Assembly (NCBI RefSeq): GCF_030812675.1
Contig: NZ_JAUSTE010000008.1
Coordinates: 124,001 to 188,000, forward strand
From: Sinomonas atrocyanea
GTDB taxonomy: Bacteria > Actinomycetota > Actinomycetes > Actinomycetales > Micrococcaceae
Direction: 5' to 3'
Length of the DNA stretch: 64,000 nt
Of this stretch, positions 1-64,000 are shown piece after piece (positions within the stretch are counted from its first letter, which is position 1; each line of letters opens with the position of its first letter). Made by a program: the position numbers and the translations under genes. The notes under the pieces are model-generated. The model made no database searches and was not told the origin of the DNA. It was given only the letters and a program-made list of their open reading frames with translations.

Positions 1-426
1 CGGGTGGGCGGCATCCGGGTCAGCTTCATGAGCTTCGACGCCGAGGCCATCGAGTACCTCCTGGCCTCGGTCCCGGCGCGCCATGTCTGCATGCTCGTCG
101 ACGACGTCTCAGTCGAGGAGCTGCGCCAGTCGGCCGCGCTCGGGGCCCTCACCGGCGGGGCGGTCGCCAACGTGCTCAAGGCAGCCCAGATGGACGCCGA
201 GGCGATCCTCGACGAGGGCCGCGCCGGGATCGCCGGTCCCGGGATCCGCTACGTCCGGGACCACCCGAACCGCGTGCGCGCCTGGCTCGGGGCAGGGCTC
301 ACCTTCCGTGTCTGGACGGTGGACGCGCCCGAGGACGTGGAGCACTGCCTCGCCGCCGGCATCCAGCAGATCACCACGAACCGCCCCGCCGAGGTGCTCG
401 CCCAGCTGGGGACGGCCCTTGGCTGA
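1..426 (+). CDS. Glycerophosphodiester phosphodiesterase, C-terminal part (5' end outside window)
   Basis: The frame is open from the first base, so the gene starts upstream and only about 141 C-terminal residues are visible. The end reads as the last strands of a GDPD TIM barrel: FRVWTVD (around residue 99), then a variable helix, then GIQQITTNRPAEV, the usual closing motif of this family. GDPD enzymes hydrolyse glycerophosphodiesters to glycerol 3-phosphate and an alcohol. The catalytic His/Glu residues of the N-terminal half are outside the window. The stop overlaps the presumed start of azlC by 8 nt, suggesting co-transcription. Confidence 0.85.
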   Translation, partial: RVGGIRVSFMSFDAEAIEYLLASVPARHVCMLVDDVSVEELRQSAALGALTGGAVANVLKAAQMDAEAILDEGRAGIAGPGIRYVRDHPNRVRAWLGAGLTFRVWTVDAPEDVEHCLAAGIQQITTNRPAEVLAQLGTALG

Positions 427-1279
427 CGCGGATCCTCTCCCCGAACCCGAACCCGAGCCCGCGCACGAGCCCGAGCCTGCGCACGACGGCGCGGGGCCGG
501 TGCCGCTGCGCCGCTCGCCTGCGGCGCGGATCGGCCTCTCGATCGCCGTCGCGACAGGCCTCTACGGCATCTCCTTCGGCGCACTCGGGGTCGCCTCGGG
601 GCTCGACGTCCTCCAGACCGTGGCCCTGAGCCTGCTCATGTTCACCGGCGGCTCCCAGTTCGCCTTCATCGGCGTGCTCGCCGGCGGCGGCTCGGGGGCC
701 GCGGCCACCGCCGCAGCCACGCTGCTCGGGGTGCGCAACGCGGTCTACGGCATGCAGCTCAACGCGATGTTCGCCCCGGCCGGCTGGCGCCGCTTCGTTG
801 CCCCCCAGTTCACGATCGACGAGTCCACTGCGACCGCGGTGGGCCAGGAGTCGCCGACCGAGCAGCGCCGGGGATTCTGGGTGGCAGGGGTCGGGGTGTT
901 CGTGCTCTGGAACGTCTTCACCGCGGTGGGCGCCCTGGCAGGCAACGCCCTCGGAGACCCCAAGCAGTGGGGGCTCGACGGCGCCGCCGTGGCCGCCTTC
1001 CTCGGGCTCCTGTGGCCGCGCCTCAGGGGCCGCGAGCCCTGGGCCATCGCCGTGGTCTGCGCGCTCGCGACCGTGCTCGCCGTGCCGTTCGTGCCTCCCG
1101 GGGTCCCGATCCTCATCGCGGCGCTCGTCGCCGCGGTCCTCGGATGGCTGAGCCACGAGCGGGCTGCCGCCGGCCGGCCCTCCGCGGGCGCCGGGGTGGA
1201 AGGGCTGGGGCCTGATCTGGATCCCTACTCCCGCCGCGACCCCCACGGGGACGAGGGCCAGGACGGGGAACGGGCATGA
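419..1279 (+). CDS. azlC: AzlC family branched-chain amino acid exporter, large subunit
   Basis: After a short Pro/Glu-rich leader the protein shows the AzlC pattern: GLYGISFGALGVASG, then LLMFTGGSQFAFIGVLAGGG, then several hydrophobic helices. AzlC and AzlD together export branched-chain amino acids and analogues across the cytoplasmic membrane. The start is uncertain: TTG at 419 overlaps the upstream stop and gives 286 residues, while GTG at 500 would give about 259, closer to the usual family length. The downstream azlD start overlaps this stop (ATGA), a classic coupled pair. Substrate is inferred from family. Confidence 0.85.
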   Translation: MADADPLPEPEPEPAHEPEPAHDGAGPVPLRRSPAARIGLSIAVATGLYGISFGALGVASGLDVLQTVALSLLMFTGGSQFAFIGVLAGGGSGAAATAAATLLGVRNAVYGMQLNAMFAPAGWRRFVAPQFTIDESTATAVGQESPTEQRRGFWVAGVGVFVLWNVFTAVGALAGNALGDPKQWGLDGAAVAAFLGLLWPRLRGREPWAIAVVCALATVLAVPFVPPGVPILIAALVAAVLGWLSHERAAAGRPSAGAGVEGLGPDLDPYSRRDPHGDEGQDGERA

Positions 1280-1587
1280 GCCTGTGGGCCTGGATCGTCC
1301 TCGCGTGCGCTGCCGCGTACGCGCTCAAGCTGCTCGGCTACCTGCTGCCGCGCCGGTGGATGGACAACGAGCGCATGCTGCGGGTCGCGGGCACGGTCAC
1401 CATCGGGCTGCTGGCGTCCCTGACCGCCGTCAACACGTTCGCGAGCGGGCAGTCCCTCGTCCTCGACGCCCGCCTCGGCTCCCTCGCCGCAGCGGCCGTG
1501 GCACTGCTGCTGCGGGCCCCGTTCCTCGTGGTGGTCATCGCCGGCGCTGCAGCGGCGGCGCTCCTGCGCCTCCTCGGCTGGGGCTGA
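1276..1587 (+). CDS. azlD: AzlD family branched-chain amino acid exporter, small subunit
   Basis: A 103-residue hydrophobic protein with about four membrane segments. The early LGYLLPRRW motif and the overall length fit AzlD, the small partner of AzlC. Its ATG overlaps the azlC stop by four bases, so translation is probably coupled. Known function: AzlCD forms a branched-chain amino acid efflux system; the exact substrate here cannot be read from sequence. It is followed by a tandem repeat array rather than a clear terminator hairpin. Confidence 0.85.
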   Translation: MSLWAWIVLACAAAYALKLLGYLLPRRWMDNERMLRVAGTVTIGLLASLTAVNTFASGQSLVLDARLGSLAAAAVALLLRAPFLVVVIAGAAAAALLRLLGWG

Positions 1588-1602
1588 CCGGCCCCCGCCC
1601 TT

Positions 1603-1672
1603 CTGGGGGTCACCTCCTGGGGGTCACCTTCTGGAAGTCACCTCCTGAGGGTCACCTCCCGGGAGTCACCCG
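1603..1672. repeat. Tandem array, five 14-bp units (consensus CTGGGGGTCACCTC)
   Basis: Five consecutive 14-bp units begin at 1603, 1617, 1631, 1645 and 1659. The first two differ at one base; the others have 2-5 substitutions. The array fills the space between the convergent azlD and TetR genes and ends 7 nt before the TetR stop codon. No T-tract or strong dyad is seen, so it is not an ordinary terminator. Confidence 0.9.
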
Positions 1673-1679
1673 GGGGGGG

Positions 1680-2306
1680 TCAGAGGGGGAGCTCGACGCC
1701 CGGGATCGGGCCGAGGGGCGGCAGCGGCCGGTTCTCGCGGTGGGTGCGGATGGCGTCCTCGACGAGCGCCACGTAGCGCTGCCACGCGAAGGACCCCGGC
1801 TCCAAGGTGTCGCCGGCGCCGATGAGCATCGCGACGAGCCGCACCATGTCGATCAGCTGGAGCTCCTCGCGCAGGGTCCCCTCCCGCTGGCCGCGCTGGA
1901 GCAGGACCCCGAGGGACTCGATGAGCTTGCCGGCAAGTCCCACGAGCAGGCTCCGCCGGCCCGCGACGGCGGAGAGCAGGTTGTGCTCGTCGTTCGCCAC
2001 CTGCATGACCGCGCTGAGGACCTCGACGAGGCCGGAGGCGGCGTCGGGGTTCTCGAGGGCCATCTCGGCCACGGGCTCGACCTTGACCTTGATCTGCCGC
2101 TCGACGGCGGCGAGGACAAGCTCGTCCTTGTCGGCGAAGTTCCGGAACAGCGTGGCCGGCCCAACCCCGGCGCGGTCCGCCACGGTCTTGAGGGACACAT
2201 TCGGGCCCTCCTCGCGGAAGCAGTCAAGGGCCGCCGTGATGATCTTCTCGATGTTGCGTGCCGCGTCGGCGCGCATCGGCTTGCGCCACGCCCGTTCCTG
2301 CTGCAT
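1680..2306 (-). CDS. TetR/AcrR family transcriptional regulator
   Basis: 208 residues. The N-terminal helix-turn-helix is clear: IEKIITAALDCFREEG, VSLKTVADRAGVGPATLFRNFADKDELV (about residues 18-65), followed by a helical ligand-binding domain. The start at 2306 is the first ATG; a second ATG at 2276 gives MRADAARN, a very common TetR beginning, and may be the real start. TACTGT lies 7 nt before the 2306 ATG, compatible with a leaderless message. Target and ligand are unknown. It is convergent with azlCD and divergent from the thiamine-binding-type protein, either of which may be controlled. Confidence 0.88.
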   Translation of the reverse strand: MQQERAWRKPMRADAARNIEKIITAALDCFREEGPNVSLKTVADRAGVGPATLFRNFADKDELVLAAVERQIKVKVEPVAEMALENPDAASGLVEVLSAVMQVANDEHNLLSAVAGRRSLLVGLAGKLIESLGVLLQRGQREGTLREELQLIDMVRLVAMLIGAGDTLEPGSFAWQRYVALVEDAIRTHRENRPLPPLGPIPGVELPL

Positions 2307-2400
2307 GCCTCAACAGTACCCATCCGAGAGTCGGGGTGCCGCCTATATGACGGCACGCTCTCAACCTTGTCGCGGCCTCGGCGGTGGCACACTGGTGCGC

Positions 2401-2772
2401 ATGATCGTCGCCTTTTCCGTGTCCCCGTCCGGCCCCGCGCCCGACGCCGGCCGCCCCGCCGAGGCGCCCGGCTCGCCGTCGTCCGCTCCCTCCGACTCCG
2501 TCCACGAAGCGGTCGCGGCAGCGGTCCGGGTCGTGCGGGAGTCCGGGCTGCCCAATCGCACGAGCTCGATGTTCACCGAGCTCGAGGGCGAGTGGGACGA
2601 GGTCATGGACGTCGTGAAGCGGGCCACCGAAGCCGTGGGCCGCTACGGCTCGCGGGTCTCACTCGTGCTCAAGGCCGACATCCGCCCGGGCCACACCGGC
2701 GAGATCACCGGCAAGGTGGAGCGGCTCGAGCGGGCGATCGCGGGCCGGGCACCGGAGCAGCCGGGCGGCTGA
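2401..2772 (+). CDS. MTH1187/YkoF-type thiamine-binding family protein
   Basis: 123 residues. The pattern MIVAFSVSPSG, then AVRVVRESGLPNRTSSMFTELEGEWDEVMDVVKRATEAV, then GHTGEITGKVERLER matches the MTH1187 (DUF77) ferredoxin-fold family, whose members bind thiamine-like molecules or form small multimers. The N-terminus carries an extra Pro/Ala-rich insertion (about residues 9-32). ATG at 2401 follows a compact upstream region (TTGTCG near 2367 and CACACT near 2388), suggesting little or no 5' leader. Role in thiamine handling is inferred from family only. Confidence 0.8.
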   Translation: MIVAFSVSPSGPAPDAGRPAEAPGSPSSAPSDSVHEAVAAAVRVVRESGLPNRTSSMFTELEGEWDEVMDVVKRATEAVGRYGSRVSLVLKADIRPGHTGEITGKVERLERAIAGRAPEQPGG

Positions 2773-2829
2773 CGCGCCGGTCGGGCGGGACGCTGTCGCG
2801 GCCCCGGCGCGAAGTGCCAGACTGGCGGC

Positions 2830-3492
2830 ATGGTCGAACATGTCGCGCAGCCCGAATGGACCGAGGTCGAACGCTGGCTCACGCGGACCGTCGTCAAGCC
2901 AGGGCCCGAGCATGAGCGTGCCCTCGAGACGGCCGGGGCACGCGGCATGCCTCCGATCGAAGTCCAGCCCACATCCGGCAAGCTGCTGAACCTCCTCGTG
3001 CGGATCTCCGGCGCGAGGCGGGTGCTCGAGATCGGCACCCTCGCGGGTTTCAGCAGCATCTGGATGGGCCAGGCCCTGCCCGATGACGGACACCTCGACA
3101 CGCTCGAGTACCTCCCGGAACACGCGGCCGTGGCCCGCGAGAACCTCGCCGCGGCCGGTCTCGCCGAGAAGGTGACCGTGCACGTGGGCCGCGCCCTCGA
3201 GACGCTCTCGGGCCTGTCCGGCCCCTACGACCTCGTCTTCATCGACGCCGACAAGCAGAACAACTCCCGCTACCTCGAATGGGCGGTCAGGCTCGGGCGG
3301 CCGGGCACCGTGGTGGTGCTCGACAACGCGGTGTGGGAGGGCACGCTCCTGCACCCGGAGGGCGGGGACTCCGACGCGCCGTTCATCGTGGAGTCCCTCG
3401 AGCTCCTGGGAGGCCCCCTCTTCGACGCGACCGTCGTGCAGACGGCCGGGTCCAAGGGCTGGGACGGCTTCGCCCTGGCCGTGGTGAGGTAG
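2830..3492 (+). CDS. Class I SAM-dependent O-methyltransferase (COMT/CCoAOMT-like)
   Basis: 220 residues. The SAM-binding Rossmann motif VLEIGTLAGFSSIWMGQAL is at about residues 60-78; the acidic residue after strand 2 is in LDTLEYLPEHA; YDLVFIDADKQNN is the metal-binding DAD-K-N motif of cation-dependent O-methyltransferases. LGRPGTVVVLDNAVWEG completes the pattern. It should transfer a methyl group to a catechol-like hydroxyl; substrate unknown. It is followed 6 nt later by a GNAT gene and then a spermidine synthase-like gene with overlapping starts, so the three are probably one transcript. Confidence 0.88.
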   Translation: MVEHVAQPEWTEVERWLTRTVVKPGPEHERALETAGARGMPPIEVQPTSGKLLNLLVRISGARRVLEIGTLAGFSSIWMGQALPDDGHLDTLEYLPEHAAVARENLAAAGLAEKVTVHVGRALETLSGLSGPYDLVFIDADKQNNSRYLEWAVRLGRPGTVVVLDNAVWEGTLLHPEGGDSDAPFIVESLELLGGPLFDATVVQTAGSKGWDGFALAVVR

Positions 3493-3498
3493 CGGGCG

Positions 3499-4035
3499 GT
3501 GGCCACCAGCAGCGCGGCGCCGGAGCCTGCCTTCGAGATCGCGGATGCCACGCCCGAGGACGCCGAGGCGCTGCTCGCGGTCAAGGACGCCTCGTGGCGC
3601 GAGGCCTATGCCCACCTTCTCCCGGCCGCCTTCCTCGAGGGCGGCCTCGGCGACTCGCCGGCCCGCACCGAGGGCTGGCGCAGGTCGCTCTCCCCGGAGT
3701 CGCCCGCACGGTTCGCGCTGGTCCGGTCCCGCGGGCGCGTGGTCGGGTTCGCGGGGGCCGGGCCCGCCCGCGACGACGATGCCCCCGCCGCGGAGGAGCT
3801 TTATACCGTCTACGTCTTGGCCGAGCTGCACGGCACGGGCGCCGGGCAGGCGGTCGTCGAGCGCGTCCTCGCAGACCGCCCGGCCTCCGTGTGGGTCTTC
3901 GAAGACAACCCGCGGGCCCAGGGGTTCTACAGCAGGCTCGGCTTTATGCCCGACGGTGCCCGCCACCTCGAAGAGGTCGGAGGGACGCCCGTGTACGAGA
4001 TCCGCATGGTGCGCGGCGCCGGCGGGGGTGCCTGA
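3499..4035 (+). CDS. GNAT family N-acetyltransferase
   Basis: 178 residues from a GTG start 6 nt after the methyltransferase stop. GNAT features: an N-terminal FEIADATPEDAEALLAVKDASWREAYAHL, the beta-4 strand EELYTVYVLAELHGTGAGQAVVERVL with the Q/RxxGxG/A acetyl-CoA loop (H-GTGAGQA), and the C-terminal VFEDNPRAQGFYSRLGFMPDG. It acetylates an unknown amine with acetyl-CoA in the cytoplasm. The stop overlaps the next ATG (TGATG), implying coupled translation. Confidence 0.88.
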   Translation: MATSSAAPEPAFEIADATPEDAEALLAVKDASWREAYAHLLPAAFLEGGLGDSPARTEGWRRSLSPESPARFALVRSRGRVVGFAGAGPARDDDAPAAEELYTVYVLAELHGTGAGQAVVERVLADRPASVWVFEDNPRAQGFYSRLGFMPDGARHLEEVGGTPVYEIRMVRGAGGGA

Positions 4036-4901
4036 TGCCCGCCCAGCAGGGGCCGGGCCCGTCGGCGGGCCTCTACCCCATCAGCACCGGCAGCGCGGAG
4101 CTCGTGCCGGACGGCGACTCGCGCGACGGCTGGCTCCTGAAGATCAACGGCGTCCAGAGTTCGCACATCGTCCTGTCCGACCCGCTCCGGCTCGACTTCG
4201 AGTACATGCGCTGGATTGTGGCCCTCATCGAGGACCGCTTCGACCCCGCGCGCACCGACCGGCTCCGCGCCCTCCACCAGGGCGGGGGCGGCTGCTCCAT
4301 CCCGCGGTACCTCGCTGCGCGCTACCCGGACGCGCGGCAGGTCGTCGTCGAGCTCGACGCGAAGCTCGCCGAGTACGTGCGCGGATGGTTCGACCTGCCG
4401 CGGGCACCGCTGCTGCGCCTGCGCGTCGGCGAGGCCCGGGAGGTCACCGAGGCGCTGACCCCGGCCACCCGGGACGTCGTGGTCCGCGACGTCTTCGCCG
4501 GGTCCACCACCCCTGATTCCCTGACCACCGTCGAGTTCATCGAGGCCTCGGCCCGCCTGCTCGACGCGGGCGGCCTGTTCCTGGCGAACATCGGCAGCGC
4601 TCCGGACCACGTCTCCGCGAGGACCGAGGCGGCCGCGATCGCCGCCGTCTTCCCGCACACCGCCGTCGTCGCCGACTCGGCCATGCTCAAGGGCCGCAGG
4701 TACGGCAACTTCGTGATCGCCGGAAGCACGACGCCGATCCCCGCCTCACCGGCGCTCCGTCGCCGCCTGCTCGGCGGCGGACTGCCCGCCCAGGTCTGGG
4801 ACGACGCTCAGGTCCGCGCGTGGATCGGGACCGCCGAACCGCGCCGCGACCCCGCCCCTCCACCGGAGGTGGACGCGGTGGATCCGGACGCCCTGCCCTG
4901 A
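4035..4901 (+). CDS. Spermidine synthase-like SAM-fold protein
   Basis: 288 residues starting at the TGATG junction. It has the spermidine synthase/methyltransferase fold: early strands around VQSSHIVLSDPLRLDFEYMRWI, LHQGGGGCSIPRYLAARYPDARQVVVELDAKLAEYVRGWF (glycine loop plus acidic residue), and RDVVVRDVFAGSTTPDSLTTVEFIE in place of the classical D-A motif. Such actinobacterial relatives often lack proven polyamine activity, so the reaction is left open. It closes the O-methyltransferase/GNAT operon and converges on the LysR gene. Confidence 0.75.
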   Translation: MPAQQGPGPSAGLYPISTGSAELVPDGDSRDGWLLKINGVQSSHIVLSDPLRLDFEYMRWIVALIEDRFDPARTDRLRALHQGGGGCSIPRYLAARYPDARQVVVELDAKLAEYVRGWFDLPRAPLLRLRVGEAREVTEALTPATRDVVVRDVFAGSTTPDSLTTVEFIEASARLLDAGGLFLANIGSAPDHVSARTEAAAIAAVFPHTAVVADSAMLKGRRYGNFVIAGSTTPIPASPALRRRLLGGGLPAQVWDDAQVRAWIGTAEPRRDPAPPPEVDAVDPDALP

Positions 4902-4927
4902 TCGCCTCCCCGGGGCCGCCACGGCGG

Positions 4928-5848
4928 TCAGCGCTCAGGAGGCGGATCCGCGCGGCCCAGGAGCAGGGGGCGCGAACGCTCCATCTGGGCCCGCAGCGCG
5001 TCCGCCACGGCCGCGACGGCTGGCTGCCGGTAGGAGTCCGGCCGCAGCACCATCCAGTACGGAAGCTGCTCGCGGAAGTAGTCGGGGAGGAGCCGCACGA
5101 GGTCGTCGTGGCGGTCCGCCATGAAGCACGGCAGGAAGCCGATGCCGGCGCCGGCCCGGGTCGCCTCGACGTGCACGAACACGTTGGTCGACGTCAGGCC
5201 GTCCCGCATCTCGGGCGCGAGGCGCCGGGGGGCGTCGAGGTCGTCGATCTGGAGCATCGAGTCGACGAAGTAGACGAGGCCGTGGCGGGCCAGCTCCTCG
5301 GGAGTCTGCGGGGCGCCGTGCCGGGCCAGGTACCCGCGGGAGGCGTACATCCCCAGCGTGTACTCGCCGAGCCGCACGGCCTGGGCGCGGTGGACCTGCG
5401 GCTCACCCTCCACGACGACCTCGATGTCCACCCCGGAGCGCTGCTGGAGGGCCCGGCGGGTGACCGTGACGAGCTCCACCGTCAGTCCGGGGTGCTCGGC
5501 CCGCAGCCGAGCTATCGCGGGAGAGGCGATGTAGGCGCTGAAGCCGTCCGTCGCCGTCATGCGCACCACCCCGGTGATCGGGTCCTCCCCGCCGGGTCCC
5601 AGGCGCCCCACCGCGTCGGCGACCTGGGCCGCCACGCCCACGGCGCGCTCGCCGAGCGGCGTGAGCTCCCACCCACCCGCGGCGCGGGCCAGCACGCGGC
5701 CCCCGAGCGACTTCTCGAGGGCCGCGATCTTGCGCGCCACGGTGGTGTGGTTCAGGCCCAGGCCCTCGCCCGCCGTCGTGAATTTCCCGGAGCGGGACAC
5801 CTCGAGGAGCACGAGGAGGAGATCTGCTGAGGGCGGGGCCGGCGTCAT
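4928..5848 (-). CDS. LysR family transcriptional regulator
   Basis: 306 residues. The N-terminal winged helix-turn-helix is visible in LLEVSRSGKFTTAGEGLGLNHTTVARKIAALEKSLGGRVLAR (about residues 13-55), followed by the periplasmic-binding-like effector domain beginning at ITGVVRMTATDGFSAYI. It is divergent from the MHS transporter and 3-hydroxybutyrate dehydrogenase genes 179 bp away. LysR proteins typically regulate a divergent target in response to a pathway metabolite, so this gene probably controls that pair. The shared intergenic region contains a dyad at 5912-5925. Confidence 0.9.
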   Translation of the reverse strand: MTPAPPSADLLLVLLEVSRSGKFTTAGEGLGLNHTTVARKIAALEKSLGGRVLARAAGGWELTPLGERAVGVAAQVADAVGRLGPGGEDPITGVVRMTATDGFSAYIASPAIARLRAEHPGLTVELVTVTRRALQQRSGVDIEVVVEGEPQVHRAQAVRLGEYTLGMYASRGYLARHGAPQTPEELARHGLVYFVDSMLQIDDLDAPRRLAPEMRDGLTSTNVFVHVEATRAGAGIGFLPCFMADRHDDLVRLLPDYFREQLPYWMVLRPDSYRQPAVAAVADALRAQMERSRPLLLGRADPPPER

Positions 5849-5870
5849 GGGGAAAGCCTAGGGCCCCCTC

Positions 5871-5925
5871 TGCAAATCTGCACATGATCCGTGCTGGATT
5901 GCCCATTGAAGGCGCAGACCTGCGC
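5871..5925. promoter_or_regulatory. Candidate LysR operator region
   Basis: Two dyads lie between the divergent LysR and MHS genes. TGCAAATCTGCA at 5871-5882 is an imperfect repeat 23 bp from the LysR start. GCGCAG-AC-CTGCGC at 5912-5925 is a perfect 6-bp inverted repeat. LysR regulators commonly use two such sites, one recognition and one activation site; the assignment is inferred from position. Confidence 0.5.
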
Positions 5926-6027
5926 AGGGAATACTCGTCGGGACATGTGATGGGCGTCATACCGTGAAGACGCCCGCGAGGCCCCGTTTGTGAGCCGTGT
6001 CAGCGACGACACCCCAGGAGGCACCCC

Positions 6028-7404
6028 ATGAGCGTGAACCAGCGCTCCGCCGGCAGTACCGAGCAGCCGCTGCTCAAGAAGATCGTCTCCGCCTCGATGG
6101 CGGGCACGGTGGTCGAGTGGTACGACTTCTTCCTCTACGCCACCGCGTCCACGATCGTGTTCAACAAGATCCTGCTGCCCAAGATGGGCAACGAGTACGA
6201 CGCGATCATCGCCGCGTTCCTCACCTACGCCGTGGGGTTCATCGCCCGCCCGCTCGGCGGCATCGTCTTCGGCCAGATCGGCGACAGGATCGGGCGCAAG
6301 CAGACCCTGCAGATCACCATCATGCTCATCGGCGCCGCGACCGTGCTCATGGGCTGCCTGCCGACCTACGCGCAGATCGGCATCTGGGCGCCCATCCTCC
6401 TCGTCCTCCTCCGCTTCATCCAGGGCCTCGCCCTCGGCGGCGAATGGGGCGGCGCCGTCCTGCTCGTGGCCGAGCACGCCCCGGACGAGAAGCGGGCCTT
6501 CTGGTCCTCATGGCCCCAGGCCGCGGTGCCGCTGGGCAACGTCCTCGCGACCGTGGTCCTGTGGATCATGACCTCGGCCCTCTCCGCCGATGCCTTCCTC
6601 GTCTGGGGCTGGCGCGTTGCCTTCTGGCTCTCCGCCGTCGTGGTGATCGTGGGCTACGTCATCCGCACCAAGATCGACGAGGCGCCGATCTTCCAGGCCG
6701 CCAAGGCCGAGCTCGAGACCGAGAAGGCCGCCGGCTACGGCGTCTTCGAGGTCCTCAAGCGCTACCCGCGCGGCGTCCTGGTCGGCATGGGCCTGCGGTT
6801 CGCGGAGAACATCATGTACTACCTCGTGGTCACGTTCTCGATCGTCTACCTCGGCACCGGCCTGAAGATGAACACCGCCTCGATCCTCGGCGTCATCGCG
6901 ATCGCGCACATCTGCCACTTCTCGATCATCCCGGTGATCGGCCGCTTCGCCGACCGGATCGGCCGCAAGCCGGTCTACCTCGCCGGCGCGATCCTGGGCG
7001 GCACGTGGGGCTTCTGGGCCTTCCCGGCCTTCGGCACCAAGAATGTGCTCGTCATCCTGTTGACCATCATCGTGGGCCTGGTCTTCCATGGCCTCATGTA
7101 CTCCGGCCAGCCGGCCATCATGGCCGAGATGTTCCCGACCCGCATGCGCTACTCGGGTGTCTCGATCGCCTACCAGGTCACCTCGATCGTCGCAGGCTCG
7201 CTCGCCCCCGTCTTTGCCACCGAGTGGCTCAAGGCCACGGGCTCCTGGTGGCCGACTGCGGTCTACCTCGCCGCAGCAGGCGTCATCACCGTCATCGCCG
7301 TCCTCGCCATGCGCGAGACCAAGGGCGCCTCGCTGCACGCGCTCGACGCCGCCGACGCCGCCCGCTTCCAGGGCAAGGTGTCCGAGGCAGGGGCCCGCGC
7401 ATGA
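6028..7404 (+). CDS. MFS transporter, metabolite:H+ symporter (MHS) family
   Basis: 458 residues with 12 predicted membrane segments. The MHS signature is present: MAGTVVEWYDFFLYATAS near the N-terminus, ARPLGGIVFGQIGDRIGRKQTL between helices 2 and 3, and EWGGAVLLVAEHAP. MHS carriers import organic acids and osmolytes with protons. A good ribosome site (CAGGAGG) precedes the ATG by 7 nt. The stop overlaps the start of a 3-hydroxybutyrate dehydrogenase gene, so 3-hydroxybutyrate or a related hydroxy/keto acid is a plausible substrate. Confidence 0.9.
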   Translation: MSVNQRSAGSTEQPLLKKIVSASMAGTVVEWYDFFLYATASTIVFNKILLPKMGNEYDAIIAAFLTYAVGFIARPLGGIVFGQIGDRIGRKQTLQITIMLIGAATVLMGCLPTYAQIGIWAPILLVLLRFIQGLALGGEWGGAVLLVAEHAPDEKRAFWSSWPQAAVPLGNVLATVVLWIMTSALSADAFLVWGWRVAFWLSAVVVIVGYVIRTKIDEAPIFQAAKAELETEKAAGYGVFEVLKRYPRGVLVGMGLRFAENIMYYLVVTFSIVYLGTGLKMNTASILGVIAIAHICHFSIIPVIGRFADRIGRKPVYLAGAILGGTWGFWAFPAFGTKNVLVILLTIIVGLVFHGLMYSGQPAIMAEMFPTRMRYSGVSIAYQVTSIVAGSLAPVFATEWLKATGSWWPTAVYLAAAGVITVIAVLAMRETKGASLHALDAADAARFQGKVSEAGARA

Positions 7405-8144
7405 GCCTCGACGGCCGCAAGGCACTGGTCACCGGCGGTGCGGCGGGGATCGGCGCTGCGGTCGCGCGCGGGCTCGCCGACCGGGGCGCGCACGTGGTGG
7501 TCGCCGACCTCGACGGCGGCGCCGCCGAGAAGCTCGCCGCGGACCTCGGGGGCAGCGCATGGGCCGTGGACCTGCTCGACACTGCCGCGCTCGAGGACCT
7601 GCGGCTCGACTGCGACATCCTCGTGAACAACGCGGGGATCCAGAAGGTCGCCCCCATCCAGGAGTACGACCCGGAGGCCTTTCGGCGGATCCAGAGGCTC
7701 ATGGTCGAGGCGCCCTTCCTCCTGGTCCGCGCCGCACTGCCGCACATGTACGAGCGCGGCTGGGGCCGGGTCATCAACCTCTCGTCGGTGCACGGCCTCC
7801 GCGCCTCGGCCTTCAAGAGCGCGTACGTCACGGCGAAGCACGCCCTCGAGGGCCTCTCGAAGGTCACCGCGCTCGAGGGCGCGGAGCACGGAGTGACGTC
7901 CAACTGCATCAACCCGGGATACGTCCGTACCGCGCTGGTCGAGAAGCAGATCAAGGACCAGGCCCAGACCCACGGCATCCCCGAGTCAGAAGTCCTCGAG
8001 AAGGTCATGCTGACCGAGATGGCGATCAAGCGGCTCGTCGAGCCCTCCGAGGTGGCCTCCCTCGCATGCTGGCTTGCCTCAGACGACGCCGGCATGGTCA
8101 CCGGGGCTTCCTACACGATGGATGGCGGCTGGTCGGCCCGGTAG
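7401..8144 (+). CDS. 3-hydroxybutyrate dehydrogenase (SDR family)
   Basis: 247 residues, classical short-chain dehydrogenase. Cofactor loop TGGAAGIGAAVARGL (about residues 11-25), NNAG at about 77, catalytic Ser/Tyr/Lys in INLSSVHGLRASAFKSAYVTAKHALEG, and CINPGYVRTALVEKQI, a segment characteristic of 3-hydroxybutyrate dehydrogenases. It should oxidise (R)-3-hydroxybutyrate to acetoacetate with NAD. The ATGA overlap with the MHS transporter suggests uptake and oxidation are one function. The last residues GASYTMDGGWSAR are typical of a full-length enzyme. Confidence 0.85.
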   Translation: MSLDGRKALVTGGAAGIGAAVARGLADRGAHVVVADLDGGAAEKLAADLGGSAWAVDLLDTAALEDLRLDCDILVNNAGIQKVAPIQEYDPEAFRRIQRLMVEAPFLLVRAALPHMYERGWGRVINLSSVHGLRASAFKSAYVTAKHALEGLSKVTALEGAEHGVTSNCINPGYVRTALVEKQIKDQAQTHGIPESEVLEKVMLTEMAIKRLVEPSEVASLACWLASDDAGMVTGASYTMDGGWSAR

Positions 8145-8175
8145 GGCCGCGCCCCGTCCGCCAACCCGGGCACAA

Positions 8176-8235
8176 CGACACAACTCAGCGCCGTTTCCGC
8201 CCCGAAAGGGGCCGAAGCGGCGCTGAGTTGCGTCG
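8176..8235. repeat. 60-bp near-perfect inverted repeat with nested hairpin
   Basis: Arms 8176-8197 and 8214-8235 are complementary over 22 bp with two mismatches; the right arm contains GGCGCTGAGTTGCGTCG. The space between holds a second hairpin, GCCCC-GAAA-GGGGC (8199-8212). The element separates convergent genes and could act as a bidirectional terminator, but it lacks a T-tract and looks like a mobile REP-type palindrome. Confidence 0.85.
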
Positions 8236-8257
8236 GAATGCCCGCGGGCGCCGAGGG

Positions 8258-9697
8258 CTACGCCCGCACCCGGTCCCCATCCGGTGAGACCACGGGCAAC
8301 GGAGCCGTCTCATCCCGCAGCCCCGGGCGCCGCCGCCCGTCGCCGCGGACCCACAGGGCATACGCGCCAGCCAGGAGCGCGACCCACACCCCGCCCACCA
8401 CGAGGGCCACCCGGGTGTCCTCGAACCAGCCCAGGAGCACCGTGACGAACACCATGAATGCGATCGCGAGGACCGAGGCGGCGGGCCACAGCGGGGACGG
8501 GAACTCGCTCGGCGCGAGCGCGTACCGACGGATCTCGCGCTTCATAGCCACGTGGCTCGCGAGGATCATGGCCCACACGAACACGGTCGCGAAGGTCGCG
8601 ATGGAGGCGATGACCGTGAACACGTCCGCGGGGATCACCGCGTTGAGCACCACGCCGACGGCGAGCACGCCGGTCATGACCACCACGGTCATCCACGGCA
8701 CCCCGCGCGCCGACACCTTCCCGAACGAGGCTGGCGCATGGCCCTGCTGCGCGAGGCCGAACAGGACGCGGCCCGCCCCGAAGATGTCGGAGTTGATCGC
8801 GGAGAGCGCTGCGGTGATGACGATCGCGTTGAGCACATTGGCCGCCCCGGGGATCCCGAGACCGCTGAAGATCTGCACGAAGGGGCTGCCCTGGGCGCCC
8901 ACCTGGTTCCATGGGAACAGGCTCATGAGCACGCCGAGTGTGAGCACGTAGAAGAGCAGGATCCGCACGGGCACGGTGTTGACGGCCTGCGGAATGGCCT
9001 TCTTCGGGTCCGCGGCCTCGCCGGCCGTCACCCCGATGGTCTCCACGCCCCCGAAGGCGAACACCACCACCGAGAAGCAGGCGAGCAGGCCCCCGAAGCC
9101 GTTCGGGAGCAGGCCGCCGTTCGCCACGAGCTGGTGCACGCCCGCCTGCCCGCCTGAGGGCGACGAGAAGCCGAACGCGATGAGGGCCGCGCCGCCGGCG
9201 ATCATGGCGATGATCGCGGCGACCTTCACGAGGGAGAACCAGAACTCGAGCTCGCCGAAGACCTTCACGCTGAGCAGGTTGATGGCGGTCAGGACCAGGA
9301 TCACGGCGGCGATCCACACCCACCGGTCCACCTGCGGGAACCAGAAGCCCATGTAGATGCCGAACGCGGTGATGTCCGCGAGGGCCACGATCGCCATCTC
9401 GAAGACGTAGGTCCAGCCCGTCGCGAAGCCCCAGAAGGGGCCGAGGTACCGGCCGGCGTACTGGCTGAATGACCCGGAGACGGGGTGGCGCACGGCCATC
9501 TCGCCGAGCGAGCGCATCACCATGAACACGGCGGCGCCGGCGATCATGTAGGCGATCAGGACCGCCGGGCCAGCCGCCTGGATGGCCTCGGCGGAGCCGT
9601 AGAACAGCCCGGTGCCGATGGCCGACCCCAGGGCCATGAACCGGATGTGCCGGACGTTGAGGCCGCGGCTGAGCGCGGCCGGCTGAGTGGTCTGCAT
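8258..9697 (-). CDS. Amino acid permease, AAT family (probable histidine permease)
   Basis: 479 residues with 12 hydrophobic segments and the AAT/APC opening [51 protein letters not shown] follows. It resembles ProY/HutT-type permeases. ATG at 9697 is preceded by GAGG with 6-nt spacing. It is divergent from an IclR gene, and the 253-bp space between them holds three copies of a palindrome also found before hutU and hutG, so histidine is the likely substrate. That link is inference; the family assignment is secure. Confidence 0.88.
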
Positions 9698-9791
9698 GGG
9701 ATCCTCACGTCGTTGGGAAGGGCCTTCGGGCCAGGCTCCTCCCACTGTGCCGGGCCCTGCGCGGCTGTGAGTGGCGTCACCACCAGAGGGT

Positions 9792-9914
9792 GTCTCGCAT
9801 CCCAGATGCCGGCATGGTGCGGAAGTGTCCGGAATCCCGGACGGTGAGCGGACGACGGCGGCTGCGCGCCCGGCGTCGTCCGGCCCACACTGGGGGTGGT
9901 CCGGGATTGCAGAC
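9792..9914. promoter_or_regulatory. Three candidate IclR (HutR-type) operators
   Basis: Three 16-bp sites match GTCYSSNATNSCRGAC: A at 9792-9807 (GTCTCGCATCCCAGAT, with one end mismatch), B at 9827-9842 (GTCCGGAATCCCGGAC, perfect 6-bp arms), C at 9899-9914 (GTCCGGGATTGCAGAC). They sit between the divergent permease and IclR genes. Similar sites occur at 14844 and 22150 before hutU and hutG. The core resembles the motif I recall for corynebacterial HutR, TCTGwwATwCCAGA. Confidence 0.7.
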
Positions 9915-9950
9915 ACAGGCGCAACCCGACCGAGACCGGAAGGAGTCCCC

Positions 9951-10742
9951 ATGCCCACCACCGAGGGGCGGGAGAAGTCGAAGGTGCCCGCCGCGGAGAG
10001 CACGCTGCGGATCCTGCGCCTGCTGGCCTCCCGGCGCGGGCCGCAGCCGGCCTCGGCGATCGCGGCGCAGCTGGGCCTGCCTCGCTCCACGGTCTACCAC
10101 CTGCTCGCGGTCATGGAGGAGAACGGGTTCGTCCTCCACCTGCCCGAGGAGCAGCGGTACGGCCTCGGGATCGGCGCCTTCGAGCTCTCGAGCGCCTACT
10201 CCCGGCAGGAGCCGCTCTCGCGTCTTGGGCGGCCCCTGCTGGCCGCGCTCGTGGATGCGATCGGGGAGAGCACCCACCTCGCCGTGCTGCACGGCCGGGA
10301 CGTGCTCTACATCGTCGAGGAGCGGGCCAAGAACCGGCCCTCGCTCGTCACCGATGTGGGGGTGCGCCTGCCGAGCCACCTCACCGCGAGCGGGCGCGCG
10401 ATCCTGGCAGCGCTGCCGAAGTCCCAGGTCCGCGCGCTCTACCCCAACGCCGCAGCCTTCAGCTCCCGCACGGAGGAGGGGGAGCAGATCCGGTCGTACT
10501 CGGCCCTGCAGTCGGAGCTGGACCAGGTGCGCCAGCGCGGCTATGCGACCGAGGGCGGCGAGGTGACGCCGGGGCTCGCCTCGGTCGCGGCCGTGGTCCG
10601 GGACCACGCGGGCTGGCCCACGGCGGCCGTCGCAGTGACGTTCGAGGCCGAGCGCGTGCCCGCACAGCGGCGCGAGGAGCTCGCCGCCCGGGTCCAGAAG
10701 GCGGCCGGGGACCTCGCCGCAAGGATCTACGGACGCGGCTGA
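9951..10742 (+). CDS. IclR family regulator, putative HutR
   Basis: 263 residues. The winged HTH is [46 protein letters not shown] (about residues 12-58); the effector domain includes [16 protein letters not shown] and [22 protein letters not shown], both typical of IclR. ATG 9951 has a good ribosome site (AAGGAG). The protein is encoded beside a probable histidine permease, and matching palindromes lie at this junction and before hutU and hutG. I infer it regulates histidine catabolism, as an IclR-type HutR does in Corynebacterium; activation or repression cannot be told from sequence. Confidence 0.85.
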
Positions 10743-10773
10743 GCTCCCCACCCCCTCCGCGGGCGGCGCCGGC

Positions 10774-11784
10774 TCACACGCGCACGAGCATCTTGCCGGT
10801 GTTCGCCCCGCGCATCATGTCCAGGAACGCATCGACCGTGTGCTCGATCCCGTCCACGATGGTCTCGTCGTAGGCGATGCTGCCCGCGGCGAACCACGCC
10901 GTCATCCGCTCCGTGAACTCGGGGGCGAGGTGCAGGTAGTGGCCGAGGGTGAAGCCGCGCAGGCTCAGCCCCCGGGTGATGAGGTTCGACATGTTGTCCG
11001 GGCCTGCCGGCCGCTCGGTCGCGTTGTAGGCGGAGATCGCCCCGCACAGGGCCGCCCGGCCGCCGTCGTTGAAGGCCTCGAGCGCGGCCTCCAGGTGCTC
11101 GCCGCCCACGTTGTCGAAGAACACGTCGATGCCCTCGGGGGCCGCGGCCGCGAGCTGGCCGCGCACGTCACCGTCCTTGTAGTTGAACGCCGCGTCGTAG
11201 CCGTACTTGTGGGTGAGGAGCGCGACCTTCTCGGCCGAGCCCGCGGAGCCGATCACGCGCTTGGCCCCGAGCAGCTTGGCGATCTGCCCGGCGGCGGTGC
11301 CCACCGCGCCGGCCGCGCCGGAGACGAACACCGTCTCCCCGGCCTTCAGGCCCGCGATCGCGGTGAGGCCCACGTAGGCCGTCATGCCGGTCATGCCCAG
11401 GATGTGCAGGCGGGCCGAGAGGGGCACGCCGGGGACGTCGGGCAGCACCCGGAAGGTCCCGGCGTCGGCCTGGATGACGTCGGTCCAGCCGTGCTGGTGG
11501 AGCACGATGGCGCCCTCCGGCACCTCGTCGGAAGCGGACTCGACGACCCGGCCCACGGCTCCGCCGGTGATGGTCGCGCCGAGCGCGTACGGGGCGACGT
11601 AGCTCCGGGAGTCGTTCATCCGGCCGCGCATGTACGGGTCGACCGAGACGAACTCGTTGCGCACGCGGACCTGTCCGGGCTCGAGGTCCCCGTACGGGAC
11701 GGTCACCGTCCGGAAGTCCTCGTGGGTCGGCCACCCCGAGGGGCGGCGGACAAGTTGGATCTGCGTGCTGGAGGTCTGCGACAT
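10774..11784 (-). CDS. NADP-dependent zinc-free medium-chain reductase (enoyl/curcumin reductase-like)
   Basis: 336 residues of the leukotriene B4 dehydrogenase/curcumin reductase branch of the MDR superfamily. Landmarks: FVSVDPYMRGRMND near residue 40, the GMTGMTAYVGL helix, nucleotide loop VFVSGAAGAVGTAAGQIAKLLGAKRVIGSAGS, GIDVFFDNVGGEHLEAAL and the C-terminal ANTGKMLVRV. Zinc ligands are absent, as expected. It reduces activated double bonds with NADPH; the physiological substrate is unknown. The start follows AAGGGA. It is divergent from a TetR gene with a shared operator, so probably under its control. Confidence 0.88.
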   Translation of the reverse strand: MSQTSSTQIQLVRRPSGWPTHEDFRTVTVPYGDLEPGQVRVRNEFVSVDPYMRGRMNDSRSYVAPYALGATITGGAVGRVVESASDEVPEGAIVLHQHGWTDVIQADAGTFRVLPDVPGVPLSARLHILGMTGMTAYVGLTAIAGLKAGETVFVSGAAGAVGTAAGQIAKLLGAKRVIGSAGSAEKVALLTHKYGYDAAFNYKDGDVRGQLAAAAPEGIDVFFDNVGGEHLEAALEAFNDGGRAALCGAISAYNATERPAGPDNMSNLITRGLSLRGFTLGHYLHLAPEFTERMTAWFAAGSIAYDETIVDGIEHTVDAFLDMMRGANTGKMLVRV

Positions 11785-11823
11785 GCTGGGGGTCCCTTTC
11801 GCCGGAACTGAGGTCCATCCGTA

Positions 11824-11869
11824 TTCTGTAACGACCGGTCCACCATATACTGGACTGAACGTTACAGAA
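11824..11869. promoter_or_regulatory. Divergent operator for TetR/reductase pair
   Basis: TTCTGTAACG (11824-11833) and its exact reverse complement CGTTACAGAA (11860-11869) flank an inner imperfect dyad, GGTCCA...TGGACT. The region also holds the AT-rich CATATAC stretch likely to be a -10 element. Placement between divergent genes fits a TetR operator. Confidence 0.65.
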
Positions 11870-11882
11870 AGTGGGGTGGCCC

Positions 11883-12479
11883 GTGGGCAGGACGCAGGCC
11901 TTCGACCGGGATACAGCGGTGCGCGCCGCCCGCGCCGTGTTCTGGCAGTCCGGCTACGAGGACGCCTCGGTGCCCGACCTCGAGCAGGCCACCGGGCTGA
12001 GCCGCTCGAGCATCTACAACGCCTTCGGGTCCAAGCGCGGGCTCTTCGACGTCGCCGTGCAGAGCTACCTCGACGAGGTCGTCCGCCCGCGCCTGCGCCC
12101 GCTCCAGGGCTCCCACGTCGAGCCGGAGGCAATCATCGGGTACCTCGACGGGCTCCGGGAGGCGCTCGCCGGCGCCGGGTCCGCGCCCGCCGCCAACGGC
12201 TGCCTGCTCATCAACGCCGCCGGAGCGCCGATCGCCCACGACGCCGAGGTGGCCCGCGTGATCGCGGACTACCGGGACGAACTGCGCGCCGCCGTGGGCC
12301 GCGGGGTCCGGGCGCACCTGCCGGCGGCCACGGCGGTTGAGAGGGACCGGCTCGCCGACGCCGTGACGGGGCTCGTGGTGGCAGCCTTCGCCCTCGTGCG
12401 CATCGCCCCGGACGAGGCCTCGCGGAGCCTGCTCACCGCCCGCGGCCTCATCGGCTCGTTCCAGACGCAGGCGCAGTAG
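11883..12479 (+). CDS. TetR/AcrR family transcriptional regulator
   Basis: 199 residues from GTG 11883, the start that gives the usual MGRTQAFDRD beginning; GTG 11871 is an alternative adding four residues. The HTH is AARAVFWQSGYEDASVPDLEQATGLSRSSIYNAFGSKRGLFDVAV (about residues 12-55). The C-terminal domain has GCLLINAAGAPIAHDAEVARVI, typical of TetR regulators that control oxidoreductases in response to electrophiles. The divergent reductase gene and the dyad between them make autoregulation plus control of the reductase likely. Confidence 0.88.
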   Translation: MGRTQAFDRDTAVRAARAVFWQSGYEDASVPDLEQATGLSRSSIYNAFGSKRGLFDVAVQSYLDEVVRPRLRPLQGSHVEPEAIIGYLDGLREALAGAGSAPAANGCLLINAAGAPIAHDAEVARVIADYRDELRAAVGRGVRAHLPAATAVERDRLADAVTGLVVAAFALVRIAPDEASRSLLTARGLIGSFQTQAQ

Positions 12480-12585
12480 CCGCAGAGGCTGATGCGCCCG
12501 AGGGGCGGCGGCGGTATGGTGTGCATCACATGGATGCCCGCCGGCCGCAGGCGCAGCCGGGCGCGTCCTGCCGAGGGGGCTGCGC

Positions 12586-13917
12586 ATGGCGGAGCAGGGA
12601 AGCGGCGCGGACCGCACGCGGCCCGCGCGCCGGCGCAGGTGGCTGCGCGTGGTCCTCGTCGTCGCGACGGTGCTGGCGCTCGCGGGGGCCGGCGCAGTCG
12701 TCTACGTCGTGCAGCTGGCCGGGCGGTTCAACGCGAACGTGCACCGCTCCGATGCGCTCTCGGAGGCGTTCGCCGAGACGGCGAGCCCCACGCCGTCGGC
12801 CTCCTCGCCCTCGGTGCCGAAGCTGTCCAAGGACACCAACATCCTCATCATGGGCCTCGACTCCCGGCTCGACGAGAACGGCAGGGCGCTGCCCCAGGAC
12901 ATCCAGAACGCGCTCCACGCCGGGGACGACAGCGGCGGGTTCTACAACGCCAACGTGCTCATGCTCGTGCACATCCCGGCAGACGGATCGCGGTCCACCG
13001 CCATCTCCATCCCCCGCGACGACTACGTCCAGACCGCGGGCTTCCCCGGCGCCGGCTTCAAGACCAAGGTCAAGGAGGCCTACAGCTACGGGTTCGCGGC
13101 CAAGCAGGCCGCGCTCCTGGGAGAGGGCAGGCCGAACGACGACGCGACCTACCAGGCGGCGCGGGACGCCGGCCGGGCGGCCGAGCTCGCCACCGTGTCG
13201 GCATTCCTCGGCGGGGTCCGCATCGACCACTTCGTCGAGATCACCATGGTGGCGTTCTACCAGGTGGCCCTCGCGATCCAGCCCATCACCGTGTGCGTCA
13301 ACCGGGCCACCCAGGACACCTTCTCCGGGGCAGACTTCCGCGCCGGGACGCAGCAGATCAACGCCCAGCAGGCCATGGCGTTCGTCCGCCAGCGCCGCGA
13401 CACCTCGGACCCCAGCTACGACTTCACCGACCTCGACCGCACCCGCCGCCAGCAGGCCTTCATCGTCTCGGTGCTCCACCAGCTCAAGCAGGCGGGCACG
13501 TTCACGAACCTGCCGAAGATGGAGGGCGTGCTCGACGCGGTGAGCAAGAACATGGCGGTGGACCGCGGACTCGACCTCCTGCAGCTGGCCCAGCAGGCCA
13601 CCTCCCTCACCGGCGGCAACATCTCCTTCAGCACGCTGCCCATCCTCGGCTTCGGCACCTCGCCGGACGGCGCCTCGGTCAACCTCGTGGACGTCCCGCA
13701 GATCCAGGCCACCGTCCGCGCCCTGCTCGCGCCACCGGCGCCGCCGGCGCCGAAGGCCACGCGGACGACGGCGGCCCCCACGGCCGCGGAGACCTCGCCG
13801 GCGGCGGGGCCCGCCTCGCCGTCCTCCGCCGCGAGTGCGACGCCGAAGCCCGCGACGACGACCTACGCGGACTGGCAGGGCCAGCTCCAGGGCGGCAGCG
13901 TTCCCTGCGTCAAGTAG
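12586..13917 (+). CDS. LytR-CpsA-Psr (LCP) family cell-wall glycopolymer ligase
   Basis: 443 residues. A basic N-terminus and one membrane helix (about residues 20-42) place the rest outside the membrane. The LCP domain shows NILIMGLDSR, DSGGFYNANVLMLVHI, STAISIPRDDYV (phosphate-binding Arg), and the RQRRDTSD...DLDRTRRQQAFIVSVL helix. LCP enzymes attach teichoic acid, arabinogalactan or capsule to peptidoglycan from polyprenyl carriers. The tail after about residue 375 is low-complexity Pro/Ala/Thr. Neighbouring genes give no clue to the polymer. Confidence 0.9.
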   Translation: MAEQGSGADRTRPARRRRWLRVVLVVATVLALAGAGAVVYVVQLAGRFNANVHRSDALSEAFAETASPTPSASSPSVPKLSKDTNILIMGLDSRLDENGRALPQDIQNALHAGDDSGGFYNANVLMLVHIPADGSRSTAISIPRDDYVQTAGFPGAGFKTKVKEAYSYGFAAKQAALLGEGRPNDDATYQAARDAGRAAELATVSAFLGGVRIDHFVEITMVAFYQVALAIQPITVCVNRATQDTFSGADFRAGTQQINAQQAMAFVRQRRDTSDPSYDFTDLDRTRRQQAFIVSVLHQLKQAGTFTNLPKMEGVLDAVSKNMAVDRGLDLLQLAQQATSLTGGNISFSTLPILGFGTSPDGASVNLVDVPQIQATVRALLAPPAPPAPKATRTTAAPTAAETSPAAGPASPSSAASATPKPATTTYADWQGQLQGGSVPCVK

Positions 13918-13941
13918 CGGCCCCGGCGCCGCGGGCGCCCT

Positions 13942-14355
13942 CTACAGATGGTTGAAGAAGAACAGGCCCCACGCGTTGAGCGTCGCCGCGAGGGCCGCGG
14001 CCGAGAGCGTGAGCCCGACGACCGTCAGGCCCAGCGACCAGCGCGCCGCGAGCGAGGCGATGCCCGAGCCGAGCCCCGCGACCGCGGCGCCGGCGCAGAG
14101 CCAGACCACCACCAGCGAGTCCCACTGGAGGAGGAGCCAGGTGCCGACCTCGGGGGCGCCGCGGGGGCCGTACCAGCCGAGCTCGGTGGTCAGGACCATC
14201 GTCACCGTGAGAGCACCCGCGAGGGACAGCGCGCCGCACACGGTCGAGGCGATGCCGAGCACGTGCCGGCCGCGTGGATTGCCGCGGTGCGCCGACCGGC
14301 CCCAGCCGCCGCTGAGCAGCAGCCCGCGCCACGCTCCAGGATTCCCGTAGTCCAC
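13942..14355 (-). CDS. Hypothetical membrane protein, three or four helices
   Basis: 137 residues, no family recognised. Hydrophobic segments lie at about residues 31-55, 73-97 and 103-128, ending in the aromatic FFFNHL. The basic stretch RSAHRGNPRGRH before the first helix suggests a cytoplasmic N-terminus. It is convergent with the LCP gene, 24 bp from its stop, and divergent from the GNAT gene at 14415. Coding support is frame openness, hydrophobic periodicity and codon bias. Confidence 0.6.
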   Translation of the reverse strand: MDYGNPGAWRGLLLSGGWGRSAHRGNPRGRHVLGIASTVCGALSLAGALTVTMVLTTELGWYGPRGAPEVGTWLLLQWDSLVVVWLCAGAAVAGLGSGIASLAARWSLGLTVVGLTLSAAALAATLNAWGLFFFNHL

Positions 14356-14414
14356 CGATCCCCCTCCCAGAGACAGTCAACACGGTCCGCGGCCCCGCGC
14401 GGTAGCGTGGCGGG

Positions 14415-14828
14415 ATGATCCTGCGCACGTACGCCGAGCCGGACCGCGAGGCCGTGATCGCCCTCTGGCGCGCCGCGGGGCTCACCCGGCCCTGGAACGA
14501 CCCCGGCCGGGACATCGACCGCGCCACCTCCACGTGGCCCGAGCTCTTCGTCGTGGCCGCGGCCGAGGAGGTCGTCGGGACGGCGATGGCGGGGTACGAC
14601 GGGCACCGGGGCTGGGTCTACTACCTCGCGGTGGAGCCCGGGCGGCAGGGCGAGGGGATCGGCCGCGCACTCCTGGCCGAGGCCGAGTCGCGGCTCACGG
14701 CGCTGGGCTGCCCCAAGGTCATGCTCATGGTCCGGCGCGGCAATGAGGGCGCCCACGGCTTCTACGGCGGCCTCGGGTACAGCGAGGACGAGGTCGCGAC
14801 GTTCGGCAAGCGGCTCATCCCGGACTGA
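14415..14828 (+). CDS. GNAT family acetyltransferase, YpeA-like
   Basis: 137 residues. [36 protein letters not shown] at the start and [57 protein letters not shown] match the YpeA subgroup; the acetyl-CoA loop is RQGEGIG. Substrate unknown. TAGCGT at 14403-14408 sits 6 nt before the ATG, so the mRNA is probably leaderless. The gene ends only 16 bp before the operator of the hutUH operon but is not obviously part of it. Confidence 0.88.
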
Positions 14829-14843
14829 GGGGCGATCGGGCAC

Positions 14844-14859
14844 GTCTGGGATGCCGGAC
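14844..14859. promoter_or_regulatory. Candidate HutR operator upstream of hutU
   Basis: GTCTGGGATGCCGGAC, an imperfect 16-bp palindrome, matches the three sites at 9792-9914 in the form GTCYSSNATNSCRGAC. It lies 107 bp before the hutU start, in the GNAT-hutU gap, where an activator site upstream of a promoter would be expected. Confidence 0.7.
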
Positions 14860-14965
14860 GACGCCCTGCGGGAACCCCTGTTCGCACCCGGCGCGGCGCG
14901 GTGTGATGGATGCAGAGGATCGAACGGTCCAGCAGACACCCACCCATCACGACGCAGGAGTCACG

Positions 14966-16729
14966 ATGACGGAGACCACCAGCCCCGCCGCCAAGGCCGA
15001 CTTCACCACCGGCGCCCGCCCGGTCCGCGCCCCCCGCGGCACGGAGATCACGGCCAAGTCCTGGCAGACCGAGGCCCCGATGCGCATGCTCATGAACAAC
15101 CTCGACCCCGAGGTGGCCGAGCGCCCCGACGAGCTCGTCGTGTACGGCGGCACCGGCCGCGCCGCCCGCTCGTGGAAGGCCTTCGACGCGATCATCGCGA
15201 CGCTGAAGGACCTGGACGACGACGAGACCCTGCTCGTGCAGTCCGGCAAGCCGGTGGGCGTCTTCCGCACCAACGTCTGGGCCCCGCGCGTGCTCATCGC
15301 CAACTCGAACCTGGTGGGCGACTGGGCCACCTGGCCCGAGTTCCGCCGCCTCGAGGCCGAGGGCCTGACGATGTACGGCCAGATGACCGCAGGCTCGTGG
15401 ATCTACATCGGCACGCAGGGCATCCTCCAGGGCACCTACGAGACGTTCGCCGCGGTGGGCCGCAAGCTCATCGCCGAGGGCCGCCACCCCGCGGCCCCGG
15501 CCCACGGCTCCACCGAGGGCCCCCTCGCCGGCACCCTCACCCTCACCGGCGGCTGCGGCGGCATGGGCGGCGCCCAGCCCCTCGCCGTGACCCTGAACGA
15601 CGGCGCGTGCCTGATCGTCGATGTCGACGAGACCCGCCTCCGCCGCCGCGTCGGCAAGCGCTACCTCGATGAGGTCGAGACCGACCTGGACACCGCGATC
15701 GCCAAGGTGTGCAGGGCCAAGGAGGAGCGCCGCGGCTGGTCCGTGGGCTACGTCGGCAACGCCGCCGAGGTCTTCCCCGAGATCCTCCGCCGCCACCGGG
15801 CCGGCGAGCTCACCGTGGACGTCGTGACCGACCAGACCTCCGCCCACGACCCCCTCAGCTACCTGCCCACCGAGTACACCGTGGAGCAGTGGAAGCCCGA
15901 GGCCGAGGCCGATCCGGAGGGCTTCACCAAGAAGGCCGAGAACGCGATGGCCCGCCACGTCCAGGCCATGGTCGAGTTCCAGGACGCGGGCGCCGAGGTC
16001 TTCGACTACGGCAACTCGATCCGCGACGAGGCCCGCAAGGGCGGCTACGAGCGCGCGTTCGCCTTCCCCGGCTTCGTCCCCGCCTATATCCGCCCGCTCT
16101 TCTGCGAGGGCCTCGGCCCGTTCCGCTGGGTGGCCCTCTCCGGCGACCCGGAGGACATCAAGGTCACCGATGCGGCCATCAAGGAGCTCTTCCCCGAGAA
16201 CAAGCACCTGCACACGTGGCTCGACGCCGCCGAGGAGCGCGTCGAGTTCGAGGGCCTCCCCGCACGCATCTGCTGGCTCGGCTACGGCGAGCGCCACCAG
16301 GCCGGCCTGCTCTTCAACCGCCTCGTCGCCGAGGGCAAGGTCAAGGCCCCGATCGTGATCGGCCGCGACCACCTCGACTCCGGCTCTGTCGCCTCCCCGT
16401 ACCGCGAGACCGAGGCCATGAAGGACGGCTCCGACGCGATCGCAGACTGGCCACTCCTCAACGCCCTGACCGCGGCCTCCTCCGGCGCCACGTGGGTATC
16501 GATCCACCACGGCGGCGGCGTCGGCATCGGCCGTTCGATCCACGCCGGCCAGGTCTCCGTCGCGGACGGCACCGAGCTCGCGGCCGCCAAGCTCACCGCC
16601 CTCCTGACCAATGACCCGGGGATGGGCGTGATCCGCCACGTCGACGCCGGCTACGAGCGCGCCGCCGAGGTCGCCGCCGAGCGCGGCGTCAAGATCCCCA
16701 TGAACCCGGCCACCCGCTCGGCCCAGTAA
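14966..16729 (+). CDS. hutU: Urocanate hydratase
   Basis: 587 residues, slightly longer than usual (about 555-560) because of an N-terminal extension. Urocanase converts urocanate to 4-imidazolone-5-propionate using tightly bound NAD. Visible motifs: [24 protein letters not shown] near the start, NAD-binding [14 protein letters not shown] (about residue 193), DQTSAHDPL, and the active-site region [21 protein letters not shown] 14966 follows GCAGGAG with good spacing; an upstream in-frame ATG at 14903 has no such site. It is 13 bp upstream of hutH and preceded by a HutR-type operator. Confidence 0.97.
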
Positions 16730-16742
16730 AGGACTCCACGCC

Positions 16743-18344
16743 ATGACCCTCACCGCCCCCGAGACCCACCTCCCTACCCAGGTCACGCTCTCCACCCACG
16801 GCCTCACGGCCGAGGACGTGGTCGCCGTCGCCCGCCACGACGCCACCGTGGCGGTCGCGCCCGAGGCGCTCGACGCCGTCGCCCGCGTCCGCGCCCACGT
16901 CGAGGAGCTCGCCGCGTCCGAGGTCCCCGCCTACGGCATCTCCACCGGGTTCGGCGCCCTCGCGAACCTGCACATCCCGCAGGAGAAGCGCACCCAGCTG
17001 CAGAAGTCGCTCATCCGCTCGCACGCCGCCGGCATGGGCCCGGCCGTGGAGCGCGAGGTGGCCCGCGCCCTCATGTTCCTGCGGGCCAAGACCCTCGCCT
17101 CGGGCCGCACCGGAGTGCGCCCCGTGGTCCTGGAGACCTTCGTGGCGCTGCTCAACGCGGGCATCACGCCCGTGATCCGCGAGTTCGGCTCGCTGGGCTG
17201 CTCGGGCGACCTCGCACCCCTCTCCCACGTGGCCCTCGTGCTCATGGGGGAGGGCGAGGCGTTCGGGCCCGACGGCGAGCGGTGCGGCGGCGCGGGCGAG
17301 CGCACCGTCGCGCAGCTGCTCGCCGAGCACGGCATCGAGCCCATCGTGCTGGCGGAGAAGGAGGGTCTGGCCCTCGTCAACGGCACCGAGGGGATGCTCG
17401 GCATGCTGCTCATGGCGCTCGCGGACCTCCGCCAGCTCGTCACGACCGCGGACGTCACGGCGGCCCTGTCCGTCGACGGCCTCATGGGCACCGACCAGGT
17501 GTTCCTCCCCGAGCTGCACGCTCCGCTGCGCCCGCACCCGGGCCAGGCCGACTCGGCGGCCAACATGCTGGCCGTGCTGCGCGACTCCGCGATCGTGGCC
17601 TCGCACCGCGAGGGCGATTCCCGCGTCCAGGATGCGTACTCGCTGCGCTGCGCGCCGCAGGTGGCCGGCGCCGTGCGGGACACGATCGCCCACGCGCAGG
17701 GCGTGGCCGAGCGCGAGCTCGAGGCAGCGATCGACAACCCGGTGGTCCTGCCGGACGGGCGCGTGTCCAGCAACGGCAACTTTCACGGAGCCCCCGTCGC
17801 CTACGTGCTCGACTTCCTCGCGATCGCCGTCGCGGACCTGGCCTCGATGGCCGAGCGGCGCACCGACCGCATGCTCGACCCGGCCCGCTCCCACGGCCTG
17901 CCGGCCTTCCTCGCGCACGACCCGGGCGTGGACTCCGGCCTCATGATCGCCCAGTACACCCAGGCCGGGCTCGTCTCGGACTGCAAGCGGCTGGCCGTCC
18001 CGGCCTCCGTGGACTCGATCCCGAGCTCGGCGATGCAGGAGGACCACGTGTCCATGGGCTGGCATGCCGCGCGCAAGCTCCGCAAGGCAGTGGAGAATCT
18101 GCGCCGCGTGCTCGCGATCGAGCTCGTCACGGCCGCACGCGCCATCGACCTCCGCACCGAGGCCTCCGGCGGCGCACTCGTCCCGGGGCCCGGGGGTGCC
18201 GCGGCGCTCGAGGTGCTCCGCCGCACGGTGGCCGGCCCGGGCTCCGACCGGTTCATGTCCCCCGAGCTCGAGGAAGCGGACCGGGTGCTCGCCCGGGGCG
18301 AGCTGCTCGCGGCGGTGAGTGCCGCCGTCGGCGGCCTCCGCTGA
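16743..18344 (+). CDS. hutH: Histidine ammonia-lyase with Cys-Ser-Gly cofactor triad
   Basis: 533 residues. It deaminates L-histidine to urocanate, the first step of the Hut pathway. Conserved parts: YGISTGFGALAN (about residue 61), GSLGCSGDLAPLSH, NGTEG, and QDAYSLRCAPQV. The residues that cyclise to the MIO cofactor are Cys153-Ser154-Gly155, where the classical enzyme has Ala-Ser-Gly. Ser and Gly are kept, so MIO formation is still expected; this variant appears common in actinobacteria as far as I recall. It is co-transcribed with hutU. A 7-bp hairpin, ACGATTC-GTGG-GAATCGT (18400-18417), lies downstream. Confidence 0.97.
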   Translation: MTLTAPETHLPTQVTLSTHGLTAEDVVAVARHDATVAVAPEALDAVARVRAHVEELAASEVPAYGISTGFGALANLHIPQEKRTQLQKSLIRSHAAGMGPAVEREVARALMFLRAKTLASGRTGVRPVVLETFVALLNAGITPVIREFGSLGCSGDLAPLSHVALVLMGEGEAFGPDGERCGGAGERTVAQLLAEHGIEPIVLAEKEGLALVNGTEGMLGMLLMALADLRQLVTTADVTAALSVDGLMGTDQVFLPELHAPLRPHPGQADSAANMLAVLRDSAIVASHREGDSRVQDAYSLRCAPQVAGAVRDTIAHAQGVAERELEAAIDNPVVLPDGRVSSNGNFHGAPVAYVLDFLAIAVADLASMAERRTDRMLDPARSHGLPAFLAHDPGVDSGLMIAQYTQAGLVSDCKRLAVPASVDSIPSSAMQEDHVSMGWHAARKLRKAVENLRRVLAIELVTAARAIDLRTEASGGALVPGPGGAAALEVLRRTVAGPGSDRFMSPELEEADRVLARGELLAAVSAAVGGLR

Positions 18345-18564
18345 CGCACGGGACGTCCGACCGGGAGGCGTGGCCCGGCGCGCGCTGGAAAGGTGCACAA
18401 CGATTCGTGGGAATCGTGGTCAGACCCTACATGGCGACGCGCCGGGGAACCCGATAGAAAGAGGTGTCCGCGGTGGCGCGGACCACACTGGGGCCATGAA
18501 GGCGTGGCCTGGATCACAGAACAACAACGGGCAGCAGGTTTCTGCACAAGGGAGTGAAGAGGCA

Positions 18565-18801
18565 ATGAAGGCACGTGGAGCGGTACTTTCCCGGCGCGGG
18601 GCATATCAGGCACCGGTCGAGAACTGGACCGAGCTCGCAGTGGGGGAGGTTGTCGAAGTGGTCCGGCGTGCGCAGGTCGTGGCCCGCGGGACGGTCGAGG
18701 AGGTCTCCCTCAGCGGGAACGTCCTCTGGATCCTTCCGCAGGGCCCGCAGGACCGCCAGCTGTGCCTGAAGTCGGACGGGGTGATCGTCCGCCGCGGCTG
18801 A
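18565..18801 (+). CDS. Small hypothetical protein
   Basis: 78 residues from ATG 18565, which has an AGAGG ribosome site; an in-frame ATG at 18496 would add 23 residues. The sequence MKARGAVLSRRGAYQAPVENWTELAVGEVVEVVRRAQVVARGTVEEVSLSGNVLWILP looks like a small beta-barrel, possibly SH3-like, with a basic end. No family recognised. It is followed closely by a strong hairpin terminator, which supports it as an expressed unit separate from hutUH. Confidence 0.65.
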   Translation: MKARGAVLSRRGAYQAPVENWTELAVGEVVEVVRRAQVVARGTVEEVSLSGNVLWILPQGPQDRQLCLKSDGVIVRRG

Positions 18802-18843
18802 GCCACCGCTCGCCGCTGCGGCTGCCTCGCAGAGGCTCGCAAC

Positions 18844-18881
18844 GCGAAGGGGCCCGCACCTACAGGTGCGGGCCCCTTCGC
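18844..18881. terminator. Strong bidirectional terminator hairpin
   Basis: A perfect 17-bp stem with a TACA loop: GCGAAGGGGCCCGCACC at 18844-18860 pairs with 18865-18881. A short T-run follows (CATCCTTT). It separates the small gene at 18565 from the convergent MFS-USP gene and should stop both transcripts. Confidence 0.9.
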
Positions 18882-18886
18882 ATCCT

Positions 18887-20569
18887 TTACGCCTGTGAAG
18901 CCTCCGGCTCGAGGTCGATCACCACGAGCTCCGGGGCGGCCGCGCCGTCCGCGGCGGCCGCCAGGGTCGGGCCGAGGTGCCTGCTCACCGGGCCGTGGGG
19001 GACCTTGCGCACCACGACCGCGCGGGCGCCGACCTGCGCCGCGTGCCGGGCGATCACCTCGGCCGACGCCGCGTGGTCGCCCACGCTGTGCAGGACGAGG
19101 CCCCGGACGGCGAGGCCCGCGCCGGCAAGACGGTCCATGTGCCCCGCGACGGCGGCGCGCGCCTCGTCCTCCGTCTCCGGGCTCACGGCGAGCTCCTCGA
19201 TGATCTCGGTCTCGCGGACATGGACGACCTCGAGCGGCGCACCGACGCGGGAGGCGAGCTCGGCGGCGCGGTCCACAACCTCGGCAGCGGCCGGGTTGGC
19301 CCGGACGGCCACGACGATCGGCCGCTCATTGGAGGGCGCCGCCCCGAGCGGCTCGAGCGCCGGCAGGACGGGCTGGGGCTCTTCGCCCCCGCGCTCGGCC
19401 GCGGTGACGAGCCTGGCGCCCGAGGCGAGGACCGGCACCGCGAGCAGGAAAGCGGCCGCGCCGACCCAGAACGCGACACTCTGGGCGGTGGCCTCGGCGA
19501 TCTTGCCCGCCACGAAGGGCGCGAGCCCACCGCCGATGAACCGGATGAATCCGTAGGACGATGAGGCGACGGACCGCTCGACGGGGGCCACGAGCATGAC
19601 CGCCTGCGTGGTGAGCGTGTTGTTGATGCCGATGAACGCCCCGCTCACGATCACGGCCACCATCACGACGCCGGGCTGGTTCACCCCGAGCGCGATGACC
19701 GCCATCACCACGGCAAGGCCCACCATGTTCGCGTACAGCACGGCCACCGTGCCGAACCGGCGCTGGAGCCTCGGGGCGAAGAACACGGCGAAGAGCGCCA
19801 CGAGGACGCCCCAGCCGAAGAAGACGAGGCCCAGCTCGTGCGGTCCGAGCTTCATGGGATACGGCGCGTACCCGAGCATCGTGAAGAAGCCCCAGTTGTA
19901 GAGCAGGGCCATGATGCCCATCGTCAGCAGGCCGCGGTGCCTCAGCGCCGTCAGCGGGGCGCTGAGCTTGGTCTTCTGGGCCGGTCTGGGCTGCCGGGGC
20001 ACGAACAGGAGCGTCGCGATGAGGGCGACGCCCATGAGCACCGCGACGCCGTAGAACGGACCGCGCCAGGAGATGCTGCCGAGCTCCCCACCCAGCAGGG
20101 GCCCCACCGCGATGCCGATGCCGAGAGCCGTCTCATAGAGGATGATCGCTCCGGAGAAGCCGCCCTTCGCCGAGGCGACGATGACGGCGAGGCTCGTGGC
20201 GATGAAGAGCGCGTTGCCCAGGCCCCATCCGGCGCGGAAGCCGATGATCCCGCCGATCGTGCCGGAGGTCCCGGCCAGGGCGGCGAAGACCACGATGAGG
20301 ACGAGGCCCACGACCAGGGTCCACTTCGACCCGATCCGGCTCGAGACCCAGCCCACCCCGAGCATGGCCACCGCCGTCACCACCAGGTAGCTCGTGAACA
20401 GCAGCGAGACGTCGCTCGGCGAGGCATGCAGCCCCGAGGCGAGGGCGGGGAGGATGGGGTCGACGAGGCCGATGCCCATGAAGGAGATGACGCACGCGAA
20501 CGCCACGGCCCACACGGCGCCGGGCTGCTTGAAGGGGCTGGCTGGGGCGTTTCCGTGGGGCGCACTCAT
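18887..20569 (-). CDS. MFS efflux transporter fused to a C-terminal universal stress protein domain
   Basis: 560 residues. Residues about 18-395 form a 12-helix DHA1-type MFS carrier (GLVDPILPALASGLHASPSDVSLLFTSYLVVTAVAMLGVGWVSSRIGSK; motif C-like GPLLGGELGSISWRGPFYGVAV). After a linker, residues about 420-555 form a UspA-like domain: PIVVAVRANPAAAEVVDRAAELASRVGAPLEVVHV. The usual G-2x-G-9x-G nucleotide motif is not visible there, so it may sense rather than bind ATP. The start overlaps the MarR stop, making a MarR-regulator/drug-exporter operon. Confidence 0.88.
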   Translation of the reverse strand: MSAPHGNAPASPFKQPGAVWAVAFACVISFMGIGLVDPILPALASGLHASPSDVSLLFTSYLVVTAVAMLGVGWVSSRIGSKWTLVVGLVLIVVFAALAGTSGTIGGIIGFRAGWGLGNALFIATSLAVIVASAKGGFSGAIILYETALGIGIAVGPLLGGELGSISWRGPFYGVAVLMGVALIATLLFVPRQPRPAQKTKLSAPLTALRHRGLLTMGIMALLYNWGFFTMLGYAPYPMKLGPHELGLVFFGWGVLVALFAVFFAPRLQRRFGTVAVLYANMVGLAVVMAVIALGVNQPGVVMVAVIVSGAFIGINNTLTTQAVMLVAPVERSVASSSYGFIRFIGGGLAPFVAGKIAEATAQSVAFWVGAAAFLLAVPVLASGARLVTAAERGGEEPQPVLPALEPLGAAPSNERPIVVAVRANPAAAEVVDRAAELASRVGAPLEVVHVRETEIIEELAVSPETEDEARAAVAGHMDRLAGAGLAVRGLVLHSVGDHAASAEVIARHAAQVGARAVVVRKVPHGPVSRHLGPTLAAAADGAAAPELVVIDLEPEASQA

Positions 20570-21084
20570 GGCTGGTCCTCTTCCTCCTGGCTCGGGGTCC
20601 CGCGCTGGTCCGGGTTCTCGCGCTGGTCCGGGCCGCGGGAAGGCGGCGCATCGGAGCCCACGAGGCGCTCGAGCGCAGGGAGCGCCGCGGCGACCGCCGC
20701 CCGGTCCGCCGGATCGAGGCCGCCCAGCAGCTCGTCGAGGAACGCCACGCGCCGGGCGCGCCGCTGCCCGAGGACGTCCCGGCCGCGGGCCGTGACGCCC
20801 ACGAGGACGCCGCGGCGGTCGCCCTCGGCGGTCATGCGCTCCAGGAGACCGTCGGCGGTCATCCGGCCCACGAGCTGGGTCATGGCCGGCTGCGAGACGC
20901 CCTCGGCCTGGGCGAGCTCGGTGACCCTCAGGGGGCCTTCCGCCCCGAGCCGTCCGAGCGCGCTCGCGGCCGAGGTGCTGATCCCGCCCACCGACGAGAT
21001 GGTGCGCAGGCGCCGCACGAGCTGCTCGAGCAGGAGCGAGAATCGCCCCACGAGCTGCGGATCGGACGGGCGCGCTGACGGCAT
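20566..21084 (-). CDS. MarR family transcriptional regulator
   Basis: 172 residues. The winged HTH is in LRVTELAQAEGVSQPAMTQLVGRMTADGLLERMTAEGDRRGVLVGVTARGRDVL (about residues 53-106), with the conserved D-R-R wing. The C-terminal 25 residues are a repetitive charged tail (PDQRENPDQRGTPSQEEEDQP). It precedes and overlaps the MFS-USP gene, so it most likely represses that exporter and itself through the CATAAG...CTTATG palindrome 14 bp upstream of its start. Confidence 0.9.
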   Translation of the reverse strand: MPSARPSDPQLVGRFSLLLEQLVRRLRTISSVGGISTSAASALGRLGAEGPLRVTELAQAEGVSQPAMTQLVGRMTADGLLERMTAEGDRRGVLVGVTARGRDVLGQRRARRVAFLDELLGGLDPADRAAVAAALPALERLVGSDAPPSRGPDQRENPDQRGTPSQEEEDQP

Positions 21085-21097
21085 GCGGAGATTATTG

Positions 21098-21112
21098 CAT
21101 AAGGCACTTATG
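21098..21112. promoter_or_regulatory. MarR operator
   Basis: CATAAG-GCA-CTTATG is a perfect 6-bp inverted repeat with a 3-bp spacer, 14 bp before the MarR ATG, in the only AT-rich stretch between hutG and the MarR gene. Size and position fit a MarR dimer site. Confidence 0.7.
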
Positions 21113-21114
21113 GA

Positions 21115-22095
21115 TCATGCGAGGAGGGTGGCCACGAGTCGCGCCGCGACCCGCGCGGTGCGCCCGTCGAGGTCGAAGGCGGGGTTCAGCTCCGCGATGT
21201 CGGCGTGGAGCAGCTTCCCGCTCGCCACGACCCGGCGCACGACGGCGATGATCACCTCGAGCGGTACCCCCACCGCGGCCGGCGCGGACACCCCAGGGGC
21301 CACCGCGGCCGGCAGCACGTCGAGGTCGATCGTGAGGTAGACCGCGTCCAGGTCGGCGAGGAAGTCCTCGACGAACGACTCGGCGGTCTCCCGCGTCGCG
21401 TACTCGTCGAGCAGGTAGCGCACCCGCAGCTCGTCCGCCCGCTGGAACAGGGCACGGGTATTGTTCGGCTGCGAGATCCCCAGCACCGCGTACTGCAGCT
21501 CGCGGCCCTCGGCGGCCTCGGCCCGGGCCATCTGGAGGAACGGCGTCCCGGAGGTCGCGCGGTCCTCGTTGCGCAGGTCGAAGTGCGCATCGAGGTTGAG
21601 GACCCCGACCCGGGCCCCACCGGTGCGCTCCGACTGCACGAGGCCCACATAGCTCGCGTAGGCCGTCTCGTGGCCGCCGCCGAGCCCCACCGTGAGCGCG
21701 CCGGCGTCGAGCGCGGCGGCCAGTGCCGCGCCGAAGCGGTCCTGGCCTCCCTCGAGGTCCCCGGGGAACTCGTCCCCGCCGGTGACCACGGCGACGTCCC
21801 CGGCGTCGAACACCTCGCGGTCGAGGTGGAAGGCGAGCGGGCCGAGCGCCGCGCGGATCGCCCCCGGACCCTCGGCCGCGCCCAGCCGCCCCTTGTTGCG
21901 CCGCACGCCCTCCTCCGAGCGGAAGCCGAGCAGCACGGCGGGACGCGACCGGGCGCCGTCGTGCGCCGCGACCGCCGCGGCGAGCGCCTCGCGCGTGTAG
22001 GGCCGCACGGCCTGCCACCAGCGGCGGTGCTCCGCGGAGTCTCCGTCGTTGCGGCCGAGCCACGGCTCGCACGGGATGTCTATGGGCTCGCTCAT
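21115..22095 (-). CDS. hutG: Formimidoylglutamase, arginase/agmatinase family
   Basis: 326 residues from ATG 22095; GGAGG directly abuts this ATG, and an ATG at 22113 is an alternative. Metal-binding motifs of the ureohydrolase fold are all present: GGGHETAY, NLDAHFDLR and TIDLDVLP. The segment SGTPFLQM and overall length fit HutG, which splits N-formimino-L-glutamate into glutamate and formamide, the last Hut step. It is separated from hutUH by about 2.8 kb but carries its own HutR-like palindrome 55 bp upstream. Agmatinase activity is the alternative. Confidence 0.88.
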   Translation of the reverse strand: MSEPIDIPCEPWLGRNDGDSAEHRRWWQAVRPYTREALAAAVAAHDGARSRPAVLLGFRSEEGVRRNKGRLGAAEGPGAIRAALGPLAFHLDREVFDAGDVAVVTGGDEFPGDLEGGQDRFGAALAAALDAGALTVGLGGGHETAYASYVGLVQSERTGGARVGVLNLDAHFDLRNEDRATSGTPFLQMARAEAAEGRELQYAVLGISQPNNTRALFQRADELRVRYLLDEYATRETAESFVEDFLADLDAVYLTIDLDVLPAAVAPGVSAPAAVGVPLEVIIAVVRRVVASGKLLHADIAELNPAFDLDGRTARVAARLVATLLA

Positions 22096-22149
22096 CCTCC
22101 CAGCACACAGCATCGGCCCGGCCCCACGCCAGTGCCCGCGGCCTTCGAT

Positions 22150-22165
22150 GTCCGGGGCCCCGGAT
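22150..22165. promoter_or_regulatory. Candidate HutR operator upstream of hutG
   Basis: GTCCGGGGCCCCGGAT has the same GTCCGG-n4-CCGGA(C/T) architecture as the sites at 9827 and 14844. The centre is GGCC rather than NATN, so it is the weakest of the five. It lies 55 bp upstream of the hutG start, between hutG and the divergent EF-G2 gene. Confidence 0.5.
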
Positions 22166-22256
22166 TCGATGCCGGCCGCCCCTCGCCTCAGCGCCGCGGC
22201 GGGGGCAGGATAGGGACACCACACGGCCGGCTGGGGAGCAGGAGCAGGAGGAATCC

Positions 22257-24371
22257 ATGGCGGGCAAAGGGACCAACGGGTCCACGAAGGCCCCCGGGGC
22301 CGCGGACCGTTCGGAGTTGATCCGCAATGTGGTGCTCGTGGGCCACTCGGGTGCGGGGAAAACAACGCTCCTCGAGGCGATCCTCGCCTCGACCGGGGCG
22401 ATCGCGCGCCGGGGCACGATCGCGGACGGCACCACCGTGGGGGACTCTGACCCGGCGGCCGTCCGCCAGCAGCGCTCGGTGGCGCTGTCCCTGGCACCGG
22501 TGATGGTGGGGGAGACCAAGGTCAACCTCCTGGACACCCCCGGGTACGCCGACTTCGTGGGCGAGCTCCGCGCGGGGCTGAGGGCCGCGGACGCCGCCCT
22601 CTTCGTCGTCTCGGCCGCCGAGGAGGTCGACGCTGCGACCGCCGCCCTGTGGGACGAGTGCGCGCGTGTGGGGATGCCGCGCGCCGTCGTGGTCAGCAAA
22701 CTCGACCATCCCCGCGCCGACTACGATGCCGCCCTCGCCCGCTGCCAGGCCGCGTTCGGCGATTCCGTGCTCCCGCTCTACGTCCCCGTGGCATCCGGCG
22801 GCGCGCCGACCGGCCTGCTCGGTCTGCTCACCCGGACCGTCTCGGACTATCCGGACGAGGCTGCGCAGCCGGGCACGCCGCCCCAGACGCGGCCCGCCAC
22901 AGTCGAGGAGCTTGACGGCAGGGACGAGGTACGCGGGGCCCTCATCGAGGGCATCATTGCCGAGAGCGAGGACGAGACGCTGATGGACCGCTACCTGGGC
23001 GGCGAGGACATCGGCCTGGACACGGTCATCGGCGACCTCGAGAAGGCCGTGGCCAGCGGCTCCTTCTTCCCGGTGGTGCCCACCGCTGCGCTCGCCGGGA
23101 TCGGGACGGCGGAGGTCCTCGAGGTCATCCGCCGCGGCTTCCCGTCCCCCGCCGAGCATGCCGTGCCCCCGGTCACGGACCTCGGAGGCAGACCGGTCAA
23201 GGGGCTGCGCTGCGACCCGGACGGGCCGCTCGTGGGTGAGGTCGTGCGGACCACCGTGGACCCGTTCCTGGGACGGGTGTGCCTCGTGCGGCTCTTCTCC
23301 GGCACGCTGCGCGAGGACACCCCCGTCCACGTGGCGGGGCACGGCCTCGCCGAGCGCGGCCACCCGGATCACGACGCCGACGAGCGGCTGGGCCACCTCT
23401 ACACCCCGTTCGGAGCGACGCTGCAGGCCGCCCCCTACGCCGTGGCGGGGGACCTCTGCGCGGTCGCGCGGCTGGGCGCGGAGACCGGGGACACGGTCTC
23501 CGCGCGCGAGACGCCCCTCCTGGTCGCGCCCTGGGAGATGCCGGAGCCGCTCATGCCCGTGGCCGTGGAGGCCGCCTCCCACGGCGACGAGGACGCGCTC
23601 GCCAAGAGCCTCGCGAAGGTCGCGGCCGGCGACCCCACCCTGCGGGTGGAGCGGAACCCGGAGACCCACCAGCTCGTCCTGTGGTGCATGGGCGAGGCGC
23701 ACGCGGAGGTGGTGCTGGACCGGCTGCGCGACCAGGGGGTCAAGCTGCAGACGGTCGACGTCGTCACGCCCCTGCGCGAGACCTTCGCCGCCCCGGCGGC
23801 CGGGCACGGCCGGCACGTCAAGCAGTCCGGCGGCCACGGGCAGTTCGCGATCTGCGACATCGAGGTCGAGCCCCTCGAGCGCGGCGCCGGGTTCGAGTTC
23901 GCGGACCGCATTGTGGGCGGGGCCATCCCGAGGCCGTTCGTCGAGTCCGTCGAGAAGGGCGTCCGGGCGCAGATGGCCAAGGGCGTGGCGGAGGGCTTCC
24001 CCGTGGTCGACATCCGGGTGACCCTCGTGGGCGGCAAGACGCACAGCGTGGACTCCTCCGACGCCGCCTTCCAGGCCGCGGGGGCCCTCGCGCTGCGCGA
24101 GGCGGCGGCCGCCGCGAGGATCCAGCTGCTCGAGCCGGTCTCGGCCGTGACCATCAGTGTGCCGGCCGACTACGTGGGCGCGGTCATGAGCGACCTCTCG
24201 TCCCGGCGGGGGCGCCTCACCGGGACGACCTCCGCCGGCGAGACGACCGAGATCAGCGCCGAGGTGCCCGACGCCGAGCTCCTGCGGTACGCGGTGGAGC
24301 TGCGCGGGCTCACCGCCGGCACGGGGACGTTCCGGCGCGAATACCTCCGCCACGATCCAGCGCCGCGCTGA
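22257..24371 (+). CDS. Elongation factor G-like protein EF-G2
   Basis: 704 residues with the five-domain EF-G layout. G1 is GHSGAGKTT (residues 29-37), G3 is DTPGYADFVGEL (about 91), but G4 reads VSKLDH in place of NKxD, and the effector loop is shortened. These features mark the actinobacterial EF-G2/FusA2 group rather than canonical EF-G. Canonical EF-G catalyses ribosomal translocation; EF-G2 has a GTP-binding role that is not clearly defined. A very strong ribosome site (AGGAGGAAT) precedes the ATG. No str-operon genes are nearby, consistent with a paralogue. Confidence 0.9.
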   Translation: MAGKGTNGSTKAPGAADRSELIRNVVLVGHSGAGKTTLLEAILASTGAIARRGTIADGTTVGDSDPAAVRQQRSVALSLAPVMVGETKVNLLDTPGYADFVGELRAGLRAADAALFVVSAAEEVDAATAALWDECARVGMPRAVVVSKLDHPRADYDAALARCQAAFGDSVLPLYVPVASGGAPTGLLGLLTRTVSDYPDEAAQPGTPPQTRPATVEELDGRDEVRGALIEGIIAESEDETLMDRYLGGEDIGLDTVIGDLEKAVASGSFFPVVPTAALAGIGTAEVLEVIRRGFPSPAEHAVPPVTDLGGRPVKGLRCDPDGPLVGEVVRTTVDPFLGRVCLVRLFSGTLREDTPVHVAGHGLAERGHPDHDADERLGHLYTPFGATLQAAPYAVAGDLCAVARLGAETGDTVSARETPLLVAPWEMPEPLMPVAVEAASHGDEDALAKSLAKVAAGDPTLRVERNPETHQLVLWCMGEAHAEVVLDRLRDQGVKLQTVDVVTPLRETFAAPAAGHGRHVKQSGGHGQFAICDIEVEPLERGAGFEFADRIVGGAIPRPFVESVEKGVRAQMAKGVAEGFPVVDIRVTLVGGKTHSVDSSDAAFQAAGALALREAAAAARIQLLEPVSAVTISVPADYVGAVMSDLSSRRGRLTGTTSAGETTEISAEVPDAELLRYAVELRGLTAGTGTFRREYLRHDPAPR

Positions 24372-24386
24372 CCTCGGGCTGGACCC

Positions 24387-24422
24387 TTGCGGGCCGGCTG
24401 TGCGCTGCCTAGATTGTCTAGG
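24387..24422 (+). promoter_or_regulatory. Leaderless promoter and PadR operator
   Basis: TTGCGG (24387-24392), a 17-bp spacer and TAGATT (24410-24415) form a promoter ending 8 nt before the PadR ATG, so the message should start at or near that ATG. The palindrome CCTAGA-TTG-TCTAGG (24408-24422) covers the -10 box, an ideal place for self-repression. Confidence 0.75.
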
Positions 24423-24423
24423 T

Positions 24424-24744
24424 ATGGGACGCAGTGGCGTGAACGGGCAGCTCGACCTCCTCCTCCTCGCCTCGCTCGGTGCGGGCGAGGCCCACGGATA
24501 TGCGCTCATCGCGCGCATCCACGAGCGCAGCGGAGCCCGGTTCGAGCTCCAGGAGGGCTCGGTCTACCCCGCGCTCCACAAGCTCGAGGCCGCGGGCTGG
24601 GCCGCGAGCCGGTGGGCGGACGCCGCCGCGCGACGCCGCGTCTACTCCCTGACTACAGCGGGGCGCACGGAACTCGAACGCAGGACGCGGGAATGGAACG
24701 GATTCGCCTCGGGGGTCCGCGGCGTCCTCGGAGCGGCGCAGTGA
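24424..24744 (+). CDS. PadR family transcriptional regulator
   Basis: 106 residues from ATG 24424. Typical PadR winged helix: QLDLLLLASLGAGEAHGYALIARIHERSGARFELQEGSVYPALHKLEAAGWAASRW, followed by RRVYSLTTAGRTELERR. PadR proteins repress efflux or stress genes and often themselves. The stop overlaps the start of a membrane protein gene (GTGA), so both are one transcript; PadR/membrane-protein pairs of this kind are common in actinobacteria. Confidence 0.92.
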   Translation: MGRSGVNGQLDLLLLASLGAGEAHGYALIARIHERSGARFELQEGSVYPALHKLEAAGWAASRWADAAARRRVYSLTTAGRTELERRTREWNGFASGVRGVLGAAQ

Positions 24745-25529
24745 ACGCGCGGCCGGAAGACCAAGACGCCATCGAGGCCTACCTCGACGAGCTCTTCGCG
24801 GCGGCCAGGGACGCCGAGCCCGCGGCCGCCCGCCGGCTGCTCGCCGAGGCCGAGGCCCACCTGCGCGAATCGGCAGCCCGTCTGGCAGCCCAGGGCCTCG
24901 GGCCCGAGGATGCCGAGACGGAGGCGGTGCGCCGGTTCGGGCCCGTGGCCGCCGTGACTCCGGCGCTGCGGACGCCGCTGCGCTCGGTCGGCCGGCTGCC
25001 GCTGCATGCGCTCGTGCGGCCGGCCGTGGGGCTGGCGGCCCTCGGAGCGATCGCCGTGGGGCTCAGCGGTGTGCTCTCCGAAGTGTTCGGACGGCTGTGG
25101 GGCGCAGGGTTCGTGTCCGGCGATCTCCCAGGGGTCGCCTACACGGCCGCGCGCTGCGCCGTCCTGCAGGCGCCCTATCCGGGCCTCGACTGTGCCCAGG
25201 CGGCCGCCCAGCACCACTGGGGCGAGGTGGTCGAGGGCCGCGTGTTCCTCGGCGCGGTGGGGATCGTGCTGCTGGTCCTGTGGCGGATCCTGCCTCCAGA
25301 CCTCCCGCTCCCCGCGGGGCTCGTCCCGGGGCTCGGCGCTGCGGCCTTCCTGCTGGCCTCTGCGGCAACCGGCCTCGCCGCCGGCAGCGCCGCCGTCCAG
25401 GGCGGGCAGGGGGTGGGCGCATGGCTCAGCGCCACGAGCGTCGCCCTTCCGCTCGGCCTGGCGCTGGGCGTGCTCGCCGCCGTCCGGGCGCGCCGGCAGT
25501 CGGCCCTCAGGGACGCGGCAGCACGGTGA
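24741..25529 (+). CDS. Membrane protein with N-terminal permease-prefix-like helix bundle
   Basis: 262 residues from a GTG that overlaps the PadR stop. Residues about 5-70 are soluble and helical (AIEAYLDELFAAARDAEPAAARRLLAEAEAHLRESAARLAAQGLGPEDAETEAVRRFGPV), resembling the permease-prefix domain found beside PadR regulators. Four hydrophobic segments follow. A loop with two cysteines (ARCAVLQAPYPGLDCAQA) may be external. Function unknown; co-expression with PadR suggests the regulator acts on or with this protein. Its last 23 bp overlap the convergent reductase gene. Confidence 0.75.
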   Translation: MNARPEDQDAIEAYLDELFAAARDAEPAAARRLLAEAEAHLRESAARLAAQGLGPEDAETEAVRRFGPVAAVTPALRTPLRSVGRLPLHALVRPAVGLAALGAIAVGLSGVLSEVFGRLWGAGFVSGDLPGVAYTAARCAVLQAPYPGLDCAQAAAQHHWGEVVEGRVFLGAVGIVLLVLWRILPPDLPLPAGLVPGLGAAAFLLASAATGLAAGSAAVQGGQGVGAWLSATSVALPLGLALGVLAAVRARRQSALRDAAAR

Positions 25530-26073
25530 GGACCCGCTCGACGAACAGGGCGAACTCGTCCATGAAGTGCCGCAGGAACTCCTCGGTGCTCGGGTCGGTG
25601 ACCTCGCCGTCCTCCGTGATGAGGCCTGGGAGGAACTGCAGGTACGCCTCGGGCGCGCTCATCTGGGGCGAATTGCAGAAGGCGAGCACCCCGCGCAGGT
25701 TCTGCTGCGCCACGGCGGTGCCGATCTTGCCCGGGGAGGTGCCGATGATGGCGGACGGCTTGCGGTTGAACGAGTTGGTGCCCCAGGGGCGGGAGGCCCA
25801 GTCGATGGCGTTCTTGAGGGCGCCGGGGATGTCACGGTTGTACTCGGGCGTGACGAAGAGGACGGCGTCGACGCGCTCGATCGCCTCCTTCAGGGCCCGC
25901 CCCTCCGGCGGGTAGTCGGCGTCGAAGTCGTGGTTGTACAGCGGGAGGTCCTTGATCGGGATCTCCTCGAACGCGAGCGAGTCCGGGGCGAGGCGGATGA
26001 GCGCCTTGGAGAGCGTGCGGTTGATCGACTTCTGGGACAGGCTGCCGATGAAGTAGCCGACGGTGTAGGCCAT
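25507..26073 (-). CDS. NADPH-dependent FMN reductase (NAD(P)H quinone/azo reductase family)
   Basis: 188 residues, flavodoxin-like. The phosphate-binding loop is GYFIGSLSQKSINRTLSKAL (about residues 6-25), and LFVTPEYNRDIPGALKNAIDWASRP is the diagnostic motif of the SsuE/YieF/ArsH-related NADPH:FMN reductases. It reduces FMN, quinones or chromate-like acceptors in the cytoplasm. GGAAGG lies upstream of the ATG. It overlaps the convergent gene at 24741-25529 by 23 bp and is transcribed alone. Confidence 0.9.
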   Translation of the reverse strand: MAYTVGYFIGSLSQKSINRTLSKALIRLAPDSLAFEEIPIKDLPLYNHDFDADYPPEGRALKEAIERVDAVLFVTPEYNRDIPGALKNAIDWASRPWGTNSFNRKPSAIIGTSPGKIGTAVAQQNLRGVLAFCNSPQMSAPEAYLQFLPGLITEDGEVTDPSTEEFLRHFMDEFALFVERVLTVLPRP

Positions 26074-26245
26074 TCGCGTGGTCCTTCCGGTGCCGGCGCC
26101 GCAGGTGGGGGTGCAAGCGGTACGGCCGCGGCGCCGTCGTCAGCGTACGACGCCGGCCCTGCCTGCCGAAAGGCTTCAGGCCCGGGCCGGCGCCCGCTGC
26201 CGGGACCCGGCCTAGGGGGTCCCGACCCCAAGGCTGGACGAAAGA

Positions 26246-26305
26246 GCCCTCCCCTTCGGACAATGCCCCGGGGTGCAGACCGAGGCTCTGACCGAAGGGG
26301 AGGGC
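26246..26305 (-). terminator. Terminator of the purine permease gene
   Basis: A perfect 14-bp stem (26246-26259 with 26292-26305, CCGAAGGGGAGGGC on the plus strand) and a 32-nt loop lie 13 bp past the permease stop. On the minus strand it is followed by TCTTTC, a modest T-rich tract. Confidence 0.75.
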
Positions 26306-26317
26306 GGAAGTCGACGC

Positions 26318-27751
26318 CTAGAAGCCGAGGACCTTCTCCACGGGACCGATCCCGAAGAAGATGAGGAACGCGGCGGCCACAGCCCACATGAGCGGGTGGA
26401 TCTCCTTGGCGCGGCCCTGGAAGAGGCGCACGAGCACGTAGGAGATGAAGCCGGCGCCGAGGCCGTTAGCGATCGAGTAGGTGAACGGCATGAGGCCGAT
26501 CGTGAGGAATGCCGGGATCGCGATCCCGAGGTCGTGCCAGTCGATCCTCGCGACCTGCTGGAACATGAGGAAGCCCACGATCACGAGCGCGGGGGCCACG
26601 GCCTCGAACGGAACGAGGTTGATCAGCGGGGTCAGGAACATCGCCACGAGGAGCAGCGCGCCCGTGACCACGGAGGCGAGGCCCGTCCGGGCGCCCTCGC
26701 CGATGCCCGCGCCGGACTCGACGAAGATCTGGTTGGAGGAGATCGACGTGCCGCCGCCGGCGATCGCGCCGAACGCGTCCACGAGGAGCACGCGGTCCAC
26801 ATTCGGGATCTGGCCGTTCTCGTCCATCGTCCCGGCCTCGCGGGCCAGGCCCACCATCGTGCCCATGGCATCGAAGAAGATGCTCAGCAGGATCACGAAC
26901 GCCATGAGGAGGGCGCCGAGCGTGCCCAGGTGCGCGAAGGCTCCCAGCGGATTGGCCTGGCCGAACAGGCTCAGGTCCACGGGAGCGATGTTGCCGAGGC
27001 CGGGGACCACGAGCGACCAGCCCGCGGGGTTGGGGGCCTGGCCGGGGGCCACGGACGGGCCCACGTGGAAGACGAGCTCGACGATGTTGGCGAGGATGGT
27101 CGCGGCGATGATGCCGATCAGGAGCGCGCCGCGCACCTTGCGGACCATGAGGGCGATCGTGAGGACCAGGCCCACCACGAACACGAGCGTGGGCCAGCCC
27201 ACGAGGCGCCCGGCGTCGCCGAGGCCCAGCGGCACGGTGGTCCCGGCCGCGTCGGGGATGCGGCGCACGAAGCCCGCGTTGACGAGCCCGATGAGGGCGA
27301 TGAAGACGCCGATGCCCACCACGATCGCCGTCTTGAGCCCCTCGGGCACCGCCTTGAACACCGCGGTACGGAAGCCGGTGAGCACGAGCACGAACATGAC
27401 CACGCCGGCCACGAGCACGAGGCCCATCATGTCCGGCCACGTGACGCTCGGGTGCGTCGCCACGGTCACGGCCACGAACGCGTTCACGCCCAGTCCCGTC
27501 GCGAGCGCGAACGGGTGCTTGGCCCACACGCCCATGAGGATCGTCAGGATGCCGGCCACGAGGGCGGTCATGGCCGCGACCCGCGGGATGCCGAGGTGGT
27601 TCCCGGCCGCGTCGGCCCCCGAGAGGATGAGCGGGTTGAGGACCACGATGTAGCTGAGCGCGAAGAACGTCGCGAGGCCGCCGCGGATCTCGCGGGCCAC
27701 CGTCGAGCCGCGCTCGCTGATCTTGAAGTACCGGTCCACTGCCGATGCCAT
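26318..27751 (-). CDS. NCS2 family purine (adenine/guanine/hypoxanthine) permease, AzgA-like
   Basis: 477 residues, about 12-14 helices. The opening RYFKISERGSTVAREIRGGLATFFALSYIVVLNPLILSGAD and GTSISSNQIFVESGAGIGEGARTGL are diagnostic of the AzgA/PbuG branch of NCS2, proton symporters for adenine, guanine and hypoxanthine. CAGGAG precedes the ATG. It is transcribed alone and ends in a hairpin terminator. I saw no purine riboswitch in the 124 bp upstream. Confidence 0.92.
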   Translation of the reverse strand: MASAVDRYFKISERGSTVAREIRGGLATFFALSYIVVLNPLILSGADAAGNHLGIPRVAAMTALVAGILTILMGVWAKHPFALATGLGVNAFVAVTVATHPSVTWPDMMGLVLVAGVVMFVLVLTGFRTAVFKAVPEGLKTAIVVGIGVFIALIGLVNAGFVRRIPDAAGTTVPLGLGDAGRLVGWPTLVFVVGLVLTIALMVRKVRGALLIGIIAATILANIVELVFHVGPSVAPGQAPNPAGWSLVVPGLGNIAPVDLSLFGQANPLGAFAHLGTLGALLMAFVILLSIFFDAMGTMVGLAREAGTMDENGQIPNVDRVLLVDAFGAIAGGGTSISSNQIFVESGAGIGEGARTGLASVVTGALLLVAMFLTPLINLVPFEAVAPALVIVGFLMFQQVARIDWHDLGIAIPAFLTIGLMPFTYSIANGLGAGFISYVLVRLFQGRAKEIHPLMWAVAAAFLIFFGIGPVEKVLGF

Positions 27752-27840
27752 GGGCGCTCCTGATGAAGGGGATTGAGGGAGGGCGGGGTGGGGCGTGGCG
27801 TCCCGGGCAGCCGGAAGGCCGGGTCAATACTACTCGCCAG

Positions 27841-27869
27841 TTGTGGGCCCTCTGGCCGGAAAATACGCT
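27841..27869 (+). promoter_or_regulatory. Leaderless promoter of copC-like gene
   Basis: TTGTGG (27841-27846), 17-bp spacer, TACGCT (27864-27869), then 6 nt to the ATG. The geometry predicts transcription starting at the start codon. Confidence 0.65.
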
Positions 27870-27875
27870 GGTGTG

Positions 27876-28523
27876 ATGCAGATCCTCCGCCGCCTCCGCG
27901 TGTCCTCGGCCCGTGGGACCGCGGCGGCGTCCGCAGCCCTGACGGTCCTCGCGCTCCTCCTGGTCGCCCCGGCCCCGGCCTTCGCCCACGACGCGCTGGA
28001 AGGCTCCGCCCCGACGTCGGGCGCGACCGTGGCGTCGGCGCCGGGGGAGGTGCGGCTGGACTTCAGCGAGACGCCCCTCGGCGTGGGCGCGCAGATCACG
28101 GTGAAGGACCCCGCCGGGACGGACGTCTCGGACGGCGCTCCCGAGGTGGCCGACCGCAGCGTCCACCAGAAGCTCCGCGCCGGCGTCCCGGCCGGCGCCT
28201 ACACCGTGGTGTGGCACGTGGTGAGCTCGGACTCGCACCCGATCGAGGGATCCTTCACCTTCACGGTCGCCGCGGGAAGCACGACGCCGGCCTCCGGCGC
28301 CGGCGCGTCCGCGGGGCCGGGCGCGCCGCCCGGCATCCAGGCCTCGCAGCCGGGCACTGCGCAGACGGCCCCTCCCGCGCCGGCGGCCCCGTCGGAGCCG
28401 TTCCCGTGGATGGTCGTGGTGTTCGCCGTGGTCGCCGTCGGACTCCTCGCGGCGCTCGGGGCGGGCGCGCGACGCCGGCTCTCCCGCGGGGAGGAAACGC
28501 CCGGGGACCCGGAAGGGGAGTAA
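27876..28523 (+). CDS. CopC domain copper-binding membrane-anchored protein
   Basis: 215 residues. A signal peptide ends in PAFA, so mature protein begins HDALEGSAP, giving the N-terminal histidine typical of CopC. The beta-sandwich includes VRLDFSETP and VWHVVSSDSHPIEGSFTFTV, with the conserved D-S-H copper ligand motif. A Pro/Ala linker leads to one membrane helix (WMVVVFAVVAVGLLAALGA) and a basic tail, so it is anchored outside the membrane. Known role: extracytoplasmic copper binding or delivery. CopD and YcnI, common partners, are not adjacent. Confidence 0.9.
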   Translation: MQILRRLRVSSARGTAAASAALTVLALLLVAPAPAFAHDALEGSAPTSGATVASAPGEVRLDFSETPLGVGAQITVKDPAGTDVSDGAPEVADRSVHQKLRAGVPAGAYTVVWHVVSSDSHPIEGSFTFTVAAGSTTPASGAGASAGPGAPPGIQASQPGTAQTAPPAPAAPSEPFPWMVVVFAVVAVGLLAALGAGARRRLSRGEETPGDPEGE

Positions 28524-28586
28524 CCCGGAAGGGACCGACCCGGAGGGGAGAGGGCCGGCCGGCTTGCCGGAAGGGGGTGCCGCGCG

Positions 28587-29222
28587 TCAGGCCGGCTGCA
28601 GGCCGGCGCCGACCTGCGCGGACACCTCGGCGCCCACGTGCTTGGCCTGCAGGAGCACCTCGCGGGTGCTGGGTGCGGCGAGCCCGGTCACGCCCACGAG
28701 GTAGAGGCCGATCTGCCCGAGGGCCTCGAGCAGGTGCTCGCCGAGGGAGTAGCCGAGGTCGGCGAGGAAGCGCCGCAGCTGGTTGTGCGCGCAGCGGGTC
28801 AGCACCACAGCGTCCGCGTAGAGGACACCGGTGTCGGTGCGCACGGCCCACCGTGCCGGTGCCCCGGGCTCCTGCGCCTCGACGAGGGCGAGGTGGCGCG
28901 CGGTGAGGTGGTGCCGCACGTCGAGGCCGTGGCTCACGGCGTGCTTGCGGAGGTGGCGCAGCACCTCGAGGTACTCCATCGACTCGGCGCTCGAGAGGTC
29001 CGCGACCCGCAGGGCGCACGTGGCGGTGGTGGGGGCGGAGCTCTCGAGCCCGTCCACGGTGACCGCGGCCACGGCGTGGCGGGCGAGCTCGGCGGCGACG
29101 GCGAGCCCCGACAGGCCCGTCCCGATCACGATGGCACTCGTCGACTCGGAGCAGGGGTCCTCGTCCTGGAGCGCCCCGGCCTGCGGGCTCGGCGCGTCCT
29201 CAGAGCGCGATGGCTTGGGCAC
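28587..29222 (-). CDS. Short FAD/NAD(P)-binding oxidoreductase-like protein
   Basis: 211 residues from GTG 29222, chosen because AGGAGG lies 9 nt upstream; ATG 29249, ATG 29306 and GTG 29339 are possible longer starts. The dinucleotide loop AIVIGTGLSGLAVAAELARHAVAAVTVDG is clear, with a thioredoxin-reductase-like second half (VVLTRCAHNQLRRFLADLGYSL, QIGLYLVGVTGLAAPSTREVLLQAKHVGAEVSAQV). It is much shorter than thioredoxin reductase (about 310) and lacks the CxxC redox motif, so it may be a degraded copy or a specialised single-domain flavoprotein. Confidence 0.6.
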   Translation of the reverse strand: MPKPSRSEDAPSPQAGALQDEDPCSESTSAIVIGTGLSGLAVAAELARHAVAAVTVDGLESSAPTTATCALRVADLSSAESMEYLEVLRHLRKHAVSHGLDVRHHLTARHLALVEAQEPGAPARWAVRTDTGVLYADAVVLTRCAHNQLRRFLADLGYSLGEHLLEALGQIGLYLVGVTGLAAPSTREVLLQAKHVGAEVSAQVGAGLQPA

Positions 29223-29488
29223 GGGGCTGGTCCTCCTGCGGAGTTGCATGGTCGGTTGCTGCTCGCGCGGTTCCCCCGACACTGCTTGCAGAACACCACC
29301 CCGCATCCGAAAGGTTCGTTCCAGAACGGGGTGACGCACTCGACCCTACAGAAAATCCGAGCGCTTCGGTAGACCGTTCTGTGACCTTGTGGACGGTTCC
29401 TCCGGGCGGCCTTGACCACCCCCCTGTCACGGGGGACATTGGCCATGTGGACGCCGTGTTAGGCTCCCAGCGAGTCGAGGAGGATGCC

Positions 29489-30529
29489 ATGGACGCCCAG
29501 CTCCACCCCCAGGACGACGCAGCCGGCGGAGAGCCGGCCGGAGCCGATCTCCCCACCGGGATCGTGGTCGGCGTCGACGGCTCCGAGCATGGCCGGTGCG
29601 CCCTCGCCTGGGCGGCCCAGGAGGCCCAGCGGCGCCGGCGCCCCCTCCACGTCGTGACCGCCTACAGCGTTCCCCTCTTCGCGGCGTCGGGCCTGGACGG
29701 CGGCTACGCGACCTTCGACGACACCGTGATCCGCGACGGCGCGGAGGCCGTCCTCAGGGAGGCGATCGAGCAGCTCGGCGACGTCGAGGGCCTCGAGGTC
29801 ACCTCCTCCGTCGAGTCCGGCGACGCAGCCGGAGTGCTCCTCGAGTTCTCCAGGGCGGCAGAGCTCCTCGTCTTCGGGTCCCGCGGCCGCGGCGGGTTCG
29901 TCGGCAGGCTCCTCGGCTCCGTCTCGAGCGCCCTCCCGGCCCATGCGCACTGCACCACCGTGACGGTTCCGCTGCGCTTCGCGGAGCGGATCGGCGGCGT
30001 CATCGAGGACCGGCATGTCCGCGAGGAGCAGTCCAAGGAAGGCCCGGTGCACGTCGAGGACGTGGTGGCGGTCGGCGTCGACGGCTCCGACCAGGCCCGC
30101 GTGGCGGTGCTCGTGGCGGCCGAGGAGGCGATGATGCGGGGTGTTCCGCTGCGGGTCGTCTGCGCGGTGCCGCAGTTCAGCGGAAGCCTCGCGTGGGTGC
30201 CCGCGCCGGTGGACCGGGAGCAGCTGTTCCAGGACATCCGCGCCCAGCTCAAGGCGGGCACGGCGTGGCTCCAGAGCCACTTCCCCGACCTCGAGGTGCA
30301 GACGAGCCTGCTCGACGGCGCCCCCGTCGACGTCCTCGTGGACGTCTCGCACACCGTCGACCTCCTCGTGCTCGGCACGCGCGGCCGCGGCGGCTTCACC
30401 GGCATGCTGCTGGGCTCGACGACGGACGGCGTCCTCCACCACGCCAAGGGCCCGGTCATGGTGGTTCCCGACAGCGCCGACGAGCGCCTCGCCGATCGGG
30501 CGTCCTTCGGCCCGATGCTCGCCCCCTAG
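29489..30529 (+). CDS. Tandem-domain universal stress protein
   Basis: 346 residues from ATG 29489 with AGGAGG 5 nt upstream. Two UspA domains: residues about 22-150 (GIVVGVDGSEHGRCALAWAAQEAQ, ending GSRGRGGFVGRLLGS) and about 190-335 (VVAVGVDGSDQARVAVLVAAEEA, ending GTRGRGGFTGMLLGST). Both keep the G-2x-G-9x-G-S/T ATP motif, so both may bind ATP. Such proteins accumulate in stationary phase or hypoxia and improve survival. It is followed by an inverted repeat cluster rather than a simple terminator. Confidence 0.92.
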   Translation: MDAQLHPQDDAAGGEPAGADLPTGIVVGVDGSEHGRCALAWAAQEAQRRRRPLHVVTAYSVPLFAASGLDGGYATFDDTVIRDGAEAVLREAIEQLGDVEGLEVTSSVESGDAAGVLLEFSRAAELLVFGSRGRGGFVGRLLGSVSSALPAHAHCTTVTVPLRFAERIGGVIEDRHVREEQSKEGPVHVEDVVAVGVDGSDQARVAVLVAAEEAMMRGVPLRVVCAVPQFSGSLAWVPAPVDREQLFQDIRAQLKAGTAWLQSHFPDLEVQTSLLDGAPVDVLVDVSHTVDLLVLGTRGRGGFTGMLLGSTTDGVLHHAKGPVMVVPDSADERLADRASFGPMLAP

Positions 30530-30554
30530 CCCCACCCCACCCCCGCACCCCCAC

Positions 30555-30791
30555 CGTTTCGGGTACGCATCTCGTCGCCCTTTCCCCCTTCCGGGTACGC
30601 ATCTCGGCGGTCTTTCGGCGTTTCGGGTACGAGACGGCGTTGCTTCTGGCCGCGGTGCGCACGACGCCGGTCCCCGCCTTGGTGCGGTTCCGAGCGGCAG
30701 CCCGTGGTCGCCGTCGTACCCGGAATGCCAGAAGGGCGACGAGATGCGTACCAGGAACGTCAGGACGGCGACGAGATGCGTACCCGAAACG
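30555..30791. repeat. Six-copy inverted repeat cluster (core GGGTACGCATCTCGTCG)
   Basis: Three plus-strand copies (30555-30579, 30589-30610, 30619-30639) are mirrored by three minus-strand copies (30711-30725, 30735-30759, 30767-30791) in reverse order. The outermost copies, each 25 bp, are exact reverse complements. The whole forms a 237-bp imperfect palindrome around 30673, between convergent genes. No protein is encoded. It may be a REP/MITE-like element or a structured RNA/terminator. Confidence 0.88.
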
Positions 30792-30826
30792 CAGGAGGAG
30801 GCGGGATGAGGAAGGTGGGCGGCGGC

Positions 30827-31201
30827 TCAGCCCCAGCCCAGCTCGTGGAGGCGGGCGTCGTCGATCCCGAAGTGGTGCGCGAACTCGTGCACCACGGTCA
30901 CGAGGATCTCCTGGACGACCTCCTCGCGGGTGGAGCACATCTGCAGGATCGGCTCGCGGAAGATCGTGATGCGGTCGGGGAGCGAGCCTGCGGCGTACCA
31001 CTCGCCCCGCTCGGTGAGCGGCGTCCCCTCGTAGAGGCCCAGTAGGACCGTGTTCGGGTCCTCGTGGGCGCCCGGGACGTAGGTGTCCTCGATGAAGACG
31101 GCCACATTGTCCATGTGCTTGGCGACGCGCCGCGGGATCCGGGCGAGGGCGGCGTCGACGGCCGCCTCGAACTCGTCCTCGCCCATCCATGCGCCGCCCA
31201 T
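30827..31201 (-). CDS. Minimal zincin metallopeptidase family protein
   Basis: 124 residues from ATG 31201 (ATG 31186 is also possible). HEFAHHFGIDDARLHELGWG at the C-terminus holds the HExxH zinc motif followed by a downstream Asp, as in the small actinobacterial metallopeptidase family formerly called DUF1025. EEVVQEILVTVV precedes it. Substrate unknown; some relatives may be inactive. A TAGAGT box 7 nt before the ATG suggests a leaderless message. It is divergent from the tRNA cluster. Confidence 0.85.
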   Translation of the reverse strand: MGGAWMGEDEFEAAVDAALARIPRRVAKHMDNVAVFIEDTYVPGAHEDPNTVLLGLYEGTPLTERGEWYAAGSLPDRITIFREPILQMCSTREEVVQEILVTVVHEFAHHFGIDDARLHELGWG

Positions 31202-31219
31202 GCGGCCCACTCTACTGAT

Positions 31220-31249
31220 TTGTCTGGCCAGAGAGGCCGGCCCTATAGT
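31220..31249 (+). promoter_or_regulatory. Promoter of tRNA-Glu
   Basis: TTGTCT (31220-31225), 18-bp spacer, TATAGT (31244-31249), placing the start about 9 nt before the mature tRNA-Glu. The -10 is one of the closest matches to consensus in the window. Confidence 0.7.
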
Positions 31250-31264
31250 TTGATGGTCTGGCTG

Positions 31265-31337
<73 letters not shown>

Positions 31338-31351
31338 CGCAGGATGAGGAT

Positions 31352-31381
31352 TTGGGAAGGCCCCGAAGGGTCTGCTAGGAT
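31352..31381 (+). promoter_or_regulatory. Possible promoter of tRNA-Asp
   Basis: TTGGGA (31352-31357), 18-bp spacer and TAGGAT (31376-31381), about 38 nt before tRNA-Asp. Read-through from the tRNA-Glu promoter is the alternative. Confidence 0.5.
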
Positions 31382-31419
31382 CTAAGTCTTGTGAGCGGGG
31401 ATCAAGCCCGCAAATACGA

Positions 31420-31493
31420 GGCCCTGTAGCGCAGTTGGTTAGCGCGCCGCCCTGTCACGGCGGAGGTCGCGGGTTCAAGTCCCGTCAGGGTCG
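31420..31493 (+). tRNA. tRNA-Asp (anticodon GTC)
   Basis: 74 nt. Acceptor GGCCCTG pairs with CAGGGTC, discriminator G. Anticodon stem-loop CCGCC-CTGTCAC-GGCGG reads GTC. D loop contains AGTTGGTTA; T loop TTCAAGT. CCA is not encoded. Confidence 0.97.
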
Positions 31494-31543
31494 CTTCGGC
31501 GACATGGCCCACGGTCAGTTGCCTTTCGATGAGAGATCATCGA

Positions 31544-31616
31544 GGCTCTGTAGCTCAGTTGGTAGAGCGTTCGACTGAAAATCGAAAGGTCACCGGATCG
31601 ACGCCGGTCGGAGCCA
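31544..31616 (+). tRNA. tRNA-Phe (anticodon GAA)
   Basis: 73 nt. Acceptor GGCTCTG pairs with CGGAGCC, discriminator A. Anticodon stem-loop TTCGA-CTGAAAA-TCGAA reads GAA. It ends the Glu-Asp-Phe cluster, 5 nt before a terminator hairpin. Confidence 0.97.
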
Positions 31617-31621
31617 CTGAA

Positions 31622-31651
31622 ACCCCCGGGAGACCGGGGGTCTTCTGTTTT
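31622..31651 (+). terminator. Intrinsic terminator of tRNA cluster
   Basis: ACCCCCGG-GAGA-CCGGGGGT (31622-31641) followed by CTTCTGTTTT. This is the clearest classical rho-independent terminator in the window. The next 220 bp to the cupin gene hold nothing else recognised. Confidence 0.9.
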
Positions 31652-31873
31652 AACAGTCGGTCGCCCCGCATCAACCCCCCCCAGGGCCGTGCTCTCCCCG
31701 TTGGCGAGCATTGGGCATTCCCACCGCACCTGTGGGGAAGCCGTCCGCGCGTCCCCGGCCATCCCCCGAGGACTGCATCCGACGGCGCAGAGTGGTCCCG
31801 TCTGTGCTGTCGGCGCGGCCCGGGGTAAGTAGGGCCTGTGTTCCGGTCGCGCATCGACTACGGAAAGGCGGCC

Positions 31874-32203
31874 ATGCTGAATAGCTCTTTGGACGCCCTG
31901 GCCCGGGAGCAGCTCGAGAGAGCCAGGAATGCACCCGCCGGGCGGAGCGCCGCCACCGTCTACGGCGGGCACGAACAGGTCCTGCGCCAGACGCTGGTCG
32001 CCCTCCGGGCGGGCACATCCATGACCGAGCACAACAGCCCCGGCGAGGCCACCCTGATCGTGCTCAGCGGGCGGGTGCGCCTGAACACCAGCGGCGACTC
32101 CTGGGAGGGAAGGACCGGCGACCTCCTGGCCATCCCGCCGGCCCGGCACAGCCTCGACGCGATCGAAGACGCCGCGGTCCTGCTGACTGTCGCCAAAGCG
32201 TAG
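31874..32203 (+). CDS. Small cupin domain protein
   Basis: 109 residues from ATG 31874 (an alternative start at 31838 adds 12). The single cupin barrel is seen in VLRQTLVALRAGTSMTEHNSPGEATLIVLSGRVRL and GRTGDLLAIPPARHSLDAIEDAAVLLTVAK. Metal ligands of motif 1 are weak (one His, E-H-N), while motif 2 keeps PPARH. Function unknown; such proteins are common in Arthrobacter relatives beside stress genes. It is a single-gene unit by spacing. Confidence 0.8.
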   Translation: MLNSSLDALAREQLERARNAPAGRSAATVYGGHEQVLRQTLVALRAGTSMTEHNSPGEATLIVLSGRVRLNTSGDSWEGRTGDLLAIPPARHSLDAIEDAAVLLTVAKA

Positions 32204-32412
32204 TCCAGGGCCTTGCGAAGGCTCCGACCGCTTCCTCCGCGGCACCGAGGTGCTCCGCATCTGCGGCTGGAACTCGCTCCGCAGGTTCCAGCTGCCCGGT
32301 GGTGGGGGCCCTGGCGGCCGCGGGCTATCTCCGGGTTCCTCGTTCCCGTGGCCTGATACAGGCTCTACCATGTGGCCATCCGATGCCGGGACTGACGGAA
32401 AGGACATCACTC

Positions 32413-32745
32413 ATGGCCGTGATCGAGCACGTACGCGAAGGAATGCAGGTCGTCGGGCCGGATGGGGAGAAGATCGGCAAGGTCGAAGACCTCAAGATGG
32501 GCGATCCGGAAGCAGTGACAGCGGAGGGGCAGACCGATCCCGAAACCGGGGGACTGGTCAACACCCTCGTCGACCAGTTTGCGGAGACCTCCAAGATGCC
32601 CCACCACGTCGCCGAGAGGCTCCTGCGCCTGGGGTACGTGAAGATTGACAAGTCTGGCCTGTTCGCAGGCCACGAATTCGTCGCTGCGGATGAGCTGGAC
32701 CGGGTTGACGGCAACACCCTCTGGCTCAAGGCACGCCGATCCTGA
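32413..32745 (+). CDS. DUF2171/PRC-barrel-like protein
   Basis: 110 residues. MAVIEHVREGMQVVGPDGEKIGKVEDLKMGDPEAVTAEG is the DUF2171 opening, a small beta-barrel related to PRC barrels. A central insert (GQTDPETGGLVNTLVDQFAETSKMPHHVAERLLRLGYVKIDKSGLF) is followed by GHEFVAADELDRVDGNTLWLKA. Proteins of this type are stress-linked and of unknown activity. A hairpin (GCACCACC at 32783-32790 with GGTGGTGC at 32807-32814) may terminate it. Confidence 0.85.
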   Translation: MAVIEHVREGMQVVGPDGEKIGKVEDLKMGDPEAVTAEGQTDPETGGLVNTLVDQFAETSKMPHHVAERLLRLGYVKIDKSGLFAGHEFVAADELDRVDGNTLWLKARRS

Positions 32746-32782
32746 ACTTCCAGGACCCGACACTGCGCGGTCGGGCTCAGCC

Positions 32783-32814
32783 GCACCACCAGGACCCCGT
32801 TTCAGAGGTGGTGC
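32783..32814. terminator. Weak hairpin after DUF2171 gene
   Basis: GCACCACC and GGTGGTGC form an 8-bp stem with a 16-nt loop, 38 nt after the stop codon. No T-tract follows, so termination is only possible. Confidence 0.4.
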
Positions 32815-32886
32815 CCGTCGGATGGCTCGGGCCCGAAGGGGCGGCAGGACCCCAAGATGAAGGGAGACCGCCGTGGGCGCGGCAGG

Positions 32887-33030
32887 CTAGTCCCCGGCGC
32901 CGGACTCCCTCTTCTCGCGCACTGGCTGCGCGGCCCAGGCGAGCGTCCACCCGCAGATGAGGTGTGCGACGAATACGCTCCCTGCCTTCCCTGCCGGTCC
33001 TCGTGCGCCGGCGCCAGGATGCCCGTTGAC
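32887..33030 (-). pseudogene. Possible remnant of a membrane protein C-terminus in the 375-bp gap
   Basis: The space 32746-33120 holds no convincing intact gene. On the minus strand, the frame ending at the TAG 32887-32889 reads AGKAGSVFVAHLICGWTLAW followed by AAQPVREKRESGAGD, which looks like a last membrane helix and basic tail. No start or upstream domain is recognisable, so this is either gene decay or chance. Confidence 0.25.
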
Positions 33031-33120
33031 GGAAGCCAGCCTTCGCAGCGGCAAGCCAGACCATGGAACCGAACAGCGTCCCGCCCTGCGGTCACCACAC
33101 CGCAGGGCGGCCCCCGTGGG

Positions 33121-33843
33121 TCAGTGCTTGAGTCGTCTGCTCCCGCCGTGCCAGTCCTCCTCGCGGCCGGCCTCGTCCTGGGTCACCCCGAAGCTGCGCA
33201 GCTGGGGGCGCTCGCGAAGGCTCCGCTTGAGCTCGGCGAAACCCGGGAACTCGGCGAGCCCGACCACGTGGTCCCAGAGGGGGCCCGCGTCCTCCTCTCC
33301 GGGGAGGCGGCTGATCACCGGGCCAAAGAAGGCTGTTCCCTCAGGGGGACGGAAGTGGATGATCGGCGTTCCGACGTCCTTCCCGGTCAAGGAGAGCGCG
33401 TGATCGGTCTCCGCGCGCAGTTCCGCATCCCGGCCTGGGTCCTCGAGCGCGCCGGCCAGGGAGGCAGGAAGACCCACCTGCACCAGCAGCGGCTCCACGA
33501 ACGCGCGGGTGCCCCGCTCCGCCGGATCAAGGGTTGCGGCTCGCTCGGAATCGAAGACCTCACGGCCGATCGCCTCGTAGAGCGGGCCGACAGCGGCCTC
33601 TCCATGCTCCTCCCGGGCTCGCGCGGCGACCCGGAGCAGGCGCAGCCCCGAGGTGTGTCCGGCCTCGTACCCGGGCGGGAACTGGGCCTCGTAGTCCACG
33701 TGGGCATTGAGCATCCGCAGCGAGATGAACCGCCACCTCACGGTGTAGCCGCGCTGATCCGCGACCATGCGTACCCACTTGCTCGTCATCCAGGCGAACG
33801 GGCACACGGGGTCGAAGTAGTAGTCGATGTCCGGATCAGCCAT
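33121..33843 (-). CDS. DsbA-fold protein, mycothiol-dependent nitroreductase-like
   Basis: 240 residues. DIDYYFDPVCPFAWMTSKWVRMVADQRG, then WRFISLRMLN, then GKDVGTPIIHF and TAFFGPVISRLPGEEDAGPLWDHVV align with the family of Mycobacterium Rv2466c, a thioredoxin-fold enzyme that uses mycothiol to reduce nitro compounds. The active site reads C-P-F-A; the second cysteine of CPWC is replaced by Ala, implying a one-cysteine (mycothiol-mixed-disulphide) mechanism. It is transcribed alone, facing away from the DUF2171 gene. Confidence 0.85.
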   Translation of the reverse strand: MADPDIDYYFDPVCPFAWMTSKWVRMVADQRGYTVRWRFISLRMLNAHVDYEAQFPPGYEAGHTSGLRLLRVAARAREEHGEAAVGPLYEAIGREVFDSERAATLDPAERGTRAFVEPLLVQVGLPASLAGALEDPGRDAELRAETDHALSLTGKDVGTPIIHFRPPEGTAFFGPVISRLPGEEDAGPLWDHVVGLAEFPGFAELKRSLRERPQLRSFGVTQDEAGREEDWHGGSRRLKH

Positions 33844-34075
33844 GGCCTGCCTGTCTTCTCAGTTCTTCCGTGGTGTCAGTGGGGGCCTTGCTGGGCTCCC
33901 ACGTGAAGGGTCACACCTGGCCCAGGCTCGGTTGTTGCCCGTGGACCGCCAGAGGCAAACCGGCACTGGAGGTCGTGGTGGGTGGATCCGGGCGAGGCCG
34001 GGAGGGTCGGGGGCGACGGCGGTCCGGGTGCCGTGGTGGAGCGCAAGCCGGCTGAGCACGTCCGCCCGGCGGCAC

Positions 34076-35494
34076 TCACCCGTGTCGCGCCCGGAGGGAC
34101 AGCGCCACTGCGGCGATCAACGCGAGCCCCGAGAGGATGGCGGCGGAGACGAACCCGGCCCGGCCTCCGGCGAGGAAATCGCCCGGGACCGCGAAGCCAG
34201 CATAGGTCGATGCAACGATGGCGAGGCCCACCGCGCCGCCGAGCTGCTGCATGGTCTGGAACAGGCCCGACGCCGCACCGGCATGCTCGGGCTCGACGTC
34301 CCGCAGTGCGAGGGTCGTGAGCGGCATGAAGGTCAGGCCCGCGGAGATCCCGGTGCACAGGAGCGCGCCGACGATGACCGCAAACGGCGTCCCTGGCCCC
34401 AGCTGGGTGAGCGGGATGAACCCCACAACCCGCAGCAGGGCGCCCGCGGTCACGAGTCGCTCGGGGCCGAAGCGCTCGACCAGCCGGGAGATGATCCGCG
34501 AGACAGCGAAGATGCTCAGCGGCATCGGAAGGAACGCGAGCCCTGTCACGAGCGGGGACAGGCGGAGGACGTCCTCGACGTACTGGACCATCAGGAAGAA
34601 CATCGCGAGCATGCCGCCGAAGGTCGCCGCCATGGCCGCGAGGGCGCTGAGCCGGCTGGGGCTCCGGAGCAGCTCGGGGCGCAGGAGGGGGTGCGCGACG
34701 CGGAGTTCGGTGACGCCCAGCGCAGCCAGCAGCGCCGCGCCGACGGCTAGGCCGCCGATCGTCCGGGCGTCCGCCCAGCCGAAGTCCGCTGCCTGGAGCA
34801 GCGCCCATACGATCGCGACCGCCCCGCCGGTTGCGGTCACGGCGCCGAGCACGTCGAAGCGGCCGGACCGGCGCGGGGTCTCGTCGACGAGCCGCGGGAC
34901 GGCAACGAGGATCAGGGCCCCGATGGGCACGTTGATGAAGAGTGTCCACCGCCAGTTGGCGGCGTCGGTGAGGATGCCGCCGAGGATGAGGCCCAGCGCG
35001 CCGCCCATGGAGGCAATGGCGGAGAAGAGGGCGAGCGCGCGGTGGCGCGCGCCGTCGTCCTTCGCGGAGGTGGTGACGAGCGCGAGCACGCTCGGTGCGG
35101 CGAACGCGGCCCCGAGGCCCTGGAGGGCACGGGCCACGACAAGGACGACGGGTGAGGCCGCGAGGCCCCCGAGGAGCGAGAAGGCGGTGAAGGCGCCGAC
35201 TCCCATGAGGAAGGTGCGGCGGCGTCCGAGGACGTCTCCGACCCTGCCTCCCAGCAGCAGGACGCCGCCGAAGGCGAGGGCGTAGGCGTTGAGCACCCAG
35301 CTGAGTTGGGCGGGGGAGAAGCGGAGGTCGACGGCAATGTGCGGGAGCGCGACGTTCACCACGGTTGCGTCGAGGACGAGCATGAGCTGGGCGAGCATGA
35401 CCAGCCAGAGGCCGGCGTTTCCCGCGCGGCTGCTTCTGGCGGGGCCGGTGGACTGCCCGGCTGCGGGCATGCGGGCTGCGGTGGTTTGTGGCAT
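34076..35494 (-). CDS. MFS transporter, DHA2 (EmrB/QacA-like) drug exporter
   Basis: 472 residues from ATG 35494 (AGGA upstream; ATG 35533 is in frame but lacks a site). About 14 helices. Motifs: LDATVVNVALPHIAVDL (DHA2 motif D1), GGRVGDVLGRRRTFLMG (motif A), GLGAAFAAPSVLALV (motif B), GPILGG-like GLILGGILTDAANWRWTLFINVPIG (motif C). Likely a proton-driven multidrug exporter. A TetR gene is divergent, with two identical-core operators in the 121-bp gap. Confidence 0.92.
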   Translation of the reverse strand: MPQTTAARMPAAGQSTGPARSSRAGNAGLWLVMLAQLMLVLDATVVNVALPHIAVDLRFSPAQLSWVLNAYALAFGGVLLLGGRVGDVLGRRRTFLMGVGAFTAFSLLGGLAASPVVLVVARALQGLGAAFAAPSVLALVTTSAKDDGARHRALALFSAIASMGGALGLILGGILTDAANWRWTLFINVPIGALILVAVPRLVDETPRRSGRFDVLGAVTATGGAVAIVWALLQAADFGWADARTIGGLAVGAALLAALGVTELRVAHPLLRPELLRSPSRLSALAAMAATFGGMLAMFFLMVQYVEDVLRLSPLVTGLAFLPMPLSIFAVSRIISRLVERFGPERLVTAGALLRVVGFIPLTQLGPGTPFAVIVGALLCTGISAGLTFMPLTTLALRDVEPEHAGAASGLFQTMQQLGGAVGLAIVASTYAGFAVPGDFLAGGRAGFVSAAILSGLALIAAVALSLRARHG

Positions 35495-35537
35495 GGGGAA
35501 GTGTCCTGTTCTGGCCGAGGGGCTGACGTACACTAAA

Positions 35538-35581
35538 GAGGAGAGTTCCTCCGGTTAGAACTATACGGAGAGGGTCTCCGT
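35538..35581. promoter_or_regulatory. Twin TetR operators
   Basis: Two 17-bp sites share GGAGAG-NNN-CTCCG: GAGGAGAGTTCCTCCGG (35538-35554) and ACGGAGAGGGTCTCCGT (35565-35581), centres 27 bp apart. The TTAGAACTATAC between and over them contains the likely -10 elements. Position between the TetR and exporter genes implies control of both. Confidence 0.75.
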
Positions 35582-35615
35582 TTGGCAATCCGTCTCGAGG
35601 AAAGGTGTCCAGACC

Positions 35616-36164
35616 GTGCGCGCTGATGCCCGCCGCAACCGCGACCGCATCGTGGAGATCGCCCGCGCCCTGTTCAAGGAGAAGGGCTTCGCCGGGGTGT
35701 CGATGGACGAGGTGGCCAAGGCCGCAGGGGTAGGTGCCGGGACCCTGTATCGCCACTTCCCCACGAAGGAGGCGCTGTACGACGCCGTGCTCGAGGCGTG
35801 GACGGACAAGGTCAAGGCTGCCGTGGACCGGGCCCTCGGGCTCGACGCCTCCGCGAGGGACAAGCTTGTGAGCTGGTTCGGCGACTATGTCGACCTGCTC
35901 AACGGGCACAAGGGCGCTGCCGCGCGCATCACCCTCGCGCTCGGCGACCCGGCCTCGCCCTTTGCCGCCAAGTGCACGCGCTACCTCGGCGCCAACCAGC
36001 GGGTCATCGACGAGCTGGGCCCCGCGCTGCGCCCGGGCGTGGATGCGATGGAGATCTCGCGACTCGTCGGCGCGGTCGCCGCGGTCGCGGACGGGAGCGG
36101 GCTCGGGCCGGACGAGGTCGCCTCGATGCTCGGCGTCGTCGCGGACGGGCTCGTCGCCGCCTGA
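35616..36164 (+). CDS. TetR/AcrR family repressor of the adjacent exporter
   Basis: 182 residues from GTG 35616 (MRADARRNRDRIVEIARALFKEKGFAGVSMDEVAKAAGVGAGTLYRHFPTKEALYDAVL, HTH about residues 8-55). GAGGAAAGG lies upstream. The C-terminal domain (VSWFGDYVDLLNGHKGAAARITLALGDPASPF) is of the type seen in repressors of MFS exporters. Autoregulation and exporter control through the twin operators are inferred from divergence and the dyads. Confidence 0.9.
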   Translation: MRADARRNRDRIVEIARALFKEKGFAGVSMDEVAKAAGVGAGTLYRHFPTKEALYDAVLEAWTDKVKAAVDRALGLDASARDKLVSWFGDYVDLLNGHKGAAARITLALGDPASPFAAKCTRYLGANQRVIDELGPALRPGVDAMEISRLVGAVAAVADGSGLGPDEVASMLGVVADGLVAA

Positions 36165-36244
36165 ACACAGCCCGCGCGGCGCCTCAGGTCCAGTGTCGGC
36201 GGTGCGTACTAAGGTAGTGCGCAGAGGCGACGAGGGGAGGCCGG

Positions 36245-36679
36245 ATGACCCAGGAACCAGGCGCGCTCGGTGATGAGTTCAGCGCTGCTGTCGCCGCCAC
36301 GGGACGGACCGTGGTCCACGAGAATGCTGTGGCCAAGGTCGCCGCGGCGGCCGCGCGGGCAGTCCCGGGCGTCCACTCCCTCGGGTCGGCCCCCTCGCGC
36401 GCGCTCGGGGCGATCCGCGAGGCCGTCGGTCCCGCGCTGAGCGACCATGCGGCGGGCGTCCGCGCAGAGGTCGGCCAGGCCCAGGCGGCCGTCGACGTGA
36501 CGCTCGTGGCCGAGTACGGCGTCCCGCTCCAGCAACTCGCCGACCAGATCCGCACGGCCGTGTACCACGCCGTCGAGGGGCTCACGGGGCTGCAGGTCAT
36601 CGAGGTCAACGTCGAGATCGCCGACGTCTTCATCGGCGAGCCGCGCCAGGGCGCCAAGCCCGGAATCGAGGTGCAGTGA
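36245..36679 (+). CDS. Asp23/Gls24 family envelope stress protein
   Basis: 144 residues. TVVHENAVAKVAAAAARAVPGVHSLGS, then VDVTLVAEYGVPLQQLADQIRTAVYHAVEGLTGLQVIEVNVEIADVFI fit Asp23/Gls24 (DUF322). Family members sit under the cytoplasmic membrane, anchored by AmaP, and respond to alkaline or envelope stress. GAGGGGAGG precedes the ATG. It is the first of five genes (36245-38564) with overlapping stops and starts, so it defines the operon. Confidence 0.88.
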   Translation: MTQEPGALGDEFSAAVAATGRTVVHENAVAKVAAAAARAVPGVHSLGSAPSRALGAIREAVGPALSDHAAGVRAEVGQAQAAVDVTLVAEYGVPLQQLADQIRTAVYHAVEGLTGLQVIEVNVEIADVFIGEPRQGAKPGIEVQ

Positions 36680-36867
36680 GTCTGGTCGTCGTGGGCATCG
36701 GCGCAGGAGCATTCCTGGCCTTCATGTCCTTCCAGTTCGGTGTATGGGGCTTCCTCGTCTCCCTCCTCTTCATGGCCATCGGCGCGGTGCTGGGCCGCGC
36801 GGCCGAGGGCCGGCTCGACCTTCGGCGTGTCTGGGAGGCTCTGCTGGGGCGGCGATCCTCCTCGTGA
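36676..36867 (+). CDS. Small two-helix membrane protein (DUF2273-like)
   Basis: 63 residues from a GTG overlapping the Asp23 stop. Two adjacent hydrophobic helices (about residues 2-20 and 22-42) are followed by a basic tail, RAAEGRLDLRRVWEALLGRRSSS. Size, topology and place beside Asp23 match the DUF2273 proteins that accompany Asp23/AmaP in Gram-positive bacteria. It probably helps hold the Asp23 layer on the membrane. Confidence 0.75.
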   Translation: MSLVVVGIGAGAFLAFMSFQFGVWGFLVSLLFMAIGAVLGRAAEGRLDLRRVWEALLGRRSSS

Positions 36868-37301
36868 GCCAGATGCCCCCGCCCGGCGCGGCGCCGGTGC
36901 CAGCGCCACCCTCGCGGCCTCCCGGCAGCGCCTATGCCGGGCTCAACCGGGTGAGCACCCAGGCCCTCACGAGTCTCGCGCAGGCGGCTGCCGGCGCCGA
37001 GCTGGGCATCCGTCCCGGCGACGTCCGGGCGGACTGGTCGGACGACGCCGGCCTGCTGGCTCTGCGGATCGTCGCGCCGATCGCGATTCCGGACCTCTCT
37101 GCAGCCGGTGCGCCGGTGGACGTCCCGGCCTGGGGCGGGAGCGTGTGGGAGCGCTGCGCGATGGCGAAGGGGCGCATCCTCGAGTCTGTCTCGCGCCTGA
37201 GCGGGGCAACGCTCTCCCGCGTCGACATCCGCGTCTCCGGAATCCGGACGGAACGTCGGCCGGCCGTCCTCGGCCGCCCCGTGGAGGGCCTGCATGGCTG
37301 A
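36864..37301 (+). CDS. Second Asp23-like protein of the envelope operon
   Basis: 145 residues from GTG 36864, which overlaps the preceding stop (GTGA); ATG 36873 is the next choice. A Pro-rich N-terminus (about residues 1-28) leads to a domain with GIRPGDVRADWSDDAGLLALRIVAPI and RILESVSRLSGATLSRVDIRVSGI, the strand-helix-strand pattern of Asp23/Gls24 proteins. Sequence identity to the first Asp23 is low by eye. Probably forms mixed assemblies with it; inferred from context. Confidence 0.65.
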   Translation: MSQMPPPGAAPVPAPPSRPPGSAYAGLNRVSTQALTSLAQAAAGAELGIRPGDVRADWSDDAGLLALRIVAPIAIPDLSAAGAPVDVPAWGGSVWERCAMAKGRILESVSRLSGATLSRVDIRVSGIRTERRPAVLGRPVEGLHG

Positions 37302-37923
37302 GCGCCGAGCCACCCGGTCCGAGGACGTCGCGGCGCCGTCGGCAGACGGAGGCCACGGGCTCGACTCGGCGGTCCGTCGTGAGACCAGCTCATCGAGGGC
37401 CTACGTGGCGGCCCTCGTGGCTCTCGTCGTGGCGGCCGTCTGCGCGTACGGCCTCCTCGAATCGACGCTGCAGGCCGTGGGCCAGCCAGCGTGGCTCATC
37501 GACCCCGAGTCCGCTGCCCGCGCCGTTGCTGGGCTCCCTGCCGGGGTCAACCGTGGGCTCCTCGGGCTCGGCGGCGGGGTCCTCGCGATGGTTGGCCTGG
37601 TCCTGGCTGTCGTCGCCGTGCGCCCAGGGCGCCGGGGGCGCCGGTCGCTGCCCGGCGTCAGGATCGCCGTCGTGGTCGACGACGAGGTGCTCGCCTCCGC
37701 GCTCGCGCGGCGAGCGCGGGCGGCAGCCGTGGTCCGGCCCGAGCAGGTGAACGTGGTCATGACCGAGCGGGAGGCGATCGTCTACGTCCGCCCCACCTCG
37801 GGCATTCCAGTGCGGGCCGAGGACGTGCTCGCCGCGACCGAGGACGAGCTCGCACGCCTGCGCCCGGAGCCCCACGTCCAGCTGCGGGTCCGGGTCGAGG
37901 GGGCCGGGGTGGTCGGCGCATGA
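37294..37923 (+). CDS. Membrane protein of the Asp23/AmaP operon (DUF6286-like)
   Basis: 209 residues; the ATG lies 8 nt inside the previous gene. Two membrane helices (about residues 36-54 and 82-108) flank an external loop, followed by a cytoplasmic basic region and a soluble domain (VRIAVVVDDEVLASALARRARAAAVVRPEQVNVVMTEREAIVYVRPTSGIPV). The domain resembles AmaP C-terminal domains. Likely a membrane anchor of the Asp23 layer; no catalytic residues seen. Confidence 0.7.
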   Translation: MAERRATRSEDVAAPSADGGHGLDSAVRRETSSSRAYVAALVALVVAAVCAYGLLESTLQAVGQPAWLIDPESAARAVAGLPAGVNRGLLGLGGGVLAMVGLVLAVVAVRPGRRGRRSLPGVRIAVVVDDEVLASALARRARAAAVVRPEQVNVVMTEREAIVYVRPTSGIPVRAEDVLAATEDELARLRPEPHVQLRVRVEGAGVVGA

Positions 37924-38564
37924 ACGGCACGCCCCGGGCTCTCAACCGGGTCCTCATCTTCCTGTTCGGCCTCGTGATCCTCTCGGTAGGCGTCCTGCTC
38001 GTGCTGCTGGCCGCCGTGCCAGCGGTGGCGTCGTGGTGGCACGGCTGGGCGCCCTCCGCCGCGGAGTCGGCCGGAACCGTCTTCGTCGGATCCCGGGTGC
38101 CCGGGACCACGGTCTCCTGGCTGTGGCTGCTGCTCGCAGCGGCCGCCGTCGTCGTCGTGCTCCTGATGGTGTGGTGGGTCGCCCAGCAGGGGAAGGGGCG
38201 CAGCGACGTGGTTGCCGCGACGGGACCCGAGGGAGGCGCAGGGCCGGACGGAGAGTTCCTGCCCGGCGAGGCGCGGGGCCGGGTGAGCATCGCCGCCGCG
38301 GCCGTGGAGCAGGCGGTGCGGGCAGCCCTCGCCGCCCGCAAGGACGTCCTGGGCAGCAGCGTCGTGGCCGTGGACTTCGAGGGCCGCACCGCCCTGCGGA
38401 TCCGACTCGTCGCGCGCCAGGGTGCGGACCCGGCCGCGATCGCCCAGGACGTCGAGCGGCTCGTGGACCGCCTCAGGCAGGTGGTCGGCGTCTCCGTCCC
38501 CGTCCTCCTGCACATCACCTCGGGTGCCCGCACCCGCTTCAGCCGCGCCGAGCGTGTCCGCTAG
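37920..38564 (+). CDS. AmaP-like alkaline shock membrane anchor protein
   Basis: 214 residues from ATG 37920 (ATGA overlap). Two helices (about residues 9-37 and 62-88) with a short external loop, then a cytoplasmic domain: GRVSIAAAAVEQAVRAALAARKDVLGSSVVAVDFEGRTALRIRLVARQGADPAAIAQDVERLVDRLRQVVGVSVPVLLHI. This topology and ending match AmaP, which anchors Asp23 to the membrane. It is the last gene of the five-gene overlapping operon. Confidence 0.75.
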   Translation: MNGTPRALNRVLIFLFGLVILSVGVLLVLLAAVPAVASWWHGWAPSAAESAGTVFVGSRVPGTTVSWLWLLLAAAAVVVVLLMVWWVAQQGKGRSDVVAATGPEGGAGPDGEFLPGEARGRVSIAAAAVEQAVRAALAARKDVLGSSVVAVDFEGRTALRIRLVARQGADPAAIAQDVERLVDRLRQVVGVSVPVLLHITSGARTRFSRAERVR

Positions 38565-38590
38565 CACTGCCGCAGGCCCGGGCCGGATCC

Positions 38591-38620
38591 TTGCAGCCCC
38601 GCGGCGCCTCCGCCTACCGT
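38591..38620 (+). promoter_or_regulatory. Possible promoter of helical-repeat gene
   Basis: TTGCAG (38591-38596), 18-bp spacer, TACCGT (38615-38620), about 63 nt upstream of the ATG at 38684. Separates this gene from the Asp23 operon. Confidence 0.5.
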
Positions 38621-38683
38621 GAGCGCGGGGGCGCAACCCTGCCCACCCGGAAGAGGCCACCATGGGCCCGACAGGAGGACCAG

Positions 38684-38956
38684 ATGAGCGGGAACGGAAC
38701 AGAGGGAGCGAAGGACGGCCTCGAGGCCGCGGTCGAGAAGGGCAAGGAGTTCGCGGCGGACGCGGCCGAGAACGTGAAGGAGTTCGCGGTGGACGCGACG
38801 GAGAACGTGAAGGAGTTCGCGGTGGACGCCACCGAGAACGTCAAGGAGTTCTTCTCCGGCGACGTCGGGCAGCACGCCAAGGACCTCGCCGAGGACGTCA
38901 CCGAGAACGTCAAGGAGTTCGGCTCGAAGATCGCCGGCATGTTCAAGGGGGACTAG
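38684..38956 (+). CDS. Small amphipathic 11-residue-repeat protein (LEA-like)
   Basis: 90 residues from ATG 38684 with AGGAGG 6 nt upstream. The middle is built of 11-residue units around T/AENVKEFAVDA, two almost identical at protein and DNA level and two diverged (ENVKEFFSGD, ENVKEFGSK). Alanine, Lys, Glu and Val spacing predicts a long amphipathic helix, as in LEA, apolipoprotein or CsbD/YtxH-type stress proteins. No membrane helix. Its place after the Asp23 operon suggests an envelope or desiccation stress role; inference only. Confidence 0.75.
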   Translation: MSGNGTEGAKDGLEAAVEKGKEFAADAAENVKEFAVDATENVKEFAVDATENVKEFFSGDVGQHAKDLAEDVTENVKEFGSKIAGMFKGD

Positions 38957-38977
38957 GCCCCGTCCTTCTGCTGCCCG

Positions 38978-39014
38978 CCGCGGGCGCCCTCCTCACCGGA
39001 GGGCGCCCCCGCGG
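38978..39014 (+). terminator. Terminator after helical-repeat gene
   Basis: GGGCGCCCTCC (38982-38992) pairs with GGAGGGCGCCC (38998-39008) over 11 bp with a 5-nt loop; CCGC/GCGG extends it. GGTTGGATTTC follows, a weak T-rich end. Confidence 0.75.
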
Positions 39015-39064
39015 TTGGATTTCGGCGCGTCGCAAGAGGCTTAGGTCACGGTGAGAAAACGATC

Positions 39065-39105
39065 TGCGTAAGCGCTTGCACAGATCCTTGCATCGCCCCT
39101 AATGT
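39065..39105 (+). promoter_or_regulatory. LacI-type operator and promoter of the first sugar ABC operon
   Basis: The palindrome AAGCGCTT (39070-39077) in TGCGTAAGCGCTTGCACA overlaps a -35 box TTGCAC (39076-39081); an 18-bp spacer leads to TAATGT (39100-39105). A LacI protein bound here would block RNA polymerase. The cognate regulator is probably the LacI gene at 42756, last in the cluster. Confidence 0.7.
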
Positions 39106-39172
39106 GAGGGCCACCACACATCACTGGGGCGGCGGAGCGTGAGCGCTGCCTCGACCGACACAGGAGTCGAGC

Positions 39173-40465
39173 ATGAGAATCCGAACCTTCTCCAGGTATG
39201 CCTCTCCTCTGGCCGCGGCAAGCGTACTGGTGCTGGCCCTCTCGGCCTGCAGCGGAGGATCCAGCGGAGGCGGGGGAAGCACCGGCGGCGGGGATGCGGC
39301 CAACAACCTCGATGGGCGCGGCCCGATCACGTACGTCCAGGGCAAGGACAATTCGAACGTGGTCCGCCCGCTCATCGACAAGTGGAACGCGGCCCACCCG
39401 GACCAGAAGGTCACGTTCAAGGAGCAGTCGGACCAGGCCGACCAGCAGCACGACGACCTCGTGCAGCACTTCCAGGCCAAGGACCAGAACTACGACGTTG
39501 TCGACGTCGACGTGGTCTGGACCGCCGAGTTCGCCGCGAAGGGCTGGCTGCAGCCGCTCAAGGACAAGATGGCCATGGACACCACGGGGATGCTCCCCGC
39601 GACGGTGAAGACCGCCACCTACAACGGCACCCTCTACGCGACGCCGCAGTCCTCGGACGGCGGCCTGCTCTACTACCGCAAGGACCTCGTGCCGAACCCG
39701 CCGAAGACGTGGGACGAGATGATGAGCATGTGCTCCATCGCGAAGCAGAACAACATCGGCTGCTACGCAGGGCAGTTCGCCCAGTATGAGGGCCTCACGG
39801 TGAACACCGCGGAAGCCATCAACTCGTTCGGCGGCAAGATCGTGGACGACTCCGGGAAGGCCGTGGTCAACTCGCCCGAGGCCAAGACCGGGCTCAGCAA
39901 GCTCGTGGACGCCTACAAGAACGGCAACATCCCGCAGGACGCGATCACGTACCAGGAGGAGCAGGGCCGTACGGCGTTCGAGAACGGCAAGCTCCTGTTC
40001 CTGCGCAACTGGCCCTACGTCTACAACCTGGCCAAGACCGACGGCTCCTCGACGGTCAAGGACAAGTTCGGCGTCGCCCCGCTTCCCGGCAAGGACGGCC
40101 CGGGCGCATCCTCGCTGGGCGGCCACAACGCCGCGATCAGCGTCTACTCGCAGCACAAGGCGACCGCGCTGGACTTCCTGAAGTTCATCGCGAGCTCGGA
40201 CACGCAGAAGTTCTACGCGACCCAGGGCTCCCTGGCCCCGGTGCTGTCCTCCCTCTACACGGATCCGCAGCTGACGGCGAAGCTGCCGTACCTGCCGACC
40301 CTTCTGACCTCCATCCAGAACGCCGTGCCGCGCCCCGTCACGCCGTACTACCCGGGTGTCACGAAGGCGATCCAGGACAACGCCTATGCAGCGCTCAAGG
40401 GGTCGAAGTCGGTTGACCAGGCCCTGACCGACATGCAGTCCGCCATCACCGCGGCAAGCCAGTAG
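39173..40465 (+). CDS. Sugar ABC transporter substrate-binding lipoprotein (LpqY/ThuE-like)
   Basis: 430 residues. The lipobox LVLALSACSGG (Cys about residue 25) shows a membrane-anchored lipoprotein. The mature protein has ITYVQGKDNSNVVRPLIDKWNAAHPDQKVTFKEQSDQADQQHDDLVQHFQAKDQNYDVVDVDVVW, typical of family 1 extracellular sugar-binding proteins; PRPVTPYYPGVTKAIQDNAYAALKG resembles trehalose/maltose-type members. Substrate is therefore a di- or oligosaccharide by inference. CAGGAG lies before the ATG. It starts the operon with two permeases and a LacI gene. Confidence 0.9.
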   Translation: MRIRTFSRYASPLAAASVLVLALSACSGGSSGGGGSTGGGDAANNLDGRGPITYVQGKDNSNVVRPLIDKWNAAHPDQKVTFKEQSDQADQQHDDLVQHFQAKDQNYDVVDVDVVWTAEFAAKGWLQPLKDKMAMDTTGMLPATVKTATYNGTLYATPQSSDGGLLYYRKDLVPNPPKTWDEMMSMCSIAKQNNIGCYAGQFAQYEGLTVNTAEAINSFGGKIVDDSGKAVVNSPEAKTGLSKLVDAYKNGNIPQDAITYQEEQGRTAFENGKLLFLRNWPYVYNLAKTDGSSTVKDKFGVAPLPGKDGPGASSLGGHNAAISVYSQHKATALDFLKFIASSDTQKFYATQGSLAPVLSSLYTDPQLTAKLPYLPTLLTSIQNAVPRPVTPYYPGVTKAIQDNAYAALKGSKSVDQALTDMQSAITAASQ

Positions 40466-40557
40466 CCACTGCGGGGCGGGCGGTCCGGGTGCCTCGCGGC
40501 GCCGGGCCGTCCGCCCCTTCCTAGAGCCGACAAAGTCCTCACAGAGGAGTCACACCC

Positions 40558-41562
40558 ATGTCCACTCAGGTCCCGCCCCGGGCCGCCGCCACGGCGGCAA
40601 CGCGCGAGCCGCACCACACCCCGGGCAAGGAGAGCGCCGACCGCAGACAGGTCACCCAGGGACGCACGGCCGCGATCCTGCTCGTGCCGACGATCATCCT
40701 TCTCGCGGTCGTCATCGTCTACCCGGTGGTCAACGCGATCATCATGTCCTTCCAGAAGGACGCCGGGCTCGTCAACGGCTTCTTTGTCCAGGGCGGCGCG
40801 GCCGGGTTCGACAACTACGCCCACTGGCTTGCGCAGCAGTGCAACGGCCAGGCATGCCCCCCGGGCACTCTCGGATCCCAGTTCTGGAACGCGTTCGGGA
40901 CCACCTTCTTCTTCTCCATCGTCACCGTGGCCCTCGAGACGGTCCTCGGGTTCTGGATGGCCATCATCATGGCGCGGACGTTCCGCGGGCGCAGCGCCGT
41001 GCGCGCGGCCGTCCTCGTCCCGTGGGCCATTCCCACCGCCGTGACCGCGAAGCTGTGGTTCTTCATCTTCGCCGTCGACGGCATCGCCAACAGCCTCTTC
41101 GGCACCCACATCCTCTGGACCGGGTCCGAATGGCCCGCCAAGTGGGCCATCATCATTTCCGACGTCTGGAAGACCACGCCGTTCATGGCACTGCTGATCC
41201 TCGCTGGCCTCCAGCTCATCCCGGACGAGGTCTACGAGGCGGCGAAGGTCGACGGCGCCTCCGCGTGGCAGCGCTTCACCCAGATCACGCTCCCGCTCGT
41301 CAGGCCGGCCCTCATGGTCGCCATCCTCTTCCGCATGCTCGATGCCCTGCGCATGTTCGACCTGCCGTACATCATGACCCAGGGCGGCAACAACACCACG
41401 ACCCTCTCGATCCTCGTCGTCGACCAGATCAGACAGGGGTTCAACAGTGCGGCCGCGCTCTCGACCATCACCTTCCTCGTGATCTTCATCGTGGCCTTCA
41501 TCTTCGTCCGCTTCCTCGGCGCGAACGCCGTGGGCGCGGCCACCTCTGCGGGAAGGAAGTAA
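40558..41562 (+). CDS. Sugar ABC transporter permease (MalF-like)
   Basis: 334 residues with six main helices after a Pro/Ala-rich start. The EAA loop that contacts the ATPase is EVYEAAKVDGASAWQRFTQITLPLVRPAL (about residues 223-252). Companion of the permease that begins 2 nt after its stop. No ATP-binding subunit is in the operon, so the pair probably uses a shared MsiK/UgpC-type ATPase encoded elsewhere. Confidence 0.93.
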   Translation: MSTQVPPRAAATAATREPHHTPGKESADRRQVTQGRTAAILLVPTIILLAVVIVYPVVNAIIMSFQKDAGLVNGFFVQGGAAGFDNYAHWLAQQCNGQACPPGTLGSQFWNAFGTTFFFSIVTVALETVLGFWMAIIMARTFRGRSAVRAAVLVPWAIPTAVTAKLWFFIFAVDGIANSLFGTHILWTGSEWPAKWAIIISDVWKTTPFMALLILAGLQLIPDEVYEAAKVDGASAWQRFTQITLPLVRPALMVAILFRMLDALRMFDLPYIMTQGGNNTTTLSILVVDQIRQGFNSAAALSTITFLVIFIVAFIFVRFLGANAVGAATSAGRK

Positions 41563-41563
41563 C

Positions 41564-42445
41564 ATGGCCGCCACCGCCACCCTGCCCCGGACCGCCGCCG
41601 TCCCAGCGCGCCGCAAGGGCTTCGACTGGGCCGCACTGCGCACCTACATCTCGGCGGCGATCATCCTCGTCTGGTGCCTCGCCCCCTTCTACTGGATGGT
41701 CGTCACGGCGTTCCGCGACGTGGGCTACACGTTCGACCCGACGTTCTTCTTCACGCACGTCACCCTCGACAACTTCAAGACCGTCTTCGACACGAGCCTG
41801 GGGAACCACTTCGCCCAGAACCTGCTCAACAGCTTCATCGTGGCGGGAGTGACGACCGTGGTGGCGCTCGTGGTCGGCGTCTTCGCCGCCTACGCGCTCG
41901 CGCGCCTGAACTTCCGGTTCAAGTTCGCGGTCATGGGGTTCATCCTCGGGGCGTCGATGTTCCCGGGCGTCGCGCTCGTGACGCCGCTGTTCCAGCTGTT
42001 CACCAACATCGGCTGGATGGGCACCTACCAGGCGCTCATCATCCCGGACATCTCCTTCACGCTGCCGCTCACGGTGTACACGCTCACCTCGTTCTTCCGT
42101 GAGATGCCCTGGGAGCTCGAGGAATCGGCACGCATTGACGGGTGCACGCCGGGCCAGGCCTTCCGGAAGGTCATCCTCCCGCTGGCGGCGCCCGCCACGT
42201 TCACGACGGCGATCCTCGCCTTCATCGGCGCGTGGAACGAGTTCCTCATCGCGAGCCAGCTGTCCTCCGACGCCACCAAGACGGTGACGGTGGCCATCGC
42301 CTCCTTCGCCGGCTCGCAGCCGCACGTCGAGCCGTACACCGCCGTCATGGCGGCCGGCACGATCGTGACGATCCCGCTCGTGATCCTCGTGCTCGTGTTC
42401 CAGCGCAAGATCGTGGCGGGGCTCACCGCCGGTGCGGTCAAGTGA
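41564..42445 (+). CDS. Sugar ABC transporter permease (MalG-like)
   Basis: 293 residues, six helices. LAPFYWMVVTAFRD near residue 40 is typical of MalG-type permeases; the EAA loop is ELEESARIDGCTPGQAFRKVILPLAAPA (about residues 186-213). The ATG lies one base after the upstream stop. Its stop overlaps the GTG of a small membrane protein gene, so translation is coupled. Confidence 0.93.
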   Translation: MAATATLPRTAAVPARRKGFDWAALRTYISAAIILVWCLAPFYWMVVTAFRDVGYTFDPTFFFTHVTLDNFKTVFDTSLGNHFAQNLLNSFIVAGVTTVVALVVGVFAAYALARLNFRFKFAVMGFILGASMFPGVALVTPLFQLFTNIGWMGTYQALIIPDISFTLPLTVYTLTSFFREMPWELEESARIDGCTPGQAFRKVILPLAAPATFTTAILAFIGAWNEFLIASQLSSDATKTVTVAIASFAGSQPHVEPYTAVMAAGTIVTIPLVILVLVFQRKIVAGLTAGAVK

Positions 42446-42717
42446 TCAACCACCACGATCCGATGTCCGTGGGTGGAGCGGCGTACCGCCGCTCCACCCC
42501 GCACCGGAAGGCCGTGATCGAGCAATTCGAGATCTTCATGGGCTTCCTGGGCTTCTGGGGCCTCATCCTCCTCGTCGCCACGGTCTGGCTGGAGGTCACG
42601 GGACAGCCCGCGCTCGGGTGGGCACTCGGCCTGCTCGCCGTCCTGCTCGCGATGGCGGGCCTGTGGAAGCTACGGGGCAGGGTGCTCCGCGGCGAGAAGG
42701 ACGAGTTCAAGGGCTGA
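42442..42717 (+). CDS. Small two-helix membrane protein in sugar ABC operon
   Basis: 91 residues from GTG 42442, overlapping the permease stop (GTGA). Two helices: IFMGFLGFWGLILLVATVWLEVTG and LGWALGLLAVLLAMAGLWKL, then a charged tail GRVLRGEKDEFKG. No known family recognised. Tight coupling to the permease suggests an accessory or stabilising subunit. A GGCCGCC palindrome (42724-42739) sits between it and the LacI gene. Confidence 0.7.
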   Translation: MINHHDPMSVGGAAYRRSTPHRKAVIEQFEIFMGFLGFWGLILLVATVWLEVTGQPALGWALGLLAVLLAMAGLWKLRGRVLRGEKDEFKG

Positions 42718-42755
42718 ATCACCGGCCGCCGCGGCGGCCCCCCTGGGGAGGGAAC

Positions 42756-43775
42756 ATGGTAGGGATCGACGACGTCGCCGCCGCCGCGGGGGTGTCGACG
42801 GCGACGGTCTCGCGCGCCATCCGGGGCCTGCCGCGCGTCTCTCCCCAGACCCGCGCCAAGATCCTCGCGACGGCCAAGGAACTGGGCTACGTGCCGTCCT
42901 CGGCCGCCTCCCGGCTGGCGAGCGGGAAGACGCGCACCGTCGGGGTGCTCGCCCCTTACGTCGACCGGTGGTTCTTCGGGAAGGCGATCGCCGGCGTCGA
43001 CCAGGAACTGCACGGACACGGGTACAACCTCTCCCTGTTCAATCTCGGGGGGCGCTCCTCGCCGCGCGAGCGGCTCTTCAGCAAGGCCATGGTGCACAAG
43101 CAGATCGACGCGCTCCTGCTCCTGTGCATGTTCCTGCGCCCCGAGGAGATCGAGGACCTCCACGCGATCGACATGCCGCTTATCGTGGTGGGCGGCCCGG
43201 TGCCGGGCTGCCCCAACGTCGGGATCGACGACTACCTCGCCGCGCGCTCCATCACCGAGCACCTCATCGGCCTCGGCCACCGGCACATCGCTCTCCTGCA
43301 CGGGCAGGACGATTCGGACCTGAACTTCTCCGTGCCGCAGATCCGCGTCGAGGGGTTCAACGACGCCGTCCACGCTGCCGGGCTCGAGCTCCATCCCGAG
43401 GCGTCCTTCTTCGGCAACTTCACGGTCGCGAGCGGCGTTGAGGCCCTCCACCGCTTCGTCGCGCTGCCCGAGCCGCGGCCCACGGCGATCGTCTGCGCCT
43501 CGGACGAGATGGCCCTCGGCGTGCTCTTCGAGGCCCGGCGTCTGGGCCTGCGCGTGCCGGAGGACCTGTCGGTGGTGGGAATCGACGGCCACGAGATGGG
43601 AGCCTCAGCAGGGCTCACCACGGTCTGGCAGGATCCCCGGGCCCAGGCGCGCCGCGGGACCCAGATGCTGCTCGCCGAACTCGGCGGTGAGGCCGGAGCG
43701 GTCCACAGCGAGGTCGCCGAGCAGCGGCTCATCGTCCGGGAGTCGACCGCCCCGCCGCCCGCCCCTTTCGTGTGA
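42756..43775 (+). CDS. LacI family repressor of the first sugar ABC operon
   Basis: 339 residues. HTH and hinge: MVGIDDVAAAAGVSTATVSRAIRGLPRVSPQTRAKILATAKELGYVPSSAASRLASGKT (residues 1-59). The periplasmic-binding-like core includes VGVLAPYVDRWFFGKAIAGVDQEL and VPEDLSVVGIDGHEMG. GGGGAGGG precedes the ATG. Encoded in the same direction right after the transporter genes; the operator at 39065 is the expected target. Confidence 0.92.
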   Translation: MVGIDDVAAAAGVSTATVSRAIRGLPRVSPQTRAKILATAKELGYVPSSAASRLASGKTRTVGVLAPYVDRWFFGKAIAGVDQELHGHGYNLSLFNLGGRSSPRERLFSKAMVHKQIDALLLLCMFLRPEEIEDLHAIDMPLIVVGGPVPGCPNVGIDDYLAARSITEHLIGLGHRHIALLHGQDDSDLNFSVPQIRVEGFNDAVHAAGLELHPEASFFGNFTVASGVEALHRFVALPEPRPTAIVCASDEMALGVLFEARRLGLRVPEDLSVVGIDGHEMGASAGLTTVWQDPRAQARRGTQMLLAELGGEAGAVHSEVAEQRLIVRESTAPPPAPFV

Positions 43776-43794
43776 ACTTCGCGCGATCGGGTAT
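43770..43794 (+). promoter_or_regulatory. Possible SigB/SigF-type stress promoter
   Basis: GTGT (43770-43773), 15-bp spacer and GGGTAT (43789-43794) resemble the GTTT-N15-GGGTAT promoter of general-stress sigma factors. A repeated 11-mer, GGTAYTCGACC, at 43790 and 43809 overlaps it. It precedes the stress-like operon at 43847-45812. Confidence 0.45.
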
Positions 43795-43846
43795 TCGACC
43801 ATGCGTCAGGTACTCGACCGAGTGACGATCGCGAAAGGAATAGACC

Positions 43847-44755
43847 ATGAGCGAATCTCTGTCCGGACATCCCGGAGGACCGCAGCAGTCGCCATCCACG
43901 ACGGACGCGGTGAAGGGCGAGGCCCAAGGGGTCGCGGGCGACGCGGCATCATCCGCCGGAGCCGTGGGAGGCGTGGCGAAGCAGGAGGCCACGAACGTGG
44001 CCCACGAAGCGAAGTACCAGGCCAAGGACCTCTACCACCAGAGCCGTCAGGAGCTCATGGAGCAGGCCGCCGCCCAGCAGTCGAGGGCCGCGGACGGACT
44101 CCGCTCCATCCACCGCGAGCTGCATTCAATGGCCTCCAACAGTGAGGAGCCGGGGGTCGGAACCGATCTGGTGCGCCAAGCGGCCAGTCGCGCAGGATCC
44201 TTCGCGGACTGGCTCGATGCCAGAGACCCGGGCTCCCTCCTGGAAGAGGTCAAGGGGTACGCGCGGCGCAAGCCCGGCGCGTTCCTTGCGATCGCTGCCG
44301 GCGCCGGCCTGCTCGCCGGCCGCCTGTCCCGGTCGCTGGCCGCGAACGCGTCAGACGGCGGAGCCCAGGCCCAGTCCCGGCCTGCCCAGATTCCGGCCCG
44401 CCCCAGCCAGGCGCCGGTACAGCCCGCTGCTCCTACCGCCGCGTACCCGACGGGGGAGGGCTTCCCGACTGACGGAGGCTACGCGGCCGGCGCGGGATCG
44501 GCAGCTGGGACCGGCTATCCGCCCGGTGCGGAGTACCCCGAGGAGGCCGGCTACGGTACCGGTGCCGGCTACGCCCAGGGCGGAGCGCGCGCCGGCGAGG
44601 GGTACCCGGAGGAAACCGGCTACGCCGAGCAGGCCGCGGGGACGGTGGGCAACCCCGACTACGCGGCGGGGCCCGCTGACGCCGACGGCTACACGGGCCG
44701 GCATGCCTCCGGCCTCGTGGAACCGCGCGACCCGGAGCGGGGTGAGCTTCCGTGA
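43847..44755 (+). CDS. Hypothetical helical membrane-associated protein with Gly/Tyr-rich tail
   Basis: 302 residues. Residues about 1-95 are Ala/Gln/Glu-rich and helical (QEATNVAHEAKYQAKDLYHQSRQELMEQAAAQQ). A short hydrophobic stretch GAFLAIAAGAGLLAGRLSRSL (about residues 144-165) may be a membrane helix. The rest is repetitive, with units such as AGTGYPPGAEYPEEAGYGTGAGYAQGG. No enzyme domain. It overlaps the Holin-X gene, giving a three-gene operon likely linked to envelope stress. GAAAGGA precedes the ATG. Confidence 0.75.
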   Translation: MSESLSGHPGGPQQSPSTTDAVKGEAQGVAGDAASSAGAVGGVAKQEATNVAHEAKYQAKDLYHQSRQELMEQAAAQQSRAADGLRSIHRELHSMASNSEEPGVGTDLVRQAASRAGSFADWLDARDPGSLLEEVKGYARRKPGAFLAIAAGAGLLAGRLSRSLAANASDGGAQAQSRPAQIPARPSQAPVQPAAPTAAYPTGEGFPTDGGYAAGAGSAAGTGYPPGAEYPEEAGYGTGAGYAQGGARAGEGYPEETGYAEQAAGTVGNPDYAAGPADADGYTGRHASGLVEPRDPERGELP

Positions 44756-45231
44756 GCCACAGCCCCGGGTATGAATCCGCCGGGGTCGCGGGCGGCCCCG
44801 GCTACGCCCCCGGAGCCGCTGCTACGCCGCCGGCCGAGGAGAAGGCCGCATCCAACTCGCTGGGCGATCTCGTCAAGGACGTCGCGGGCGACCTCTCGAC
44901 CCTGGTGCGCCAGGAGCTCGAGCTGGCCAAGGCCGAGGCGCGGGAGACCGCGACGCGCGCGGGCAAGGGTGCGGGGATGTACGGCGGGGCCGGGATTGCC
45001 GGCCACTTCGTGCTCCTCTTCCTCTCCCTCGCCCTGTGGTGGGCCCTCGGGTACTACCTCGTCGGTCTCGGCTGGTCGGCCGTGATCGTCGCCGTGCTCT
45101 GGGGCATCGTGGCCGCCATCCTGGCGGTCCGGGCCAAGAAGGAACTGCAGGCAGCCAAGGGCCTTCCGCGCACCGCGGAGACCGTCAAGAAGATTCCGGA
45201 GTCGCTCAAGCCGAGTGAGGAGCCACGATGA
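44752..45231 (+). CDS. Actinobacterial Holin-X family (DUF1469-like) membrane protein
   Basis: 159 residues from GTG 44752 (GTGA overlap). A disordered start is followed by SNSLGDLVKDVAGDLSTLVRQELELAKAEARETATRAGKGAGMYGGAGIAGHFVLLFLSLALWWALGYYLVGLGWSAVIVAVLWGIVAAILAVRAKKEL, the Holin-X/phage-holin superfamily III pattern with two helices. Despite the family name, chromosomal copies are not prophage genes. Forms an operon with a DUF3618 gene, a widely seen actinobacterial pairing. Confidence 0.88.
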   Translation: MSHSPGYESAGVAGGPGYAPGAAATPPAEEKAASNSLGDLVKDVAGDLSTLVRQELELAKAEARETATRAGKGAGMYGGAGIAGHFVLLFLSLALWWALGYYLVGLGWSAVIVAVLWGIVAAILAVRAKKELQAAKGLPRTAETVKKIPESLKPSEEPR

Positions 45232-45812
45232 GCCAGAACCCCGAAGAAGTCAGGCAGGACATCGAGCAGACGCGCGCGCGGCTGGGCTATGACGTGGATG
45301 CCGTGGCAGACAAGGTCACGCCCTCCCACATAGCGCACCGCCAGACCGAGAAGATCAAGGGGGCGATGTCAGGAATGAAGGACAAGGTCATGGGAACGGC
45401 CGATGACGCGAGGGCCTCGGCCAGGGACACCGTCCACGGCGCGGGCGACACCGTGGAGCACGCCCAGCAGGGCGTGGCCCGCAAGACCCGCGGGAACCCC
45501 CTCGCGGCAGGGCTCATCGCCTTCGGCGCCGGCCTGCTCGTCTCCTCGCTCATCCCGGCCAGCGAGAAGGAGCAGGAGCTCGCCGACACGCTCAAGGAGA
45601 AGGCGCAGCCACTCACGCAGGAAGTCGCGGGCGCTGCCCGCGAGGTGGCCGACCACCTGAAGGAGCCGGCCCAGGAGGCCGTCGCCTCTGTGAAGGACAC
45701 CGCCTCCTCCGGGGCCCAGAATGTGAAGGACGAGGCCCAGACCCAGGGCGGCGCTGTGCAGGACCGCGTCCAGGAAGCCCGCCAGAACGTCAGCGACGCC
45801 AGCGGCAGCTGA
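45228..45812 (+). CDS. DUF3618 family protein
   Basis: 194 residues. NPEEVRQDIEQTRARLGYDVDAVADKVTPSHIAHRQTEKIKGAM is the DUF3618 opening; GNPLAAGLIAFGAGLLVSSLIPAS (about residues 87-110) is a membrane helix; the rest is Ala/Glu/Lys-rich and helical, ending in LEA-like QNVKDEAQTQGG. Function unknown. The ATG overlaps the Holin-X stop. It converges on the gene at 45842; a small GCCGG-TCTT-CCGGC hairpin (45823-45836) separates them. Confidence 0.88.
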   Translation: MSQNPEEVRQDIEQTRARLGYDVDAVADKVTPSHIAHRQTEKIKGAMSGMKDKVMGTADDARASARDTVHGAGDTVEHAQQGVARKTRGNPLAAGLIAFGAGLLVSSLIPASEKEQELADTLKEKAQPLTQEVAGAAREVADHLKEPAQEAVASVKDTASSGAQNVKDEAQTQGGAVQDRVQEARQNVSDASGS

Positions 45813-45841
45813 CGTAGCACCCGCCGGTCTTCCGGCTGGCC

Positions 45842-46675
45842 TCAAGAAGCGCGGGCCAGCTGGCGGATCGGGATCCACCGGGAGGCGAGGCGCCGGTATG
45901 CGGCAGCGGCGCCCGTCATGTCCCCCTCGGCGAGGCATTCGATGCCAAGGAGCACGTCCGTCGGCGAGTCGTCGGGGAACACCCTGTCTGCCACACTGCC
46001 GTAGTCGAGTTCCACCATGGAGTCGGGGCTGAACTCCTCGAGCCACTCCGTGAGGGTCGTGAGCTCGTCGAGCAGATTCATCTCGGGCGCGGCGAGGGCG
46101 AGGTTGGCCACCGCGAAGCGTGCCCGGCTGATCGCCTTGGCCCACGTGGCGGTGATCCGGACCGTCGCCACATGGTCGTCCTCCTCGACGACGTCCGTCG
46201 GGTCACCCTCATGGAAGAGCACGAACCAGCTGAACGGGATGCCCCAGAGCGACTCGCGGGTGTTGATGCGCGGCGTCCCGGACTCCTCGGCGAGCCGGTC
46301 CACCCGCTCCTGGTGCCGTGCGCGGGCCGCCTCCGGAAGGAGGACGGACGCCAGGGGGGCGGGCGCCGTCGTGAGCACCGACTCCGCGGCGAGCCCGGAG
46401 CGCAGGACGAGTTGCGACGGGCAGTAGACCGTCTTCCCATCGGCGGTGATGCTCCGCGTGAACTCGGCGTGCCCGTCAGGGAACGGGTCGCCGGAATGGC
46501 GGGCGATGCGGCGCAGCGCGTCCTCGGCCTCCGCCCGGTCGAGCTCGTTCCGCCCCTGCTCCGAGAGCCCGCGCCTGATCCGCTCCTGCTCCTCGGCCGT
46601 GAAGGCGGAGAGGGGCTCGTAGACGCGCAGCTGGGAGGCGAGGGGGCGTCCCGCGCGGACGCGCCGCGCGCTCAT
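45842..46675 (-). CDS. Conserved-looking hypothetical protein
   Basis: 277 residues, cytoplasmic by composition, no family recognised. Two parts can be seen: an N-terminal region with ITADGKTVYCPSQLVLRSGL and SLWGIPFSWFVLFHEGDPTDVVEEDDHVATVRITATWAKAISRARFAVANL, and a helical C-terminal part that may be TPR-like (VLLGIECLAEGDMTGAAAAYRRLASRW). Codon use and length support coding. It is separated by 40 bp from the exonuclease gene transcribed in the same direction, so may be its downstream partner. Confidence 0.65.
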   Translation of the reverse strand: MSARRVRAGRPLASQLRVYEPLSAFTAEEQERIRRGLSEQGRNELDRAEAEDALRRIARHSGDPFPDGHAEFTRSITADGKTVYCPSQLVLRSGLAAESVLTTAPAPLASVLLPEAARARHQERVDRLAEESGTPRINTRESLWGIPFSWFVLFHEGDPTDVVEEDDHVATVRITATWAKAISRARFAVANLALAAPEMNLLDELTTLTEWLEEFSPDSMVELDYGSVADRVFPDDSPTDVLLGIECLAEGDMTGAAAAYRRLASRWIPIRQLARAS

Positions 46676-46715
46676 CCCGTTCCGCTCCAGGCGTGGGCCG
46701 CCGCAGACGGCGAGG

Positions 46716-47528
46716 TCACGAGGGGTCCGCCACGTCCACGACGACGGGCGCGTGGTCCGAGGCGCCCTTCCCCTTGCGCTCCTCGCGGTCGATCATCGCG
46801 CCCGTGACCCGCGAGGCGAACGCGGGGGAGCCGAGGACGAAGTCGATCCGCATGCCCTCCTTACGCGGGAAGCGCAGCTGGGTGTAGTCCCAGTAGGTGT
46901 ACACACCGGGTCCCGGAGTGAACGGCCGCACGACGTCGGTGTAGCCCGAGGCCTCGAACGCCCGGAAGGCCTCCCGCTCGGGCTCGCTGACGTGCGTGAA
47001 TCCCTGCGTGCGGAACAGGTCGATGTCCCACACGTCCTCGTCCCTGGGCGCGATGTTCCAGTCCCCGACGAGGGCGATCTGCGCATCGGGATCCTCGGCG
47101 ATCCACTCGGCGGCGTGGCCGTGCAGGACCTTGAGCCACTCGAGCTTGTACGGCATGTGCTCATCGTCGAGGGCGCGGCCGTTGGGGATGTAGAGGCTCC
47201 AGACCCGCACCCCGCCGCAGGTGGCCGCGATGGCGCGCGCCTCCTGGGCCGTGTTCTCGCCGTTCTTGCCGAACGAGGGCTGGTCCGGGAAGGTCCGCTC
47301 GACGTCGGTCAGCCCCACGCGGGAGGCGATCGCCACGCCGTTCCACTGGCTCAGCCCGAAGTGCGCGACCTCGTAGCCGTTGCGCTCGAAGAGCTCCCAC
47401 GGGAAGTTCTCGTCCTTGCACTTGGTCTCCTGGATCGCGAGCACGTCCACATCGCTGCGCAGGAGCCAGTTCTCGACGCGGTCGGCGCGGGCACGGAGGG
47501 AGTTGACGTTCCAGGTAGCAAGCTTCAC
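46716..47528 (-). CDS. xthA: Exodeoxyribonuclease III
   Basis: 270 residues from GTG 47528, giving VKLATWNVNSLRAR, the standard opening. Catalytic motifs of the EEP fold: ATWNVNSLR, IQETKCKDENFP, YIPNGR, LVGDWNIAPRDEDVWD, RIDFVLGSP and SDHAPVVVDV. It is an AP endonuclease/3'-5' exonuclease of base excision repair. TAGCGT lies 7 nt before the GTG, pointing to a leaderless message. An upstream ATG at 47564 would add 12 unlikely residues. Confidence 0.95.
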   Translation of the reverse strand: MKLATWNVNSLRARADRVENWLLRSDVDVLAIQETKCKDENFPWELFERNGYEVAHFGLSQWNGVAIASRVGLTDVERTFPDQPSFGKNGENTAQEARAIAATCGGVRVWSLYIPNGRALDDEHMPYKLEWLKVLHGHAAEWIAEDPDAQIALVGDWNIAPRDEDVWDIDLFRTQGFTHVSEPEREAFRAFEASGYTDVVRPFTPGPGVYTYWDYTQLRFPRKEGMRIDFVLGSPAFASRVTGAMIDREERKGKGASDHAPVVVDVADPS

Positions 47529-47603
47529 GCCGCCCACGCTATCAACCGCGCAGCGAGTCGGCACCGTGGGCAGCCGACGCGCTGCCGTCTGGCGGCCGGC
47601 GCG

Positions 47604-48449
47604 CTACTTCGACCAGCTCGTGGCCCCTTCGCGCCACCACGTGTCGAACAGCGTCACAGGGGTTGCGCGCTTGTGGCGCGTCATGAGGTAGCGGCGTTCG
47701 ATGGACTCGGCGACCTCGTCCGAGACCTCCCGCCCCTCGAGGTAGTCGTCGATGTCGTTGTAGGTGATGCCGAGCTCGTGCTCGTCCGTGCGGCCCGGCT
47801 GGAGATCGAGCAGGTCGGCCGTCGGGATCTTCTGCCACACCTGTTCCGGGGCGCCGAGGTGCTGCAGGAGAGCACGGTTCTGGCGCTTGTCGAGCCCGAA
47901 GAGCGGAAGGATGTCCGCGCCCCCGTCGCCATACTTGGTGAAGAACCCCGTCACGGATTCGGCGCCGTGGTCGGTGCCGATGACCAGGAGCCTGCGCTCG
48001 CCGGCGATCATGTACTGGGCCGCCATACGGGCCCGGGCCTTCGTGTTCCCGCGGACGAAGTCGCTCAGCTCGCCATCGCACGAACGCTCGTACTCGGACT
48101 CGAACCCGTCCACGGCGGCCTTGATGTTGAAGGTCCGCGTCGACCTGGGCCGGATGAAGTCGAGGGCGGCCTGCGCGTCCTCCTCGTCATGCTGGACCCC
48201 GTGGGGCAGGCGGACGGCGACGAAGTCGGCCTCGACGCCCTCCTCCGCGAGGGATTCGACCGCGAGCTGGGCCAGCCGGCCCGCGAGCGAGGAATCGAGG
48301 CCGCCGCTGATGCCGAGCACAAAGCCCTTGGAACCGGTCGCACGGAGGTAGTCCTTGAGGAACGCGACGCGCGCCTCGACCTCCTCGGCGGGGTCGATCT
48401 CGGGCTTGACGCCCATCTCCTCGATGATCTTCGCCTGGAGTTCGCGCAT
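47604..48449 (-). CDS. nadE: Ammonia-dependent NAD synthetase
   Basis: 281 residues. ATP pyrophosphatase P-loop [16 protein letters not shown], then [32 protein letters not shown] and the C-terminal [16 protein letters not shown] identify NH3-dependent NadE; no glutaminase domain is fused. It amidates nicotinate adenine dinucleotide to NAD. The ATG at 48449 is only 18 nt from the divergent dgoD ATG, with a shared -10-like element between them, so both messages are probably leaderless. Confidence 0.95.
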
Positions 48450-48454
48450 GGGGA

Positions 48455-48461
48455 TAGCGTA
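48455..48461. promoter_or_regulatory. Bidirectional -10 element between nadE and dgoD
   Basis: TAGCGTA reads as TAGCGT (48455-48460) toward dgoD, 7 nt before its ATG, and as TACGCT toward nadE, 6 nt before its ATG. Clear -35 boxes are not visible on either side. Confidence 0.55.
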
Positions 48462-48467
48462 CTTGCC

Positions 48468-49613
48468 ATGGAGATTGCCCGCATCGAGACCTTCCTCGTG
48501 CCGCCACGCTGGCTCTTTGTCCGGATCGAGACCGACACCGGGATCGTGGGCTGGGGCGAGGCGACCTGCGAGGGCCGCTCGGAGACGGTCCGCACCGCCG
48601 TGGACCAGCTCTCCGAGCTCCTCCTCGGCCAGGACCCGCTGCGGATCGAGGACCACTGGCAGGTGCTCACCAAAGGCTCCTTCTACCGGGGCGGCCCCGT
48701 GCTCGCGAGTGCCGTGGCAGGACTGGACCAGGCCCTCTGGGACATCGCCGGGAAGCACTTCGGCGCCCCCGTCCACCAGCTCCTCGGCGGCCCCGTGCGG
48801 GACCGGATCCGCGTCTACGGGTGGGTCGGCGGCGACGAGCCGGACCAGGTGGCCGAGGCGATTGCCGCGCAGGTCGAGGCAGGGCTCACGGCCGTGAAGA
48901 TGAACGCGTCCGGGCGCATGTCGGCGAACGGCAGCATCGCCGAGCTCGACGGCGTCGTGCGCCGCGTCGCCGCGGCCCGCGACGTCCTCGGGCCGGACCG
49001 CGACGTCGCGGTGGACTTCCACGGCCGGTTCACGCTCGCCACGGCGCGGCGCGCGGCCTCCCTCCTGGCGGACCTGCACCCGTTCTTCCTCGAGGAGCCC
49101 GTGGTGCCGGAGAACTCCCACCTGATCGGGCGCATGGTCGAGTCGACCACGATCCCGATCGCCACCGGGGAGCGGCTCTACTCGCGGCAGGAGTTCCTCC
49201 CCGTGCTCCAGGCCGGGATCGCCGTCGCCCAGCCGGACCTGAGCCACGCGGGCGGCATCACCGAGGTGCGCAAGATCGCCGCGCTCGCCGAGGCCTTCGA
49301 CGTCCAGCTCGCCCCGCACTGCCCCCTCGGCCCGATCGCGCTCGCGGCGTGCCTGCAGGTCGGCTTCTCGACCCCGAACTACCTGATCCAGGAGCAGAGC
49401 ATCGGCATCCATTACAACCGGGGCGCCGAGGTGCTGGACTATGTGCTGGACCCCGGGCCGCTGGCGTTCGTGGACGGCTGCATCGAGCGGCTCACCGGCC
49501 CGGGCCTCGGCATCGAGGTCGACGAGGCGGCGGTCCGCGACGCCGACCGCCGGGGCCACGCCTGGCGCGGGCCGGTGTGGCGGCACCCCGATGGGTCGTT
49601 CGCCGAATGGTGA
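48468..49613 (+). CDS. dgoD: D-galactonate dehydratase
   Basis: 381 residues, same length as E. coli DgoD, enolase superfamily. It dehydrates D-galactonate to 2-keto-3-deoxygalactonate. Motifs: [45 protein letters not shown] (metal/catalytic His), [30 protein letters not shown] and [14 protein letters not shown], all DgoD-specific. First gene of a run with an aldolase and a sugar-acid kinase. No LacI-type operator of the nearby family is seen at its start. Confidence 0.95.
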
Positions 49614-49624
49614 CCCGGCCGCAA

Positions 49625-49683
49625 GCGATCGGCCAGCCCAGCGATCGGCCAGCCCAGCGATCGGCCAGCCCAGCGGTCGGCAG
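49625..49683. repeat. Tandem 16-bp repeat, 3.7 copies (GCGATCGGCCAGCCCA)
   Basis: Three identical 16-bp units at 49625, 49641 and 49657 and a partial fourth (GCGGTCGGCAG, 49673-49683) fill the gap between dgoD and the aldolase gene. Identity of the copies suggests recent slippage. It ends 6 nt before the aldolase ribosome site. Confidence 0.93.
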
Positions 49684-49699
49684 CGAAGGAAAGGCAGTC

Positions 49700-50353
49700 A
49701 TGAGAACTCTCGACAACCCCGCCCTCCTCGAGGTGGTCCGCGCGAGCCGCATCGTCGCCGTCATCCGCGGGGATTCGCCCGAGCATGCCGCCGGCGCCGC
49801 GCGCGTGCTCTTCCGCGAGGGCATCCGGCTCGTGGAGATCGCCCTCACCACTCCGGGCACGCCCGACGCGATCGCGTCCGTGGCCCCGGACGTCCCCGAG
49901 GGCGCCTACCTCGGGGCCGGGACCGTCCTGACCCTCGAGGACGTCGACGCGGTCGTCGCCGCGGGGGCGGCGTTCGTCGTGACCCCGTCCGTGAGCGAAT
50001 CCGTCCCCTACGCGGCCGGCCGGGGCGTCCCAGTCCTCGCCGGCGCCTTCACGCCGACCGAGGCCTACGAGGCGTGGCGGCAGGGCGCCGCCGCCGTCAA
50101 GCTCTTCCCCGCCTCGGCGGTCGGCCCCGGCTACCTCAAGGCCCTCACCGAGCCCTTCCCGCAGATCCCGTTCCTGGCCGTGGGCGGCATGGGGCTCGAG
50201 CAGCTCCCGCAGTACATCGCCGCGGGAGCCCTCGGGATCGGCGCCGGGGGGCCGCTCGTCGGCGACGGCGCGCGGGGCGGCAGCGCCGAGGCGCTCGCCG
50301 AGCGGGCCCGGGCCTTCGTCTCCGCCGCCCGGGAGCTCGAGGGCGCCGCATGA
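49700..50353 (+). CDS. KDPG/KDPGal-type aldolase
   Basis: 217 residues. Class I aldolase of the Eda/DgoA family: ASRIVAVIRGDSPEHA, RLVEIALTTPG (catalytic Glu), AAFVVTPSVSESV, and AAVKLFPASAVGPGYLKAL, whose Lys forms the Schiff base. It cleaves 6-phospho-2-keto-3-deoxy sugar acids to pyruvate and glyceraldehyde 3-phosphate. AAGGAAAGG precedes the ATG. Its stop overlaps the kinase start. Both galactonate and glucuronate routes in this region would need this step. Confidence 0.92.
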   Translation: MRTLDNPALLEVVRASRIVAVIRGDSPEHAAGAARVLFREGIRLVEIALTTPGTPDAIASVAPDVPEGAYLGAGTVLTLEDVDAVVAAGAAFVVTPSVSESVPYAAGRGVPVLAGAFTPTEAYEAWRQGAAAVKLFPASAVGPGYLKALTEPFPQIPFLAVGGMGLEQLPQYIAAGALGIGAGGPLVGDGARGGSAEALAERARAFVSAARELEGAA

Positions 50354-51303
50354 GCACACCGGCCGGCAGCGTCGTCACCGTCGGGGAGGCCCTCGTCTCG
50401 CTGAGGTCCGTGGGCCCGCTCGCGATCGGCGGCCCCCTGACCATGCACGCCGCGGGGGCGGAGCTCAACGTCGCCGTGGCCCTCGCCCGGCTGGGCCACG
50501 AGTCCTCGTGGGGCGGCGTGCTGGGCGACGACGAGCTGGGCGAGTTCATCCTGCGCAGCCTCGCCGCCGAACGCGTCGACTCCTCCCGGGTGCGCCGCGA
50601 CGCCCGGCCCACCGGGATCATGTTCCTCGAGGCGCGCACACCGGAGGTCTCCCGGGTCTTCTACAACCGCCGCGGGTCGGCGGGCGCCCGGCTCTCGCCG
50701 CACGATGTGGACCGCATCCTCGACAGGGACCTCGCCTGGCTGCACCTGACCGGCATCACCCCGGCGCTCTCGGACGTGGCCCGGGCCGCCGTGCTCCACG
50801 CGGCAGAGCTCTGCCGACGGCGCGCCGTCCCGTTCTCCGTCGACGTCAACTTCCGCTCCAAGCTGTGGAGCACCGAGGAGGCGGCGGAGGTCCTGCCCTG
50901 GCTCATCGAGGGCGCCGAGGTGGTCATCGGCTCCCCGGCCGAGCTCGCGCTCGCCGCCCCCGAGGGCGCCACGCTCGAGGCCGCCGCCGAGGAGCTCCTC
51001 GGCACCGGCGTGGGCGAGGTCGTGGCCAAGCTCGGCGCGGACGGGGCGCAGGCCTTCACGCCGCACGGCGCGCTCCACGCCCCCGCCTTCCCGGTCAGGG
51101 CCGTGGACACGGTCGGCGCCGGGGACGCGTTCACCGCCGGGTACCTCTCGGCGAGGCTCGACGGCGACGACGTGGCGGGGCGGCTGCGCCGGGGCTGCCT
51201 CCTCGGGGCCTTCGCGGTGGGGCACCTCGGGGACTGGGAGGGCCTGCCGCGCCGCGACGAACTCGCCCTCCTCGATCTGGGCGACGGCGAGACGCACCGC
51301 TAG
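50350..51303 (+). CDS. PfkB family 2-keto-3-deoxy sugar-acid kinase
   Basis: 317 residues from ATG 50350 (ATGA overlap). PfkB features: VTVGEALVSLRS at the start, AGAELNVAVALARLG, VDVNFRSKLWS and the anion hole/catalytic DTVGAGDAFTAGYLSARL near residue 258. NFRSKLW and the neighbouring dehydratase and aldolase point to 2-keto-3-deoxygluconate/galactonate kinase. It makes the phosphorylated substrate of the adjacent aldolase. Confidence 0.9.
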   Translation: MSTPAGSVVTVGEALVSLRSVGPLAIGGPLTMHAAGAELNVAVALARLGHESSWGGVLGDDELGEFILRSLAAERVDSSRVRRDARPTGIMFLEARTPEVSRVFYNRRGSAGARLSPHDVDRILDRDLAWLHLTGITPALSDVARAAVLHAAELCRRRAVPFSVDVNFRSKLWSTEEAAEVLPWLIEGAEVVIGSPAELALAAPEGATLEAAAEELLGTGVGEVVAKLGADGAQAFTPHGALHAPAFPVRAVDTVGAGDAFTAGYLSARLDGDDVAGRLRRGCLLGAFAVGHLGDWEGLPRRDELALLDLGDGETHR

Positions 51304-51341
51304 GACGGCGGCCGTTGGCGGCGTCGGCCCCGGTTCTCGGT

Positions 51342-51389
51342 GGCATCCGGCGGCAACCGATTGCGGGCCCGGGGGCGGCTCACTAGCGT
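51342..51389 (+). promoter_or_regulatory. Extended LacI-type operator 1 with leaderless promoter
   Basis: GGCAT (51342-51346), N5, GGCAACCGATTGCG (51352-51365). The right half overlaps -35 TTGCGG (51361-51366); a 17-bp spacer leads to TAGCGT (51384-51389), 6 nt before the ATG at 51396. The weakest palindrome of the four related sites, but with the same extra half-site. Confidence 0.7.
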
Positions 51390-51395
51390 GGAGGG

Positions 51396-52430
51396 ATGCA
51401 GCCTGAGGATACGCCCGTGCTCCGCGCCGCCGTGATCGGCTGCGGCGACATCTCCGCCCAGCACCTCGCGGCGATCGCGGCCCACGGCGCGGTGCGGCTT
51501 GTCGGCGTCGTCGACCCCGACCCGGCGCCGCGCGCTGCCGCCTCCGCCGCCCACGGCGTGCCCGGCTACGCGAGCGTCGGCGAGCTGCTCGCCGAAGGAG
51601 GCACCGACGTCGTCCACGTCTGCACTCCGCACAGCGAACACGCCCCGGCGGTGCTCGAGGCGCTCGCCGCGGGCGTGCACGTCCTGACGGAGAAGCCGCT
51701 CGCGCACACCCTCGCGGACGCCGAGCGGCTCGTCGAGGCGGCCGACGCCGCGTGGCTGGCCGGGCGGACCCAGCTGGGCGTGTGCTTCCAGAACCGCTAC
51801 AACGCCCCCGTCGCGGCGATGCGCGACCTCCTGGCATCCGGCACGCTCGGCGCCGTGATCGGGGCGCAGGCCACGGTCATGTGGCACCGGCCGCCCGAGT
51901 ACTACGCTGCCCGGCCGTGGCGGGGCACCTGGGCGGGCAGCGGCGGCGGCCTCCTCATGAACCAGGCGATCCACACGCTCGACCTCCTCCAGTGGCTCGT
52001 CGGGCCCGCCCAGGTTGTCGACGGGCGGGCCTCTGCCCGGGTCCTGGGGGACGTGATCGAGGTCGAGGACACCGCGGACCTGGTGCTGGAGCATGCCGGG
52101 GGCCAGCGCAGCGTCTTCTTCGCGACCAACGCCAACGGACTCAACGCTCCCGTCACCCTGGACGTCCAGACGGAGTCCGCGGAGCTGAGCCTGCGGGGGG
52201 ACCTCACCGTCCGTTTCGCCGACGGGCGCGTGGAGACGGTCGAGGAGTCCGGCGTCCTCCCCGGGGAGCGCAGCTACTGGGGCGCGTCCCACCGGCTGCT
52301 CATCGCTGACTTCTACCGGTCCGTCGCCGCCGGGGAGCGGTTCTGGATCGGCGCCCAGGAGGCCTCTGAGTCGCTGCGGCTCATCAAGGACGTCTACGCG
52401 CGCTCCTATTCGCCCGGCGCCTGGGCCTGA
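51396..52430 (+). CDS. Gfo/Idh/MocA family oxidoreductase
   Basis: 344 residues. Nucleotide-binding N-terminus LRAAVIGCGDISAQHLAAIAAHGAVRLVGVVDPD, then HVCTPHSEHAPAVLEALAAGVHVLTEKPLAHTL, with the EKP catalytic Lys. The second domain has WRGTWAGSGGGLLMNQAIHTLDLLQWLVG. NAD(P)-dependent oxidation or reduction of a sugar-type substrate; identity unknown. It starts a transcript with its own promoter and an operator shared with the sugar-acid genes, so belongs to that regulon. Confidence 0.9.
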   Translation: MQPEDTPVLRAAVIGCGDISAQHLAAIAAHGAVRLVGVVDPDPAPRAAASAAHGVPGYASVGELLAEGGTDVVHVCTPHSEHAPAVLEALAAGVHVLTEKPLAHTLADAERLVEAADAAWLAGRTQLGVCFQNRYNAPVAAMRDLLASGTLGAVIGAQATVMWHRPPEYYAARPWRGTWAGSGGGLLMNQAIHTLDLLQWLVGPAQVVDGRASARVLGDVIEVEDTADLVLEHAGGQRSVFFATNANGLNAPVTLDVQTESAELSLRGDLTVRFADGRVETVEESGVLPGERSYWGASHRLLIADFYRSVAAGERFWIGAQEASESLRLIKDVYARSYSPGAWA

Positions 52431-52435
52431 GATCC

Positions 52436-52484
52436 GGCAACTTCTGGCAAACGTTTACCATCCGACTGACTGCCTGCCTAGAGT
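52436..52484 (+). promoter_or_regulatory. Extended LacI-type operator 2 and promoter
   Basis: GGCAA (52436-52440), N5 (CTTCT), GGCAAACGTTTACC (52446-52459). It overlaps -35 TTACCA (52455-52460); an 18-bp spacer leads to TAGAGT (52479-52484). It begins 6 bp after the preceding stop and drives the TIM-barrel/dehydrogenase pair. Confidence 0.8.
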
Positions 52485-52546
52485 GAAAGCACTCTGTGAC
52501 GGCCGCCACTGGATGCGCTGGCCGTGAGGAACGATTGAGGAGACCC

Positions 52547-53407
52547 ATGGCCAAGATCGGCGTGCAGGCAATGATGCTCAAGGAGAGCTTCGCGGACATC
52601 GGGCCGTTCGAGACGCTCCGCAAGGTGGCGGAGATCGGCTACCGCGCCGTCGAGGTCTCCCAGATCCCCATGGACGGGCCGAATGTTGCCGAACTCGAGC
52701 GCTCCCGCGGGGAGCTGGGCATCGAGTTCGCCGCCCTGTCGGCCCAGCTCGACGGCGAGGCGGGAGCCACGCCGTACCCGCTCGCCGTGGACGTGGAGCG
52801 GGCAGCCTCCGACTGCGCCCGCCTCGGCACCGACATGCTCCGCATCGGCATGCTCCCCATGTCCGAGCTGCGCAGCGAGGACCGGGTGGTCGACTATGCC
52901 CGCCGCGTCGAGAAGGCAGCGCTGGCCCTCGCCGACCACGGCATCACCCTCTACTACCACAACCACCACGTCGACTTCGCCAAGATGGGCGGACGCTACG
53001 TGATGGACATCCTCGCCGAGGAGGCGCCCAGCATCGGCCTCGAGGTGGATGTCCACTGGGTCCAGCGCGGCGGCCTCGACCCCGTGCGCACGCTGGCGAA
53101 GTACGCCGGCCGCACCGCCATGGTCCACCTCAAGGACTACCGCATCGGCGCCCTGCCCGAGGAAGGCATCGCCGCCTACGAGGCGGGGGACTCCGAAGCG
53201 TTCCAGCGCCACTTCAAGGACGTGGTCCAGTTCGCCGAGGTAGGCGAGGGCAACCTGGACTTCGCGGCGATCGTGCCCGCCGCGGTCGACGCCGGCGCGC
53301 GCTACCTCCTCGTCGAGCAGGACCTGCTCTACGGGCGGACCGTGTTCGAGGCCCTCACCACCTCCCACGACAACCTCGTCGCCCTCGGCTTCGGCGACCT
53401 CTTCTAG
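52547..53407 (+). CDS. Sugar phosphate isomerase/epimerase-like TIM-barrel protein
   Basis: 286 residues from ATG 52547 with GAGGAG 6 nt upstream. IGVQAMMLKESFADIGPFETLRKVAEIGYRAVEVSQ, ITLYYHNHHVDFAKMGGRYVMDILAEEAPSIGLEVDVHWVQRGGLDPV, TAMVHLKDYRIG and EVGEGNLDF are the metal-binding strands of the xylose isomerase-like/AP endonuclease 2 fold. Relatives include inosose isomerases and 3-keto-sugar lyases. It is followed 12 nt later by a Gfo/Idh gene, a common pairing for oxidised-sugar metabolism. Confidence 0.88.
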   Translation: MAKIGVQAMMLKESFADIGPFETLRKVAEIGYRAVEVSQIPMDGPNVAELERSRGELGIEFAALSAQLDGEAGATPYPLAVDVERAASDCARLGTDMLRIGMLPMSELRSEDRVVDYARRVEKAALALADHGITLYYHNHHVDFAKMGGRYVMDILAEEAPSIGLEVDVHWVQRGGLDPVRTLAKYAGRTAMVHLKDYRIGALPEEGIAAYEAGDSEAFQRHFKDVVQFAEVGEGNLDFAAIVPAAVDAGARYLLVEQDLLYGRTVFEALTTSHDNLVALGFGDLF

Positions 53408-53419
53408 GAAGGCAGCAGC

Positions 53420-54583
53420 ATGAGCAGGAAAGTCCGCCTCGGCATCGTCGGGTTCGGCAACCAGGGCAGCCAGTACGCAGCACTCGTCGCGGATGGCCGG
53501 GTGCCGAACATCGAGATCGCCGCGATCGCCGACACGGATCCGGCGCGCCGCGAGCTCGCGGCGGAGCGGCACCCGGAGGCCGCGCTGTTCGACGACTATG
53601 CCGCGATGCTCGAGTCCGGGGCGGTCGAGGCCGTCGTGACGACCGTGCCCCACTACCTCCACCCGCAGATGGGCATCAAGGCACTCGAGCGCGGCATCCA
53701 CGTGCTGGTCGAGAAGCCGGCCGGCGTGTACACCCGGCAGGTCCGCGAGCTCAACGAGTTCGCCGCGGGCAAGCCGGAGCTGACGTTCGCGATCATGTTC
53801 AACCAGCGCACCAACCCGCTCTACCGCCGGCTCAAGGAGATCGTCGAGGCGGGGGAGATCGGCGCGATCCGCCGCACCAACTGGATCATCACCACGTGGT
53901 ACCGCCCGCAGGCGTACTACGACCAGAGCGACTGGCGCGCCACGTGGGGCGGCGAGGGCGGCGGCGTGCTCGTGAACCAGGCGCCCCACCAGCTCGACCT
54001 GTGGCAGTGGATCTGCGGCGTGCCCCAGCGGGTGTTCGCCAAGGCAGGCTTCGGCTTCCGGCGGAACATCTCGGTGGAGGACGAGGTCGTGGCGGTCGTC
54101 GACTACGGCAGCGGTGCCACCGGGACGTTCACCACGGCGACCCACGAGCTGGTGGGCACGGACCGCTTCGAGATCACCGGCGACGCGGGCAAGATCGTGG
54201 TCACAGACTCGAAGACCGCGGTCGTGACCCGCTACCGCCGCCCGGAACAGGAGATCAACGCGGGGATCCCGACCGAGGACATCTGGAAGATGACGAGCGA
54301 CCAGTTCGACCCCAATGAGTACTACACGCACGAGACGCTCGAATTCGACACCGCCTGGGGCGGCCAGCACGCCACCGTCCTCGAGAACTTCGCCGCGAAC
54401 ATCCTCGATGGCACCCCGCTCATCGCGCCCGGAAGCGACGGGATCCTCGGCGTCCGGCTCGCCAACGCGATCCACCTCTCGGCCTGGACCGGCAAGGAGG
54501 TCACGATGGACTTCGACGAGGGCGAGTTCCTGGCCGAGCTGAACAAGCGGATCGCCGAGGAGGGAAAGTTCCCCCAGCGCTGA
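53420..54583 (+). CDS. Gfo/Idh/MocA family oxidoreductase
   Basis: 387 residues. VRLGIVGFGNQGSQYAALVADGRVPNIEIAAIADTD is the dinucleotide fold; HVLVEKPAGVYTRQ supplies the catalytic Lys-Pro; WRATWGGEGGGVLVNQAPHQLDLWQWICG is the substrate domain motif. NAD(P)-dependent; likely oxidises a sugar or sugar acid at a ring carbon. Operon with the TIM-barrel protein upstream. Ends at a bidirectional terminator. Confidence 0.92.
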   Translation: MSRKVRLGIVGFGNQGSQYAALVADGRVPNIEIAAIADTDPARRELAAERHPEAALFDDYAAMLESGAVEAVVTTVPHYLHPQMGIKALERGIHVLVEKPAGVYTRQVRELNEFAAGKPELTFAIMFNQRTNPLYRRLKEIVEAGEIGAIRRTNWIITTWYRPQAYYDQSDWRATWGGEGGGVLVNQAPHQLDLWQWICGVPQRVFAKAGFGFRRNISVEDEVVAVVDYGSGATGTFTTATHELVGTDRFEITGDAGKIVVTDSKTAVVTRYRRPEQEINAGIPTEDIWKMTSDQFDPNEYYTHETLEFDTAWGGQHATVLENFAANILDGTPLIAPGSDGILGVRLANAIHLSAWTGKEVTMDFDEGEFLAELNKRIAEEGKFPQR

Positions 54584-54591
54584 GGGGCTCC

Positions 54592-54636
54592 CCGGAGGGC
54601 GGCCAGGGGGCGCCAGCGCGCCGGGCCGCCCTCCGG
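54592..54636. terminator. Bidirectional terminator
   Basis: CCGGAGGGCGGCC (54592-54604) pairs perfectly with GGCCGCCCTCCGG (54624-54636), 13 bp with a 19-nt loop, between the convergent Gfo/Idh and LacI genes, 6 bp from the LacI stop. Confidence 0.8.
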
Positions 54637-54642
54637 CGCGTG

Positions 54643-55683
54643 TCAGGCCAGCTTCGCCGGCCCTGTCGAGGCGCGCACCTGGAGATGGGTGGGCATGACG
54701 GCGAGCTTGCGCGGCGTGCCGCCATAAAGCGGATCGAGCTGGGCCAGCAGCATCGACACCGCGGTGCGGCCCGCCTGCTCGATGGGCGAGGAGATCGTGG
54801 TCAGCGGCGGGTTGCAGAAGTCCGCCCCGAAGATGTCGTCGCACCCCACGATGCTCACGTCCTCGGGAACGCGCACGCCGCGCTCGCGGAAGCGCTGGAG
54901 CATGCCGATCGCGATCAGGTCGTTGAACGCGATGAACGCGGTGGCGCCGGTGCCCAGGGCGGCGTCCGCGGCCGCGGCCCCGGAGAGCGTCTTGGGCGCG
55001 TAGGGGCCGATCCGCGTGACCTCGATGTTCCGGCGGGATGCGGCCTCCTGGATGGCCTGCCACCGGCGGTGCGTGGACCAGGAGCTGGTCGGGCCGCCCA
55101 CGTAGGTGACCTTGGTGTGTCCGAGGGAGGCCAGGTGCTCGAGGGCCTGCACCATGGCGCCCGGGGTGTCGATGAGCACGGTGGGCGCGTCCGCCGTCGC
55201 CCGGTTGATGGTGACGAGCGGCTGCCTGCCGGCCACCTCGGCGAGCTGCGCATCGGTCAGGCGGGAGGCGGCGAGGATGATCCCGTCCGAGGTGCGGCGC
55301 AGCCTCCGGAGGGCGTCGAGCTCGACGTCGGTGGCTTCCTCGGTGTCGACGAGCAGCTGGGTGTAGCCGGCCGCCTTGAGCTGGTTCTGGGTGCCCCGGA
55401 TGATGTCGAAGTAGAACGGGTTCGTGACGTCCGGCACGAGCACGGCGATGGCTCCCGTGCGGCCGGAGCTGAGCCCCCGCGCCTGGGTCGAGGGCACGTA
55501 GTTGAGCTCCGCGGCGATCTTCTCGATCCGCTCCCGGGTGCGGGCGTTGACCCGCTGGGGATTCGACAGGGCGCGCGAGACGGTCGACGTCGCCACGCCG
55601 GCCCGCTCGGCGATGTCACGGATTGTCGGCATGCGCTGGTCGGCGCCCTCGGAGGCTGCCGGGGGGGCGCTCGTGTCACTCAT
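54643..55683 (-). CDS. LacI family repressor, probable regulator of the sugar-acid regulon
   Basis: 346 residues from ATG 55683. A Ser/Ala-rich lead precedes the HTH MPTIRDIAERAGVATSTVSRALSNPQRVNARTRERIEKIAAELNYVPSTQARGLSSGRTG (about residues 18-77). The core has IAVLVPDVTNPFYFDIIRGTQNQLKAAGYTQLLVDTEE and VPEDVSIVGCDDIFGADFCNPPLTTI. It is divergent from the second ABC operon, and the operator at 55704-55727 lies between them. The same operator occurs at 51342, 52436 and 62835, so it likely represses all four units and itself. Confidence 0.92.
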   Translation of the reverse strand: MSDTSAPPAASEGADQRMPTIRDIAERAGVATSTVSRALSNPQRVNARTRERIEKIAAELNYVPSTQARGLSSGRTGAIAVLVPDVTNPFYFDIIRGTQNQLKAAGYTQLLVDTEEATDVELDALRRLRRTSDGIILAASRLTDAQLAEVAGRQPLVTINRATADAPTVLIDTPGAMVQALEHLASLGHTKVTYVGGPTSSWSTHRRWQAIQEAASRRNIEVTRIGPYAPKTLSGAAAADAALGTGATAFIAFNDLIAIGMLQRFRERGVRVPEDVSIVGCDDIFGADFCNPPLTTISSPIEQAGRTAVSMLLAQLDPLYGGTPRKLAVMPTHLQVRASTGPAKLA

Positions 55684-55703
55684 GGCTCCATTCCAGCAGC
55701 ACT

Positions 55704-55751
55704 GGCAACTTTTGGCAATCGCTTGCCGGTGTGTTCTCCTCTTCCTAGGCT
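55704..55751 (+). promoter_or_regulatory. Extended LacI-type operator 3 and promoter
   Basis: GGCAA (55704-55708), N5 (CTTTT), GGCAATCGCTTGCC (55714-55727). It overlaps -35 TTGCCG (55723-55728); a 17-bp spacer leads to TAGGCT (55746-55751), upstream of the ABC operon. It lies 20 bp upstream of the divergent LacI start, so can serve autoregulation. Confidence 0.82.
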
Positions 55752-55824
55752 GAGGGTCATGGGAAGGGCCAGTGAGCTGGATCACAGTGCGTCCTGGCTC
55801 GCAACGTACTCAAGGAGGAGACAT

Positions 55825-57177
55825 ATGCGAATCCGCAGCACGGCCACGGTGGCATCGCTCGCTGTCATGGCGTCCCTCGCCCTCGCCGCGTGCGGCTCGG
55901 GGTCGAGTGGAGGCTCGTCGTCCGGCGGGGCGGTGAACGGGGCGGGCAAGACGCTCGACGTCCTCGTGAACGTCAACACGAACTACCCGGAGCAGCAGAA
56001 GCAGTGGTTCACGGACACCGCCAAGAAGTTCAAGGACCAGACCGGCGCAGACCTCAAGTTCGAGACGTTCACCTCGGCGAACGACGAACTCACCCGGATC
56101 CAGACCTCTGTGGTCTCCGGCCAGGGCCCGGATGTGTACTCGCTGGGCACGACCTTCACCCCCACCGCCTATGCCACGAACGCCTTCGTCACGCTCTCCG
56201 ATGACGACTGGAAGAAGGTCGGCGGGAAGGACCGCTTCAACCAGGCCGCGCTCGGGATCTCCGGCCCGGACAAGGACCACCTCGCGGGCATCCCGTTCGT
56301 GAGCCGGCCGTTCATCATGGCGTACAACAAGGACCTCCTCAAGGCGGCAGGGATCGACAAGCCGGCCACCACCTGGGACGGACTGCTCGACCAGGCCAAG
56401 AAGCTCACCGATCCGGCCAAGGGCCAGTACGGCATGGCCGTGGCCTACAAGGACAACTTCGATCCCTGGAAGTACATCTGGGCCATGTCGGTGCAGGCCG
56501 GCAACCCCCTCGTGGACGGCAAGACCGCCAAGCTCGACGACCCGACGGTCCAGAAGGCCTACCAGACCTACTTCGGCTGGCTCACGAAGGACAAGGTGGT
56601 CAACCCTGCTGCCGTGGGCTGGAGCAACAGCCAGGCGCTCGCGGACTTCGCGTCCGGCAAGTCTGCCTACTTCCTCATGACGACCACGACCTCGCTGCCG
56701 ACGCTCGAGAAGTCCGCGATCAAGGACAAGTTCGAGTACTCGCTCATGCCGACCGTGGCGCCCGGTGAGACATCGTCGAAGTCCGACCAGCCGGCGGCCT
56801 CGATCCTGTCCGGCGACAACCTCGTGGTCGCCGACTACTCGAAGAACAAGGACCTGGCCTTCGCGTACGTCAACCTCGTCACGAGCAAGGACGAGCAGCT
56901 CAATTACCAGAAGACCTTCGGCGACCTGCCGGCCAACGCGGACGCCCTCGCCTCGCTGGGCAGTGCCCCGCACATGGCGGCGAGCACCCAGTCCGCCAAG
57001 GAGTCCAAGGCCACCCCGTTCACCGGCGCGTGGGGCGACATCCAGCTCGCCCTGCTCAACGTGACGGTGCAGTCCCTGCCCGACCTTGCCTCGGGGAACG
57101 TCTCGGATGCCGCTCTGAGCCAGCGCATCAAGGACGCCCAGACCAAGTCCCAGCAGTCCCTCGACAGGGCCAAGTGA
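55825..57177 (+). CDS. Sugar ABC transporter substrate-binding lipoprotein
   Basis: 450 residues from ATG 55825 with AAGGAGGAG upstream. The lipobox is ASLALAACGSG (Cys about residue 23), then a Gly/Ser linker. The mature part shows VLVNVNTNYPEQQKQWFTDTAKKFKDQTGADLKFETFTSANDELTRIQTSVVSGQGPDVYSLG, a family 1 solute-binding protein. By regulon it probably binds a glucuronide, galactonate-yielding or oxidised sugar; this is inferred only. First of a transporter/enzyme run. Confidence 0.92.
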   Translation: MRIRSTATVASLAVMASLALAACGSGSSGGSSSGGAVNGAGKTLDVLVNVNTNYPEQQKQWFTDTAKKFKDQTGADLKFETFTSANDELTRIQTSVVSGQGPDVYSLGTTFTPTAYATNAFVTLSDDDWKKVGGKDRFNQAALGISGPDKDHLAGIPFVSRPFIMAYNKDLLKAAGIDKPATTWDGLLDQAKKLTDPAKGQYGMAVAYKDNFDPWKYIWAMSVQAGNPLVDGKTAKLDDPTVQKAYQTYFGWLTKDKVVNPAAVGWSNSQALADFASGKSAYFLMTTTTSLPTLEKSAIKDKFEYSLMPTVAPGETSSKSDQPAASILSGDNLVVADYSKNKDLAFAYVNLVTSKDEQLNYQKTFGDLPANADALASLGSAPHMAASTQSAKESKATPFTGAWGDIQLALLNVTVQSLPDLASGNVSDAALSQRIKDAQTKSQQSLDRAK

Positions 57178-57195
57178 GAGAGCGGGACCTCCCGC

Positions 57196-58233
57196 GTGAC
57201 TGACATGAGCACTGCAAGCACCCCGAAGCCGGAGACCCGGCCGGCCGTACCCGCGGCCGGCCGGGGCGCCCGGCGCCCCCACCCCGCCGATCCGGGCGCC
57301 GCCGTCCGCGAGGAGCGCACCCCGCGCCCTCCGCGCCGACGCGGCCTCTCCGAGCGGAACCGTCCCCTGTGGATGCTCCTGCCCGGAGGCATCCTGATGA
57401 CCATCGTCATCCTGGTCCCCCTCGCCCTGGGCATCTTCATGTCCGCGCTCGACCTCGACCAGTACACGCTGCGCAAGTGGGTCTCCGCGCCGTTCATCGG
57501 TGCCGCCAACTACATCGAGGCCGTCACCCAGACCGAGCTGTTCCACGCCGTCTGGCTCAGCGTCTCCTACTCGTTCATCGCCACCGTCCTCGCGCTGCCG
57601 ATCGGCATCGCGGCCGCCGTGGCGACGCAGAACGCCTTCAGGGGCCGCGCGGTCGTGCGCTCCGTCTTCCTCATTCCGTACGTGCTGCCCTCGTTCGTCG
57701 TGGCGACCGTGTGGCGCACGATGTTCCAGCCGCAGGGGGTGGTGGACCACTCCTTCGGCGCCTTCGGGATCGATCCGGGGCTGTGGCTCAACGGCCCCAA
57801 CACGTACTGGGCCCTCATCTTCGTCCAGCTCTGGGCGTCCTGGCCGTTCGTCTACCTGCTCGCCCTCGCGGGCCTGCAGTCCGTGGACCACGAGGTGCAC
57901 GAGGCCGCCGCCCTCGACGGGGCACTGTGGTGGACCAAGCTGCGGTACGTGGTCTTCCCCTACCTCAAGGGCCCGGTGTCGCTCGCCTTCATCATCGGGA
58001 TGCTCAACCACATCAACAACTTCACCCTCCCGTTCGTCCTCTTCGGCATCCCCGCCCCCCACGATGTGGAGCTCCTGCCCGTCCTGACCTACGTGACGAG
58101 CTTCCAGAGCTTCCGCTTCGGTCTCAGCGCGGCCATGGCGGTCGTCTCGCTGATCCTCATCCTCATCCCGCTGTTCATCTACCTGCGCGCCGTCAAGCTC
58201 GACGACGCCGAAGCCCCGGGAGGCCGCAAGTGA
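57196..58233 (+). CDS. Sugar ABC transporter permease (MalF-like)
   Basis: 345 residues from GTG 57196 (ATG 57205 is an alternative). A long basic, Pro-rich start precedes six helices. LLPGGILMTIVILVPLALGIFMSALDLDQYTL is the first helix region; the EAA loop is EVHEAAALDGALWWTKLRYVVFPYLKGPV (about residues 234-262). The stop overlaps the GTG of the partner permease. No ATPase gene in the cluster. Confidence 0.92.
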   Translation: MTDMSTASTPKPETRPAVPAAGRGARRPHPADPGAAVREERTPRPPRRRGLSERNRPLWMLLPGGILMTIVILVPLALGIFMSALDLDQYTLRKWVSAPFIGAANYIEAVTQTELFHAVWLSVSYSFIATVLALPIGIAAAVATQNAFRGRAVVRSVFLIPYVLPSFVVATVWRTMFQPQGVVDHSFGAFGIDPGLWLNGPNTYWALIFVQLWASWPFVYLLALAGLQSVDHEVHEAAALDGALWWTKLRYVVFPYLKGPVSLAFIIGMLNHINNFTLPFVLFGIPAPHDVELLPVLTYVTSFQSFRFGLSAAMAVVSLILILIPLFIYLRAVKLDDAEAPGGRK

Positions 58234-59156
58234 CCCTCTCACAGTCCGCCACCAGGGCCGTCACCCCCGGCGGCCTCGTCGACAGGCCGGGTTCACGCCA
58301 GCAGTCGGAGGTCACCCGCCTCCTGCCCGTGTGGGTGATCGCGCTCGTCATCGCGGCGATCGGCCTGTTCGTCCTGGCACCGCTGCTGTACATCTTCCTC
58401 GCGAGCATCAACTCGGACATCTCCGTGGCCCGCGGCGACTTCTGGCCGGCCGAGTTCACCCTCGAGAACTACTCGAAGATCTGGTCCAGCGTGGGCCTCG
58501 CGAACGCCCTGACCAACTCGATCATCGCCGCCGGAGCCACCGCGGTCATCTCCGCGGTCCTCGCCATCGGGACGGCCTACGTGCTCGTGCGGTACCAGTT
58601 CTTCGGCCGCCTCACCATCCTGCGCGCCCTGCTGGGCCTGCAGTCCGTGCCGGGCACCCTGCTCGTCCTGCCGGTGTTCGTGCTGTTCTCCTCGGCAGCC
58701 ACCACCCTGGGCATCACGGTGATCGGCACCCGCTGGGGCCTCATCGTCACGTACCTCACGTTCGCGCTCCCGTTCTCCACCTGGGTCATGGTCACCTACC
58801 TGCGCGGGCTGCCGAAGGAACTCGAGGAGGCGGCGAGGATCGACGGTGCCAGCAACCTGGGCATCCTGACCAGGATCATCCTGCCGCTGAGCTGGCCCGG
58901 GATCATCGTCTCCGCCATCTTCGCCTTCCTGCTCGGCTGGAACGACGTGCTCTTCGCCTCGGTCATGACCCGGCCGGACACCCAGACCGCAGCCGTCGCG
59001 CTGCAGATCTTCGCCACCGGGACGGAGGGCGGGGCCATCCCGTTCTACGGCCAGATGATGGCGGCCTCGCTCGTCTGCGCGGCCCCGGTGGTGATCCTCT
59101 ACCTGTTCTTCCAGAAGTACCTAGTGGGCGGCCTGACCGCCGGAGGAGTGAAGTGA
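58230..59156 (+). CDS. Sugar ABC transporter permease (MalG-like)
   Basis: 308 residues from GTG 58230 (GTGA overlap). Six helices; FVLAPLLYIFLASINSD near residue 48, and EAA loop ELEEAARIDGASNLGILTRIILPLSWPGI (about residues 197-225). The stop again overlaps the next gene. A shared MsiK-type ATPase elsewhere must power the system. Confidence 0.92.
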   Translation: MTLSQSATRAVTPGGLVDRPGSRQQSEVTRLLPVWVIALVIAAIGLFVLAPLLYIFLASINSDISVARGDFWPAEFTLENYSKIWSSVGLANALTNSIIAAGATAVISAVLAIGTAYVLVRYQFFGRLTILRALLGLQSVPGTLLVLPVFVLFSSAATTLGITVIGTRWGLIVTYLTFALPFSTWVMVTYLRGLPKELEEAARIDGASNLGILTRIILPLSWPGIIVSAIFAFLLGWNDVLFASVMTRPDTQTAAVALQIFATGTEGGAIPFYGQMMAASLVCAAPVVILYLFFQKYLVGGLTAGGVK

Positions 59157-60010
59157 GCATCCAGGGAAGCCAAGCAGCGGCACTGCGCTGGGACCTGTCC
59201 GGGTTCGGCGACGAGATCGACGACGACCCGCGCGTCCAGGCCGCGGTCATGCGGGCCCTCGGCGCGAGCCACATCGAGGTCCGCAGCGCGTGGGGCACCA
59301 ACATCGTGGACCTGTCCGAGGAACAGCTGGCCCAACTCAAGGGCGTCCTCGACGAGGCAGGCCTGAATGTCTCCGCGATCGCCTCGCCGATCGGCAAGGT
59401 GGACGTGGAGCTGCCCGTCGAGCACGAGGTCGAGCGCCTGGGCCGGGCCCTCCGCGCCGCGGAAGTCCTCGGTGCCCCCTACATCCGCATCTTCTCCTTC
59501 TACTACGAGGGGAAGGCCCCCGAGCAGGTCCGCGAGGCGGTGATCGAGCGCATGGCCGCGCTCGCCCGGCGCGCGGAGGGCACGGGCGTCACGCTCGTGC
59601 ACGAGAACGAGAAGGACATCTTCGGCGACATCCCGTCCCGCGTCGCGGACATCGTCACGAGCGTGGGCTCTCCGGCGCTCAAGCTCGCGTGGGATCCCGC
59701 GAACTTCGTCCAGGTCGGCGTCAAGCCGTTCACCGAGGGCTACGAGCTCCTGCGCCCGCACGTGGTCTACCTCCAGGTCAAGGACGCGCTCTTCGCGGAC
59801 GGCAGCGTGGTCCCCGCTGGGGAGGGCGACGGCGAGGTGCTCCGCACGGTCGAGGCCCTGCGCGACAGCGGGTACACCGGCTTCGCCTCGCTCGAGCCGC
59901 ACCTGGCCGAGGCGTTCTCGCTGGGCGGGTTCAGTGGGCCCTACGCCTTCGGGGTGGCCGCCCGGGCCTTCGCGAAGGTCCTCGAGGCCGCCGGCGTCGA
60001 AGCGGGCTGA
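59153..60010 (+). CDS. Sugar phosphate isomerase/epimerase-like TIM-barrel protein
   Basis: 285 residues from GTG 59153 (GTGA overlap; GGAGGAG upstream). RWDLSGFGDEIDDDPRVQAAVMRALGASHIEVRSAWGTNI, YIRIFSFYYEGKAPEQV, TLVHENEKDIFGD, LAWDPANFVQVG and VYLQVKDALF supply the metal-binding residues of the xylose isomerase-like fold. Different subgroup from the protein at 52547. Placed between a transporter and uronate isomerase, it probably acts early on the imported substrate. Confidence 0.88.
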   Translation: MSIQGSQAAALRWDLSGFGDEIDDDPRVQAAVMRALGASHIEVRSAWGTNIVDLSEEQLAQLKGVLDEAGLNVSAIASPIGKVDVELPVEHEVERLGRALRAAEVLGAPYIRIFSFYYEGKAPEQVREAVIERMAALARRAEGTGVTLVHENEKDIFGDIPSRVADIVTSVGSPALKLAWDPANFVQVGVKPFTEGYELLRPHVVYLQVKDALFADGSVVPAGEGDGEVLRTVEALRDSGYTGFASLEPHLAEAFSLGGFSGPYAFGVAARAFAKVLEAAGVEAG

Positions 60011-60059
60011 CAGCGCCGCGAGAGACCGACAGACCAGCGCACAGAGAAGAGAAGCACCC

Positions 60060-61481
60060 ATGAGCCAGTCCATCGCCACCCATCCGGACCGCCTCCTGCC
60101 GGCAGACCCCGGAACCCGGGCGATTGCGCGCGAGCTGCTCGCCGAGGTCGAGCACCTGCCGCTCATCTCCCCGCACGGCCACGTGCCCGCGGAGATGCTT
60201 GCGGAGGACACCCCGTTCCCCGACCCCACGGCCCTCCTGGTCAGCCCGGACCACTACGTCACCCGGCTCATCCACGCCGGAGGGGTGGGCCTCGACCAGC
60301 TCCGCGTGGGCCCCGGGCCCCACGGCACGGACTCGCGCAGCGCGTGGCGGCACTTCGCCGCCGCGTGGCCGCTCTTCGACGGGACCGCCTCGGGCTACTG
60401 GATCCGCAGCGAGTTCGAGCACGTCTTCGGCCTCTCCGCCGAGACCGTGGACTCCTTCGGCGCCGAGACGGCGGACACCGTGTACGACGCGATCGCGGCG
60501 AAGCTCGCCGAGCCGTCCTTCCGGCCGCGCCAGCTCTTCAAGGACTTCGGCCTCGAGGTCCTCGCCACGACCGACGACCCGCTCGACGCCCTCGAGGCGC
60601 ACCGGCTCCTGGCCAAGGACGAGTCGTTCACCGGGCGCGTCCTGCCGACCTTCCGCCCCGACCCCTACCTCAACGTGGCCCACCCCGAGTGGGCCGGGCG
60701 GGTGGACCGGCTCACGGCGGAGGCGGGCGACGGCGTCGACGGCTACGCGGGCTACCTCCGGGCGCTGGAGAACCGGCGCCGCTACTTCGTCGAGAACGGC
60801 GCGGTCTCCGCCGACCACGGCGTCCGCACGCCGCTCACGCTCAAGCTCGACGCCGCGGAGGCCGCGGCGCTGTTCGCCAAGGCCCGCCGCGGCGAGGCGA
60901 CCGCGGCGGACCGCGACGCGTTCGAGGCGCACATGATGTACGAGATGGCCCGGATGAGCGTCGAGGACGGGCTCGTGATGACGGTCCACCCCGGCTCGTT
61001 CCGCAACCACCACACCGCGACGTTCGAGAAGTTCGGCGCGGACACCGGCCACGACATCCCCTTCGCGGTGCACTACACCGAGGGCATCCGCCCGCTCCTG
61101 GAGGACTTCGGCACCGCCAAGGACTTCCACCTCGTCCTGTTCACCCTCGACGAGACGGTCTTCAGCCGGGAGCTCGCCCCGCTGGCCGGCTTCTACCCCT
61201 CCGTGTACGTGGGCGCCCCCTGGTGGTTCCTCGACGCGCCGGACTCGATCCTGCGCTTCCGCTCGGCCGTCACCGAGACCACCGGCTTCACCCGGACCTC
61301 GGGGTTCATCGACGACACCCGCGCGTTCTGCTCGATTCCCGCCCGGCACAACATGAGCCGCCGCATGGACTCGGCCTTCCTCGCGAAGCTCGTCGCGGAG
61401 CACCGCATCACCGAGGGCCGGGCCCACGAGATCATCGTGGACCTGGTCGACGGGTCGCCGCGGCGCGTCTTCAAGCTCTAG
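60060..61481 (+). CDS. uxaC: Uronate (glucuronate/galacturonate) isomerase
   Basis: 473 residues, amidohydrolase-superfamily. It converts D-glucuronate to D-fructuronate or D-galacturonate to D-tagaturonate. Motifs: LPLISPHGHVPAEMLAEDTPFPDP (N-terminal HxH), VLATTDDPLDAL, RVLPTFRPDPYLNV, MTVHPGSFRNHH and SVYVGAPWWFLDAPDSILRFRSAVTETTG, all typical of UxaC. Follows the transporter genes with a 49-bp gap and precedes the fructuronate reductase. Confidence 0.95.
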   Translation: MSQSIATHPDRLLPADPGTRAIARELLAEVEHLPLISPHGHVPAEMLAEDTPFPDPTALLVSPDHYVTRLIHAGGVGLDQLRVGPGPHGTDSRSAWRHFAAAWPLFDGTASGYWIRSEFEHVFGLSAETVDSFGAETADTVYDAIAAKLAEPSFRPRQLFKDFGLEVLATTDDPLDALEAHRLLAKDESFTGRVLPTFRPDPYLNVAHPEWAGRVDRLTAEAGDGVDGYAGYLRALENRRRYFVENGAVSADHGVRTPLTLKLDAAEAAALFAKARRGEATAADRDAFEAHMMYEMARMSVEDGLVMTVHPGSFRNHHTATFEKFGADTGHDIPFAVHYTEGIRPLLEDFGTAKDFHLVLFTLDETVFSRELAPLAGFYPSVYVGAPWWFLDAPDSILRFRSAVTETTGFTRTSGFIDDTRAFCSIPARHNMSRRMDSAFLAKLVAEHRITEGRAHEIIVDLVDGSPRRVFKL

Positions 61482-61507
61482 CTCCCAGTCCCGAAAGGGG
61501 AATCCCC

Positions 61508-62827
61508 ATGCATGCCACCGCCTCCACCGAGGTGCTTCCCCTCCTGGGCAGGTCCGGCGCCCCGGCGCCCCCGGTGCGGATCGTGCACCTCGGCCTCGGC
61601 GCCTTCCACCGTTCCCACCAGGCCTGGTTCACCGCCCACGCCTCCGACGCCGCCCAGTGGGGGATCGCCTCCTTCACCGGCCGCCGGCCCGACGCGGCCC
61701 GCGTCCTCGCGGCACAGGACGGGCTCTTCACCCTGATCGAGCGCGGCGGCGACGGCGACCGCTTCGAGGTGGTCGGCTCGATCGCCGAGGCGGTCGACGG
61801 CGCGGACACCGCCCGCCTCGACGCCCTGCTGGCCGCCCCGGCCACCGCCATCGTCACGCTCACCGTCACCGAGGCGGTCTACGAGAAGCACGACGCCGAC
61901 TCACCCCTCGCGCGCCTGTGCCACGGACTCGAGGCGAGGCGCGAGGCGGGAGCCGGGCCGATCGCCGTCGTGAGCTGCGACAACGTGGCCGGCAACGCCG
62001 AGGTGGCCGAGAAGGCGCTGCTGTCCATCGCCGAGGGCCTCGACACCGGCCTGGCCTCGTGGGTGCGGGAGAACGTCAGCTTCGTGGGCACCTCGGTAGA
62101 CCGCATCACCCCCCGCACGACGCCGGACGACGTCGCCCTCGTCGCGGCGCAGTGCGGGTACCGCGACGAGTCGCCGGTGGTGGCCGAGCCGTTCGCGAAC
62201 TGGATCCTCGCCGGCGACTTCCCCGCGGGACGCCCGCGCTGGGAGGACGCGGGCGCCCAATTCGTGACGGACATCGAGCCGTTCGAGAACCGCAAGCTCT
62301 GGCTCCTCAACGGCGCCCACTCGATCCTCGCGTACGGCGGGCAGCTGCGCGGCCACACGACCGTAGCCGAGGCCGTGGCCGATCCGGCGTGCCGCGAGGC
62401 GGTGGAGGCCTTCTGGGACGAGGCGGCCCGGCACCTGACCCTGCGCGAGCTCGCCGTCCCGGACTACCGGAACGCGCTGATCGGCCGGTTCTCCAATCCG
62501 AGGATCGCCCACCACCTCGCCCAGATCGCCGCCGACGGCACCACCAAGCTGCGCATGCGCGCCGTGCCGGTGCTGGCGGCCGAGATCGCCGGCGGCCGCA
62601 CGGGCGTCGCCGCGGCGCGGATGATCGCGGTGTGGATGGACTTCGTCTCCGCCGCGGCCCCCGGCGACTTCCAGGACCCCCTCAAAGACCGGGTCCTCGA
62701 GGCGGCCTCGCTCGAGGGCAGGGAGCGCACCCAGGCGCTCGCGGAGCTCGTGGCCCCGGCGCTGGCCGGCGATCCGGTCGTCGTGGACCGCATCCACTCC
62801 CTGCGCGGCACGCTCGCCCGGGAGTGA
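61508..62827 (+). CDS. uxuB: Fructuronate reductase/mannitol dehydrogenase family protein
   Basis: 439 residues. RIVHLGLGAFHRSHQAWFTAHA at about residue 23 is the dinucleotide-binding motif of the polyol-specific long-chain dehydrogenases; TLTVTEAVYEK, SCDNVAGNAEVAEKALL, FVGTSVDRITPRTT and KLWLLNGAHSILAYGGQLRGH (catalytic Lys/Asn/His) follow. Position after uxaC and before manD marks it as fructuronate reductase, giving D-mannonate with NADH. Mannitol dehydrogenase is the less likely alternative. Confidence 0.9.
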   Translation: MHATASTEVLPLLGRSGAPAPPVRIVHLGLGAFHRSHQAWFTAHASDAAQWGIASFTGRRPDAARVLAAQDGLFTLIERGGDGDRFEVVGSIAEAVDGADTARLDALLAAPATAIVTLTVTEAVYEKHDADSPLARLCHGLEARREAGAGPIAVVSCDNVAGNAEVAEKALLSIAEGLDTGLASWVRENVSFVGTSVDRITPRTTPDDVALVAAQCGYRDESPVVAEPFANWILAGDFPAGRPRWEDAGAQFVTDIEPFENRKLWLLNGAHSILAYGGQLRGHTTVAEAVADPACREAVEAFWDEAARHLTLRELAVPDYRNALIGRFSNPRIAHHLAQIAADGTTKLRMRAVPVLAAEIAGGRTGVAAARMIAVWMDFVSAAAPGDFQDPLKDRVLEAASLEGRERTQALAELVAPALAGDPVVVDRIHSLRGTLARE

Positions 62828-62834
62828 TCCTCCC

Positions 62835-62883
62835 GGCAATTTGCGGCAAACGTTTGCCATCATGGACCCGTCCTCAGTATGCT
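62835..62883 (+). promoter_or_regulatory. Extended LacI-type operator 4 and promoter
   Basis: GGCAA (62835-62839), N5 (TTTGC), GGCAAACGTTTGCC (62845-62858), a perfect palindrome. It overlaps -35 TTGCCA (62854-62859); an 18-bp spacer leads to TATGCT (62878-62883), before manD. It shows that manD has its own repressed promoter rather than relying on uxaC-uxuB read-through. Confidence 0.85.
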
Positions 62884-62920
62884 GAACGCGAGCCCCCGGC
62901 CCCAGTGAAAGGAAGCGACG

Positions 62921-64000
62921 ATGAAGATCGTCTCCGCTGAAGTCTTCGTGACGAGCCCGACGCGCAACTTCGTGACCCTGAAGATCACCACGGACGAGGG
63001 GGTCACCGGGATCGGCGACGCCACCCTCAATGGCCGCGAGCTCGCCGTGGCCGCGTACCTGAAGGAGCACGTGGCCCAGCTCCTCATCGGCCGGGACCCC
63101 CACATGATCGAGGACACGTGGCAGTTCCTCTACCGCTCCTCCTACTGGCGGCGCGGGCCGGTGACCATGGCCGCGATCGCCGCTGTGGACATGGCCCTGT
63201 GGGACATCAAGGGCAAGATCGCGGGCCTGCCCGTGTACCAGCTCCTCGGCGGTGCTTCCCGCCGGGGGCTGCGCGCCTACGGGCACGCCTCCGGCACAGA
63301 CCTTCCCTCGCTGTTCGACTCGATCCGCGAGCACCTCGAGCTCGGCTACAAGTCCATCCGCGTCCAGACCGCCATCCCGGGCATCAAGGCCGTCTACGGG
63401 GTGGCCGCCCAGGCGCAGGCCTCGGGGGAGCGGTACGACTACGAGCCCGCGGGCCGCGGCGCGTACCCGCAGGAGGAGGACTGGGACACCCGGGCCTACC
63501 TGCGCCACCTCCCCACCGTGTTCGAGGCGGTGCGCAACGAGTTCGGCCCCGAAATCCCGCTCCTGCACGACGGGCACCACCGCATGACCCCCATCCAGGC
63601 AGCCAAGCTCGGCAAGGCGCTCGAGCCCTACGACCTGTTCTGGCTCGAGGACTGCACCCCCGCCGAGAACCAGGAGGGCCTGCGGCTGGTCCGCCAGCAC
63701 ACCACCACCCCCCTGGCCATCGGCGAGATCTTCAACACCGTCTGGGACTTCCAGCTGCTCATCCGCGAGCAGCTCATCGACTACGTCCGCGCCGCCTCGA
63801 CCCACTTCGGCGGCATCTCGCCGCTGAAGAAGGTCATGGACTACGCGGCCCAGTACCAGATCAAGTCCGGCTTCCACGGCCCCACGGACATCTCGCCGGT
63901 CGGCTTCGCCGCCCAGCTGCACGTGGGCCTCGCGATCCACAACTACGGGATCCAGGAGTACATGCAGCACTCCGAGAAGACCAACACCGTCTTCGAGCAG
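62921..64000 (+). CDS. manD: D-mannonate dehydratase, enolase superfamily ManD (3' end outside window)
   Basis: 360 residues are visible and the frame runs off the end. GAAAGGAAG precedes ATG 62921. ManD/RspA hallmarks: [128 protein letters not shown] and [12 protein letters not shown]. It dehydrates D-mannonate to 2-keto-3-deoxygluconate. About 40-45 residues are missing compared with the usual length of about 400. Confidence 0.93.

Follow-up and report, generated by a model that had tools for sequence, protein, structure and literature searches.

Repressors of the LacI family are textbook dimers that bind a palindrome made of two half-sites. The question raised by a 64,000-nucleotide stretch of Sinomonas atrocyanea DNA (the window) is what reads a third half-site that stands upstream of four such palindromes, in the orientation of their left half.

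A composite operator in a predicted glucuronate regulon

A preliminary description had listed four sites at which a palindrome is preceded by GGCAA or GGCAT. The motif GGCAW-N5-GGCAANCGNTTNCC is indeed exact at 52436, 55704 and 62835, and the site at 51342 differs by one mismatch, its right half being TTGCG. We refer to the upstream half-site as H0 and to the left and right halves of the palindrome as H1 and H2 (Table 1). With up to two mismatches allowed, the full motif matched four times in the window, where shuffling predicts 0.05 matches and none of 100 shuffles reached four. At the same tolerance the palindrome alone gave 19 matches in the window against 17.6 expected, which is not above chance, and the signal therefore lies in the palindrome and third half-site combined. 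A scan of the whole genome with up to three mismatches returned four exact sites and no others, namely the three in the window and one just outside it (G000:C8:188692), which precedes a β-glucuronidase gene. A single mismatch was seen at 51342, at C1:3579 (GGCAC) and on the reverse strand at 188692.

Table 1. Operators and genes of the cluster, with positions in the window.
Feature	Position	Strand	Details
Operator 1, Gfo1 promoter	51342..51365	+	weak H0 GGCAT 51342-51346; palindrome 51352-51365, right half TTGCG; -10-like TAGCGT 51384-51389
Gfo1, Gfo/Idh/MocA oxidoreductase	51396..52430	+	
Operator 2, TIM1-Gfo2 promoter	52436..52459	+	H0 GGCAA 52436-52440; palindrome 52446-52459; -10-like TAGAGT 52479-52484
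TIM1, xylose-isomerase-like TIM barrel	52547..53407	+	
Gfo2, Gfo/Idh/MocA oxidoreductase	53420..54583	+	
LacI-family regulator, 346 aa	54643..55683	-	helix GVATSTVSR; PF00356 and Peripla_BP_3 domains
Operator 3, lacI / ABC-uxaC divergent region	55704..55727	+	H0 GGCAA 55704-55708; palindrome 55714-55727; -10-like TAGGCT 55746-55751
ABC transporter substrate-binding protein (SBP_bac_1)	55825..57177	+	
ABC permease 1 (BPD_transp_1)	57196..58233	+	
ABC permease 2 (BPD_transp_1)	58230..59156	+	
TIM2, xylose-isomerase-like TIM barrel	59153..60010	+	
UxaC, glucuronate isomerase	60060..61481	+	
Fructuronate-reductase-like enzyme, mannitol dehydrogenase family	61508..62827	+	
Operator 4, manD-gluconokinase promoter	62835..62858	+	H0 GGCAA 62835-62839; palindrome 62845-62858; -10-like TATGCT 62878-62883
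ManD, D-mannonate dehydratase	62921..64000	+	continues beyond window end

The -10 box that had been placed behind each palindrome is present at all four sites, where direct reading finds TA-N3-T boxes starting 18–19 bp past the palindrome end; of 62 sites in the genus, 61 have an offset of 18–20 and one yielded no box. A second full palindrome overlapping the first by 10–13 bp was ruled out, its partner half being absent. The position of H0's missing partner is taken by H1, in the opposite orientation, and the sites do not contain the two complete palindromes of tandem LacI operators.

The regulator encoded in the cluster belongs to the LacI family (PF00356, E 1.3e-18; PF13377, E 2.3e-35). The genes that it is predicted to control are those of glucuronide and glucuronate catabolism, which bears out the earlier grouping of Gfo/Idh, TIM-barrel, ABC-transporter and hexuronate genes into one regulon. 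Past the window end, manD is followed by gluconokinase, a further operator, β-glucuronidase and a glucuronide transporter, and the predicted regulon is larger than first described, taking in β-glucuronidase and the glucuronide permease; gnd probably also belongs to it.

Conservation of H0 and its tie to one LacI clade

Promoters of the genus were picked by the core palindrome alone, without regard to H0, giving 62 sites (60 distinct sequences). H0 was exact at a spacer of 4–6 in 53 of them and matched at least four of five positions in 59, where composition shuffles at spacer 5 gave a mean of 0.07 exact matches and at most one. The spacing, described at the outset as exactly 5 bp, is mostly so (42 of the 62 sites); at a further 11 sites an exact H0 lies at spacer 4 or 6, and spacing is thus not strict. 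The mean best H0 match at these spacers was 4.27/5 at Gfo1 promoters, 4.60 at TIM1 promoters and 5.00 at the other three, and at TIM1 promoters H2 is the degenerate half (mean match 4.0). The third half-site of Gfo1 is weak throughout the genus, not just as GGCAT at 51342.

At the lacI promoters of named relatives, a core matching at least 10 of 12 positions was found in 77 of 80 loci, the central CG being required by the search. H0 reached 4/5 or better at spacer 5 in 65 of the 77 unique sites, 37 of them exactly, where shuffles averaged 0.9 and never exceeded 6; since all the sites share descent, this and the other shuffle nulls overstate independence. The half-site here is fuller than the GGCAA that stands at three of the window sites, reading TGGCAA, with the preceding T found in 72/77 copies of H0 and 77/77 of H1. 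H0 and H2 also share their most variable position (0.46 bits at column -9; 1.0 at column 12). The T-rich spacer, CTTTT or ATTTT, is itself kept at many lacI promoters. A weaker half-site, H3, lies downstream on the promoter side and is enriched in Micrococcaceae: with a match of at least 4/5 at spacer 5–7 it occurs at 50 of the 77 lacI promoters, against a mean of 5.9 and a maximum of 13 in shuffles. The core gap is fixed at 4 by selection of the sites, while the H0 spacer ranges over 4–6 and that of H3 over 5–7.

Sites with fewer than 10/12 core matches or without a central CG were dropped, as were 72 of 132 other sites that had no oriented -10 box; 30 core matches not upstream of cluster genes were retained as a control. 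Scored on either side, H0 was exact in 73/95 promoter sites and matched at least 4/5 in 91/95, against 0/30 and 6/30 of the control matches. Together with the shuffles, these core-like controls rule out a chance origin of H0.

We also surveyed the class in a test blind to H0, using the upstream regions of 71 of 91 rows (the 19 lowest rows were left out, and G101:C2:19928, which falls within L141, was excluded from the count) requiring a core of at least 11/12 and then scoring an outer half-site on either side as present when it matched 4/5 or better at spacer 4–6. Regulators with the helix GVA[ATP]STVSR had the outer half-site at 21 of 22 operators (exact in 18; it lay on the lacI side alone in 19, on the opposite side alone in one and on both in one), and the usual description of LacI-family operators as two half-sites only, which is not a strict criterion, does not fit them. 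Shuffles of the 25 sites in this test gave a mean of 2.3 (largest 7), or 0.15 for exact copies (largest 3). The remaining three belong to regulators with other helices and the same core, and none has the outer half-site; H0 as a property of the core palindrome itself is rejected on this small number. H0 is missing at L283, whose core is good, and likewise at L294 and L303 (core 10/12). A recognisable core before lacI was absent in 6 of 35 GVA-helix regulators, and the Sinomonas paralogues L130–L132, of the same tree clade, lack such a palindrome at lacI. H0 occurs in families whose LacI proteins share 42–50% identity. On the tree, with labels assigned by us and a match of at least 4/5 counted as present, H0 rows fall in three subclades of one supported 49-row clade; since the label needs four changes, a single origin is not established. 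Judged by these sequences, H0 follows one LacI clade across the class, beyond Micrococcaceae. The preliminary description, which had called for a scan of this genome and its relatives, staked its reading on H0 being kept at orthologous promoters, and H0 recurs at them in the genus, at lacI and class-wide.

Among the 13 other LacI genes of this genome, five (L146, L152, L153, L154 and L157) have clear promoter palindromes with no half-site copy at spacer 5, leaving H0 as a general LacI property unsupported within this genome; the other eight have no palindrome, or distant or GC-rich candidates, and say little on H0. L154 has one 4/5 copy at spacer 7, from a tandem palindrome, and L148, one of the eight, has a GC-rich candidate 255 bp upstream that is accompanied by a 4/5 copy at spacer 5. 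A second operator type in an Arthrobacter group, GACAA..TTGCC (27 sites), has no upstream copy reaching 4/5 at spacer 5 (0/27); such copies occur once at spacer 6, 12 times at spacer 7 and once at spacer 8, and GGCAA in the opposite orientation lies 6 bp downstream in 15/27. The H0 variants GACAA and GTCAA associate with the right half TTGTC (Fisher p 3.6e-8), but they follow a handful of clades, and another family has GACAA at H0 next to a perfect core (L275, L280), so that the link reflects shared tolerance and not covariation.

How the third half-site may be read

As had been proposed, a LacI dimer on the palindrome fails to account for H0, and the standard two-half-site model looks incomplete here. 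We suggest that the four sites are operators of the repressor in Table 1, governing glucuronide and glucuronate catabolism. A dimer would bind the CG-centred palindrome TGGCAANCGNTTGCCA, where H2 would cover the -35 box and RNA polymerase would be kept off until a sugar acid of the pathway, presumably glucuronate, fructuronate or mannonate, releases the repressor. H0 (TGGCAA) lies roughly a helical turn further upstream, oriented like H1 and facing the same side of the DNA, and headpieces of the same regulator would read it, most likely through an additional subunit kept next to the DNA-bound dimer; each operator would then be contacted specifically by three or more headpieces. The looser H3 of many Micrococcaceae would make the layout roughly symmetric. 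That the LacI protein reads H0 is very probable; that H0 and H1/H2 are occupied simultaneously is an even call. The whole, an extra subunit beside the dimer, is the explanation we favour, by a little over even chances. Counting against it, a pair of canonical dimers offset by 10 bp should collide, because H1, wrongly oriented, sits where the second dimer's other headpiece would be. The loose spacing, the weak H0 of Gfo1, the GVA-helix regulators and paralogues lacking H0 or a core, and the Arthrobacter operator type also weigh against it. As to a tetramerisation helix of the E. coli LacI type, a long C-terminal extension was seen neither in the LacI alignment nor in the matches to PurR and LacI chains; an AlphaFold model from a 15-row alignment is poor (mean pLDDT 63).

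A rather unlikely alternative is that a single dimer occupies only one pair of half-sites at any moment, H1/H2 with a gap of 4 or H0/H2 with a gap of 14, which adds a turn of the helix. Such states might produce two levels of output, or H0 might serve to retain the dimer close to the promoter. The two gaps differ by 10 bp, H2 over the -35 box at TIM1 is more degenerate than H0, and widened gaps are reported for CcpA at crevar sites (7, 8 and 18; PMC5263246) and for CytR (spacers of 10–13; PMC3454398). Against such switching, H1 and the central CG are near-invariant, partly by site selection, which points to the compact register as the main one, and this analysis gave no sign of a flexible hinge in the LacI protein.

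It is improbable that H0 merely resembles a LacI half-site and that its reader is a different protein, be it a second regulator or the alpha subunit of RNA polymerase. H0 lies at about -54 to -50, a region in which upstream promoter elements act, and the spacer is T-rich; yet H0 shares the bases and variable position of the LacI half-sites, follows one LacI clade in many families, and is absent as part of an exact full motif elsewhere in this genome. Least credible is a non-functional relic or by-product of common promoter ancestry. Common descent and the conserved spacer at many lacI promoters would fit it, whereas H0 has been retained at several different promoters while flanks and spacers diverged, and in families whose LacI proteins are as distant as noted above. 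A wider reading, for the whole class, is a phased three- and partly four-half-site operator for this LacI clade, where either three or more headpieces assemble along successive major grooves or binding switches between two half-site pairs, and repression is set by occupancy of the accessory half-site; we give this wider claim slightly less than even chances.

Relation to known operators

Operators that depart from the standard arrangement are known in the family. CytR sites of γ-proteobacteria consist of two weak half-sites 10–13 bp apart or directly repeated 1 bp apart, mostly between CRP sites (PMC3454398); the half-site core TGCAA/TTGCA is common to both systems and variable half-site spacing may be, whereas here a half-site oriented as H1 is added to a strong CG-centred palindrome. 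The crevar sites of CcpA, also a LacI-family protein, are described as two half-sites with a variable, widened gap (PMC5263246), whereas the operators of this regulon retain the compact palindrome and have a third half-site in addition. Tandem or overlapping LacI-family sites, with spacing peaks at 13, 22 and 32 bp (the last two helically phased), likewise place more than two half-sites at a promoter, but as complete palindromes, and not with a 10-bp shift and no second palindrome (PMC4052901). Since that survey sought only palindromic motifs of 14–24 bp, an extra half-site could escape it. MalR of Streptomyces and AcrC of Actinoplanes are actinobacterial LacI-family repressors with inverted and direct repeats of the heptamer CTTGCAG at spacers of 3–15 bp; half-site and pathway differ, and the portion seen describes no fixed composite of palindrome and phased half-site (PMC5526262). 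Our search of the open-licence literature found no match for an additional LacI half-site of this layout; if true, either mode, extra subunit or switching pair, would be a form of LacI operator recognition absent from the literature searched.

A deeply conserved accessory half-site suggests that palindrome-only surveys miss part of the code, and the operator offers a means of testing whether LacI proteins bind with several headpieces or in two registers, while defining a putative actinobacterial glucuronate regulon. The composite motif would also sharpen regulon prediction relative to the palindrome alone: when one mismatch was allowed, the palindrome matched 35 times in this genome against 62 for a reversed control, and the 20-base composite motif gave 41 matches in 394 genomes against 6 for the control.

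Composite operators at hexuronate promoters

Each operator consists of a LacI palindrome with a central CG (left half H1, right half H2), preceded by a further half-site, GGCAA or (at 51342) GGCAT, in the orientation of H1 (H0). Allowing two mismatches, the full pattern occurs at four sites in the window, against 0.05 expected from dinucleotide shuffles, and the four composite sites of the preliminary description are thus borne out, three of them exactly (Table). The 14-bp palindrome by itself, at up to two mismatches, showed no excess over chance within the window, indicating that the extra half-site is genuinely informative. A scan of the 4.12 Mb genome returned the exact full pattern at four places only, the fourth lying approximately 700 bp beyond the window end, upstream of a beta-glucuronidase gene. 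The gene for 6-phosphogluconate dehydrogenase, gnd, located on another contig, is preceded by a palindrome with GGCAC-N5. Two other genus members have sites in front of gnd: in G013 the half-site is GGCAT with a spacer (the distance from H0 to the palindrome) of 4 bp, and in G002 it is GGCAA with a spacer of 5 bp, next to a core reading AGCAA. An operator at gnd may connect hexuronate use with the pentose phosphate pathway.

As had been described, H2 covers a -35-like hexamer at all four window sites. A TA-N3-T box begins 18–19 bp past the palindrome end. Taking the box at the lacI site as reference for a presumed start point, H0 would lie at about -54 to -50, H1 at -44 to -40 and H2 at -35 to -31, and the three half-sites would therefore share one helix face, with H0 oriented like H1.

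Table. Coordinates of operators and associated features.
Feature	Position	Detail
Gfo1 operator	51342	1 mismatch
TIM1-Gfo2 operator	52436	exact
LacI regulator gene	54643-55683	
lacI / ABC-uxaC operator	55704	exact
TA-N3-T box, lacI site	55746-55751	
manD-gluconokinase operator	62835	exact
beta-glucuronidase operator	C8:188692	exact
beta-glucuronidase gene	L042:2284-4120 (G000:C8)	directly beyond window
gnd	L043:2043-3592 (G000:C1)	GGCAC-N5 upstream
TIM1 palindromes, G012	L112:4556 and 4625	locus reversed

Conservation of the upstream half-site

Promoters in 39 loci from relatives were chosen by palindrome core only (at least 10/12 bases, central CG, no more than 400 bp ahead of a cluster gene). 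The regulator's ten nearest named relatives all come from Sinomonas, and the genus set comprised 15 genomes and 62 sites, 60 of them distinct. An exact upstream GGCAA was found at spacer 5 in 42 of these sites, spacer 6 in seven, spacer 4 in four and spacer 7 in one, with none at any other spacer from 0 to 20; 59/62 had H0 at 4/5 bases or better. The third half-site is thus conserved at orthologous promoters, as proposed (exact at spacer 4–6 in 53/62), but not at exactly 5 bp, since 11 sites have a spacer of 4 or 6, and these argue for some flexibility. The nine sites without an exact copy at spacer 4–6 are seven Gfo1 promoters and both palindromes of a single TIM1 promoter. In G012 the TIM1 promoter carries a pair of palindromes at a distance of 69 bp.

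Outside the genus, 16/33 sites had an exact copy at spacer 5 and 22/33 a copy of at least 4/5. When either side was considered, cluster promoters had an exact copy in 73/95 and at least 4/5 in 91/95; for core-like matches away from cluster promoters the figures were 0/30 and 6/30. Among 80 named loci, mostly from Sinomonas, Arthrobacter, Paenarthrobacter and Pseudarthrobacter, 77 had a lacI promoter with a core, and at 65 of 77 unique sites H0 stood at spacer 5 with four bases or more matching (37 exact; shuffled flanks gave a mean of 0.9 and at most 6).

Association with one clade of regulators

A search of 394 genomes of the class for TGGCAAN4TGGCAANCGNTTGCCA, with two mismatches tolerated, returned 41 matches from 30 genomes; the reversed pattern returned six from five. 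Of the 30 returned loci, 18 had a homologue of the regulator within 1.5 kb, five more had another pathway gene and seven had neither, one of these being gnd of the source genome. Because this search presupposes the motif, it was repeated starting from the protein. LacI homologues at E 1e-65 or better were present in 64/394 genomes (91 rows), and 71 lacI upstream regions were read irrespective of H0, five of these regulators having been used earlier. Where the regulator had the helix GVA[ATPVL]STVSR and the core matched at least 11/12, 21/22 cases had an outer half-site matching 4/5 or better at spacer 4–6 (18 exact), the sole exception being L283, which has a good core. The spacer was 5 in 15, 6 in four and 4 in two, and the half-site stood on the lacI side in 20 cases and solely on the opposite side in one. 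None of the three regulators with other helices and an equally good core had one; shuffles of all 25 sites predict 2.3 at 4/5 or better and 0.15 exact. No recognisable core was found at lacI for 6/35 regulators with the GVA helix. In a tree of 60 proteins all 36 rows labelled as H0-bearing fell inside a single supported clade of 49 and were spread over all three of its subclades; the other members of the clade were five rows labelled as lacking H0 and eight without a label.

Some results do not fit this pattern. Three Sinomonas paralogues within the clade (L130–L132) have no TGGCAA palindrome at lacI. Each is the second LacI of its genome, 53–55% identical, and lies next to a binding protein, permeases and sugar genes of its own. 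An Arthrobacter group has a second operator type, GACAA-NCGN-TTGCC, at 27 sites (L208–L236; one in L184) approximately 2.2 kb from the lacI start. Upstream copies matching at least 4/5 are absent from all 27 at spacer 5 (one occurs at spacer 6, 12 at 7 and one at 8), and 15 have an opposite-orientation GGCAA 6 bp downstream.

H0 is probably read by the LacI protein itself. At lacI promoters it has the flanking T and variable second base in common with H1 and H2. The variants GACAA and GTCAA are frequent at H0 where H2 is TTGTC (Fisher p = 3.6e-8), but this pairing tracks a small number of clades, and GACAA is found at H0 next to a perfect core as well (L275, L280), so that the pairing points to no more than a shared alphabet. 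At five other LacI genes of the genome, all with clear upstream palindromes (L146, L152, L153, L154, L157), spacer 5 carries no H0-like copy.

Possible mechanism and regulon

To the observed geometry, conservation and clade association of H0 a putative mechanism can be added, in which the regulator would repress by covering the -35 region, a sugar acid would relieve repression, and H0 would be bound by another of the regulator's headpieces. There would be no room for a second canonical dimer at a 10-bp offset from the first, which suggests either an extra subunit with only one headpiece engaged or one dimer alternating between H1/H2 and H0/H2. A TTGCC-like word 5–7 bp past the palindrome on the promoter side, found in 50/77 lacI promoters (20 exact; shuffle mean 5.9) and 28/62 genus sites (five exact; shuffle mean 5.3, largest 15), is loose, and indistinct at the four window sites. 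Were this fourth half-site real, the complete operator would be roughly symmetric, which would speak for a symmetric assembly with additional subunits.

Widened half-site spacing has been reported for the LacI-family regulator CytR (PMC3454398) and for CcpA crevar sites (PMC5263246), and by analogy is plausible within the family. A large survey of LacI-family sites, which searched palindromic motifs of 14–24 bp only, describes palindromes mostly with a central CG, and multiple sites at distances peaking at 13, 22 and 32 bp (PMC4052901); Streptomyces MalR half-sites form inverted and direct repeats (PMC5526262). In contrast to both, the sites here combine a palindrome with one phased half-site kept across a clade. 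Since the available text of these LacI-family, CytR, CcpA and MalR reports describes no such layout, we take it as a new form of a known operator type.

The preliminary description had linked Gfo/Idh, TIM-barrel, ABC-transporter and hexuronate genes into one regulon. By family, these genes encode a pair each of Gfo/Idh oxidoreductases and xylose-isomerase-like TIM barrels, UxaC, a fructuronate-reductase-like enzyme, ManD and an ABC importer (binding protein and two permeases), with gluconokinase, beta-glucuronidase and a glucuronide transporter after ManD. This gene set is a glucuronide/glucuronate pathway, and we infer that the effector is one of its sugar acids. In the source genome the beta-glucuronidase gene is in two reading frames, split near codon 68. 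The pieces are in frame in six genus members (G008, G004, G002, G003, G014 and G012) and also offset in G013; the split in the source genome is either a sequencing error or a pseudogene.
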